From the IMG/VR virus record IMGVR_UViG_3300046355_000289, positions 1 to 26,676 of that record: a stretch of DNA of 26,676 bases, one strand, 5' to 3'. The first letter of the stretch is position 1. Every line of letters starts with the position of its first letter. Of the stretch, positions 1 through 26,676 are shown piece by piece. The position numbers were made by a program, and so were the translations under genes. The notes under the pieces were generated by a model that was given only the letters and a program-made list of their open reading frames with translations, made no database searches and was not told where the DNA came from. The DNA is from a virus.

Positions 1-156
1 GATGATAATCAGAAGTTTTTCCACCTATGTTATTTGAATGGTTTAGAAGTGAAGATGGAGAAGGACTTTTATAATCACAGCCCTTATGCCAGAATCACTC
101 CGGATGAGTTCATGGTCTACCTATACGAGGCAGGACTATACCCAAATTATGAATAG
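1..156 (+). CDS. 3' end of an unrecognised protein (partial)
   Basis: Frame 1 is open from the window edge to TAG at 154-156, giving 51 residues ending in GLYPNYE. The sequence is rich in aromatic and charged residues. I do not recognise the family and the start lies outside the window. A sigma70-like promoter follows immediately, so this is probably the last gene of its transcript. Confidence 0.6.
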   Translation, partial: DDNQKFFHLCYLNGLEVKMEKDFYNHSPYARITPDEFMVYLYEAGLYPNYE

Positions 157-178
157 AATCAAGAGCTTAGGCTGGGGC

Positions 179-212
179 TTGACATTTGCCGTGGTACCTG
201 TATAATGGTACC
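179..212 (+). promoter_or_regulatory. Early-type promoter with GGTACC dyad across the -10 box
   Basis: TTGACA at 179-184, 16-bp spacer, perfect TATAAT at 201-206. The -10 is flanked by two GGTACC copies (193-198 and 207-212), forming an inverted repeat centred on it. Upstream is AATCAAGAGCTTAG (about 156-169), a motif shared with the promoters near 1804 and 15804. Transcription should start near 213 and serve the gene at 235. Confidence 0.85.
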
Positions 213-234
213 TGTTCAGTTGATAAGGAGTTAT

Positions 235-507
235 ATGAAAGTTTCAGTTGGTAATGTGATTCGTGGTTATGATTTCAAGCCTATGGTAGGTCGTGAGGAC
301 TGCTATGTTGAGGGTGAAGTCCTTGAGTTGAATGCTATTGATATGTGTGGCTACAATGCTTACCGAATCAGAGTTACCAAGGACGTGTTTGATGGTAAGG
401 AGTTCAAAGAAGTCCGCAACGGATGCCGAGTTGGTAAGGTTGTGTTTGTGCCTTGGAGAGTGAGTTTCATGGAGTTCCAAGGTCGTGTTATGAATTTGTC
501 GGAGTAA
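235..507 (+). CDS. Conserved phage hypothetical protein, 90 aa
   Basis: The start at ATG 235 is chosen because AAGGAG (225-230) precedes it; an upstream in-frame ATG at 205 lies inside the promoter -10 region and cannot be on the transcript. The soluble, mixed alpha/beta-looking protein contains YDFKPMVGRED near the N-terminus. It resembles a small hypothetical family seen in T4-like cyanophages. Function is unknown. It is the first gene of a promoter-driven run, and the next gene starts 2 nt after its stop. Confidence 0.85.
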   Translation: MKVSVGNVIRGYDFKPMVGREDCYVEGEVLELNAIDMCGYNAYRIRVTKDVFDGKEFKEVRNGCRVGKVVFVPWRVSFMEFQGRVMNLSE

Positions 508-509
508 TT

Positions 510-776
510 ATGAATATTAATATTGGTGATAGAATTCGTTGGAGAAGTGCTGCTGGTGTTTTGAGTGGTACAGTGACCAAGATTAGATTGGCACCCAACG
601 CTGCTGGTGAGACCATTCCATGGATGTTAGTAGAGGATGTGGAGAATTGGATTGGCATGAGTGAGAGTAATGTTATGTTACCTGGAACGGACAATTATTT
701 TGCTATGATGAAGCTGACCGTCATAGGTAACATGGATGATATCTGGCAGAGGGACGAGGAGTATTCGATAGCATGA
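510..776 (+). CDS. Hypothetical phage protein, 88 aa
   Basis: Starts at ATG 510, two bases after the previous stop, with CGGAG (500-504) as ribosome binding site inside the previous gene's end. The N-terminus (IGDRIRWRSAAGVLSGTV) looks like a small beta-barrel entry strand of SH3/KOW type, but this is only an impression. Translationally coupled on both sides: its TGA overlaps the next ATG. Confidence 0.82.
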   Translation: MNINIGDRIRWRSAAGVLSGTVTKIRLAPNAAGETIPWMLVEDVENWIGMSESNVMLPGTDNYFAMMKLTVIGNMDDIWQRDEEYSIA

Positions 777-919
777 TAGTGCCACCAAAAAGTAGCTGTA
801 TTCCTAAACGAAAAGGATTGTTAGCTGATGATGTGGATCCCTTTAATTCGCACATTCGCACACCAATGGTTTTTCCCAGTCCTAGTGTTACCGAAAAATC
901 CTCCGGAAAAAAATTATGA
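773..919 (+). CDS. Small basic hypothetical protein, 48 aa
   Basis: ATG 773 overlaps the preceding TGA (ATGA), and its own TGA overlaps the next ATG at 916 in the same way. GAGGAG lies about 11 nt upstream. The peptide (MIVPPKSSCIPKRKG..., ending SSGKKL) is Pro/Ser/Lys-rich and probably unstructured. Continuity of the coupled start-stop chain is the main evidence. Function unknown. Confidence 0.65.
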   Translation: MIVPPKSSCIPKRKGLLADDVDPFNSHIRTPMVFPSPSVTEKSSGKKL

Positions 920-1098
920 AAAAATTGAAAATTGTGTTTGTTGTTACCCATAATACAGAAGGGTCTAAGTGTGTCTCCTATTGGGACGATTACAAGGATG
1001 CCTTTGAGTTTTTTGAGAGGCAATCTGAGGTATACCAAGATGTGAGACTATACAGGGAAGTTACTGAGGTTGCCCGTACATTATTACTGAGGGCTTGA
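916..1098 (+). CDS. Hypothetical protein, 60 aa
   Basis: ATGA-coupled to the previous small gene. The protein begins MKKLKIVFVVTHN, a beta-strand-like start, followed by an acidic/aromatic helix-like part. No recognised family. The ribosome binding site is weak (TCCGGA), consistent with dependence on translation of the upstream gene. The stop is directly followed by a promoter. Confidence 0.75.
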   Translation: MKKLKIVFVVTHNTEGSKCVSYWDDYKDAFEFFERQSEVYQDVRLYREVTEVARTLLLRA

Positions 1099-1123
1099 CA
1101 GGTAACTGTACCTATGATATAAT
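1095..1123 (+). promoter_or_regulatory. Early-type promoter
   Basis: GGCTTGACA with TTGACA at 1095-1100, 17-bp spacer, TATAAT at 1118-1123. The spacer contains GGTAACTGTACC, an imperfect dyad. It drives the gene at 1147. Confidence 0.85.
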
Positions 1124-1146
1124 CAGATATTACATGGAGATTTACT

Positions 1147-1359
1147 ATGAATGAGTTAATTAAAAAGTTTTTCATACAGGCTGGCGGTTCTATTGTTATT
1201 GACGATGTAACCCAAGATGAATGGACTTTCACTGAGAATCTGGATGTTGAGAAGTTTGCACGGTTAATCCAGACTGAGTGTATGGATGTCTGTGAGGGTG
1301 TCGGTACCTCTGGTGATGGTCAGTATTGTGTCGATGCTATCTTTAAGAGGTTTCAATGA
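1147..1359 (+). CDS. Conserved T4-like phage hypothetical, 70 aa
   Basis: Begins MNELIKKFFIQAGG and continues with EKFARLIQTECMDVCEG, the pattern of a small protein family common in T4-like cyanophages and relatives (helical, with 'FA.LI..EC.D'). Function unknown. The ribosome binding site is TGGAGA, seven bases before ATG 1147, on a short leader from the promoter at 1095-1123. The stop overlaps the next start. Confidence 0.88.
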   Translation: MNELIKKFFIQAGGSIVIDDVTQDEWTFTENLDVEKFARLIQTECMDVCEGVGTSGDGQYCVDAIFKRFQ

Positions 1360-1520
1360 TTTTGAATTTTACGATAGCTAGTGTTCTAAGGTTTGTATTG
1401 ACCCTTAGTATGGTATTCGCAGCTCTTAATACGGACTGGTTAATGTTCGGTGTCTGTTTGGGTATCTTTGTGTTTATTCTGTGGTTAGAGGAGAAAGAAT
1501 TTGAAGAAGAAGATGAGTAA
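1356..1520 (+). CDS. Small membrane protein, 54 aa
   Basis: ATGA-coupled to the previous gene. Two hydrophobic segments (about residues 5-22 and 28-43) are followed by a very acidic tail (EEKEFEEEDE), so an inner-membrane hairpin with cytoplasmic tail is likely. It overlaps the next gene by 20 nt. Possibly one of the many early membrane proteins of phages; no family recognised. Confidence 0.72.
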   Translation: MILNFTIASVLRFVLTLSMVFAALNTDWLMFGVCLGIFVFILWLEEKEFEEEDE

Positions 1521-1755
1521 TAAATTAAAGGCAAGTTTGGTGGTGCTGGCAACAATATTATTGTCTATCGCTATACCATTAATTGTGGTATTCTTAGGTG
1601 AGTATTTCTTCTATGGTTTCGCAGCCTCGGCATTAGGTGTTCTATTGTATTTTTATTATACCACACTGGTGGAACAGTTTGACCGTGAAGATAGGTTGAT
1701 GGACTATTTAAGTAAAGGTGAGAATTCTACCGACTATGATAATGTGAGGTACTGA
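1501..1755 (+). CDS. Two-TM membrane protein, 84 aa, probable TTG start
   Basis: TTG 1501 is preferred because AGAGGAG (1487-1493) sits 7 nt upstream; ATG 1513 is the alternative and would drop four residues (MKKK). Two hydrophobic segments (about residues 12-32 and 38-54) are followed by a charged C-terminal tail. Function unknown. Last gene before the promoter at 1804. Confidence 0.78.
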   Translation: MKKKMSNKLKASLVVLATILLSIAIPLIVVFLGEYFFYGFAASALGVLLYFYYTTLVEQFDREDRLMDYLSKGENSTDYDNVRY

Positions 1756-1771
1756 TTCGGAAATGCCGGAA

Positions 1772-1805
1772 AAGCCCTTGAAAAACAAGAGGTTAGAGAG
1801 GGCTT
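1772..1805 (+). repeat. Inverted repeat upstream of and into a promoter -35 box
   Basis: AAGCCCT (1772-1778) pairs with AGGGCTT (1799-1805), leaving a 20-nt loop; the 3' arm includes the first bases of the -35 box. No U-run follows, so this is not a convincing terminator. The stretch CCCTTGAAAAACAAGAGG resembles the repeats at 15709 and 15755. Confidence 0.5.
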
Positions 1806-1832
1806 GACAGGATGGTATTATTGTGATATAAT
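1804..1832 (+). promoter_or_regulatory. Early-type promoter giving a leaderless mRNA
   Basis: TTGACA 1804-1809, 17-bp spacer, TATAAT 1827-1832. Only 6 nt (GGTGGT) separate the -10 box from ATG 1839, so the transcription start should coincide with the start codon. Confidence 0.85.
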
Positions 1833-1838
1833 GGTGGT

Positions 1839-2057
1839 ATGAAAATCGAAAATGTCTTTAAATGGTTAGGTACCTTAGTTACCCTATGTGGTGCATTGGC
1901 AACGGCTTTAATGTATGACCCATTGAATGTGTGGTTATTAAATGCTGGTGCGGTGTTGTTTTTAATTTGGGCTTTTATGATTAAAGAAAAAGCCATGATT
2001 GTGGTTAATGCAGGTTTATTGGCAATTTATATTATAGGATTGGTGGTTCGTATATGA
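1839..2057 (+). CDS. Three-TM small membrane protein, 72 aa
   Basis: Pattern: amphipathic start, GTLVTLCGALATALMY, then DPLNVWLLNAGAVLFLIWAF and a third hydrophobic segment near the C-terminus (AGLLAIYIIGLVV). It resembles small three-helix phage and bacterial proteins of the DUF6552/CBU_0592-like type, which I assign only tentatively. The ATG sits 6 nt after a TATAAT box with no ribosome binding site, so translation is probably leaderless. The stop overlaps the next ATG. Confidence 0.85.
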   Translation: MKIENVFKWLGTLVTLCGALATALMYDPLNVWLLNAGAVLFLIWAFMIKEKAMIVVNAGLLAIYIIGLVVRI

Positions 2058-2242
2058 AAAAGATTTTAAGTGGTTTGGCGGATGTATTTTTGATTACTAG
2101 TATTGTGGTAATGTTAGATATGGGTGGTATTAATTTACAAAACAATTTTGCTTTAACTATAATGATTATGTTAGTTGTTATCGGTTTGGCAATTAAATCT
2201 TATGCGGAGGGTATCAATGCAGGTATCGGATTCTTTAAGTGA
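2054..2242 (+). CDS. Two-TM small membrane protein, 62 aa
   Basis: ATGA-coupled to the leaderless gene before it. Two long hydrophobic segments (about residues 8-23 and 31-49) make up most of the protein. No family recognised. Its 3' end overlaps the next gene by 26 nt. Confidence 0.8.
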   Translation: MKKILSGLADVFLITSIVVMLDMGGINLQNNFALTIMIMLVVIGLAIKSYAEGINAGIGFFK

Positions 2243-2399
2243 TTATTTTGAATATTTGGATGAATTAAGATTGTCCGGTGAGACCAATATGTTTGGTGCA
2301 GGTGCTTACCTACAGGACGAATTTGGTTTGGATCGCCGTGAGGCTCGTGCTATATTGATGGAATGGATGGATAAAAGTCGTGGAAAGTTTATTGCCTAG
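2217..2399 (+). CDS. Conserved phage protein with FGAGAYLQDEFGL motif, 60 aa
   Basis: ATG 2217 is chosen for the strong GGAGG (2206-2210) six bases upstream. The helical protein carries TNMFGAGAYLQDEFGLDRREARAILMEWM split over its middle, a pattern repeated in short hypothetical proteins across many myophages. It looks like a UBA- or small helical adaptor-type fold. Function unknown. Overlaps both neighbours. Confidence 0.85.
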   Translation: MQVSDSLSDYFEYLDELRLSGETNMFGAGAYLQDEFGLDRREARAILMEWMDKSRGKFIA

Positions 2400-2586
2400 G
2401 TATTACTTGGTGGAATTTCAAAGTCACCACCTATATGAAGGATCTGAACCTCTGAGTTTTGAAGAAGTTTTGGCTGATAATGCTCAAGAGGCAGTTCGCT
2501 CAATTAAGGCCGGTTGGCCTGAGTGTAGGATTAAAAATGTGTATATGATGATTAATGATTGCTGGGAGGATGAGGATGTGGAATAA
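2380..2586 (+). CDS. Hypothetical protein, 68 aa (GTG start uncertain)
   Basis: The reading frame is open from GTG 2380, inside the end of the previous gene; TTG 2392 or GTG 2410 are alternatives. Content (YYLVEFQSHH... EEVLADNAQEAVRSIKAGWP) resembles short 'DxxAQEAV' phage proteins predicted to fold as a beta-alpha-beta unit. The acidic C-terminus WEDEDVE overlaps the next gene's ribosome binding site. Confidence 0.75.
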   Translation: MESLLPRYYLVEFQSHHLYEGSEPLSFEEVLADNAQEAVRSIKAGWPECRIKNVYMMINDCWEDEDVE

Positions 2587-2752
2587 ATTTATAGAATGGC
2601 AGAGGGAAAACGATACTCAAATTCGCTGGTTCTTTATTGGTGTATTCACGGTGTTATTCTTGCGTGACGCTGCTGCCGGTAATTGGTTTGAAGCTCTGTT
2701 AGACCTCATATTCATTAGTGGTAATTTCTGGTTATCAAGTAAAAATGACTGA
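2576..2752 (+). CDS. Small membrane protein, 58 aa
   Basis: ATG 2576 is preferred because GGGAGG (2564-2569) lies six bases upstream; ATGs at 2555 and 2570 are in frame. Two hydrophobic stretches (residues about 18-31 and 37-53) separated by a charged turn (RDAAAGNW). Overlaps the previous gene by 11 nt and the next by 8 nt. Confidence 0.78.
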   Translation: MWNKFIEWQRENDTQIRWFFIGVFTVLFLRDAAAGNWFEALLDLIFISGNFWLSSKND

Positions 2753-2885
2753 CGAGGAAGTTAAAATCGTTTTAGAGGAGATGGAAAGAATGTTTGGTAG
2801 GTTACCAGACCCTTTCCATGAGCCTATTAAGTTTGCTCATTATGTGAAGTTGTACCGTTATTATGTTGAGAGGAGTTCAAAATGA
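2745..2885 (+). CDS. Conserved small phage protein, 46 aa
   Basis: ATG 2745 to TGA 2885. It contains FGRLPDPFHEPIKFAHYVKLY, split as FGRLPDPFHEP and IKFAHYVKLYRYY, a pattern I recognise from 40-50-aa hypothetical proteins of T4-like cyanophages. Stop overlaps the next ATG (ATGA). Function unknown. Confidence 0.82.
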   Translation: MTDEEVKIVLEEMERMFGRLPDPFHEPIKFAHYVKLYRYYVERSSK

Positions 2886-3076
2886 GTTGTAAGGATTGTA
2901 CGGATGATTGCCGGCAAGGAAGAGATTGCCCTCATAGACGGGTTGCCAATTTAGATTATTTACTGTATGATGGGGGTTTGTTTAATCTATATAATAAAGT
3001 AACACAAAATTTTACCTTAATGGAATGGATAGTATGTCTAGTGTCAATCGCAATACTCTTAAGCCTCGCAATTTAG
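2882..3076 (+). CDS. Cys-rich membrane-anchored small protein, 64 aa
   Basis: The N-terminus has four cysteines in CKDCTDDCRQGRDC, which could bind a metal. The C-terminal 18 residues (WIVCLVSIAILLSLAI) form a single tail anchor. The 5' end is ATGA-coupled, with GAGAGGAG upstream. Family not recognised; the Cys-cluster-plus-tail-anchor layout is seen in other phage small proteins. Confidence 0.82.
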   Translation: MSCKDCTDDCRQGRDCPHRRVANLDYLLYDGGLFNLYNKVTQNFTLMEWIVCLVSIAILLSLAI

Positions 3077-3195
3077 TGGCCAAAGATTTACGGACTCCCA
3101 AGTACCGTATGCGTGTTGCTGTGTCCAAAAAACGGTATAATAGAAAATCATTAAAAAGGATAACAAATGGACATTCCGAAGGATTTGAATTATGA
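3034..3195 (+). CDS. Conserved basic phage protein with 'AKDLRTPKYR' motif, 53 aa
   Basis: Open frame ATG 3034 (or 3025) to TGA 3195. Central motif RNLVAKDLRTPKYRMRV followed by SKKRYNRK matches a very small basic protein family found throughout T4-like and other large phages; role unknown, possibly nucleic-acid binding given its charge. It overlaps the neighbours by 43 and 29 nt in other frames, which is unusual, but the motif makes it convincing. Confidence 0.8.
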   Translation: MSSVNRNTLKPRNLVAKDLRTPKYRMRVAVSKKRYNRKSLKRITNGHSEGFEL

Positions 3196-3556
3196 TGGTG
3201 TTTACTTTTTACCCCATGTTGAGGGTGAGAATGAAGGACTAAAGTATCAGTTCTTTGAATTGAAGGATGAAGATAATGATGAACCGATTGAAGGTAGTTC
3301 ATTAGGTAACAAATACCATTTGGTATTTTTCAAAGAAGGTGATGATGGTTTGCCTGTACTGGAAGACCAGTTTGAGGCAATTCTGGTAGACCCAGCAACC
3401 TATTTGCATGGACTATTGGGGGCAGGTGTTTATGGTTGCGTACTGAAGAAAACGGTAAAGTCGCAGGATTGGATTGACAATTATCTGGATGGTGTGTTAA
3501 AATCCACCTTGAAAAGAAAATTGTTAAATTATGCAAGTAGTATATCGGAGAATTAA
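3167..3556 (+). CDS. Acidic hypothetical protein, 129 aa
   Basis: ATG 3167 is preceded by AAAAGGAT. The acidic, soluble protein begins MDIPKDLNYDGVYFLPHVEGEN. The C-terminal half (SQDWIDNYLDGVLKSTLKRKLL) is helical and basic. A TATAAT at 3136-3141 with no good -35 could be a weak promoter. I do not recognise the family. Confidence 0.85.
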   Translation: MDIPKDLNYDGVYFLPHVEGENEGLKYQFFELKDEDNDEPIEGSSLGNKYHLVFFKEGDDGLPVLEDQFEAILVDPATYLHGLLGAGVYGCVLKKTVKSQDWIDNYLDGVLKSTLKRKLLNYASSISEN

Positions 3557-3557
3557 T

Positions 3558-3845
3558 ATGAAATATAGTGATGTGTTTGCGGAAGAACCAGTGAAGATTC
3601 CTCTAAAGGAAGAATTAAAAAGTTATTTGACCCGTGGTGTTGTTAAGGTTGTCTTTACCAAAAAAGATGGTACCGATAGAACCATGTTGGCTACTCTAAA
3701 TGAAGGATTGATTCCTGAAGATAAGAAGCCAAAGGGTACAGGTAAGAAAGTTGATAATGTTAACACCTTCTCCGTCTATGATACAGAAGCGGATGGTTGG
3801 CGTAGTTTTAATTATGATACTGTGAAAGAGGTTGATATTAAATGA
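3558..3845 (+). CDS. WYL_2 / SH3-like phage protein, 95 aa
   Basis: ATG 3558 with CGGAG (3546-3550) upstream. The order 'LTRGVVKVVFTKKDGTDRTMLATL', 'NTFSVYDTEADGWRSFNYDTVKEV' corresponds to the Sm/SH3-like WYL_2 family (PF10902), common in T4-like phages and annotated there as DUF2693. It is a compact beta-barrel of unknown specific role, probably nucleic-acid or protein binding. Assignment rests on motif memory. ATGA-coupled to the next gene. Confidence 0.85.
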   Translation: MKYSDVFAEEPVKIPLKEELKSYLTRGVVKVVFTKKDGTDRTMLATLNEGLIPEDKKPKGTGKKVDNVNTFSVYDTEADGWRSFNYDTVKEVDIK

Positions 3846-4105
3846 AATACATTGTTGAAACTTTACAGATTCATCGCCATGTTCACGTGGTCGAAGCTGA
3901 AGATGAGGTTGAAGCATTAGAGGTCGCTCGCCAAGCGGATGATAATTGGCAAGAGTATCTTGGTGAATTGAAGGTAGATATTAATGAGTTCACCGAAGAA
4001 CAGATTGCACATTTTAGAAAAAAAGATTTCTTTTGGGACGGTGTATCATATAGAAATGAAAATGGAGTAATTTCTTATGAACACCCAAATAGACCATATT
4101 TTTAA
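3842..4105 (+). CDS. Hypothetical phage protein, 87 aa
   Basis: ATGA-coupled to the WYL_2 gene. Begins MKYIVETLQIHRHVHVVEAEDEVEALEVAR, read here as a beta-alpha unit (split: YIVETLQIHRHVHVVEA, then EVEALEVARQAD) similar to short 'VEAESEEEA' phage proteins. Last protein gene before the tRNA locus; read-through from here could supply the leader transcript of the attenuator. Confidence 0.85.
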   Translation: MKYIVETLQIHRHVHVVEAEDEVEALEVARQADDNWQEYLGELKVDINEFTEEQIAHFRKKDFFWDGVSYRNENGVISYEHPNRPYF

Positions 4106-4117
4106 TAAAGATTTGGA

Positions 4118-4127
4118 TATATAAATG
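4118..4127 (+). promoter_or_regulatory. Possible late-type or leaderless promoter before the tRNA leader ORF
   Basis: TATAAATG at 4120-4127 matches 7 of 8 positions of the T4 late consensus TATAAATA. The overlapping TATATA (4118-4123) ends 5 nt before ATG 4129, similar to the leaderless spacing elsewhere in the window. No -35 is visible. A late-type start would begin near 4133 and lose the leader ATG, so which is used matters. Confidence 0.4.
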
Positions 4128-4128
4128 T

Positions 4129-4200
4129 ATGACTAATATTTTTACAACATCGAATTATGGCACATCATCTAATGAATGGTGTAGTGGGGTTCGTTTGTAA
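4129..4200 (+). CDS. Putative leader peptide (23 aa) of the tRNA operon
   Basis: ATG 4129 to TAA 4198-4200. Codons 6-17 encode TTSNYGTSSNEW: all twelve belong to the amino acids of the tRNA genes downstream (Ser, Trp, Glu, Tyr, Thr, Gly, Asn), and all seven are represented. Overall 17 of 23 residues, counting the initiating Met, are in the set. Three of four Thr codons are ACA, read by the encoded UGU anticodon. The last codons (GGG GTT CGT) overlap the antiterminator 5' arm. There is no strong ribosome binding site (GGA at 4115-4117), so initiation is either weak or leaderless. The sequence is seen directly; a regulatory role is inference. Confidence 0.55.
   Translation: MTNIFTTSNYGTSSNEWCSGVRL
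4162..4182 (+). promoter_or_regulatory. Possible pause hairpin within the leader ORF
   Basis: ACATCA (4162-4167) can pair with TGGTGT (4177-4182), six pairs with one G-U, loop of nine. In trp-type attenuators a hairpin at this place synchronises polymerase and ribosome. Weak on its own. Confidence 0.3.
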
Positions 4201-4230
4201 ATTTTGTAGTCAACAGATTTATACGAACCC
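4187..4230 (+). promoter_or_regulatory. Antiterminator hairpin candidate
   Basis: GGGTTCGT (4187-4194) is perfectly complementary to ACGAACCC (4223-4230). The 3' arm shares 4226-4230 with the terminator stem, so the two hairpins exclude each other. The 5' arm lies in the last codons of the leader ORF; a ribosome finishing the ORF would cover it. Confidence 0.6.
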
Positions 4231-4260
4231 AAGTCTAAACAACTTGGGTTTTTTGTTTTT
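4226..4260 (+). terminator. Rho-independent terminator directly before the tRNA cluster
   Basis: AACCCAAGT (4226-4234), 7-nt loop, ACTTGGGTT (4242-4250), then TTTTGTTTTT (4251-4260). The tRNA-Ser gene begins at the next base (4261). A terminator in front of, rather than behind, a same-strand gene implies regulated read-through. Confidence 0.85.
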
Positions 4261-4348
4261 GGAAGTTTGGGTGAGTGGTTTAAACCAATAGTCTTGAAAA
4301 CTATCGAACAGAAATGTTCCGTGAGTTCGAATCTCACAGCTTCCGCCA
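4261..4348 (+). tRNA. tRNA-Ser (UGA)
   Basis: Acceptor GGAAGTT pairs with AGCTTCC (one G-U); G discriminator, encoded CCA at 4346-4348. Anticodon stem ATAGT/ACTAT encloses loop CTTGAAA, anticodon TGA. A long variable arm (about CGAACAGAAATGTTCC) and T loop TTCGAAT confirm a class II serine tRNA. First tRNA after the terminator. Confidence 0.95.
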
Positions 4349-4350
4349 AG

Positions 4351-4424
4351 TTCTCGCTGGTGTAATGGCAGCACAAGAATCTCCAAAGTTCTTGGTCGGG
4401 GTTCGATTCCCTGGCGGGATGCCA
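4351..4424 (+). tRNA. tRNA-Trp (CCA)
   Basis: Anticodon stem AGAAT/GTTCT encloses CTCCAAA, anticodon CCA. D stem GTG/CAC, T arm CGGGG-TTCGATT-CCCTG, G discriminator and encoded CCA (4422-4424) as in bacterial tRNA-Trp. The acceptor stem TTCTCGC/GCGGGAT has a T-T mismatch at the first pair (1-72) and a U-G, so it is weaker than its neighbours. Two bases separate it from tRNA-Ser. Confidence 0.88.
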
Positions 4425-4459
4425 AGTTTGCCACATAAAATTATTTTTATGTGTATAAT
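4425..4459 (+). promoter_or_regulatory. TTGCCA-N20-TATAAT dyad element, copy 1
   Basis: Directly after the tRNA-Trp CCA: AGTTTGCCA, then an inverted repeat CACATAAAA (4432-4440) / TTTTATGTG (4445-4453), then TATAAT (4454-4459). The spacer is 20 bp, longer than optimal for sigma70. Same layout as copies 2 and 3, but the arms differ in matched fashion. Would drive tRNA-Glu. Confidence 0.7.
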
Positions 4460-4468
4460 AGTTTTAAC

Positions 4469-4544
4469 ATTCGGTTCGACAAGCGGTTTAAGTCACCACC
4501 CTTTCACGGTGGCATCACGGGTTCGAATCCCGTACCGAATACCA
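4469..4544 (+). tRNA. tRNA-Glu (UUC)
   Basis: Acceptor ATTCGGT/ACCGAAT, discriminator A, encoded CCA 4542-4544. Anticodon stem CCACC/GGTGG with loop CTTTCAC, anticodon TTC. T arm ACGGG-TTCGAAT-CCCGT. Its CCA tail overlaps the first bases of a 14-bp inverted repeat that closes the following spacer RNA. Confidence 0.95.
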
Positions 4545-4638
4545 TATTGAAGCACATTTAAATCCTTAACAGGATCGGGATTGGTAAGCCGGAACCTCTA
4601 CTTAGTAAGTTCATTTCACCTTAGTGTGCTTCAATATG
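4543..4638 (+). ncRNA. Long-stem RNA segment between tRNA-Glu and tRNA-Tyr
   Basis: CATATTGAAGCACA (4543-4556) is perfectly complementary to TGTGCTTCAATATG (4625-4638), 14 bp. The enclosed 68 nt can form small hairpins: ATCC/GGAT (4562-4565/4572-4575), CGG/CCG, and GAAC/GTTC (4592-4595/4609-4612). The stem overlaps the CCA of tRNA-Glu and the first G of tRNA-Tyr. It could be an RNase III-type processing stem releasing a small RNA, like the stable RNAs C and D of the T4 tRNA cluster, but I see no sequence similarity to a known RNA. Confidence 0.6.
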
Positions 4639-4722
4639 GGAAAGAAGCATCAATGGTGATGCAGTGGACTGTAAATCCGCCGCCTTATGGCATGACTGGT
4701 TCGATTCCAGTATTTCCCACCA
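4638..4722 (+). tRNA. tRNA-Tyr (GUA)
   Basis: Acceptor GGGAAA/TTTCCC (seventh pair G-A mismatched), A discriminator, encoded CCA 4720-4722. D arm GCATCAATGGTGATGC; anticodon loop CTGTAAA, anticodon GTA; class II variable arm with GCC/GGC; T arm ACTGG-TTCGATT-CCAGT. Confidence 0.93.
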
Positions 4723-4757
4723 AGTTTGCCACACAAGAATAAAAACTTGTGTATAAT
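4723..4757 (+). promoter_or_regulatory. TTGCCA-N20-TATAAT dyad element, copy 2
   Basis: After the tRNA-Tyr CCA: AGTTTGCCA, inverted repeat ACACAAG (4731-4737) / CTTGTGT (4746-4752), TATAAT 4752-4757. Nearly identical to copy 3 at 5262-5296. Would drive Thr-Gly-Asn. Confidence 0.72.
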
Positions 4758-4769
4758 ATAGTTTTAGTA

Positions 4770-4843
4770 GCCCTATTAGTTAAATGGTATAACACTTGAC
4801 TTGTAATCATGGATTGGTAGTTCGATTCTATCATAGGGCACCA
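4770..4843 (+). tRNA. tRNA-Thr (UGU)
   Basis: Acceptor GCCCTAT/ATAGGGC, A discriminator, encoded CCA 4841-4843. Anticodon stem CTTGA/TCATG (one T-T mismatch) around CTTGTAA, anticodon TGT, reading ACA. T loop TTCGATT. Starts 13 nt after the TATAAT of the preceding dyad element. Confidence 0.93.
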
Positions 4844-4845
4844 AA

Positions 4846-4919
4846 GCGGGATTAGTTTAATGGTAAAACGATAGCCTTCCAAGCTTTTGTTATCAGTTCG
4901 ATTCTGATATCCCGCTCCA
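4846..4919 (+). tRNA. tRNA-Gly (UCC)
   Basis: Acceptor GCGGGAT/ATCCCGC, T discriminator, encoded CCA 4917-4919. Anticodon loop CTTCCAA, anticodon TCC; the anticodon stem ATAGC/GCTTT has a T-T mismatch. T arm ATCAG-TTCGATT-CTGAT. Two bases from tRNA-Thr. Confidence 0.92.
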
Positions 4920-4920
4920 T

Positions 4921-4996
4921 TCCCTGATAGCTCAGTTGGTAGAGCGCCGGACTGTTAATCCGTAGGTCGCTGGTTCGAGCCCAGCTCGGGGAGCCA
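4921..4996 (+). tRNA. tRNA-Asn (GUU)
   Basis: Acceptor TCCCTGA/TCGGGGA, G discriminator, encoded CCA 4994-4996. D arm GCTCAGTTGGTAGAGC; anticodon loop CTGTTAA, anticodon GTT; T arm GCTGG-TTCGAGC-CCAGC. One base from tRNA-Gly. Its CCA is the beginning of the next 14-bp stem. Confidence 0.94.
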
Positions 4997-5177
4997 TAAT
5001 TGAGAATGTGAGCGAAAGAAGTAGGAATCCCAACTGTTAGGGAGATTAACCATCCTAGCAAGACCGCATCCATTATCCGGAGAAGGCCTAGTATCCCAAA
5101 ACTAGGATGAAAGCGTGATGTCTAGGAGATGGGCTTTTAAAACCATCTTAAACACACGACAGTATTCTCAATTATGG
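4994..5177 (+). ncRNA. Long-stem RNA segment between tRNA-Asn and tRNA-Met
   Basis: CCATAATTGAGAAT (4994-5007) is perfectly complementary to ATTCTCAATTATGG (5164-5177), 14 bp. The enclosed 156 nt hold hairpins AATCCC/GGGAGATT with a bulged G (5026-5031/5040-5047), CCTAGT/ACTAGG (5087-5092/5101-5106) and AGATGG/CCATCT (5127-5132/5143-5148). CATCCTAG (5051-5058) can alternatively pair with CTAGGATG (5102-5109). No protein frame of note. As with the first segment, the stem includes the upstream tRNA's CCA. A discrete stable RNA is inferred; identity unknown. Confidence 0.65.
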
Positions 5178-5184
5178 TTGTTAT

Positions 5185-5261
5185 GGGCCGGTAGCTCAGT
5201 TGGTCAGAGCAGTGGACTCATAATCCATTGGTCATAGGTTCAAGTCCTATCCGGCCCACCA
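5185..5261 (+). tRNA. tRNA with CAU anticodon (Met, or Ile2 if modified)
   Basis: Acceptor GGGCCGG/CCGGCCC, A discriminator, encoded CCA 5259-5261. D arm GCTCAGTTGGTCAGAGC; anticodon stem TGGA/TCCA around CTCATAA, anticodon CAT; T arm ATAGG-TTCAAGT-CCTAT. The G1-C72 pair argues against initiator tRNA. Elongator Met versus lysidine-modified Ile2 cannot be decided from the sequence alone. Confidence 0.93.
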
Positions 5262-5296
5262 AGTTTGCCACACAAGAACAAAAACTTGTGTATAAT
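5262..5296 (+). promoter_or_regulatory. TTGCCA-N20-TATAAT dyad element, copy 3
   Basis: After the tRNA-Met CCA: AGTTTGCCA, CACAAG (5271-5276) / CTTGTG (5285-5290), TATAAT 5291-5296. Differs from copy 2 by one base over the element. ATG 5306 follows 9 nt after the -10, so the glycosyltransferase mRNA would have at most a few leader bases. Confidence 0.75.
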
Positions 5297-5305
5297 ATAA
5301 TTACA

Positions 5306-6343
5306 ATGAATAAAATTAAAATTGCAATTCTTGTTCCTGCATATAAAGAAGAATTGGTAATTGATAAGACAATAACATCACTATTGACTGCTGGTTTTTT
5401 AAAGAATGATATCTATGTTGTTGATGATTGTTCTGAAGATGAAACTAGTAATATTGCTTTGAGTTATGGTGTTAATGTCTTAACTCTTACCAAAAATTCT
5501 GGCAAAGCTGGTGCAACAAGAGCTGGACTGAATCATTTTAATCTTACCGATAAGTACGATTGGATTACTCTAGTTGACGGTGATTCGATGTTATCGGAAG
5601 ATTTTATTCCAGTGTTAGAGAAGGCAATTGTTAAAGATTCTACACCAGGTCTTTATGTTGGTCAAGTAGTTAGCATTAAGAATGATTCATTGTTTTCAAC
5701 TTATAGAGCATACGAATATGCTTACGGACATGAGATTGTTAAAAAGGGACAAGACAACTTTGGTACTATATTTGTGAGTCCAGGTTGTTGTAGCATTTAT
5801 CGTACTGATGTATTGAAACAATTAGATGTATCAAGTGATACTCTAGCTGAAGATATGGACTTAACTATACAAACGCACAGATTAGGTTATAAGGTTCGAT
5901 ATATTCATGAACTACGAGCTTATACGCAGGATCCGAACAATTTTCGAGATTACTATAAACAGATTACTCGATGGTTTAGAGGACTTTGGCAAATCATTAA
6001 GAAGCATAAGATTTTAAGTCTAAAACGTTGGAATAGAGTTGATATTTACCTAAAGATTATTACACTTGATTCCATAGTTTTTAATAGATTTTTTATGATT
6101 GCTGTTATCTGGACATTTTTTGATATGAAAGTCTTATTGATAGGAATATTAATGGACTATCTTATACAGGCCGCACTTTCAGTCTATGCCGCATTTCTAG
6201 CACGCAACTGGAAAATTATTGTCTACAGTCCAGCATATTATTTTATCGGTTTATTAAATTCTGCGGCATATCTTAAAGCGTTCATTGAAGTATTTGTTCT
6301 TGGTAAGATTGTTTTGAGTTGGAACAAAGTAAAGAGGTATTAA
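5306..6343 (+). CDS. Membrane-bound family 2 glycosyltransferase (polysaccharide-synthase-like)
   Basis: 345 aa from ATG 5306; an upstream in-frame start at 5228 is rejected because it lies inside tRNA-Met. GT-A nucleotide-sugar domain: VPAYKEE at 10-16, VVDD at 38-41, VDGDS (90-94, DxD), AEDMDL (181-186, catalytic Asp) and QITRW (219-223, the QxxRW of processive synthases). The C-terminal ~90 residues form several membrane segments. This is the layout of hyaluronan/poly-GlcNAc/cellulose-synthase-type GT2 enzymes, though short. It might modify the host envelope during infection (inference). It has near-leaderless expression from the dyad promoter and is followed by a gene for a secreted protein. 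Confidence 0.88.
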   Translation: MNKIKIAILVPAYKEELVIDKTITSLLTAGFLKNDIYVVDDCSEDETSNIALSYGVNVLTLTKNSGKAGATRAGLNHFNLTDKYDWITLVDGDSMLSEDFIPVLEKAIVKDSTPGLYVGQVVSIKNDSLFSTYRAYEYAYGHEIVKKGQDNFGTIFVSPGCCSIYRTDVLKQLDVSSDTLAEDMDLTIQTHRLGYKVRYIHELRAYTQDPNNFRDYYKQITRWFRGLWQIIKKHKILSLKRWNRVDIYLKIITLDSIVFNRFFMIAVIWTFFDMKVLLIGILMDYLIQAALSVYAAFLARNWKIIVYSPAYYFIGLLNSAAYLKAFIEVFVLGKIVLSWNKVKRY

Positions 6344-6370
6344 ATCACTATATAAGTAGTAACACTTATT

Positions 6371-6378
6371 AATAAATA
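6371..6378 (+). promoter_or_regulatory. T4-type late promoter candidate
   Basis: AATAAATA matches TATAAATA at 7 of 8 positions, 18 nt before ATG 6396, with no -35 box. Suggests the secreted-protein cassette is expressed late. Confidence 0.45.
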
Positions 6379-6395
6379 TTAAAGATGGGAACATT

Positions 6396-6896
6396 ATGAA
6401 AAAAATCATTTTAACAGTTTTATTTACATTTACAACATTGGTCTCCGCTGAACCAGCAAGTACAACCCCTAAAAAGGAAGGACTAAGTGATTGGTTTAAC
6501 GTAACAACTGAAGGTCCTATTGCTTATCCAGGTTATATGTGGGCTAACGCTGTAAGTCCTAGTAATCTTCAACCAGGTGCTCCTAAAGGCAACATTGGAT
6601 ATTCAGCAAAAGTAGAACAAGGTATTGATTGGTTTGCTTTTGACCAAGATAAGAAGATTCGTCTAAACACATTCGTTAACGCAGTTTATGCCAGAGACAC
6701 CAGTGACTTTGCCTACACTTATGGTAACGTATTCACACCAGCCGTGGGTGTAAAAGTTCGTAATGTATATGAAAGTGGATTAATCGAAGTAGGTGTTCAA
6801 TATGCTAATCAAACCAACTTAAATGTCGCAGGCTCAAGTGGTGGCGGTGTTCAAGCGTTCATCAATGTGTGGACTGGTTGGGATTTAAAGAAATAA
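6396..6896 (+). CDS. Secreted protein, possible outer-membrane beta-barrel, 166 aa
   Basis: Clear Sec signal peptide: MKK, hydrophobic core, cleavage likely after VSA (residue 18-19). The mature part is rich in aromatic and alternating residues (IRLNTFVNAVYARDTSDFAY, GVKVRNVYESGLIEVGVQYA), suggesting beta strands, and ends in an aromatic-containing strand (FINVWTGWDLKK). I do not recognise a specific family. Placed after a membrane glycosyltransferase, it may act at the outer membrane or periplasm, for example in export or modification of a polysaccharide or in superinfection exclusion (inference). Confidence 0.85.
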   Translation: MKKIILTVLFTFTTLVSAEPASTTPKKEGLSDWFNVTTEGPIAYPGYMWANAVSPSNLQPGAPKGNIGYSAKVEQGIDWFAFDQDKKIRLNTFVNAVYARDTSDFAYTYGNVFTPAVGVKVRNVYESGLIEVGVQYANQTNLNVAGSSGGGVQAFINVWTGWDLKK

Positions 6897-6915
6897 TAAC
6901 TAGAGAGAAAATAAT

Positions 6916-7095
6916 ATGTCAGGTCCAGTCGCAAGTAATTCATTACTATTTAATTTAGGAATGAGATATCCAGCAGTAACCGCTGCCGTAGCTGCAGTTG
7001 CAACCGTAGCAACACTCAATGCACCATTAGAAGTGGCAGAAAATACTGCAGTACCAGTAGAACCTCCAGTATTACTTAAAACTATTGCAGGATAA
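6916..7095 (+). CDS. Small hydrophobic Ala/Val-rich protein, 59 aa
   Basis: ATG 6916 with AGAGAGAAA upstream, TAA 7093-7095; too short for many ORF callers. The middle (YPAVTAAVAAVATVATL) is a single hydrophobic segment; the C-terminus is Pro-rich (AVPVEPPVLL). Could be a membrane anchor or linker peptide. The next gene starts 2 nt later, so they are co-translated. Confidence 0.7.
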   Translation: MSGPVASNSLLFNLGMRYPAVTAAVAAVATVATLNAPLEVAENTAVPVEPPVLLKTIAG

Positions 7096-7097
7096 TT

Positions 7098-7451
7098 ATG
7101 TTATCTGAAGTTATTGTGAATGTTAGTACAGCGATGATTTGTTTTACCGGACAATGTTATCCTGTACTTGTTGGAGATAAAACTCCATTAGGTGAATATC
7201 AGTTAACACAATATCGTACTCCAATACCAGCTTATGGTGGTACTGTTTTAGCATTTAAGGAAACAGATAATGTGGTGTTTGCTATACACCAAACCATCAA
7301 TGTTAAGGGACAGAATCGAGCAGTTAGAATTAAGTCTCCGGATGTAAAACAGAGAGTTGGTATTACTAATGGTTGTGTTAATGTTGAACCTCAGGTTTAT
7401 AAAAAATTATTAGACTGTTGTTCTAAAGGTAAAGTCAAACTTATCAAGTAA
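7098..7451 (+). CDS. L,D-transpeptidase (YkuD-like) fold protein, 117 aa
   Basis: Contains the family hallmarks in order: DKTPLGEYQL (27-36), FAIHQ with His64, and TNGCVNV with Cys93 as nucleophile. Canonical enzymes have [S/T]HGC[VI]N; here the His before Gly is Asn, so catalysis could be altered. At 117 aa it is essentially a bare catalytic domain with no signal peptide or binding domain. L,D-transpeptidases form 3-3 crosslinks or attach lipoproteins to peptidoglycan in the periplasm. In a phage it could modify the wall or be a diverged hydrolase-like protein. Export route is unclear. Confidence 0.78.
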   Translation: MLSEVIVNVSTAMICFTGQCYPVLVGDKTPLGEYQLTQYRTPIPAYGGTVLAFKETDNVVFAIHQTINVKGQNRAVRIKSPDVKQRVGITNGCVNVEPQVYKKLLDCCSKGKVKLIK

Positions 7452-7470
7452 TAGTATACCAATTTATATT

Positions 7471-7863
7471 ATGAAAAAATTATTGAGCATTTTCTTAATC
7501 CTGTGTATGCCGGTGTACGCACAGACATCCGGCATAGTTGTACATAATATTATGAGAACACAAGTAGCACCAAGTGCTACGGTTCTTTTCAATCTTCAAG
7601 GTAAGTCTACAATGACCGAAGATGATTGGATTATATTGAATAGAAGCGTAGCATCATTACACGATGCAGCTCACAATCTAAAAAAACTCAACACTGTTAT
7701 AGAATGGCATCAGTATGTTGACACTATCGATAAGTTATCCGAACTATCAATAGTACAAGCCAAAGAAAGAAATGCTCGAGGCTTGAAAAATACTGGAAAT
7801 TCATTGTATAATGTTTGTATGAGTTGCCACAATCAATTTTTTCCTAAAGGTAAAAATCTCTAA
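7471..7863 (+). CDS. Secreted monohaem c-type cytochrome (class II, cytochrome c'-like), 130 aa
   Basis: Signal peptide MKKLLSIFLILCMPVYA with cleavage after AYA-type site (about residue 17). The mature protein is helical and ends with VCMSCHNQFFP: a CxxCH haem-attachment motif at Cys116-Cys119-His120, close to the C-terminus as in class II four-helix cytochromes. The internal pattern TEDDWIILNRSVASLHDAAHNL matches bacterial periplasmic cytochromes of this type. It would need the host Ccm system for haem attachment. Such a gene is unexpected in a phage; it is probably an auxiliary gene affecting periplasmic electron transfer or gas binding (inference). AT content and context match neighbouring phage genes. 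Confidence 0.85.
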   Translation: MKKLLSIFLILCMPVYAQTSGIVVHNIMRTQVAPSATVLFNLQGKSTMTEDDWIILNRSVASLHDAAHNLKKLNTVIEWHQYVDTIDKLSELSIVQAKERNARGLKNTGNSLYNVCMSCHNQFFPKGKNL

Positions 7864-7909
7864 TACAGCGGTAGTCACTAAGTTATTGATTCCATTGACA
7901 TTTTTTTTG

Positions 7910-7938
7910 TTGCCAAAGCGATAAAAATCGTGTATAAT
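7910..7938 (+). promoter_or_regulatory. TTGCCA-N17-TATAAT promoter with CGAT/ATCG dyad
   Basis: TTGCCA 7910-7915, 17-bp spacer, TATAAT 7933-7938. The spacer contains CGATAAAAATCG (7919-7930), a dyad with A-rich loop resembling the tRNA-locus elements. Upstream lies an 8-T run (7901-7908) with only weak hairpin potential. Confidence 0.82.
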
Positions 7939-7959
7939 GGATTTTTAGTGGGAGATTAT

Positions 7960-8151
7960 ATGAAAATGATGTTAACGGGTGCAGAAATTGTGAAAAATAA
8001 CGAAAAATACTCAATTTTTTATAAAAATCAGTTAATAATCAATAACTTAGAGAAGGAAGTAGCTGTCGGAATCGCACTTTCCTCTGAAAAATTAGAAATG
8101 TTGCGTGGAAACAACAAAAATGACAATATTTTCTACCTGAAGGTTGCCTAA
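7960..8151 (+). CDS. Hypothetical protein, 63 aa
   Basis: ATG 7960 is chosen over an in-frame ATG at 7930 that overlaps the -10 box; GGGAG (7950-7954) fits 7960. Begins MKMMLTGAEIVKNNEKYSIFYKN and is basic with beta-strand character. Unknown family. Its 3' end contains the next gene's -35 box. Confidence 0.8.
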   Translation: MKMMLTGAEIVKNNEKYSIFYKNQLIINNLEKEVAVGIALSSEKLEMLRGNNKNDNIFYLKVA

Positions 8152-8172
8152 AATCGTATTTTTTGATATAAT
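8144..8172 (+). promoter_or_regulatory. TTGCCT-N17-TATAAT promoter
   Basis: TTGCCT 8144-8149 (inside the end of the preceding gene), 17-bp spacer, TATAAT 8167-8172, serving the gene at 8200. Confidence 0.78.
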
Positions 8173-8199
8173 TAATAATAAATTGAATAGGAGTTAATT

Positions 8200-8607
8200 A
8201 TGGCGTATATGAATCAGCAGAAAAAAGCAGTTATCAAAGCAAACTTAGATAAAGCTCTCAAAAATACTGGTGTGAAATTCAGTTTATCAGTCCGAAATCA
8301 CATGGCTATCTCCCTAAATGTTAAATCGGCGCCAGTTGATTTTATTAAAAATTTTAATGAAACGGTTGCTCAGCAACCTGGTGGTTTTCGTACTGGTTCG
8401 CCTGCCGAAAAATGCCTTCAAATTAATCAATATTGGTATAAAGAACATTTTTCAGGTAAGGCTTTAGAATTATTGGATAAAATTGTGCCTGCTATGTATT
8501 CAGCTGATTATTATGATAATAGTGATGCTATGACCGATTATTTTGATACCGCTTATTATGTGAATATCAGTATCGGTAAATATGATAAACCTTTTGAGGT
8601 TAAATGA
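8200..8607 (+). CDS. LPD29-domain protein, 135 aa
   Basis: AGGAG (8189-8193) six bases before ATG. Pattern 'MAYMNQQKKAVIKANL', 'VKFSLSVRNHMAISLNV' and C-terminal 'AYYVNISIGKYDKPFEV' is that of the large polyvalent-protein-associated domain LPD29, found in phage and plasmid proteins, often as a stand-alone early protein. Biochemical role unknown; LPD domains are usually linked to DNA-entry or counter-defence proteins (family knowledge). Assignment from motif memory. Confidence 0.83.
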   Translation: MAYMNQQKKAVIKANLDKALKNTGVKFSLSVRNHMAISLNVKSAPVDFIKNFNETVAQQPGGFRTGSPAEKCLQINQYWYKEHFSGKALELLDKIVPAMYSADYYDNSDAMTDYFDTAYYVNISIGKYDKPFEVK

Positions 8608-8780
8608 TGGACGAGAAAAATAAGAATTTTTTAGGACGAATAAAAATAACTAAAGAAGAAATTCCAGAATTTTTAAACCGTTTACTTGAGGTGCAGCTAG
8701 ATATGATAGAGCGAGCGGTCGAAAAATCAAATTTAAAAGATGCTATTGAATTGATTGATTATATTAAGGCGAAAAAGTGA
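8604..8780 (+). CDS. Helical hypothetical protein, 58 aa
   Basis: ATG 8604 overlaps the preceding TGA (a second ATG follows at 8607). Charged and helical (EEIPEFLNRLLEVQLDMIERAVEKS split). Its TGA overlaps the GTG start at 8777. No family recognised. Confidence 0.75.
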   Translation: MMDEKNKNFLGRIKITKEEIPEFLNRLLEVQLDMIERAVEKSNLKDAIELIDYIKAKK

Positions 8781-9076
8781 GTGGTATTTACATATTAAAA
8801 ACAAAAGACGGTTACCGTGTGAATTTTACCAAAGAATATGTTTACCTCTTTGGTTCATATAATGATGATACTATGAATTATAACATTGATGCTGAAATTC
8901 TCAAAAGAATTTTCGGTAATTGTGCTGTAATTCCTAATGAAATAATGGCAATTCAATCAGCCAAAGGTATAAGTAGGTTGCACAATGAAACGGAAGATGG
9001 CATTATGATTTTAGATTCTTATGCCGATTATACCTTTAAGGACTTATTAGATGGCAAGGCAAACAAAACAGAATGA
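8777..9076 (+). CDS. Hypothetical protein, 99 aa, GTG start
   Basis: GTGA coupling to the previous gene. The protein starts MSGIYILKTKDGYRVNFTKE, beta-rich, and ends with acidic and charged residues. Not recognised. Overlaps the following gene by 26 nt. Confidence 0.8.
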   Translation: MSGIYILKTKDGYRVNFTKEYVYLFGSYNDDTMNYNIDAEILKRIFGNCAVIPNEIMAIQSAKGISRLHNETEDGIMILDSYADYTFKDLLDGKANKTE

Positions 9077-10133
9077 GATTAAACAGAGAATTCTAGGAAC
9101 AACGGCAGAGCCGAAATATGAAAAACTAGAATCCCAGAGTGAGGTAGCGGCCGCATTGAATTGGTATCAGTCACATAAAGATACTAAGGATGCGGTTAAA
9201 TACATTTCCGATTATGCCAAGAAGAATAAGATTGAAGGTAGACTAGACACCACTAAAGTATTTTCAACAACAGGATTTTTATGTCGTATCGTATCCAACG
9301 GTACGATTGTATCGGATGCTTTCAGAGCAACACTAGAAAACAGTTTAAAATCTATTCTCACAATGGAACCTGCCAAAGAGGTCGTGGTTGAGAAAACAAC
9401 ACCAACAGTAACTATCCAAGATAGAATGAATGAGAAGGTCTCCGAAATCATTGGAGAGTTGGAGGGTGCGATTGATGAATTGGTTATCAGTAAGTTTAAA
9501 ACAACACCATCACCTTACGGCATTATGCACGATAAGGCAAAAGGTATGCACGCTACTCGTATCATCGATTGGGCTAAGATTCGTAGGCAAGAATTTGATG
9601 AGGTAATTAATACTGATGATGAACAATTAAAAGAAGGTTATTCCAATTTTACAAAAACAGAATTGAAGAAGTTGGTTGCCTATTGTGATTCTATTATTAC
9701 AGATGCGATGAAGATTACTGATGAAAGTAAAGCTGGTCGCAAACCTCGTAAGAAGAAATCCAAAACACCAGAGCAGTTGGTTGCAAAGGTTCAGTATTTG
9801 AAATCTAATGATGAATATAAACTAGAATCACAGGATCCAAAACAAATCATTGGTGCCACATCAATTTGGATATTCAATATAAAGACAAGAAAACTTGGTG
9901 TATATCATGCATTAGATAGTCAAGGCTTTGGTGTTAAAGGAACAAGTCTTACCAATTTTAGTGAAATGAAGTCAGTACAGAAAACACTAAGAAAACCAGA
10001 AACAATATTACCTGAAGTAGTTAAGGGTGCTAAAGTTTACCTGAGAAACTGTATAGAGTCGGTAAACAGTAAGGCTAGTGGATTGACAGGCAGGTTAAAT
10101 TCTGATACAATCCTTTTAAAGATTATAAAATAA
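9051..10133 (+). CDS. Conserved T4-like phage protein, 360 aa, unknown function
   Basis: Begins MARQTKQNEIKQRILGT; segment EVAAALNWYQSHKDTKDAVKYISDYAKKN (residues ~31-59) and a central basic stretch AGRKPRKKKSKTPEQ (about 229-243) are typical of a family present in most marine T4-like phages, usually left as hypothetical. A helical N-terminal half is joined by the basic linker to a mixed C-terminal part (SIWIFNIKTRKLGVYHALD). The linker suggests nucleic-acid contact. AAGGA lies upstream of ATG 9051. Confidence 0.85.
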   Translation: MARQTKQNEIKQRILGTTAEPKYEKLESQSEVAAALNWYQSHKDTKDAVKYISDYAKKNKIEGRLDTTKVFSTTGFLCRIVSNGTIVSDAFRATLENSLKSILTMEPAKEVVVEKTTPTVTIQDRMNEKVSEIIGELEGAIDELVISKFKTTPSPYGIMHDKAKGMHATRIIDWAKIRRQEFDEVINTDDEQLKEGYSNFTKTELKKLVAYCDSIITDAMKITDESKAGRKPRKKKSKTPEQLVAKVQYLKSNDEYKLESQDPKQIIGATSIWIFNIKTRKLGVYHALDSQGFGVKGTSLTNFSEMKSVQKTLRKPETILPEVVKGAKVYLRNCIESVNSKASGLTGRLNSDTILLKIIK

Positions 10134-10141
10134 GGTAATTT

Positions 10142-10303
10142 ATGAGTGATGAGAGAAGGCTCTATATGAGAGCTGTGTTGGCTGGTCAATTACCAGAAAA
10201 TTATATTACCGATAAAGAATTACATTTCATCTATGATAATATGTGGAAAGAAATGATTGGCTCACTATTGCCGCAACAATCGTGTAGTTTGAGTTATAAT
10301 TAG
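10142..10303 (+). CDS. Small hypothetical protein, 53 aa
   Basis: ATG 10142 with AAGG upstream to TAG 10301-10303. Sequence MSDERRLYMRAVLAGQLPEN followed by a helix (DKELHFIYDNMWKEMIG). Fits the 170-nt gap between the two longer genes exactly. No family recognised. Confidence 0.75.
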   Translation: MSDERRLYMRAVLAGQLPENYITDKELHFIYDNMWKEMIGSLLPQQSCSLSYN

Positions 10304-10309
10304 GACATT

Positions 10310-11152
10310 ATGATTATATTTGACTTTAACCAGATTGCTATTGCAAATCTGATGGAACAAATTGGCTCTTCTAAATCTGCCGTTGATGAATCATTGGTTC
10401 GTCACATGGTACTTAATACGATTCGAGCTAACATTAAGAAGTTTAGAGAATATGGTGAAGTTGTTATTGCTTGCGACAATAAGAGATATTGGCGCCGTGA
10501 TATCTTTCCGTATTACAAAGCACACCGTAAGAAAAACCGTGAAGATTCAGGTCATGATTGGAACTCAATATTTGAGTGCCTCAATAAAGTTCGTGATGAA
10601 TTGAAAACTAGTTCTCCTTACCGAGTTGTTGATGTTGACGGTGCTGAAGCTGATGATGTGATTGGTGTATTAACTAAGAAGTTTGCACCAACACAAAAGG
10701 TTATGATTTTATCCAGTGACAAAGACTTTGTTCAGTTACAGGTGAATTCTAATGTATCACAGTATTCTCCTACAATGAAGAAAGTCATTAAGACGGATAA
10801 TGCTGGCGCCCAATTAAAACAATTAATTTTAGAAGGTGATAAAGGTGATGGTATTCCTAATATTTTATCCAACGATTCTACTATCGTGGATGGTATTCGC
10901 CAGAAAGCGTTAACCAAAGTTCGTTTGGCTGAATTGATGAACACCAATCTGGCTAATGATGGTACTGATGAATTAAAACGCAATTGGTCTAGAAATAAAC
11001 AACTGATTGACCTTAATGAAATTCCTCAAAGTATTGTGGAAAGTATTATAAGTAGGTACGAAGAAATTAAACCCGCCACTCGGCAGCAGTTTATGAATTA
11101 TATGATTGCGAACCGTTTGAAAAACTTATTGGAAGTAATTGATGAATTTTAA
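10310..11152 (+). CDS. rnh: T4-type RNase H / 5'-3' flap exonuclease
   Basis: 280 aa (T4 RNase H is about 305). FEN-family metal ligands are visible in order: D5 (IFDFN), D56 (ACDNKRYWR), D110/E113/D115/D116 (VDGAEADDVIG), D137/D139 (SSDKDF) and D177/D180 (GDKGDGIPN, H3TH start). Removes RNA primers and adjacent DNA from Okazaki fragments, working with gp32 and DNA polymerase. In T4 it lies next to dsbA-33-59-32; here it is about 12 kb away and instead opens a group with DUF6433 and sugar genes. Confidence 0.95.
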   Translation: MIIFDFNQIAIANLMEQIGSSKSAVDESLVRHMVLNTIRANIKKFREYGEVVIACDNKRYWRRDIFPYYKAHRKKNREDSGHDWNSIFECLNKVRDELKTSSPYRVVDVDGAEADDVIGVLTKKFAPTQKVMILSSDKDFVQLQVNSNVSQYSPTMKKVIKTDNAGAQLKQLILEGDKGDGIPNILSNDSTIVDGIRQKALTKVRLAELMNTNLANDGTDELKRNWSRNKQLIDLNEIPQSIVESIISRYEEIKPATRQQFMNYMIANRLKNLLEVIDEF

Positions 11153-11573
11153 TCGTATGTATCCTGAAATTTTTGCTGAATTTCAAAAAGCTCCCACCCG
11201 CAAGGAAAAGATTGATGTTTTACGAAGGTATGACAATGGTCGATTGCGTGAATTTTTGTTTTTGATGTTTAGTCCTAATGTGGAATTTGATGTTGAAATT
11301 CCTAAGACTTACAAAGCAAATCCTGAACCTGAAGGTATGACAATGAGTACCTTACATATAGAAGTTACCCGTCTTTATCGTTTCGTTAAAGGTCATCCAA
11401 AGAAGGCTGCAGGATTGACTGGAGATAAACAAAAAAATTTACTAATCAATGTATTGGAATCTATTCATAAAGATGAAGCTGAGTTGTTAATTAAAGTAAT
11501 GAAGCGAGATGTGAAGATTCCATTCCTAACAGCACAAATAGTAAAAGAGGCTTTCCCCGGTATTAATTTATGA
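11142..11573 (+). CDS. DUF6433 family phage protein, 143 aa
   Basis: ATG 11142 overlaps the end of rnh by 11 nt. Motifs 'NGRLREFLFLMFSPNVEFDVEIP', 'EGMTMSTLHIEVTRLYRFVKGHP' and 'DEAELLIKVMKRDV...VKEAFPGINL' follow the DUF6433 pattern of T4-like phages. Helical; function unknown. ATGA-coupled to the nucleotidyltransferase fusion. Confidence 0.87.
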   Translation: MNFNRMYPEIFAEFQKAPTRKEKIDVLRRYDNGRLREFLFLMFSPNVEFDVEIPKTYKANPEPEGMTMSTLHIEVTRLYRFVKGHPKKAAGLTGDKQKNLLINVLESIHKDEAELLIKVMKRDVKIPFLTAQIVKEAFPGINL

Positions 11574-12322
11574 AAGTAGTTTTGGTTACGGGTGGTTTTG
11601 ACCCACTACATTCCGGACATATTGAATATTTCACCAAGGCTAAAGAACTTGGTGATATTCTTTTGGTGGGTGTGAATAGTGATGAATGGCTTACTAATAA
11701 AAAAGGTCGGCCATTTATGCCTATTTGGGAAAGAATGGAAGTTATATCCAACATAAAGCCAGTAGGACACTGTTTCACATTTGACGATACTGATGGTACA
11801 GCAATTGATGCCATACATTATGCCAAGAAAATGTTCCCTACAGGACAAATAATTTTTGCAAATGGTGGAGATAGAACTGCTGAAAATATTCCTGAAATGT
11901 CGGTTGAGGAAGTTACCTTTGAATTTGGTGTTGGTGGTGAGAACAAGAAAAATTCATCATCATGGATTCTCGAAGAATGGAAATCACCAAAGACGGAAAG
12001 ACCTTGGGGATTTTATCGTGTGTTGCATGAAGTTGATGGCTTGAAAGTAAAAGAACTTACCGTAATGCCTGGTCAATCATTGAGTATGCAAAAACACCAA
12101 TCTAGAAATGAATATTGGATTGTCAGTGAAGGCAAATGTCTGGTGAATTCTAAACTCGATAATGGCTATAGTTTACCAACAAAGATATTGGAAAAACATA
12201 AAGACCACCACATACTTGTGGGTGAATGGCACCAATTGTTCAACACATTTGCCGAACCTTGTCGTATTGTTGAGATACAATATGGTGATAAATGTATTGA
12301 AGAGGATATTGAAAGACTATGA
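11570..12322 (+). CDS. Nucleotidyltransferase-cupin fusion (cytidylyltransferase-like plus mannose-6-P isomerase type II)
   Basis: 250 aa. N-terminal part (1-~130): GGFDPLHSGH (8-17, HxGH nucleotide-binding motif), NSDEW (36-40), NGGDR (98-102) and SSS at 129-131 in place of the ISS(T/S) motif; like TagD/RfaE-type sugar-phosphate nucleotidyltransferases. C-terminal part (~143-250): ERPWGFYRVL, VMPGQSLSMQKHQSRNEYW (166-183) and GEWHQL, a cupin of the type II phosphomannose isomerase/GDP-mannose pyrophosphorylase C-domain. The pairing would couple sugar-phosphate activation to isomerisation. With the downstream GT2 and GalE it forms a glycan cassette (inference). Confidence 0.88.
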   Translation: MKVVLVTGGFDPLHSGHIEYFTKAKELGDILLVGVNSDEWLTNKKGRPFMPIWERMEVISNIKPVGHCFTFDDTDGTAIDAIHYAKKMFPTGQIIFANGGDRTAENIPEMSVEEVTFEFGVGGENKKNSSSWILEEWKSPKTERPWGFYRVLHEVDGLKVKELTVMPGQSLSMQKHQSRNEYWIVSEGKCLVNSKLDNGYSLPTKILEKHKDHHILVGEWHQLFNTFAEPCRIVEIQYGDKCIEEDIERL

Positions 12323-12483
12323 GACCTGACGGAAACGGTAAGGGTGATAAACCAAGACCATATAGTGTTCCACTAGAAACCTTTGACAATAATTGGGACG
12401 CAATATTTAAAAAGAAAACTGAGAAAGATGATGATGAAGGTAGCGATAGTAACACCGACAATCGGCAAACCGGAACTAATTGA
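12319..12483 (+). CDS. Small conserved phage protein 'MRPDGNGKGDKPRP', 54 aa
   Basis: ATGA-coupled start at 12319, stop TGA 12481-12483. N-terminus MRPDGNGKGDKPRPYSVP and FDNNWDAIF match a tiny family common in T4-like phages; the tail is acidic and disordered. Overlaps the next gene by about 50 nt in another frame. Unknown function. Confidence 0.78.
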   Translation: MRPDGNGKGDKPRPYSVPLETFDNNWDAIFKKKTEKDDDEGSDSNTDNRQTGTN

Positions 12484-13177
12484 TGCTTTAAAATCGGTTC
12501 AGAAACAAACCTATAAAGATATAACTCATTATATTTTTATTGATGGTATGGAGTATGAAGCTGAGATTTGGAAGTTAGAAATTCCTGAAAATGTAAAATT
12601 TATTAGACTTGATGAGAATATAGGAAAAGGCTGGTATGGGCATAGAGTTTACGCAGCTTGTTCATTTCTTGTTAATGCTGATATCATCGTATATCTTGAT
12701 GAAGATAATTGGATTGAACCATGTCATGTTGAAAAACTTGTTAATAAAATCAACGAAGGTAATGATTGGGCATATTCACTCAGAAAAATTTATGACAAAG
12801 ATGGAAATTTCTTATGTGAGGACAATTGTGAATCATTGGGTAAGTGGCCTGTATATTTCAACGACCAAACATTTCACATTGATACCAGCTCTTTTGCTAT
12901 TAAGCGTGATGTTGCTGTTCGCATTGGTCATGCTTGGTTCGGACAATGGGGTGCTGATAGGCAATTCTTTGGTGCGTTAAGGCACCACTTTCCAAAATAT
13001 GATTGCACCAACGCACATACATTGTGTTACCGATTAGATGGTAATCCAAATTCAGTCACAAAAGAATTCTTTGATAATGGTAATAAAATTAATCAACAAA
13101 AATATAATGGTGAATTTCCATGGAAATTAAAACAGCACTTGTTACAGGTGGTGCCGGATACCTCGGTAGCGTTCTAA
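12431..13177 (+). CDS. GT-A family 2 glycosyltransferase
   Basis: Three adjacent ATGs (12428, 12431, 12434) are possible starts; GAG at 12421 favours 12431. Rossmann-like start KVAIVTPTIGKPELIDALKS, DGM and the metal site YLDEDN (DxD-type, about residue 89) identify a soluble GT2. No membrane segments. Likely transfers a sugar made by the neighbouring nucleotidyltransferase and GalE to a phage or host acceptor; acceptor unknown. The 3' end overlaps GalE by 58 nt. Confidence 0.85.
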   Translation: MMKVAIVTPTIGKPELIDALKSVQKQTYKDITHYIFIDGMEYEAEIWKLEIPENVKFIRLDENIGKGWYGHRVYAACSFLVNADIIVYLDEDNWIEPCHVEKLVNKINEGNDWAYSLRKIYDKDGNFLCEDNCESLGKWPVYFNDQTFHIDTSSFAIKRDVAVRIGHAWFGQWGADRQFFGALRHHFPKYDCTNAHTLCYRLDGNPNSVTKEFFDNGNKINQQKYNGEFPWKLKQHLLQVVPDTSVAF

Positions 13178-14061
13178 GTAAAAAACTTAAACGTGAAGGC
13201 TGGCGGGTTGTTTGTTTTGATATTAAACACCCAAAACACCATTACTATGATATCTATGAGCAAGGTGATATTAGAGATAGAGCTTCATTAGATTATCTTT
13301 TCCGACAAGTGAAGATTGATGTAGTATTTCATTTGGCTGGTAGAATCGAAGTTGGTGAATCCAAGAAGTATCCTACCGAATTTTGGGAAGTTAATACTGG
13401 TGGTACAGTAACATTATTAAATGCCATGAAACGTAACGGTATTGATTACATTGTATATTCTTCTACCGCTGGGGTCTATTGGGCTCAGAAGGCACTACTC
13501 AAGGAAGATAGTTGTGTGGTAGACAACCATGTTTATGGTAGTAGTAAATATGCAGCCGAAAATGCTATCCGAGATTCTGGTATCAAACACGTCATTTTCA
13601 GATATTTCAACCTTGCAGGTGCAGACGGAGATGTTGGTGAAAACCACGAACCTGAAACGCACTTGATTCCGTCAATTCTCCAAAATCTAAATAGCTTCCA
13701 ATTATACGGCAACGATTTTGATACCGAAGATGGTACCTGTGTTAGGGACTATGTTCATGTATCGGATGTTGCAACTGCACATATTTCAGCAATTAACTAT
13801 CTTCTAAAGGGCGGTAATAACGAATTATTGAATTTAGGTACCGGTAAAGGATATTCAAATATGGAAATAATGTTCATGATTACTGAATTATTTCCTGTTG
13901 AGCTCAAATACGATATTTTGCCTAGACGGCAAGGTGACCCCGACCAGTTGGTTGCCGATATCACTCTTGCTCAAAAGGTATTGAATTACCGACCAAAACA
14001 TGATATAATCTCCATATTAAAATCAGCTTATGAATGGAACGAAAAAACCTATGAAAAATAA
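13120..14061 (+). CDS. galE: UDP-glucose 4-epimerase (GalE-like SDR)
   Basis: 313 aa extended short-chain dehydrogenase. NAD-binding TGGAGYLGS (9-17), DIRD (50-53), HLAG (71-74), active-site S114/S115/T116 region (YSSTAGVY) and Y139xxxK143 (YGSSK). RYFNLAGAD and RDYVHVSDVATAH are typical of GalE. Interconverts UDP-glucose/galactose (or the GlcNAc/GalNAc pair). ATG 13120 is the only start preceding the glycine-rich motif, which forces a 58-nt overlap with the GT2 gene. Confidence 0.92.
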   Translation: MEIKTALVTGGAGYLGSVLSKKLKREGWRVVCFDIKHPKHHYYDIYEQGDIRDRASLDYLFRQVKIDVVFHLAGRIEVGESKKYPTEFWEVNTGGTVTLLNAMKRNGIDYIVYSSTAGVYWAQKALLKEDSCVVDNHVYGSSKYAAENAIRDSGIKHVIFRYFNLAGADGDVGENHEPETHLIPSILQNLNSFQLYGNDFDTEDGTCVRDYVHVSDVATAHISAINYLLKGGNNELLNLGTGKGYSNMEIMFMITELFPVELKYDILPRRQGDPDQLVADITLAQKVLNYRPKHDIISILKSAYEWNEKTYEK

Positions 14062-14623
14062 TTTTCCTATGGATGATTTGGTTTCTGCTCAGGAAAAAAT
14101 TGAACAGAAATTTTTACAGAATAATACTCATTTTCTTACAGGTGATATTGATGAAGAAAATATCAAAAGAGCTATTCAGTGGATTGCCTATGAGAATATG
14201 GAAGATGTTGAAGATAAAACATTAACTCTATATGTGAATTCGTATGGTGGTGATTTGTATCAAGCATTTGGTTTAATTGATATGATGAAGATTAGTAAAT
14301 ATCCTATTATAACCATCGGTATAGGTTCGATTATGTCAGCAGGATTTTTAATTTTTGCGGCTGGTGAAAAAGGTTACAGGTTTGTTGGTAGGAATACCGG
14401 CATCATGTGTCACCAATTTTCAGACTATTCGGAGGGTAAATTCCATGATTTGAAATCGCAAGCGAAAGCTAATGATATTTGTAATCAAAGAATGGTAGAT
14501 ATTTTGCGTGAGGCTTCAGGTCTATCCGAACGCATTATCAAATCAAAACTTTTGGGTCCCACAGATTTGTGGTTAACACCAGAAGAATTGGTTGAGTTAA
14601 ACATAGCAGACCGAATTTTATAA
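14051..14623 (+). CDS. ClpP-like serine protease
   Basis: 190 aa from ATG 14051 (ATG 14030 also in frame). ClpP landmarks: VNSYGGD (62-68), catalytic Ser96 in GSIMSAGF, His121 in MCHQF and Asp172 in TDLWLTPEEL. Begins within galE by 11 nt. Phage ClpP-like proteins are known in several T4-like phages. It may degrade host or phage proteins or act in capsid maturation; no ATPase partner is seen here, so it might use host ClpA/X (inference). Confidence 0.9.
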   Translation: MKNNFPMDDLVSAQEKIEQKFLQNNTHFLTGDIDEENIKRAIQWIAYENMEDVEDKTLTLYVNSYGGDLYQAFGLIDMMKISKYPIITIGIGSIMSAGFLIFAAGEKGYRFVGRNTGIMCHQFSDYSEGKFHDLKSQAKANDICNQRMVDILREASGLSERIIKSKLLGPTDLWLTPEELVELNIADRIL

Positions 14624-14634
14624 CAGGTAGGAAA

Positions 14635-14784
14635 ATGATTCACGGCGGTAACAAATTTGAAAAGACTCAAAAGTCCAAGTTCAAAGAGAAATCGGAAAAA
14701 GAAACCTTTAGGGGTTTTAGGAAAAAACATAAAGACAAGCAAGCATATCGTTTAATGAAGGATGAGGAAAAAGATGTCAGCTAG
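14635..14784 (+). CDS. Small highly basic protein, 49 aa
   Basis: ATG 14635 with GGTAGGA upstream to TAG 14782-14784. Nearly 40% Lys/Arg in KFEKTQKSKFKEKSEKE and FRGFRKKHKDKQ, probably disordered and nucleic-acid binding. Overlaps the next gene by 11 nt. Family not recognised. Confidence 0.75.
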   Translation: MIHGGNKFEKTQKSKFKEKSEKETFRGFRKKHKDKQAYRLMKDEEKDVS

Positions 14785-14938
14785 AGATATTGATAAAAGA
14801 ATAGAAACCTTGGAATTGGAAATTAAACTAGGTAAACTAAAACTTGCCGATGTGCAAAAGGAACTGAATAATTTAAAATTACAAGCTTTCGAAGAGGATA
14901 TGAAAGAGCAGGACAATCGGCAACTACTGAAAGGGTAG
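14774..14938 (+). CDS. Small coiled-coil protein, 54 aa
   Basis: ATG 14774 to TAG 14936-14938. Heptad-like pattern DKRIETLELEIKLGKLKLAD followed by VQKELNNLKLQAF predicts a single coiled coil. Probably a dimeric accessory or scaffold-like protein; not recognised. Followed by a promoter. Confidence 0.75.
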   Translation: MSARDIDKRIETLELEIKLGKLKLADVQKELNNLKLQAFEEDMKEQDNRQLLKG

Positions 14939-14995
14939 TGTTGTTTTCCTACAACAAGTAGCTTGACTTTTCTGCCAGTTTTGTTATAATGGCAG
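14939..14995 (+). promoter_or_regulatory. Promoter with upstream hairpin and CTGCCA/TGGCAG dyad; leaderless
   Basis: TGTTG (14939-14943) / CAACA (14952-14956) small dyad, then TTGACT 14963-14968, 16-bp spacer, TATAAT 14985-14990. CTGCCA (14972-14977) and TGGCAG (14990-14995) form an inverted repeat embracing the -10 box, suggesting an operator. ATG 14997 is 6 nt after the -10. Confidence 0.82.
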
Positions 14996-14996
14996 G

Positions 14997-15350
14997 ATGC
15001 AAATATTAAAAGAAATCACAGAATGGGAATCTGATTTTCCCATTATCAATAAAATCTATTTACTAGATTTAAAAGATAAGATTATCGCTTATACTAATAG
15101 TGATAATACTATTACTCAATTAAAATCTCCAATTAAATTAGATAAACGTAGAAGAAAGTTTATCAAAGTTAATCATGTGGGATTATCTAAGTTAATACAA
15201 AAAGATAATAATCGTATATTTAAAGTTAAATCAAAAGATAATGAATATACTGTTAGTTTAGATAATGATAATACATTATCTTGTACTTGTACCGGATTTA
15301 CTTTCCGTGGTAAATGTAAACATATTGAAGCAGTAAGGAATACATTATGA
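14997..15350 (+). CDS. SWIM zinc-finger protein, 117 aa
   Basis: The C-terminus holds CTCTGFTFRGKCKH (96-109): CxC-x8-CxH, the SWIM zinc motif, used for DNA or protein binding. The N-terminal part is basic and beta-rich. Its start codon coincides with the predicted transcription start (leaderless). ATGA-coupled to the following gene. Confidence 0.87.
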   Translation: MQILKEITEWESDFPIINKIYLLDLKDKIIAYTNSDNTITQLKSPIKLDKRRRKFIKVNHVGLSKLIQKDNNRIFKVKSKDNEYTVSLDNDNTLSCTCTGFTFRGKCKHIEAVRNTL

Positions 15351-15706
15351 TAATATATGCTAATAATCGCAGTCCTAAAAAAATTAAAAAACAGATTAAA
15401 AACCGTCAGGCTAAAAAACAGGCTGAATATGATTTATGGTTAAAATCATTAGACCAATATAAACCTAATTTCAGTAATAATAAAAGAGTTAATACTGATA
15501 ATATTATCAAACATAATAAAAAATATATTAGGGAAACACCATTATATCCTTCATTGGAAACCACTGGAGGTGTCGCCACTAAACCAGTCAAAGGTAATGT
15601 ATATACCGGCGACAAAGTGAAAGGCATTGGTACCTTGCATAAATCCAATGCGGTTCCTGTATTCTCTGAGGAAGAGGCTAAAGACCAAGCAAATATGCGT
15701 AGGTAA
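15347..15706 (+). CDS. Conserved phage protein with GGVATKP...HKSN motif, 119 aa
   Basis: The basic N-terminal half (PKKIKKQIKNRQAKKQAEY) is followed by a strongly conserved-looking tail: PSLETTGGVATKP, YTGDKVKGIGTLHKSN, AVPVFSEEEAKDQANMRR. This tail recurs in hypothetical proteins of many large phages. Function unknown; the positive N-terminus suggests nucleic-acid contact. Confidence 0.87.
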   Translation: MIIYANNRSPKKIKKQIKNRQAKKQAEYDLWLKSLDQYKPNFSNNKRVNTDNIIKHNKKYIRETPLYPSLETTGGVATKPVKGNVYTGDKVKGIGTLHKSNAVPVFSEEEAKDQANMRR

Positions 15707-15708
15707 AA

Positions 15709-15778
15709 AACCCTTATAAATCAAGAGCTTACAAAAAAGTGAAAATAATTCTAAAACCCTTTAAAATCAACAGCTTAC
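15709..15778 (+). repeat. Two 24-bp direct repeats upstream of a promoter
   Basis: 15709-15732 (AACCCTTATAAATCAAGAGC then TTAC) and 15755-15778 (AACCCTTTAAAATCAACAGC then TTAC) agree at 21 of 24 positions, 46 bp apart. Related motifs precede the promoters at 179 and 1804. They may be activator or DNA-binding sites. Confidence 0.65.
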
Positions 15779-15780
15779 TG

Positions 15781-15831
15781 TGTTGTTTTCCTGCAACAGA
15801 GGCTTGTGTTTTGCCTGGATACCTGTATAAT
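15781..15831 (+). promoter_or_regulatory. Promoter with upstream TGTTG/CAACA dyad
   Basis: TGTTG (15781-15785), loop TTTTCCTG, CAACA (15794-15798), then GGC-TTGTGT (-35, 15804-15809), 16-bp spacer, TATAAT 15826-15831. Downstream TTGAGTTGATAA resembles the leader of the promoter at 179. Drives the Gp88 gene at 15867. Confidence 0.8.
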
Positions 15832-15866
15832 GGTTTATGTTGAGTTGATAAAGAAAGCAAGAAATT

Positions 15867-16637
15867 ATGAGTTTAAAGTTATTAAGTGTTGGTAATCCAA
15901 AAACCTTGAAAGGTATGAAAGAAGGTTATAATACCTATATTCTACATTTGGCGCCCGCTTCATTGTCTGGTTATAATACTTGTCCAAAAGCTACTGAAGG
16001 ATGTAAGGCAGCTTGTCTTAATACTGCTGGTCGTGGTGGTATGTTCAAAAAAGGCGAAAGCACCAACACTATTCAGCAAGCTCGTATCCGTAAAACAAAA
16101 ATGTTTTATGAAAATCGTAATGAATTTTTTAATTTACTAGTTAAAGATATTATTTTGGCTATTAAGCAATCAGAGAAAAAAGGTTTAATTCCTGTTTTCC
16201 GTTTAAATGGTACTAGTGATTTGAGTTTTGAAAAATATGGTTTTACTATTGCTTATGATGGTTATACAATTGATTATGCTAATATTTTTGAAAGATTTCC
16301 TAATGTACAATTCTATGATTATACAAAGGTTCTTGGTCGTAAAGTGAAAGATATCAAAAATTACCAATTAACATTTTCAGCTGCTGATGGTAATGACCGT
16401 GATGTAGAATCAGCCATGTATAATGGCATGAATGTTGCAGTAGTTTTCGGTATCAAAAAAACTGAACCAATGCCTGAGTATTATAATGGTGTACAAGTAT
16501 TTAATGGCGATGAAAGTGATTTACGCTTTTTGGATCCTAAAAATATTATTGTTGGTTTGTATGCAAAAGGTAAAGCCAAAAAAGATACTACTGGCTTTGT
16601 AAAATATCCTTCTATTATGTTAAAATTGGCGGCTTAA
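15867..16637 (+). CDS. Gp88-family protein, 256 aa
   Basis: Matches the 'gene product 88' family (PF17338) of phages: NTYILHLAPASLSGYNTCPKAT followed by EGCKAACLNTAGRG (five-cysteine region, residues ~38-54 with C39, C46, C50), QQARIRKTKMF, then VFRLNGTSDLSFEK and a C-terminal 'NIIVGLYAKGKAKKD'. Cysteines and arginines suggest a metal or Fe-S site, but the biochemical role is not known to me. Good leader with a promoter and repeats just upstream. Confidence 0.88.
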   Translation: MSLKLLSVGNPKTLKGMKEGYNTYILHLAPASLSGYNTCPKATEGCKAACLNTAGRGGMFKKGESTNTIQQARIRKTKMFYENRNEFFNLLVKDIILAIKQSEKKGLIPVFRLNGTSDLSFEKYGFTIAYDGYTIDYANIFERFPNVQFYDYTKVLGRKVKDIKNYQLTFSAADGNDRDVESAMYNGMNVAVVFGIKKTEPMPEYYNGVQVFNGDESDLRFLDPKNIIVGLYAKGKAKKDTTGFVKYPSIMLKLAA

Positions 16638-16638
16638 T

Positions 16639-16884
16639 ATGATTACATTAAATGATTATTTTCAACCTTACAAAAATGAAAAATTTTGTGCCGTATATTC
16701 AAGAATTCCTATTGTTGAATTAGAATTATTCCGCAAAATGTTTGCTCATGAAGGTAAGTATTTTAAAATTAGATATCGTGGTCCCCGTTTTCATACACCG
16801 TCTGCTCGTTATCGTGGTAACAATAGTAAGCAGTCCACTTGTTTGAAAGAAGATGCCACACATTTTTCAGTTTATAGGTATTAA
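16639..16884 (+). CDS. Hypothetical protein, 81 aa
   Basis: ATG 16639 immediately follows the Gp88 stop. Basic C-terminus (YRGPRFHTPSARYRGNN) after a helical start. It resembles the 'RYRGPR' short phage proteins that contain charged, Arg-rich tails. Function unknown. Confidence 0.82.
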   Translation: MITLNDYFQPYKNEKFCAVYSRIPIVELELFRKMFAHEGKYFKIRYRGPRFHTPSARYRGNNSKQSTCLKEDATHFSVYRY

Positions 16885-16885
16885 T

Positions 16886-17074
16886 ATGAAACAGATTTTT
16901 ATTGTTAAGAGTGGTAGATTAATTGATTTTGTAGGATGGGAGTGGTTAAATTTAAAAGCGTTTGATGAGTATTCAAAAGCTGAGGTGTTTTTTGATAAAG
17001 TGGTGAAACAAATACCAGAAAGTGAATATCAAAAGACGGAAGATGTTGAAATCGAAGAATTGACTGTGGAGTGA
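16886..17074 (+). CDS. Hypothetical protein, 62 aa
   Basis: ATG 16886 (an upstream frame start at 16853 is inside the previous gene and rejected), just after its TAA. MKQIFIVKSGRLIDFVGWE then an acidic helix. The TGA overlaps a GTG of the next reading frame. Unknown. Confidence 0.78.
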   Translation: MKQIFIVKSGRLIDFVGWEWLNLKAFDEYSKAEVFFDKVVKQIPESEYQKTEDVEIEELTVE

Positions 17075-17076
17075 TT

Positions 17077-17481
17077 ATGGGAACTAGAAGTTTAACTTAT
17101 GTATATGAAGGCAAAAAAGAAGATTGGGTTTTACCTTTCGTGTGTATGTATCGCCAGTTTGATGGTTACCCATCAGGGCATGGTGCTGAGTTGGCAGAGT
17201 TTTTGCTGAGTGGTAGATTAGTTACTGGTTTATCTGGTATGGGTAAATCAAGACAATTTAATGGTATGTATTGTTTGGCAGCTCAATTGGTTGCAGACTT
17301 TAAGAAAGATTCTGGTGGCATCTATTTGTATCCTGCCCGTTTGAAGCAAGATTGTTGGCAAGAATATGAGTACCATGTTTGGGAAGATACCGTTAGAGTT
17401 ACCGATACCGAAGAAATTTTATTCGAAGGTACTTGGGAAGCGTTTGAGGCATTTTGCTTTCAACCTAGTGAAGTAGAATGA
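17077..17481 (+). CDS. Conserved 'MGTRSLT' phage protein, 134 aa
   Basis: ATG 17077 preferred over GTG 17071 because the family invariably begins MGTRSLT. Continues MYRQFDGYPSGHGAELAEFL, then GMYCLAAQLVADFK and EYEYHVW. Widely distributed in phages and some bacteria; function unknown. All conserved blocks are present so it looks intact. Confidence 0.9.
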   Translation: MGTRSLTYVYEGKKEDWVLPFVCMYRQFDGYPSGHGAELAEFLLSGRLVTGLSGMGKSRQFNGMYCLAAQLVADFKKDSGGIYLYPARLKQDCWQEYEYHVWEDTVRVTDTEEILFEGTWEAFEAFCFQPSEVE

Positions 17482-17496
17482 TTGCCCAAATAGTGG

Positions 17497-17525
17497 TTGC
17501 CAAATCGGCATTATTGTGTTATACT
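17497..17525 (+). promoter_or_regulatory. TTGCCA-N17-TATACT promoter
   Basis: TTGCCA 17497-17502, 17-bp spacer, TATACT 17520-17525, 34 nt before ATG 17560. Confidence 0.75.
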
Positions 17526-17559
17526 GTTATTTCTTTAATTGAATATGGAGTTGTGAAAA

Positions 17560-17964
17560 ATGGCTAAGACTAAAACTGTAAAATTGAAACCTTTTGAAAA
17601 AGTGTTGACTGTAATGATTTCTGGTAAACCAGTAATGAAAGAAGAACTTGATGCTCTTCTCGGTCACGAAATTTATATGTATCGTATTTCCACTTATATG
17701 TGGCACATTAAGACTATCGCTAACGGCGTAGTTAAGGTTGTGAAAGACGGCCGCAAAGTTGCTGGTTATCAATTAGTAAACGTTGCTGAAGTGAAAGAAT
17801 ACATGAAGCGTGCTGGCGTTACTGCCTATACACCATCAGCTAAAGTGAAACCTGTTGAGAAGTTGGCAGACCTCAAAGCTGATGAGTTAACTGATGCTCA
17901 AGTTGAAGATGTTGTCACTAAAGCTGAAATGTCTGAGTTAACCGTAACAGAAGTTACTGAGTGA
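17560..17964 (+). CDS. Possible winged-helix-like phage protein, 134 aa
   Basis: TATGGAG lies upstream. The N-terminal ~85 residues (FEKVLTVMISGKPVMKEELDALL, HEIYMYRISTYMWHIKT, GRKVAGYQLVN) read like a helix-turn-helix with a beta wing. The C-terminal part is acidic and likely disordered. Related proteins occur in T4-like phages as hypothetical. A DNA-binding role is inferred. Codon usage here is slightly more GC-rich, consistent with a highly expressed gene. Confidence 0.82.
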   Translation: MAKTKTVKLKPFEKVLTVMISGKPVMKEELDALLGHEIYMYRISTYMWHIKTIANGVVKVVKDGRKVAGYQLVNVAEVKEYMKRAGVTAYTPSAKVKPVEKLADLKADELTDAQVEDVVTKAEMSELTVTEVTE

Positions 17965-17971
17965 TAAATTT

Positions 17972-18075
17972 TGCTAACGGGAGAGTTGCTACTCCGAACC
18001 GAGTTTACGGTAGTAGAGCGCTCATTCTTAAACGACAATCAGCTCGCTGTGAAGCGCCTATTGTGTCCCTTAGCA
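17972..18075 (+). ncRNA. Candidate structured RNA / long 5' UTR
   Basis: TGCTAA-C-GGGA (17972-17982) pairs with TCCC-TTAGCA (18066-18075), 10 bp with one bulge. Inside are GAGT/ACTC (17983-17986/17991-17994), ACCG/CGGT (17998-18001/18008-18011) and GCGCT/AGCGC (18018-18022/18053-18057) with a CUCG-looped hairpin within the last. This multi-branched layout fills the 130-nt gap before the gene at 18095 and contains no coding frame. Base composition is more GC-rich than surroundings. Identity unknown. Confidence 0.55.
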
Positions 18076-18094
18076 TTATCAACGGAGTGAATTT

Positions 18095-18346
18095 ATGAAT
18101 AATTTAATGTCTGGTTCGCAAAACAAAAAATTTAAGCTAAGTCACTGGCAGTGGCAGAAGCGTTGGTTTGATGCTACCAATAAACAAGATTTAAAAGATT
18201 ATGCTTATTTCATGAAGCATAATCATTGGAGAGAAAATTGTCCCTTTGTATTAGAATGGCCGTATTTAACTATTACTGATATGATTAAGGATAAACTAAT
18301 TGAACAATACATTGATACTATGCTCGAACAAGCCGTCACTGAATAG
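18095..18346 (+). CDS. Hypothetical protein, 83 aa
   Basis: CGGAG (18081-18086 region) before ATG 18095. Aromatic-rich (HWQWQKRWFDATNKQDLKDY, YFMKHNHWRENCPFVLEWPY). Could be a small globular alpha protein. Family resembles T4-like phage hypotheticals with 'WRENCPF.LEWPY'. Not functionally assigned. Confidence 0.83.
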   Translation: MNNLMSGSQNKKFKLSHWQWQKRWFDATNKQDLKDYAYFMKHNHWRENCPFVLEWPYLTITDMIKDKLIEQYIDTMLEQAVTE

Positions 18347-18368
18347 AATCGGTAAATTAATTTATATT

Positions 18369-18659
18369 ATGAAAGATAATATTTTGAATGATAAACAGCG
18401 TGAGGTACTTTACATCACCCAAGAAGAATGTGCTGAAGTAACTCAAGCGATTAGTAAGATTTTTCGTTTCGGTTTCGATGCTAGATATCCCGTTGATGGT
18501 AACAGTAACCGTGAAAGACTTACCGAAGAAGTTGGTGATTTGGTTGCTATGATTAGGTTATTGATTGATTTTGATGTGATTAATATGGAAGATTTAGAAC
18601 AGGCAGCTGAAGATAAGATGAAGAAATTGAAGCGCTGGTCAAATTTATATGTTGATTGA
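18369..18659 (+). CDS. MazG-like NTP pyrophosphohydrolase, 96 aa
   Basis: ATG 18369; upstream frame extension to 18300 rejected as it overlaps the previous gene. EECAEVTQAISKI (E19, E20, E23) and EEVGDLVAMI (E53/E54, D57) form the metal-binding EExxE-x-ExxD signature of all-alpha NTP pyrophosphatases. Short MazG-like enzymes in phages may hydrolyse dNTPs or nucleotide alarmones. Next gene overlaps by 11 nt. Confidence 0.9.
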   Translation: MKDNILNDKQREVLYITQEECAEVTQAISKIFRFGFDARYPVDGNSNRERLTEEVGDLVAMIRLLIDFDVINMEDLEQAAEDKMKKLKRWSNLYVD

Positions 18660-18801
18660 TTTTGTAAATTTATTTCTTGCAATTTTGGGTACTATTGTTG
18701 TGGTTTTTGCGATGATAGGTGTTTGGGTTATATTAAAGATGATAGTACCTATTTTATTTTTTAGTACCGGTGTTTGGATTATTATGGAGTTTTTGAAGTG
18801 A
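18649..18801 (+). CDS. Two-TM small membrane protein, 50 aa
   Basis: ATG 18649 to TGA 18799-18801. Nearly wholly hydrophobic: two segments (about 5-29 and 31-48) separated by KMIVP. No family. Its stop overlaps the GTG start of the next gene. Confidence 0.75.
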   Translation: MLIDFVNLFLAILGTIVVVFAMIGVWVILKMIVPILFFSTGVWIIMEFLK

Positions 18802-18980
18802 AAACCGTATTGAATTACCTCAAATATAGTGGATTAAATGTTATACTTAAGCTTAATCCATATCATTGGCGATTAGGTATTGCTTATCGCCAGACCGTTG
18901 ATGTGTGGGAACAAGATGCGTTGGTGATTGAATTATTGCCAATTACGATTAGATTATGGATTGATAATGGAGATTGGTAA
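18798..18980 (+). CDS. Conserved small phage protein, 60 aa, GTG start
   Basis: GTG 18798 coupled to the previous TGA, with TGGAG nine bases upstream inside the previous gene. Motif LNPYHWRLGIAYRQTVDVWEQ and tail LPITIRLWIDNGDW resemble a T4-like cyanophage hypothetical family of ~60 aa. Function unknown. Confidence 0.8.
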   Translation: MKTVLNYLKYSGLNVILKLNPYHWRLGIAYRQTVDVWEQDALVIELLPITIRLWIDNGDW

Positions 18981-19153
18981 TGTTAGATTATTATAGTATG
19001 TGGATGAAACAATATTTTGATGCTTTAGATTATATGACAGTTAAAACGGAAGTGAATAAACAAATGATTACAAAGACTTTACAAACAAATGATTATGTGC
19101 CATTCAAAGACAATGGTTTGAATGATGTTATGAAATTATGGGCTGTTAAGTGA
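18980..19153 (+). CDS. Hypothetical helical protein, 57 aa
   Basis: TAATG coupling at 18978-18982; ends TGA 19151-19153, overlapping GTG 19150. Contains SMWMKQYFDALDYMTVK, phasin-like in appearance, but not assigned. Supported mainly by coupling on both ends. Confidence 0.72.
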   Translation: MLDYYSMWMKQYFDALDYMTVKTEVNKQMITKTLQTNDYVPFKDNGLNDVMKLWAVK

Positions 19154-19704
19154 ACATTTTTTACCTAGACCATGATGTTGACCGTTGTGCTATGATGCAT
19201 AATGATAAACATTGTATTAAAATGATTTTAGAATATGCTCAATTACTTTCTACTGCTCACCGTGTGCTTGATGGCACTCAATCTGTTGGCCTCAGTAAAA
19301 CTGGTCGAAAACAAACTAGATATGTTCTTCCTGACGGTCGTGAATCTATTTTGTATTCTTCTACTCATTTATCTCATCCTTCAGCTGTCTGGTGCAGGTT
19401 AAACGATAGTAACTATAAATGGTTACAATCAATGTTAGTAGCCTTATGTAAAGAATACACCTATCGTTATGGTAAAGTCCATAAATGCGAGCGTGATGGT
19501 TTAGTAGAACAGTTGGCACGATTGCCAGATATGATACCATCTGCTCCATTTACCCAACCAACACCAGCGATGCCTGATGATGTTAAGGTTGCTGGTGATT
19601 CTTTATCTTCATACCGTAACTACTATATAAAGAACAAGACGCATTTGGCGAATTGGAAAAAACGAAATATTCCGGAGTGGTTTAATGCCAACATACGAAT
19701 TTAG
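19150..19704 (+). CDS. Conserved phage protein 'MNIFYLDHD...CDKH-like', 184 aa
   Basis: GTG start. N-terminus MNIFYLDHDVDRCAMMHNDKHCIKMILEYAQLLSTAHR belongs to a widely distributed phage family (DKHxxKM..E.AQ.LSTAH), often uncharacterised; histidines and Cys could bind metal. SHPSAVWCRLNDSNYKWL follows. Some databases have labelled relatives as DNA-repair-like, which I cannot confirm. Overlaps the next gene by 20 nt. Confidence 0.83.
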   Translation: MNIFYLDHDVDRCAMMHNDKHCIKMILEYAQLLSTAHRVLDGTQSVGLSKTGRKQTRYVLPDGRESILYSSTHLSHPSAVWCRLNDSNYKWLQSMLVALCKEYTYRYGKVHKCERDGLVEQLARLPDMIPSAPFTQPTPAMPDDVKVAGDSLSSYRNYYIKNKTHLANWKKRNIPEWFNANIRI

Positions 19705-20002
19705 AGATACAAATAGTGGTGAACATTTTGAAATTTTTATGACATGGTCTAAGCGTGAGGAATACTTAAAAGAAAATCCTCACCTTGAACCTGTTGTAGC
19801 TGCACCTGCAATTATTGGTGGTATTGGCAATTACCAGAACAAAGCACCGTCTGGTTTTAATGAAGTGATTTCTAGGGTCGCTGAAGCACACCCAGCATCA
19901 CCTCTTGCTGAGAAGGTCGGTGGTCGTTCTATTAAAGATGTCAAAACAAGAGAAGTAGTCAAGAAACACGTTGAGAAGATTACCAAGAGAACACAGAAGT
20001 GA
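19685..20002 (+). CDS. FmdB-like N-terminus phage protein, 105 aa
   Basis: MPTYEFRDTNSGEHFEIFMTWS resembles the start of the FmdB/zinc-ribbon regulatory family, but the cysteines are absent (the knuckle is lost). The rest (GFNEVISRVAEAHP, EKVGGRSIKDVKTREVVKKH) is a basic helical tail. This variant is common in T4-like phages; function unknown. ATG 19685 lies within the previous gene. Confidence 0.83.
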   Translation: MPTYEFRDTNSGEHFEIFMTWSKREEYLKENPHLEPVVAAPAIIGGIGNYQNKAPSGFNEVISRVAEAHPASPLAEKVGGRSIKDVKTREVVKKHVEKITKRTQK

Positions 20003-20685
20003 CCTTTATACATGAGAAGTTGCCTGGTTTAGATTTTGAATTAGAGGCAGTTACAACAGAAGAAGGTCGTAAATACCTCGTACCGAATGGTAAGAGGTAT
20101 AATTCTATTACCACAATTCTTAAACCATACAATCAACACATCATTGAGAATTGGAAAGAGGCAGTTGGTGAGGAAGAAGCGAAACGAATTTCTGGTTTAG
20201 CTTCCCGCAGAGGTGAAGCAGTACATTTATCTTGTGAGAAATATCTTCTAAATGAGTTGAATGATTTTAAAATTAGAACAATGATGCCTAATATTAAGGA
20301 ATTGTTCTTACAGTTGAAACCGCATTTAGATAAAAGTGTTGGTAAGATTTATTCAATTGAGCAACCACTATATTCGGATGAATTGCAGGTTGCAGGTCGT
20401 GTGGACTTAATTGCAGAATGGGATGGTAAAATCTCAATCATAGATTATAAAACATCTGGTAAATTTAAAGATGAATCTGATATCGCCAATTATTTCATAC
20501 AATGTACCGCATATGCAATTATGTTTGAAGAAAGAACTGGTGTACCAATTGAACAGATTGTTATTGCGATGGCTGTGGTGAATGAAAATAAACCATTGTT
20601 ATTTGTGCGAGAGAAAAAAGATTATATTGATAAATTAAATTATTTTGTGAGGTTGAACCTTGAAAATTTACATAAACAAATATAA
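19999..20685 (+). CDS. PD-(D/E)XK (RecB/Cas4-like) exonuclease
   Basis: GTG 19999, GTGA-coupled. 228 aa. Conserved set: GEAVHL (H76), E121 in SIEQPL, GRVDLIAEW (D136) and IIDYKTS (D149, K151) as the catalytic core. Present in many T4-like phages. Probably degrades host DNA or processes recombination intermediates. No helicase partner adjacent. Confidence 0.9.
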   Translation: MTFIHEKLPGLDFELEAVTTEEGRKYLVPNGKRYNSITTILKPYNQHIIENWKEAVGEEEAKRISGLASRRGEAVHLSCEKYLLNELNDFKIRTMMPNIKELFLQLKPHLDKSVGKIYSIEQPLYSDELQVAGRVDLIAEWDGKISIIDYKTSGKFKDESDIANYFIQCTAYAIMFEERTGVPIEQIVIAMAVVNENKPLLFVREKKDYIDKLNYFVRLNLENLHKQI

Positions 20686-21265
20686 GAATCATTGGGTCAG
20701 TCCATATACCATTGTTGAACATGTTTTCTTTTGGACTGATTGGTCTAAATGTGCCAGAGCAAAAGGACATGTACCAGATGACCAATGGATTGAATCCCCA
20801 AAGTGGGCGAATCAGTTAGCTGAGTGTTTGATGCCCGCTTGTGAAGTGTTAAGAAATATCCGAGAGTTTTTTGACCGTAAAATAAACTATGTAAAGATTG
20901 ACCGATGGGATACTTGGTCGATGGACAATACATTGGCTATGATTATTCTTCCTATGCTAAAACAATTGCAAGCATCCAAACATGGTGCACCTAAGGTTGT
21001 TGATGAGGATGTTCCTGAATATTTACGCAGTCACATGGCTCAACCAAAAGAGTATGAGTTGGATGCCGATGAATTGTGGCAAAAAAGATGGGATTGGGTT
21101 CTTGATGAAATGATATTCACTTTTGAGAAACTCAATGAAGATGATTGGGAAGCAGAATTTTTTACAAATAAAGAATGGAACAAAGAAGAATGGACAAAAG
21201 TAAATGACCGAATCAATAACGGTTTGGTTCTATTTGGTAAATATTATAGAGGTTTATGGGATTAA
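20660..21265 (+). CDS. Conserved T4-like phage protein, 201 aa, TTG start
   Basis: TTG 20660 with GAGG (20649-20652) seven bases upstream; overlaps the exonuclease by 26 nt. Strong blocks: INKYKNHWVSPYTIVEHVFFW, KINYVKIDRWDTWSMDNTLA, MLKQLQASKHGAP and RWDWVLDEMIFTFE. This family is near-universal in marine T4-like phages but uncharacterised. Trp/Asp-rich surface suggests a protein-protein role. Confidence 0.88.
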   Translation: MKIYINKYKNHWVSPYTIVEHVFFWTDWSKCARAKGHVPDDQWIESPKWANQLAECLMPACEVLRNIREFFDRKINYVKIDRWDTWSMDNTLAMIILPMLKQLQASKHGAPKVVDEDVPEYLRSHMAQPKEYELDADELWQKRWDWVLDEMIFTFEKLNEDDWEAEFFTNKEWNKEEWTKVNDRINNGLVLFGKYYRGLWD

Positions 21266-21423
21266 AATTTTGGAGATTATGGGCAAAAGCTTTGGGTGAA
21301 AAATCAGGTAAATCTGATAAAGAAGCAAACATAATTGCCACATTACGCACAATTATTGTGTTATTTTATATCATGACAAATATGTTCATTATTGCAGGTG
21401 TTTTACGCCACTGGAATGACTAA
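21256..21423 (+). CDS. Conserved small membrane protein 'MGLKFWRLWAKALGEK', 55 aa
   Basis: ATG 21256 to TAA 21421-21423. The N-terminus GLKFWRLWAKALGEKSGKSDKE is followed by one or two hydrophobic segments (IIVLFYIMTNMFIIAGVL) and RHWND. The same short protein sits next to the previous family in T4-like cyanophages, so the pair is likely functionally linked. Confidence 0.83.
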   Translation: MGLKFWRLWAKALGEKSGKSDKEANIIATLRTIIVLFYIMTNMFIIAGVLRHWND

Positions 21424-21443
21424 ATATATTTTCTGATGCCATA

Positions 21444-21465
21444 CTGTAACAGTTCATCGTTACAG
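21444..21465 (+). promoter_or_regulatory. Hairpin in the endolysin leader
   Basis: CTGTAAC (21444-21450), 8-nt loop, GTTACAG (21459-21465), followed by the very strong AAAGGAGGT (21472-21480). A weak late-promoter-like ACTAAATA lies at 21419-21426. The hairpin may stabilise or time endolysin mRNA. Confidence 0.5.
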
Positions 21466-21483
21466 CCAACAAAAGGAGGTAAA

Positions 21484-22044
21484 ATGCGAAGTAGACCGAT
21501 ACAATTAAGTATCCTAATATCAGCAGTAATACTGGTACTATCGGTGTTTAGTACCAATCAAGGTAAATATCATTTACCGTTTGATATTAAATATCACACA
21601 CTATCAAAGTCAACACAGAAACAAGTTGATTGTCTAACGGAAAATATCCTGTTTGAAGCAGGACATGAATCCAAAGAAGGGCAAGTAGCAGTCGCCCTAG
21701 TCACCCTAAACCGAGTATCAACAGGCAATTATGCCAGTGATGTATGTGGTGTTGTTCACCAAAAAACAAACGGCATTTGTCAATTTAGTTGGGTGTGCGA
21801 ATCTATTGCCGGTAATCGCTTGACATTGTTACGCAGTTCATTGTATAATGATGCTCGTAATGTAGCCATCAATGTTCTAATGAATTATGAGACTATGAAG
21901 GACATTACAAAGGGTGCCACATACTATCATGCCGATTATGTGAATCCAAATTGGGGTTTACCAAAGACTACTCAGATTGGTAGACACATTTTTTATAAAC
22001 GACAAAGTGATGTTGATAAGATTGATAAGGAAATTAAATTATGA
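21484..22044 (+). CDS. SleB-type cell-wall hydrolase (endolysin) with N-terminal anchor
   Basis: ATG 21484 chosen for the perfect ribosome binding site just upstream. 186 aa: a short basic start, hydrophobic segment (about 7-22, signal-anchor or SAR type), then the SleB/Hydrolase_2 catalytic domain with LTENILFEAGHE (E53, E58), VALVTLNRV, GICQFSWVCE, GATYYHADYVNP and IGRHIFY. Cleaves peptidoglycan. The anchor suggests Sec-dependent export rather than holin-only release. Followed immediately by a membrane protein that could be holin- or spanin-like. Confidence 0.9.
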   Translation: MRSRPIQLSILISAVILVLSVFSTNQGKYHLPFDIKYHTLSKSTQKQVDCLTENILFEAGHESKEGQVAVALVTLNRVSTGNYASDVCGVVHQKTNGICQFSWVCESIAGNRLTLLRSSLYNDARNVAINVLMNYETMKDITKGATYYHADYVNPNWGLPKTTQIGRHIFYKRQSDVDKIDKEIKL

Positions 22045-22268
22045 ATGATGTGAAATCAGATTTAAGAACTATGGTGATTGCTGGAACCATTGTTGTTATA
22101 TCCGCAATTATCGGTGGTGTTGTGTATAATGTAAATGACCGTAATCTGATGTCAAGGAACATAGATAACGCAATTGCAAAAGGTATGGATCCTTTGGCTG
22201 TTAGATGTTCTTATGTAACTAATACAGATACGATTTGTGTAGCCCACGCTGCATCCAATAAAAAATAA
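22041..22268 (+). CDS. Single-TM protein linked to endolysin, 75 aa
   Basis: ATGA-coupled to the endolysin. One TM helix (residues ~12-29, MVIAGTIVVISAIIGGVVY) with an extracytoplasmic C-terminal domain carrying two Cys in RCSYVTNTDTICVAHAAS. Similar small proteins occur in T4-like phages. An i-spanin or holin-accessory role is possible from context only. Confidence 0.78.
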   Translation: MNDVKSDLRTMVIAGTIVVISAIIGGVVYNVNDRNLMSRNIDNAIAKGMDPLAVRCSYVTNTDTICVAHAASNKK

Positions 22269-22282
22269 TTGAAAGGTATATT

Positions 22283-22555
22283 ATGGCAGTTCAGCAATTG
22301 AGTATTAACCAGATTTCGAGTGAAGCAGACCAAAAGAAGTTATTGGACTGTTTGCGTGAATGTTCTGGTTCTATGACACGTATGGAAGGTGAGCGTGATT
22401 ATATTAAAGAATCTGTAGCGGCTGTTGCTAAAGATTTACAGTTACCAAAGAAGTTGGTTGCGAAGATGGTTAAAGTTTATCATAAACAAAACTATGATGA
22501 AGAAGTAGCAACCCACGAACAATTTGAAACCCTTTATGAAACGATTGTGAAATAA
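22283..22555 (+). CDS. dsbA: DsbA dsDNA-binding protein
   Basis: 90 aa (T4 DsbA is 89). Matches T4 DsbA in the block KKLLDCLRECSGSMTRMEG, DLQLPKKLVAKMVKVYHKQNYDEE and the C-terminal EQFETLYETIV. In T4 it binds dsDNA at late promoters and is thought to act as a weak activator. Order dsbA-(orf)-33-59-32 is that of T4, supporting the call. Confidence 0.85.
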   Translation: MAVQQLSINQISSEADQKKLLDCLRECSGSMTRMEGERDYIKESVAAVAKDLQLPKKLVAKMVKVYHKQNYDEEVATHEQFETLYETIVK

Positions 22556-22557
22556 TT

Positions 22558-22806
22558 ATGAAATTTACATTTACAAGTGAGTTCCAAGGTTTTGGTAGTC
22601 CAAAAAATACCATGGAATTTGAAGTTGACCAATTAGATGATGTTTTGGCGTATTTTGAACAATTCTTAAAAGGCTCTGGTTATCATTTTGATGGTAATGT
22701 AATCATTGACCAAGAAACTTGGCCAGCAATCCAAAATATTAATTTCGATTTAGCTGAGGAACATTTCAATAACTTGAATCAGGTAGATTTAACAGATGCC
22801 AACTAA
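22558..22806 (+). CDS. Hypothetical protein between dsbA and 33, 82 aa
   Basis: ATG 22558 two bases after dsbA. MKFTFTSEFQGFGSPKNTMEFEVDQLDD reads as two strands, then an acidic helical tail. Relatives occur next to dsbA/33 in T4-like phages, unassigned. Overlaps gene 33 by 11 nt. Confidence 0.83.
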   Translation: MKFTFTSEFQGFGSPKNTMEFEVDQLDDVLAYFEQFLKGSGYHFDGNVIIDQETWPAIQNINFDLAEEHFNNLNQVDLTDAN

Positions 22807-23017
22807 AGAAGAAATGTTGAAGTTTGCTAGAGCAATCGAGAAGATGGTTGCCGAAACAGATTACAACCACATGGAAGCAATCGTTGAGTATTGCAAAGAA
22901 ACGGGCATGGAAATTGAATTGGCTGCCACTTTGGTAAACTCTAATTTGAAATCTAAACTTGAATCTGATGCTCAAGATTTGAATTTGTTACCGAAGTCAG
23001 CACGATTGCCTTTCTAA
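22796..23017 (+). CDS. 33: Late-promoter transcription accessory protein gp33
   Basis: 73 aa; T4 gp33 is longer (112). The blocks YNHMEAIVEYCKETGMEIELAATLV, and C-terminal AQDLNLLPKSARLPF correspond to marine T4-like gp33; the hydrophobic/aromatic C-terminus is the sliding-clamp binding end. gp33 is a co-activator bridging RNA polymerase and gp45. Position between dsbA and 59 matches T4. Confidence 0.8.
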   Translation: MPTKEEMLKFARAIEKMVAETDYNHMEAIVEYCKETGMEIELAATLVNSNLKSKLESDAQDLNLLPKSARLPF

Positions 23018-23037
23018 ATGATTTATTATGATATAAT
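23006..23037 (+). promoter_or_regulatory. Promoter giving a leaderless gene 59 mRNA
   Basis: TATAAT 23032-23037 ends 6 nt before ATG 23044. Upstream TTGCCT (23006-23011) would give a 20-bp spacer as in the tRNA-locus elements, but it codes for the end of gp33, so it may be coincidental. Confidence 0.65.
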
Positions 23038-23043
23038 GGTGAT

Positions 23044-23631
23044 ATGACAGGTTATGAAGCGTTCTCAATATACAACTCCTTAAAGTTGCATTTCTCCTCA
23101 AATTCTTACGATTATTTCAAATACAACGGTAAAAGTAATATCTCTATCGAAGCTTTTGAAAATCGTAAGGACAAATACCATTTCTATAAACTATCTCGGC
23201 AAAATGAAAAAGAAGATTACATTGAGTTTCTCATATCCAATTTTCTAATCAAAGAGAATTTATGGGCAGGTGATTTGTTGCAAGAAGAAGCTATAATTGC
23301 CTACAAGTTACGTATGGCAACTATACAGTCATTGGGTTATAAATTCCAAAATGATTGCCAAAAGCTGAAAGATAGTGTATCCTCTCCTAATGAGTTACTG
23401 ATAACTGACGGTGATTACCCAAAGTTATTGACCATGACATTACAGAAGGATGTACATTTAGAAACTTTGGTGATTATGAATTCTATAATGAATTTCTTAC
23501 CTATGTGGGACAAGAAGATAACAGACACAATTCGTTATCCTGAGTTTTCTCGCAAAGTGAAAAAGTATGCACCTTTCTTGCAATTTGATAAAGACAAGTT
23601 TAAAAATATTATTATGAAAGAATTATTGTGA
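23044..23631 (+). CDS. 59: gp59 loader of the gp41 helicase
   Basis: 195 aa (T4 gp59 217). Recognisable: YEAFSIYNSLKLHFSSNSYDYFKYNGK, RKDKYHFYKLSR, FLISNFLIKENLWAGDLL and C-terminal LQFDKDKFKNIIMKEL. Loads the replicative helicase onto gp32-coated DNA at forks. The start codon coincides with the predicted transcription start. GTG-coupled to the HAD gene. Confidence 0.93.
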   Translation: MTGYEAFSIYNSLKLHFSSNSYDYFKYNGKSNISIEAFENRKDKYHFYKLSRQNEKEDYIEFLISNFLIKENLWAGDLLQEEAIIAYKLRMATIQSLGYKFQNDCQKLKDSVSSPNELLITDGDYPKLLTMTLQKDVHLETLVIMNSIMNFLPMWDKKITDTIRYPEFSRKVKKYAPFLQFDKDKFKNIIMKELL

Positions 23632-24122
23632 AAATTTATGTAGATATGGATGGTGTATTAGCCAACTTTGAGAAACGGTACATTGAATTGTTCCGTGAAT
23701 CTCCAGGTGAATCCAGAAATGGTAAAGAGTTTAGTACAAACTGGCCAACTTTTATCGAAGGTAAAAACTTTGAGACATTGGAGTGGTGGCCAGGTGGTCC
23801 TGAGTTAATTACATATCTGAGTGCGAATGTTCCGGTTGAATCTGTGGAGATTTTAACCTCATCAGGCGGCAACAAGTTTCATGACCAAGTTGTGATTCAG
23901 AAGCATAAGTGGATTGAAACATTTAATTTACCTGAGCAATGGAAAGTAAACGTGGTAGCTGGTCGTAAAAAGAAGGCAGAATTTGCAACACCTGATAGCA
24001 TCTTAATTGATGATACCGAAGATGTTATTCAGGCATTTCGTGCAGCTGGCGGTATAGGTATTCATCACAAAGATATCGGCAATACTTTGATGTTGTTGGA
24101 TATTTACTTGCAAAAGGCATAA
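23628..24122 (+). CDS. HAD-superfamily 5'-nucleotidase-like protein
   Basis: GTG 23628 (GTGA overlap with 59). 164 aa: DMDGVLANF (D6, D8, HAD motif I), ILTSSGGNKFH (motif II), K130-K132 region RKKKAEF and ILIDDTEDV (motif III). Likely hydrolyses a nucleotide monophosphate or modifies nucleotide pools. Its placement between 59 and 32 is not T4-like but occurs in several relatives. Confidence 0.87.
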   Translation: MKIYVDMDGVLANFEKRYIELFRESPGESRNGKEFSTNWPTFIEGKNFETLEWWPGGPELITYLSANVPVESVEILTSSGGNKFHDQVVIQKHKWIETFNLPEQWKVNVVAGRKKKAEFATPDSILIDDTEDVIQAFRAAGGIGIHHKDIGNTLMLLDIYLQKA

Positions 24123-24138
24123 ATATAGTATATACTAT
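24108..24138 (+). promoter_or_regulatory. Gene 32 promoter region: sigma70-like plus late-like element and palindrome
   Basis: TTGCAA 24108-24113, 17 bp, TATACT 24131-24136. CATAAATA (24118-24125) matches the late consensus at 7 of 8. ATAGTATATACTAT (24125-24138) is a perfect 14-bp palindrome overlapping the -10. Both early and late use of gene 32 is plausible. Confidence 0.6.
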
Positions 24139-24156
24139 GAATATGTGGATAAGTCG

Positions 24157-24177
24157 TAATACATTTTTAATACATTT
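24157..24177 (+). repeat. Tandem TAATACATTT repeats in the gene 32 leader
   Basis: TAATACATTT at 24157-24166 and 24168-24177, 11 bp apart, in an A/T-rich unstructured leader before ATG 24196. In T4, gp32 binds an unstructured A/U-rich leader to repress its own translation; this is a candidate operator. Confidence 0.45.
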
Positions 24178-24195
24178 AAATACGAGGTAAATAAT

Positions 24196-25092
24196 ATGAG
24201 TTCATTTGCAAACTTAAAACGCAACCGTTCAAGCCTAGAAACTCTTACTAAGGCAATCGAACAAGTTTCCCAACCAAACGCAGAAGCAGGTAGTAAAGAC
24301 GATACACGATTCTGGCAACCTAGTGTTGACAAGTCAGGTAACGGCATGGCTACGATTCGTTTCCTTCCAGCACCAGCTGCTGATGGTGACGATGCATTAC
24401 CATGGGTTCGTGTATTCAATCACGGTTTCCAAGGTCCTGGTGGTTGGTTCTTTGATAATTGTTTAACTACTGTGAATGATAAATGTCCAGTATGTGAACA
24501 CAATTCTACATTATGGAATTCTGGCATCGAAGCAAACAAAGAGATTGCTCGTAAACAGAAGCGTAAGTTGACATACATCGCCAACATTTTGGTTGTATCA
24601 GACCCAAGCAACCCACAAAACGAAGGTCAAATCAAGTTGTATAAATTTGGTAAAAAGATTTTCGATAAAATTTCTGAAGCGATGAATCCTGAGTTCGCTG
24701 ATGAGACACCAGTTAACCCATTTGATATGTGGGAAGGTGCAAACTTCAAATTGAAGATTCGTAATGTTGAAGGCTATCGTAACTACGACAAGTCGGAATT
24801 TTCCGACAAGTCAGCTTTGTTTGATGGTAATGATGAGAAACTTGAAGAATTGTGGAAGAATGAGTTTTCTTTGAAAGACTTTACAGACCCTAAACAATTC
24901 AAACCATATGAGCAATTAAAAACTCGTTTGGATAAAGTTTTAGGTTTTGATGGTGGTCCAGTGAATTTGAAAACAAAGGCAGAAACTGCCGAGTTGAATA
25001 ATTTTAGAGATGATGATTTATCAGTGATTGATACAAAGATTGCTGAGAGTGACGAAGATATGGATTACTTCAAATCACTTGCTGCGAATTAA
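24196..25092 (+). CDS. 32: gp32 single-stranded DNA-binding protein
   Basis: 298 aa (T4 301). N-terminal basic LAST-like segment NLKRNRSSLE (6-15) for cooperativity; OB-fold core with zinc site H76, C89, C97, C100 (GF..NHGFQGP, DNCL, CPVCEH); DNA-binding block QKRKLTYIANILVV; acidic C-terminal tail DEDMDYFKSLA for partner binding. Coats ssDNA in replication, repair and recombination. ATG preceded by GAGG and followed by a strong terminator. Confidence 0.96.
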   Translation: MSSFANLKRNRSSLETLTKAIEQVSQPNAEAGSKDDTRFWQPSVDKSGNGMATIRFLPAPAADGDDALPWVRVFNHGFQGPGGWFFDNCLTTVNDKCPVCEHNSTLWNSGIEANKEIARKQKRKLTYIANILVVSDPSNPQNEGQIKLYKFGKKIFDKISEAMNPEFADETPVNPFDMWEGANFKLKIRNVEGYRNYDKSEFSDKSALFDGNDEKLEELWKNEFSLKDFTDPKQFKPYEQLKTRLDKVLGFDGGPVNLKTKAETAELNNFRDDDLSVIDTKIAESDEDMDYFKSLAAN

Positions 25093-25110
25093 TTTCACAA
25101 AGCAAGATTA

Positions 25111-25134
25111 AACCCCGCTTCGGCGGGGTTTTTT
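25111..25134 (+). terminator. UUCG-loop Rho-independent terminator after gene 32
   Basis: AACCCCGC (25111-25118) TTCG GCGGGGTT (25123-25130) then TTTT. C(UUCG)G loop and 8-bp GC-rich stem. The U-tract overlaps the stop codon of the convergent - strand gene, so it insulates both; on the - strand it has a short U-run only. Confidence 0.95.
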
Positions 25135-26676
25135 ATATGGCTCGGTTAACTAGTAGTTTACCTAATTCTGTGTCCATTACATCAGCGGCAGATAATTGTA
25201 CATTTCCTCCAGAACCTCCATTGACATTCTGACTATTATCTACATTAACCACATTAACACCACCAGAACCTTTATTTGATGCAGATGTTGAAGCGGTATT
25301 TACATTTAATCCTGTATTGTTTGGTGCGCCTCCAGCATAAGATGCCATCATTTTGGCACGTGATGCTTCGGTACTACCGGCTTGGCCAGATACGAAATCT
25401 TTTCTATTTTCACCTTTATTGTATAAAGCCGTGGCACCACCAAGTCCACCAGTGTGAGCGGTATATAAAGCGGCACCTATTTGGTCGTTGCTACTAGAAT
25501 CATTAATAATTCCAGCTTTCTTCAAACCTTCAAGATTTTGTTTTGTGTATTTTGCAAATATAGCATCTTGTTGAGAAGGACTGTTTAAAAACTCCGACAA
25601 TGAACCATTAGCCCAAGCATCAGGATGATACACAGCAGCGTCTTCACCCCTATCACCATATTTTTTAGTTGAACCTGGTTTTAATAATCCAAATGTTTCT
25701 AGAGCAGAACTACCAAATTGATATCTACCAACAAAACCTTTGTGGTTATCACTACCGTATTTGTCTCCACTTTCCAACTTACCAACTCTATTGGCATAAT
25801 CTTGTAAATCAAAATTACCCATACCAGCTTTTGTTGGTGATAATGGACTTAAATATTTGTCAGCACCAATTCCCCACAATTTAGTATACCAAGGTGCATC
25901 TTTAAGTGCAGATTGTCTATCTTCCATTTCTTTTTTATATTGAGATGCATCCATTATAGACGATGCATCATTACTACCGATTGCACCACCAGACATCGCC
26001 TTATTTGCAATATCGGTACCACCTTCATCAGCACGAGATAACAAAGCCATAGTTGGCAAACCAACAGCTGCAGTTACCCCAGCGGCCGCACCAACGGCGC
26101 CACCCAATAATCCACCACCACCTAAAAATGACGAAATGATATTTGCAGCTGTTTTTATGCCTGCCATTTTTGCAATTTGTGATATAACAGAACCAATTGT
26201 TGATGTGAGTGCATTGAAAATACCAACGAGTGGTGTTATTGCGGACATTAATAAATTACCTAGAAAACCAAAATCTTGTTTTTCTTGTGTTGGTGTAGTC
26301 TTTGTTGTCGGTCTATTTTTACCAAATTGTGCCTCAAATGCAGCTTCACGGTCTCTAGCCCTCATAAAGAACATATCAGCTTTTGTTGATGGAGTTCCAC
26401 CTTGTAACTTTACCATCTTAACGATGTTTTGTCGCATCACATTCATGTCACGACCCATCATTGGTAATACGGTAGAATTCTTTGCTGAAATCCTACTATT
26501 AACATCAATAGATTCCATTATTGGTTGTAAAGCACCAATATTAGAATTTAATAATTGACTGGTTGCATCACCAACAGATTTTTCACCAGCACCTTTAGCT
26601 TGAAATGATTTTAAACTAGGAAACAAAGATGTCATTAGTCCATCACGTTTAAATAATAAACGTCTTGGATCCATCT
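25133..26676 (-). CDS. Virion peptidoglycan-hydrolase / tail-associated protein (N-terminus cut by window)
   Basis: Open on the - strand from the window edge to TAA at 25133-25135. An ATG at 26674 lies at the very edge and may not be the true start. About 513 aa visible. Residues ~135-215 are Gly/Ala/hydrophobic (GFLGNLLMSAI, SSFLGGGGLLGGAVGAAAG), then ~295-450 a lysozyme/transglycosylase-like domain: VGKLESGDKYG with the likely catalytic Glu, FVGRYQFGSSAL and AALYTAHTGG. The Asn/Ser/Gly-rich tail (VVNVDNSQNVNGG) is typical of structural proteins. Likely a baseplate or tail protein that locally digests murein during entry. Confidence 0.75.
   Translation of the reverse strand, partial: MDPRRLLFKRDGLMTSLFPSLKSFQAKGAGEKSVGDATSQLLNSNIGALQPIMESIDVNSRISAKNSTVLPMMGRDMNVMRQNIVKMVKLQGGTPSTKADMFFMRARDREAAFEAQFGKNRPTTKTTPTQEKQDFGFLGNLLMSAITPLVGIFNALTSTIGSVISQIAKMAGIKTAANIISSFLGGGGLLGGAVGAAAGVTAAVGLPTMALLSRADEGGTDIANKAMSGGAIGSNDASSIMDASQYKKEMEDRQSALKDAPWYTKLWGIGADKYLSPLSPTKAGMGNFDLQDYANRVGKLESGDKYGSDNHKGFVGRYQFGSSALETFGLLKPGSTKKYGDRGEDAAVYHPDAWANGSLSEFLNSPSQQDAIFAKYTKQNLEGLKKAGIINDSSSNDQIGAALYTAHTGGLGGATALYNKGENRKDFVSGQAGSTEASRAKMMASYAGGAPNNTGLNVNTASTSASNKGSGGVNVVNVDNSQNVNGGSGGNVQLSAADVMDTELGKLLVNRAI

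Follow-up and report, generated by a model that had tools for sequence, protein, structure and literature searches.

The tRNA array of a T4-like phage is very probably controlled by a ribosome-mediated attenuator that would read the supply of charged tRNAs through translation of a short leader ORF. The evidence lies in the ORF itself, in two mutually exclusive helices that covary, in their place before tRNA arrays, and in the conserved amino acid set and biased codons of the leaders, all as read from nucleotide sequence. The DNA analysed, here called the window, is the 26,676 nucleotides at positions 1 to 26,676 of IMG/VR record IMGVR_UViG_3300046355_000289; its gp32 is closest to those of cyano-myoviruses (about 51–62% identity), and the phage is T4-like.

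A Leader ORF and a Predicted RNA Switch Precede the tRNA Genes

The window contains a 23-codon ORF directly 5′ of eight tRNA genes, all on the plus strand (Table 1). Both had been called in the original prediction, made from the letters alone, and ARAGORN returns the same eight tRNAs, for Ser, Trp, Glu, Tyr, Thr, Gly, Asn and Met. The prediction had also held that the core of the leader uses the amino acids of the array, and recounting agrees: all 12 residues of codons 6–17 (4144–4179) fall in the array set and include all seven of its non-Met amino acids, and 17 of the 23 residues overall belong to it. Most codons also fit the encoded anticodons as proposed, except that GGC is not read by UCC and that TCG and TCT need wobble on UGA. 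Against phage amino acid frequencies, finding 16 of the 22 non-start residues in the array set has a P of about 0.0012, and a run of 12 residues wholly within it has a P of about 9e-5 by simulation, both values following a post hoc choice of set and run. The diversity of the leader is ordinary (14 kinds in 23 residues, P = 0.47). Since the window leader is not exceptional in diversity when taken by itself, and since it was matched to the tRNAs post hoc, the case was rested on relatives, whose conserved layout and composition, as judged by comparison of their sequences, raise the window leader above chance.

Table 1. Features of the attenuator and the tRNA array in the window
Feature	Position	Strand	Basis
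Probable −10 element TATATAAA, 3–5 nt before ATG	4118–4125	+	Direct reading
Leader peptide ORF, MTNIFTTSNYGTSSNEWCSGVRL*	4129–4200	+	Homologous ORF in relatives, ahead of tRNA arrays; dN/dS 0.58 (nearest pairs)
Control region, codons 5–16; a ribosome stalled here is predicted to leave the antiterminator free (codon 10 predicted marginal)	4141–4176	+	Stall-scan folding
Segment 1, predicted to pair with segment 2 (about 4190–4202) without a ribosome	4141–4155	+	Fold
Segment 2 (A), GGGTTCGT, antiterminator 5′ arm in the last ORF codons; would be masked by a ribosome at the stop codon	4187–4194	+	Pairing, folding
Segment 3 (B), ACGAACCC, pairs with A (antiterminator) or via GAACCC with C (terminator)	4223–4230	+	
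Intrinsic terminator, arms GAACCCAAGT (4225–4234) and ACTTGGGTTT (C, 4242–4251), then T residues	4225–4254	+	
tRNA-Ser(UGA), first gene 3′ of the attenuator	4261–4348	+	ARAGORN
tRNA-Trp(CCA)	4351–4424	+	ARAGORN
tRNA-Glu(UUC)	4469–4544	+	ARAGORN
tRNA-Tyr(GUA)	4638–4722	+	ARAGORN
tRNA-Thr(UGU)	4770–4843	+	ARAGORN
tRNA-Gly(UCC)	4846–4919	+	ARAGORN
tRNA-Asn(GUU)	4921–4996	+	ARAGORN
tRNA-Met(CAU)	5185–5261	+	ARAGORN

The original prediction contained no RNA switch, and an antiterminator/terminator pair is found here. The 3′ part of B (GAACCC) doubles as the 5′ arm of the terminator, so that the A:B and B:C helices are mutually exclusive; folding gives −15.7 kcal/mol for the A–B hairpin (4187–4230) and −12.3 kcal/mol for the terminator, which lies 8–10 nt from tRNA-Ser. 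In a stall scan each codon was placed in the ribosomal A site, the RNA was masked to 15 nt past the first base of the P-site codon and the remainder was folded. The antiterminator remained with the ribosome at codons 5–9 and 11–16, and the terminator with the ribosome at codons 2–4, 10, 17 to 23 and the stop codon, giving a predicted control region nearly the same as the codon 6–17 core first put forward. In the ribosome-free RNA, A is paired upstream and the terminator is formed. On these folds, which like those of the relatives describe equilibrium thermodynamics, the predicted layout of the window is that of a leader-peptide attenuator.

The Predicted Switch Recurs before tRNA Arrays in Related Phages

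Relatives were gathered with the 87-amino acid protein encoded at 3842–4105 as query and by pattern scans for the paired elements. The protein yielded 12 and later 49 viral loci in uncultured T4-like phages, often with tRNA genes or arrays 3′ of it, and many of these loci combine a short ORF and a tRNA array with the A/B/C elements found in the window; the three scans, which overlap, returned 24, 37 and at least 80 stretches. The A/B/C layout accompanies 56 distinct leader peptides, that of the window included, in uncultured phages and nearly always directly before tRNA arrays, these freshwater and marine relatives being nearly all uncultured contigs, some of them overlapping and often lacking the array end. 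Among the distinct matches listed with enough flank, a leader-like ORF is followed by a tRNA gene within 350 nt in 42 cases and not in one (L101, tRNA at 620), and no tRNA gene accompanies any of the 5 matches listed without a leader or a further such match (L112); L062, L065 and L147, which do have a tRNA gene, were scored as non-leader only through the script's choice of ORF or threshold. The original prediction had been staked on conservation of the ORF in close relatives, and the ORF is indeed kept before their tRNA arrays: length changes preserve the frame, dN/dS over nearest pairs is 0.58, and its end coincides with the RNA switch in every case.

Covariation was assessed on the 21 loci gathered by the upstream protein or comprising the window, the pattern-derived loci being left out because the pattern itself fixes those positions. 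The A:B helix is 91% paired, and both-sided changes occur in 6 of 11 pairs, above almost all shuffles; alignments slid by 1–3 columns reach 21–56%. In this alignment the antiterminator pairing has compensatory changes. Minimum free energy folds without a ribosome have the terminator formed and A sequestered upstream in 47 of the 56 leaders, and the stall-scan geometry fits many relatives as well as the window. For several families, L032, L058 and L111 among them, the folds favour the terminator at every ribosome position, so that their switch would need to be kinetic.

Five loci (L001, L002, L005, L006 and L011) have no leader directly behind the 87-amino acid gene; the L005/L032 leader stands about 4 kb upstream, before another tRNA block. 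Two of the leaderless loci have a different hairpin, CTTATTGAAATACACTTC...GAGTGTATTTCAATAAG, directly before tRNA-Ser (L001:4290–4365 and L002:3304–3380), and in L001 (4366–4450) this tRNA-Ser seems to be cut after the anticodon by unrelated sequence, the gene being intact in L002, so the first tRNA of the array looks broken in one copy. At L061:8493 a second leader-type terminator, AAACCCCAAGACCTAAAAAATCTTGGGGTTTTT, lies in the same phage region, near a tRNA gene and without a leader ORF. In a 482-kb phage contig (L127:13809–13945) a 29-amino acid ORF with 15 kinds occurs together with this A/B/C pattern, and a tRNA-Asp follows after 27 nt; this may be a further leader family. The 87-amino acid protein has no Pfam match and is absent from the named phages searched; its family has no relative in prokaryote genome contigs and hence gives no clue to the host. 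In named phages, near and distant BLAST of the window found tRNA genes only, and tblastn of the 87-amino acid protein and two leader peptides gave nothing useful.

Leaders of Large Arrays Contain Nearly All Amino Acids in Rare Codons

Leaders before large arrays are 31–46 residues long and contain 18 to 20 of the 20 amino acid kinds; all 20 occur, for example, in MNKLIHITKQCPEYRTFSDNGSWAPVSEVCV (L045, 31 residues), MMNKHSFKQPTRINSWLANYCLEDSRVIGESGKGVSEGRDN (L055) and MNKMLISSHIQARSTSWQQEFYPNCDKARSIVSGVCEM (L111). Twenty-eight representatives, each at least 31 residues long and with pairwise similarity ratios under 0.7, together contain 548 of the 560 possible kinds, compared with 451 ± 7 expected from phage composition (z = 13.5) and 461 ± 7 from the pooled composition of the leaders themselves (z = 12.0). 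Trp occurs in 27 (expected 11.7), Cys in 24 (expected 11.1) and His in 27 (expected 15.8). Column shuffles, which treat columns as independent and take no account of phylogeny (drift would not favour completeness), cut the number of kinds in each of four homologous groups (P = 0.0026, <0.0002, 0.0094 and <0.0002). Because the set is kept while residues trade places, as in KECPQY/KQCPEY, selection seems to bear less on the sequence of the peptide than on the repertoire of codons that it uses.

Codon choice in the leaders is shifted towards codons rare in phage genes. For Glu, GAG makes up 78% in leaders versus 21% in the background, for Arg, CGC 48% versus 10%, and for Gln, CAG 60% versus 25%; conversely GGT falls to 18% of Gly codons from 58% and TCT to 2% of Ser codons from 28%. 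The relative adaptiveness of the leaders is lower than in all 3000 synonymous resamplings. According to theory (PMC1183508), attenuation becomes hypersensitive when the control codons are rare among translated mRNAs, and the rare-codon preference of the leaders is as predicted for sensitive control codons.

Leader Codons Follow the Array in Part

If the leader senses the tRNAs that it controls, its codons should change with the tRNA content of the array, as the original prediction proposed. Across 35 arrays, whose lineages are not independent because the association largely separates large-array from small-array groups, five amino acids behave in this way: leaders lacking an Ala codon precede arrays lacking tRNA-Ala in 7 of 7 cases and leaders with one precede arrays with tRNA-Ala in 26 of 28, and codon and tRNA are both absent or both present, respectively, in 11/12 and 22/23 for Asp, 10/10 and 22/25 for Lys, 5/5 and 28/30 for Pro, and 9/10 and 22/25 for Gln. 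Trp is found in all 35 leaders and all 35 arrays. Within the 11 small arrays concordance is 137 versus 128.6 by permutation (P = 0.038, phylogeny ignored), with Ala and Pro tracking the array best.

Glu fails, the tRNA being present and the codon missing in most leaders, and Cys and His codons occur without matching tRNAs in several relatives. The notion that a leader as a rule uses exactly the amino acids of its downstream tRNAs is not supported, given these missing Glu codons, close relatives with 25–82% of core residues in their own tRNA set, and the large-array phages, in which almost every one of the 20 amino acids is used irrespective of array order; the exact match is thus a property of the window and not of the family.

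Cultured Vibrio Phages Carry a Comparable Leader

The array of Vibrio phages was reached via a tRNA-Thr match and then inspected. Vibrio phage VS2 has the leader MTHSITHSSETLRSDFLRSEFVYLANPCAKQNWDSLL (19 kinds) and a terminator before its tRNA array, a region found in 50 Vibrio phage records, and in KVP40 the leader MTHSNTHSDMILRSDFLRSEFVYLANPCAKQEWSPQT, with 19 kinds and lacking Gly, precedes tRNA-Pro and about 20 other tRNAs. The leaders of nt-1, QD01 and PG216 contain 19 kinds each, that of D482 19 kinds with Gly and without Cys, and those of phi-Grn1 and phi-ST2 18 kinds each. In the KVP40-like phages GTCC...AGTATA pairs with TATACT...GGAC as the antiterminator (−8.3 to −11.3 kcal/mol), and GGACGC pairs with GCGTCC, followed by a T run, as the terminator (−9.5 to −9.8 kcal/mol). 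These stems and, on comparison of the listed sequences, the leaders are unrelated to those of the freshwater families, which implies that the device is old or has had more than one origin. It is not universal, since a short-ORF scan of Klebsiella phage May gave no comparable leader and none was seen by eye in the 97-nt gap before tRNA-Gln of phage T4. With regard to annotation, KVP40.0315 (L151:7061–7225) is an antisense ORF over the KVP40 leader and is probably spurious, and in PG216 a sense ORF from the ATG of the leader (L155:1075–1188) is annotated as a hypothetical protein.

Promoters and Elements between the tRNA Genes

Most relatives have a −10-like element (TATAAT or the T4-late-like TATAAATA) ending 3–9 nt 5′ of the ATG, which predicts an almost leaderless transcript; in the MLFVTK group and the KVP40-like phages the ATG follows a 5′ leader that contains a purine-rich stretch. 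Between the terminator and the first tRNA, about 13 relatives carry a strong sigma-70-like promoter, which would give basal expression and let some genes bypass the switch; the window (gap 8 nt) and most relatives have no promoter there. Further down the window, three copies of TTGCCA, a 20-nt palindrome (CACAAG..CTTGTG) and TATAAT (4428–4459, 4726–4757 and 5265–5296, with TATAAT starting at 4454, 4752 and 5291) stand before tRNA-Glu, tRNA-Thr and a glycosyltransferase gene. A spacing of 20 nt is unusual for a sigma-70 promoter. If these copies are active, tRNA-Ser and tRNA-Trp would be the only members of the array under full control of the attenuator. The last copy stops 9 nt short of the glycosyltransferase ATG. 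Two inverted repeats also lie between tRNA genes, one at 4542–4639 with perfect 15-bp arms enclosing 68 nt and the other at 4994–5177 with perfect 14-bp arms enclosing 156 nt; neither has an Rfam match, and they may be structured RNAs or processing stems.

Proposed Mechanism and Alternatives

From these features we infer translation of the leader, stalling, read-through and a biological trigger. The promoter would end a few bases before the ATG, giving a nearly leaderless RNA on which a ribosome would translate the short ORF behind the polymerase. With all tRNAs available, the ribosome would reach the stop codon and cover A, the B:C terminator would form and transcription would stop before tRNA-Ser. 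Were the charged tRNA for a control codon short, the ribosome would wait upstream, A would pair with B and, with no terminator, the tRNA genes would be transcribed. In the window the control codons would answer to the phage's own tRNAs, and the large-array leaders would detect shortage of almost any tRNA. Possible triggers are starvation and depletion of host tRNAs by anticodon nucleases, the latter being plausible because phage tRNAs have been linked to evading such defences (PMC10264068, PMC11555353). The original proposal that stalling in codons 6–17 switches on the tRNA genes thereby survives as the best-supported explanation on the folding model, given the covarying switch, the stall folds and the recurrence of both, shorn of the exact-set rule and with possibly only tRNA-Ser and tRNA-Trp wholly dependent on it. 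More broadly, a pan-amino-acid sensor is likely to exist in large T4-like phages, KVP40 and its relatives among them: a leader of 31–46 codons with 18–20 kinds and rare codons would detect shortage of almost any charged tRNA (through anticodon nucleases or starvation) and release transcription of up to about 29 replacement tRNAs. Small-array phages like that of the window would retain a shorter form, biased towards the tRNAs that they themselves encode.

A leader that merely senses translation speed, with any slowing of the ribosome (energy loss, inhibition or host shut-off) as the signal and amino acid content secondary, would give the same folds, as any stall in the control region leaves the antiterminator; a sensor of nearly all amino acids would also respond to a general slow-down, and the ermC leader senses global slowdown without amino acid specificity (PMC2965389). 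We nevertheless regard this as unlikely, since it does not predict a set conserved with exchanged positions, near-complete kinds including Trp, Cys and His, or codons that vary with array content and include Trp in 35 of 35 leaders. The same selection on composition, together with the covarying A:B helix, makes it very improbable that the ORF is incidental and that the terminator serves only to end the transcription unit upstream and to insulate the tRNA genes. A terminator before an independently promoted array would be ordinary, and the promoters behind the terminator in about 13 relatives suit such an arrangement, but the window and most relatives have their promoter 5′ of the ORF instead.

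Still less credence is due to a small functional peptide acting in trans: a dN/dS of 0.58 indicates some codon constraint, yet the sequences vary freely between families with the amino acid set kept, KVP40-like and freshwater leaders have no evident sequence similarity, and the ORF always ends at the switch. Equally hard to credit is an RNA that binds tRNA directly in the manner of a T-box, which would share the logic of tRNA status setting the choice between terminator and antiterminator. At gathering thresholds cmscan of the window against Rfam finds only tRNAs, with no T-box or other non-tRNA family, and no T-box appears in 4100–5320 at E up to 5; moreover the leader is almost wholly coding, with no space for a specifier stem, and codon-level selection fits translation. 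If the ribosome-mediated attenuator operates as proposed, the array would be deployed on demand when translation starves and not simply for codon compensation, KVP40, nt-1 and other cultured phages would allow a direct test of the tRNA-depletion hypothesis, and the leader could be used as a reporter of tRNA shortage in bacteria. The device would also be both an attenuator acting on tRNA genes and a sensor in which one ORF covers almost the entire amino acid alphabet; no description of either was found in open-access papers.

Relation to Known Attenuators and Sensors

The closest parallels are the attenuators of the enterobacterial amino acid operons (trp, his, leu, thr, ilvGMEDA, ilvBN and pheA), which likewise have a short leader ORF with control codons and mutually exclusive antiterminator (2:3) and terminator (3:4) helices, here A:B and B:C (PMC1183508). 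The likeness extends to the placing of the stop codon, where a finishing ribosome blocks the antiterminator (here by folding), to termination also without a ribosome (here in most folds), and to control codons cognate to the regulated product, with Glu a partial exception. Those operons encode biosynthetic enzymes, whereas here the genes are for tRNAs and lie in phages. Amino acid operon attenuators sense one to three amino acids. The phage leader, by contrast, is predicted to sense many or all 20, with scattered codons in place of codon runs and on a mostly near-leaderless transcript.

T-box riboswitches also read tRNA charging and choose between terminator and antiterminator, but they bind tRNA directly by a specifier loop; no such element was found here, and sensing would be by translation. 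In ermC-type leader peptides (PMC2965389), as proposed here, translation of the leader senses the progress of the ribosome and not one amino acid; ermC controls translation of one mRNA, whereas here the target would be the transcription of tRNA genes, and the amino acid set is a selected one. Work on phage tRNA arrays and tRNA-cleaving host defences (PMC10264068, PMC11555353) proposes the same use of the arrays upon host tRNA depletion; it treats tRNA sequence and function, whereas a sensor for on-demand deployment is proposed here, and a text search of PMC10264068 finds no mention of attenuation or leaders. That no tRNA cluster was known to be so controlled, as stated at the outset, agrees with our finding no report of attenuation of tRNA genes in open-access papers. 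By analogy, the mode of action would be that of the classical amino acid operon attenuators; the novelty lies in having tRNA genes as the target and phages as the carrier, and in a breadth of up to 20 amino acids within a single ORF.

Follow-up and report, generated by a model that had tools for sequence, protein, structure and literature searches.

The three repeats that follow tRNA-Trp, tRNA-Tyr and tRNA-Met in this DNA are best read, judging from their sequence, as promoters within a phage tRNA array. It seems about evenly balanced whether each of them is a restart promoter combined with a read-through RNA hairpin behind the upstream tRNA, the hairpin probably marking or limiting 3' trimming. 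Such elements would help to explain how long phage tRNA arrays continue to be transcribed and how the transcripts are cut into single tRNAs. The repeats also make it possible to ask whether a single piece of DNA is a promoter for one transcript and, when carried within a second transcript, a hairpin that serves processing.

Source phage and tRNA array

The window, i.e. the whole stretch analysed, is a 26.7 kb IMG/VR virus record. Genes for a gp32-like single-strand binding protein, a helicase loader, an RNase H-like exonuclease and a baseplate lysozyme-like protein mark its source as a T4-like myovirus. Among deposited phages, cyanophages gave the best matches to gp32, and the relatives of the protein encoded at 9051-10133 are distant. 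The tRNA array (4261-5261, plus strand; ARAGORN, Rfam RF00005) consists of eight genes in the order Ser, Trp, Glu, Tyr, Thr, Gly, Asn, Met, of which tRNA-Trp (4351-4424), tRNA-Tyr (4638-4722) and tRNA-Met (5185-5261), all on the plus strand by ARAGORN, are the ones followed by a repeat. Above the gathering thresholds the Rfam search returned tRNAs only, and matches of the array to the phage collection were limited to the tRNAs as well. Downstream of the third repeat lies a glycosyltransferase gene (5306-6343, plus strand; GtrB-like PHROG match), which found no relatives when used as a query against viral contigs.

Boxes and spacing of the three repeats

As the preliminary description had stated, the same element, TTGCCA-N20-TATAAT, stands directly 3' of the three tRNAs, at 4428, 4726 and 5265. 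At each repeat the order is CCA-AGTTTGCCA, dyad, TATAAT. All repeats are on the plus strand. Copy 1 fills the tRNA-Trp/tRNA-Glu spacer (4425-4468), with TTGCCA at 4428-4433, the hairpin at 4432-4453, TATAAT at 4454-4459 and an expected start at about 4466. Copy 2 lies in the tRNA-Tyr/tRNA-Thr spacer (4723-4769; TTGCCA 4726-4731, hairpin 4731-4752, TATAAT 4752-4757, expected start about 4764) and copy 3 after tRNA-Met (5262-5305; TTGCCA 5265-5270, hairpin 5270-5291, TATAAT 5291-5296, expected start about 5303). The second and third copies, 95.6% identical over 45 nt, stem from a recent duplication and are therefore counted once. The 20-bp spacing, also claimed before, is exact in all three copies and far above chance: the window contains five TTGCCA-N14..22-TATAAT sites where 0.16 would be expected, a number reached in 0 of 100 shuffles. 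This supports the view that the spacing is not random.

TATAAT is perfect in every copy, and the predicted starts lie 3-6 nt ahead of tRNA-Glu, tRNA-Thr and the ATG at 5306. By inspection, no better -35 hexamer is present 16-18 bp from TATAAT, and TTGCCA at 20 bp falls outside the sigma70 spacing. Plain sigma70 works poorly with a 20-bp spacer. We infer that transcription may start at the repeats and that the long spacing would need a phage factor. The glycosyltransferase ATG is found 9 nt past the TATAAT of copy 3 and 3 nt after the expected start; if copy 3 promotes this gene, the mRNA would be nearly leaderless, its leader being about 3 nt long. A TATAAT box separated by 6 or 9 nt from an ATG is seen repeatedly in this phage family (window 1804, 14963, 23006, 10268 and 5265; L011 9437; L072 1906), so that several genes would yield leaderless or nearly leaderless mRNAs.

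Folding of the dyad

The dyad of copy 1 is CACATAAAA (4432-4440)/TTTTATGTG (4445-4453), and copies 2 and 3 have CACAAG/CTTGTG (4732-4737/4746-4751 and 5271-5276/5285-5290, respectively). Hairpins of 7-9 bp are predicted for each copy (-7.5 to -8.1 kcal/mol; -8.1 kcal/mol for copy 1 and -7.5 kcal/mol for copy 2); overall the hairpins are A+T-rich and modest, at -5.6 to -8.1 kcal/mol. When the inner spacer was shuffled with CA..TGTG held fixed, folding was better than that of the shuffles in copy 1 (p = 0.008), copy 2 (p = 0.0045) and copy 3 (p = 0.001). TTTGCC and TGTGTATAAT are invariant among the copies and are the source of the outer CACA/TGTG pairs. Since these outer pairs lie in shared sequence, the extra pairs amount to only two inner ones in copies 2 and 3 and five in copy 1.

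The preliminary description had further held that both arms changed together. Self-complementarity is indeed kept, but the pairing axis of copy 1 is one base off that of copies 2 and 3, and thus there is no column-by-column compensation. In a shared register of seven pairs, 97% pairing is retained and one of the seven is changed on both sides. Nothing supports the cruciform that had also been proposed; the arms are short and A+T-rich, with loops of 4-8. An intrinsic terminator was considered as well and rejected: the A+T-rich stems are followed by TATAATATAG and not by a T-run, and they were absent from the terminator scan.

A close relative, L006 (a marker protein is 91% identical), has orthologues of copy 1 (L006 120-157) and copy 2 (L006 556-601), after tRNA-Trp and tRNA-Tyr, respectively. 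At both shared tRNA sites the spacer is self-complementary despite altered arms. The first L006 copy differs from copy 1 by four bases in the spacer and still folds with -7.7 kcal/mol. In the second, a C-G pair has become U-G and is retained as a pair, which fits an RNA better than a protein-bound dyad. After tRNA-Met the element is absent from L006; hence copy 3 was either gained in the lineage of the window or lost in L006. Scans of viral contigs with the element pattern gave non-chance matches only in L006 and at one site in L017/L016, and a single scan of genome contigs gave three matches, none adjoining a tRNA. The version with 20-bp spacer and hairpin between tRNAs was found only in the window phage and one close relative.

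Promoter boxes without the dyad

A promoter-like site at 7910-7938 (plus strand; TTGCCA-N17-TATAAT with a CGAT/ATCG dyad) had been proposed as a relative of the repeats. It shares the boxes, with a 17-bp spacer, but its dyad is weak in the window (p 0.10-0.19 against shuffles) and missing from both orthologues found (in L006 and L009), which read TTGCCA-N17-TACAAT. Boxes with the long spacing likewise occur before protein genes. TTGCCT-N20-TATAAT at 23006-23037 (plus strand) has no hairpin and stands 6 nt before the helicase loader ATG, and TTGCCG-N21-TATAAT at 10268-10300 (plus strand), which stands 9 nt before the exonuclease gene and is kept in L020, has no clear hairpin in either phage. 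Further TTGCC-N20/21 sites without a clear hairpin are L072 -1906, L072 -5572, L073 -14185 and one in L077, which looks coding; the L073 (= L017) site folds weakly (p about 0.1).

These homologous boxes without a dyad indicate that the dyad is separable from the promoter and tied to the tRNA context; it probably does not belong to the promoter. The preliminary description had itself named loss of the dyad with retention of the boxes among the results that would speak against it, and this is what was seen at the 7910 orthologues in L006 and L009 and at the TTGCC-N20/21-TATAAT sites upstream of protein genes.

Promoters in tRNA gaps of other phages

Among 761 distinct tRNA-tRNA gaps from the fetched phage loci, some of 37-60 nt hold TTGACA-N17-TATAAT, ending 7-19 nt ahead of the next tRNA. 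Promoters inside phage tRNA arrays are thus of an ordinary kind. Spacer hairpins are more frequent in the tRNA-gap promoters (6 of 15) than in the remaining promoters from those loci (17 of 168). Fisher's test gives p 0.005 for this enrichment, which is based on 15 tRNA-gap cases, and p 0.048 when the lineage of the window is omitted. As a side observation, six loci (L025 12782, L026 9082, L028 5789, L030 7075, L031 3619 and L035 3383) show a promoter overlapping a terminator-like hairpin, with TTGAC-N17-TATAAT within the hairpin GGACATAG...CTATGTCC, then ATTTTTATT.

In the array of the window, all gaps of more than 2 nt form stems. Together with the enrichment of hairpins in tRNA gaps this argues for a role in read-through RNA, the 3' trailer of the preceding tRNA being favoured. 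A 3' trailer hairpin is also the best supported of the options offered in the preliminary description.

In the interpretation favoured here, each repeat combines two parts. A sigma70-type promoter (TTGCCA, 20 bp, TATAAT) would set transcription going again a few bases upstream of the tRNA that follows or of the glycosyltransferase gene. The short hairpin, which overlaps the promoter spacer, would be confined to transcripts that come through from the tRNA upstream. Placed 7-8 nt past the CCA end, it would probably mark or limit 3' trimming of that tRNA, and other folded spacers of the array may act likewise. An action of the hairpin at the RNA level, on the trailer of the tRNA, is again something we infer, as is the choice between helping and limiting the trimming.

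Alternative explanations

The dyad could mostly be due to chance, with CACA/TGTG contributed by the shared boxes, inner pairs arising easily in AT-rich DNA and copies 2 and 3 being duplicates. Consistent with this, three bacterial or archaeal matches to the outer pattern, none beside a tRNA, also have dyads of 6-8 bp, and the covariation score obtained with homologues from two lineages and one pair changed on both sides recurs in 49 of 500 shuffles. The covariation is weak because the element exists in only these two lineages. However, shuffles of the inner spacer give p 0.001-0.028 across five elements of the two lineages, and the stem of copy 1 survives in just 1-2% of trials of random four-base divergence. 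We regard chance as unlikely. It is likewise somewhat unlikely that the dyad is incidental to a promoter driven by a phage activator, in which TTGCC(A/G)CA would, much as at T4 middle promoters, be the box of a phage factor and define a second class beside TTGAC-N16-TATAAT. In 385 kb of related phages TTGAC peaks at 16 bp from TATAAT (36 of 55 sites counted) and TTGCC at 20-21 bp (12 sites, five of them tRNA elements), and the genes that have a non-tRNA site ahead of them include those of the helicase loader and the exonuclease. Yet the independent non-tRNA cases of this second class are few (about five), eight incomplete records hold no match to MotA (PF09158, PF09114) or AsiA (PF09010), and the folding of the tRNA-linked copies is left unexplained.

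A dimeric regulator of the MerR type would bind the spacer palindrome and, by twisting the DNA, make the -35 and -10 boxes usable. MerR-family promoters are recognised by a strong palindrome within a spacer of 19-20 bp; a 9-4-9 palindrome (firmicute MerR) and one of 22 bp (ZntR), each inside 20 bp, have been described (PMC1526738). Copy 1, with 9-4-9 in 20 bp, has just such a spacer palindrome. But the half-sites vary (CACAAG, CACATAAAA and CACAAAA) and the axis is off by one base, equal spacing is used elsewhere without a palindrome, and PF13411 was found neither in the window nor in seven related records, one of them 162 kb long, though these records do not cover complete genomes and the regulator could come from the host. 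On balance this explanation appears distinctly unlikely.

Spacer RNAs in phage tRNA arrays

Two other spacers of the array fold into RNAs with long closing stems. Spacer RNA X, between tRNA-Glu and tRNA-Tyr (4545-4637, plus strand; fold z -3.4), is closed by a 14-bp stem, CATATTGAAGYACATT/AGTGTRYTTCAATATG. A scan with the stem pattern matched at least 120 stretches. Among the matches listed, 108 of 115 distinct sequences have three or more extra pairs beyond the searched core, and the interiors are hypervariable (42-72 nt, 59 clusters). The closing stem around these interiors is constant, and its flanks show compensated changes (CATA/TATG, TTTA/TAAA, AATA/TATT, CATT/AATG, TAGC/GCTA). A typical copy begins 2 nt past one tRNA and ends 3 nt ahead of the next, often filling the gap exactly. 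Besides the window, loci are L006 873-960, L015 802-869 and 2094-2162, L019 3225-3292 and about 100 more in L081-L200. X had no match in Rfam and none in the deposited-phage collection, and its core strings were not found in the phage papers searched. X, which is spread over many large phages, represents a widespread and apparently undescribed family of structured RNAs in phage tRNA arrays and is a more interesting lead than the promoter-hairpin repeats. Nine X interiors (in L092, L095, L118, L134, L136, L169 and L192) contain GGTTCRAnnCC, a motif like the T-loop of tRNAs, as though pieces of tRNA had given rise to some X RNAs or were mimicked by them.

Spacer RNA Y, between tRNA-Asn and tRNA-Met (4997-5184, plus strand; fold z -3.3), is 94.5% identical in L006 (1177-1359) and partly present in L081; it also had no match in Rfam or in the phage collection. 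A 150-nt stem-closed spacer RNA at L006 321-470, with no Rfam match, has counterparts (71-90%) in the arrays of several other phages. In the relative L019, ARAGORN predicts a tmRNA gene (15780-16109, tag ANDNRFLMAA).

It is possible, though we put it forward tentatively, that such arrays are modular. Between the tRNAs would stand interchangeable spacer modules, either promoter-hairpins or RNAs with a closed stem (X and Y, for example). Folded within the primary transcript, these modules would direct how it is cut, and some of them would re-initiate transcription by way of phage-factor-dependent TTGCC-N20 promoters.

Comparison with known systems

Like MerR, ZntR and CueR promoters, the repeats have a palindrome in a 20-bp spacer between -35 and -10 (PMC1526738). 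They differ from this family in that a regulator gene was not found, the half-sites are variable and the boxes also occur without the palindrome. With T4 middle promoters they share TATAAT and a non-consensus upstream box, and the window phage is T4-like as well. In T4 middle promoters the MotA box is about 12-13 bp from the -10 box, whereas the upstream box of the repeats is 20 bp away, and MotA and AsiA domains were not found. The sigma70-type promoters in tRNA arrays of other phages resemble the repeats in gap length (37-60 nt) and in the closeness of TATAAT to the tRNA that follows, a few bases downstream. Those promoters, however, are TTGACA-like with 17 bp, whereas the repeats combine TTGCCA with a 20-bp spacer, and all tRNA-linked copies have a hairpin. 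Finally, as in tRNA 3' trailer hairpins and the stem-closed spacers of multicistronic tRNA transcripts, the predicted stem lies a few nucleotides past CCA, between tRNAs of one transcript; unlike in these, it overlaps the spacer of a promoter.
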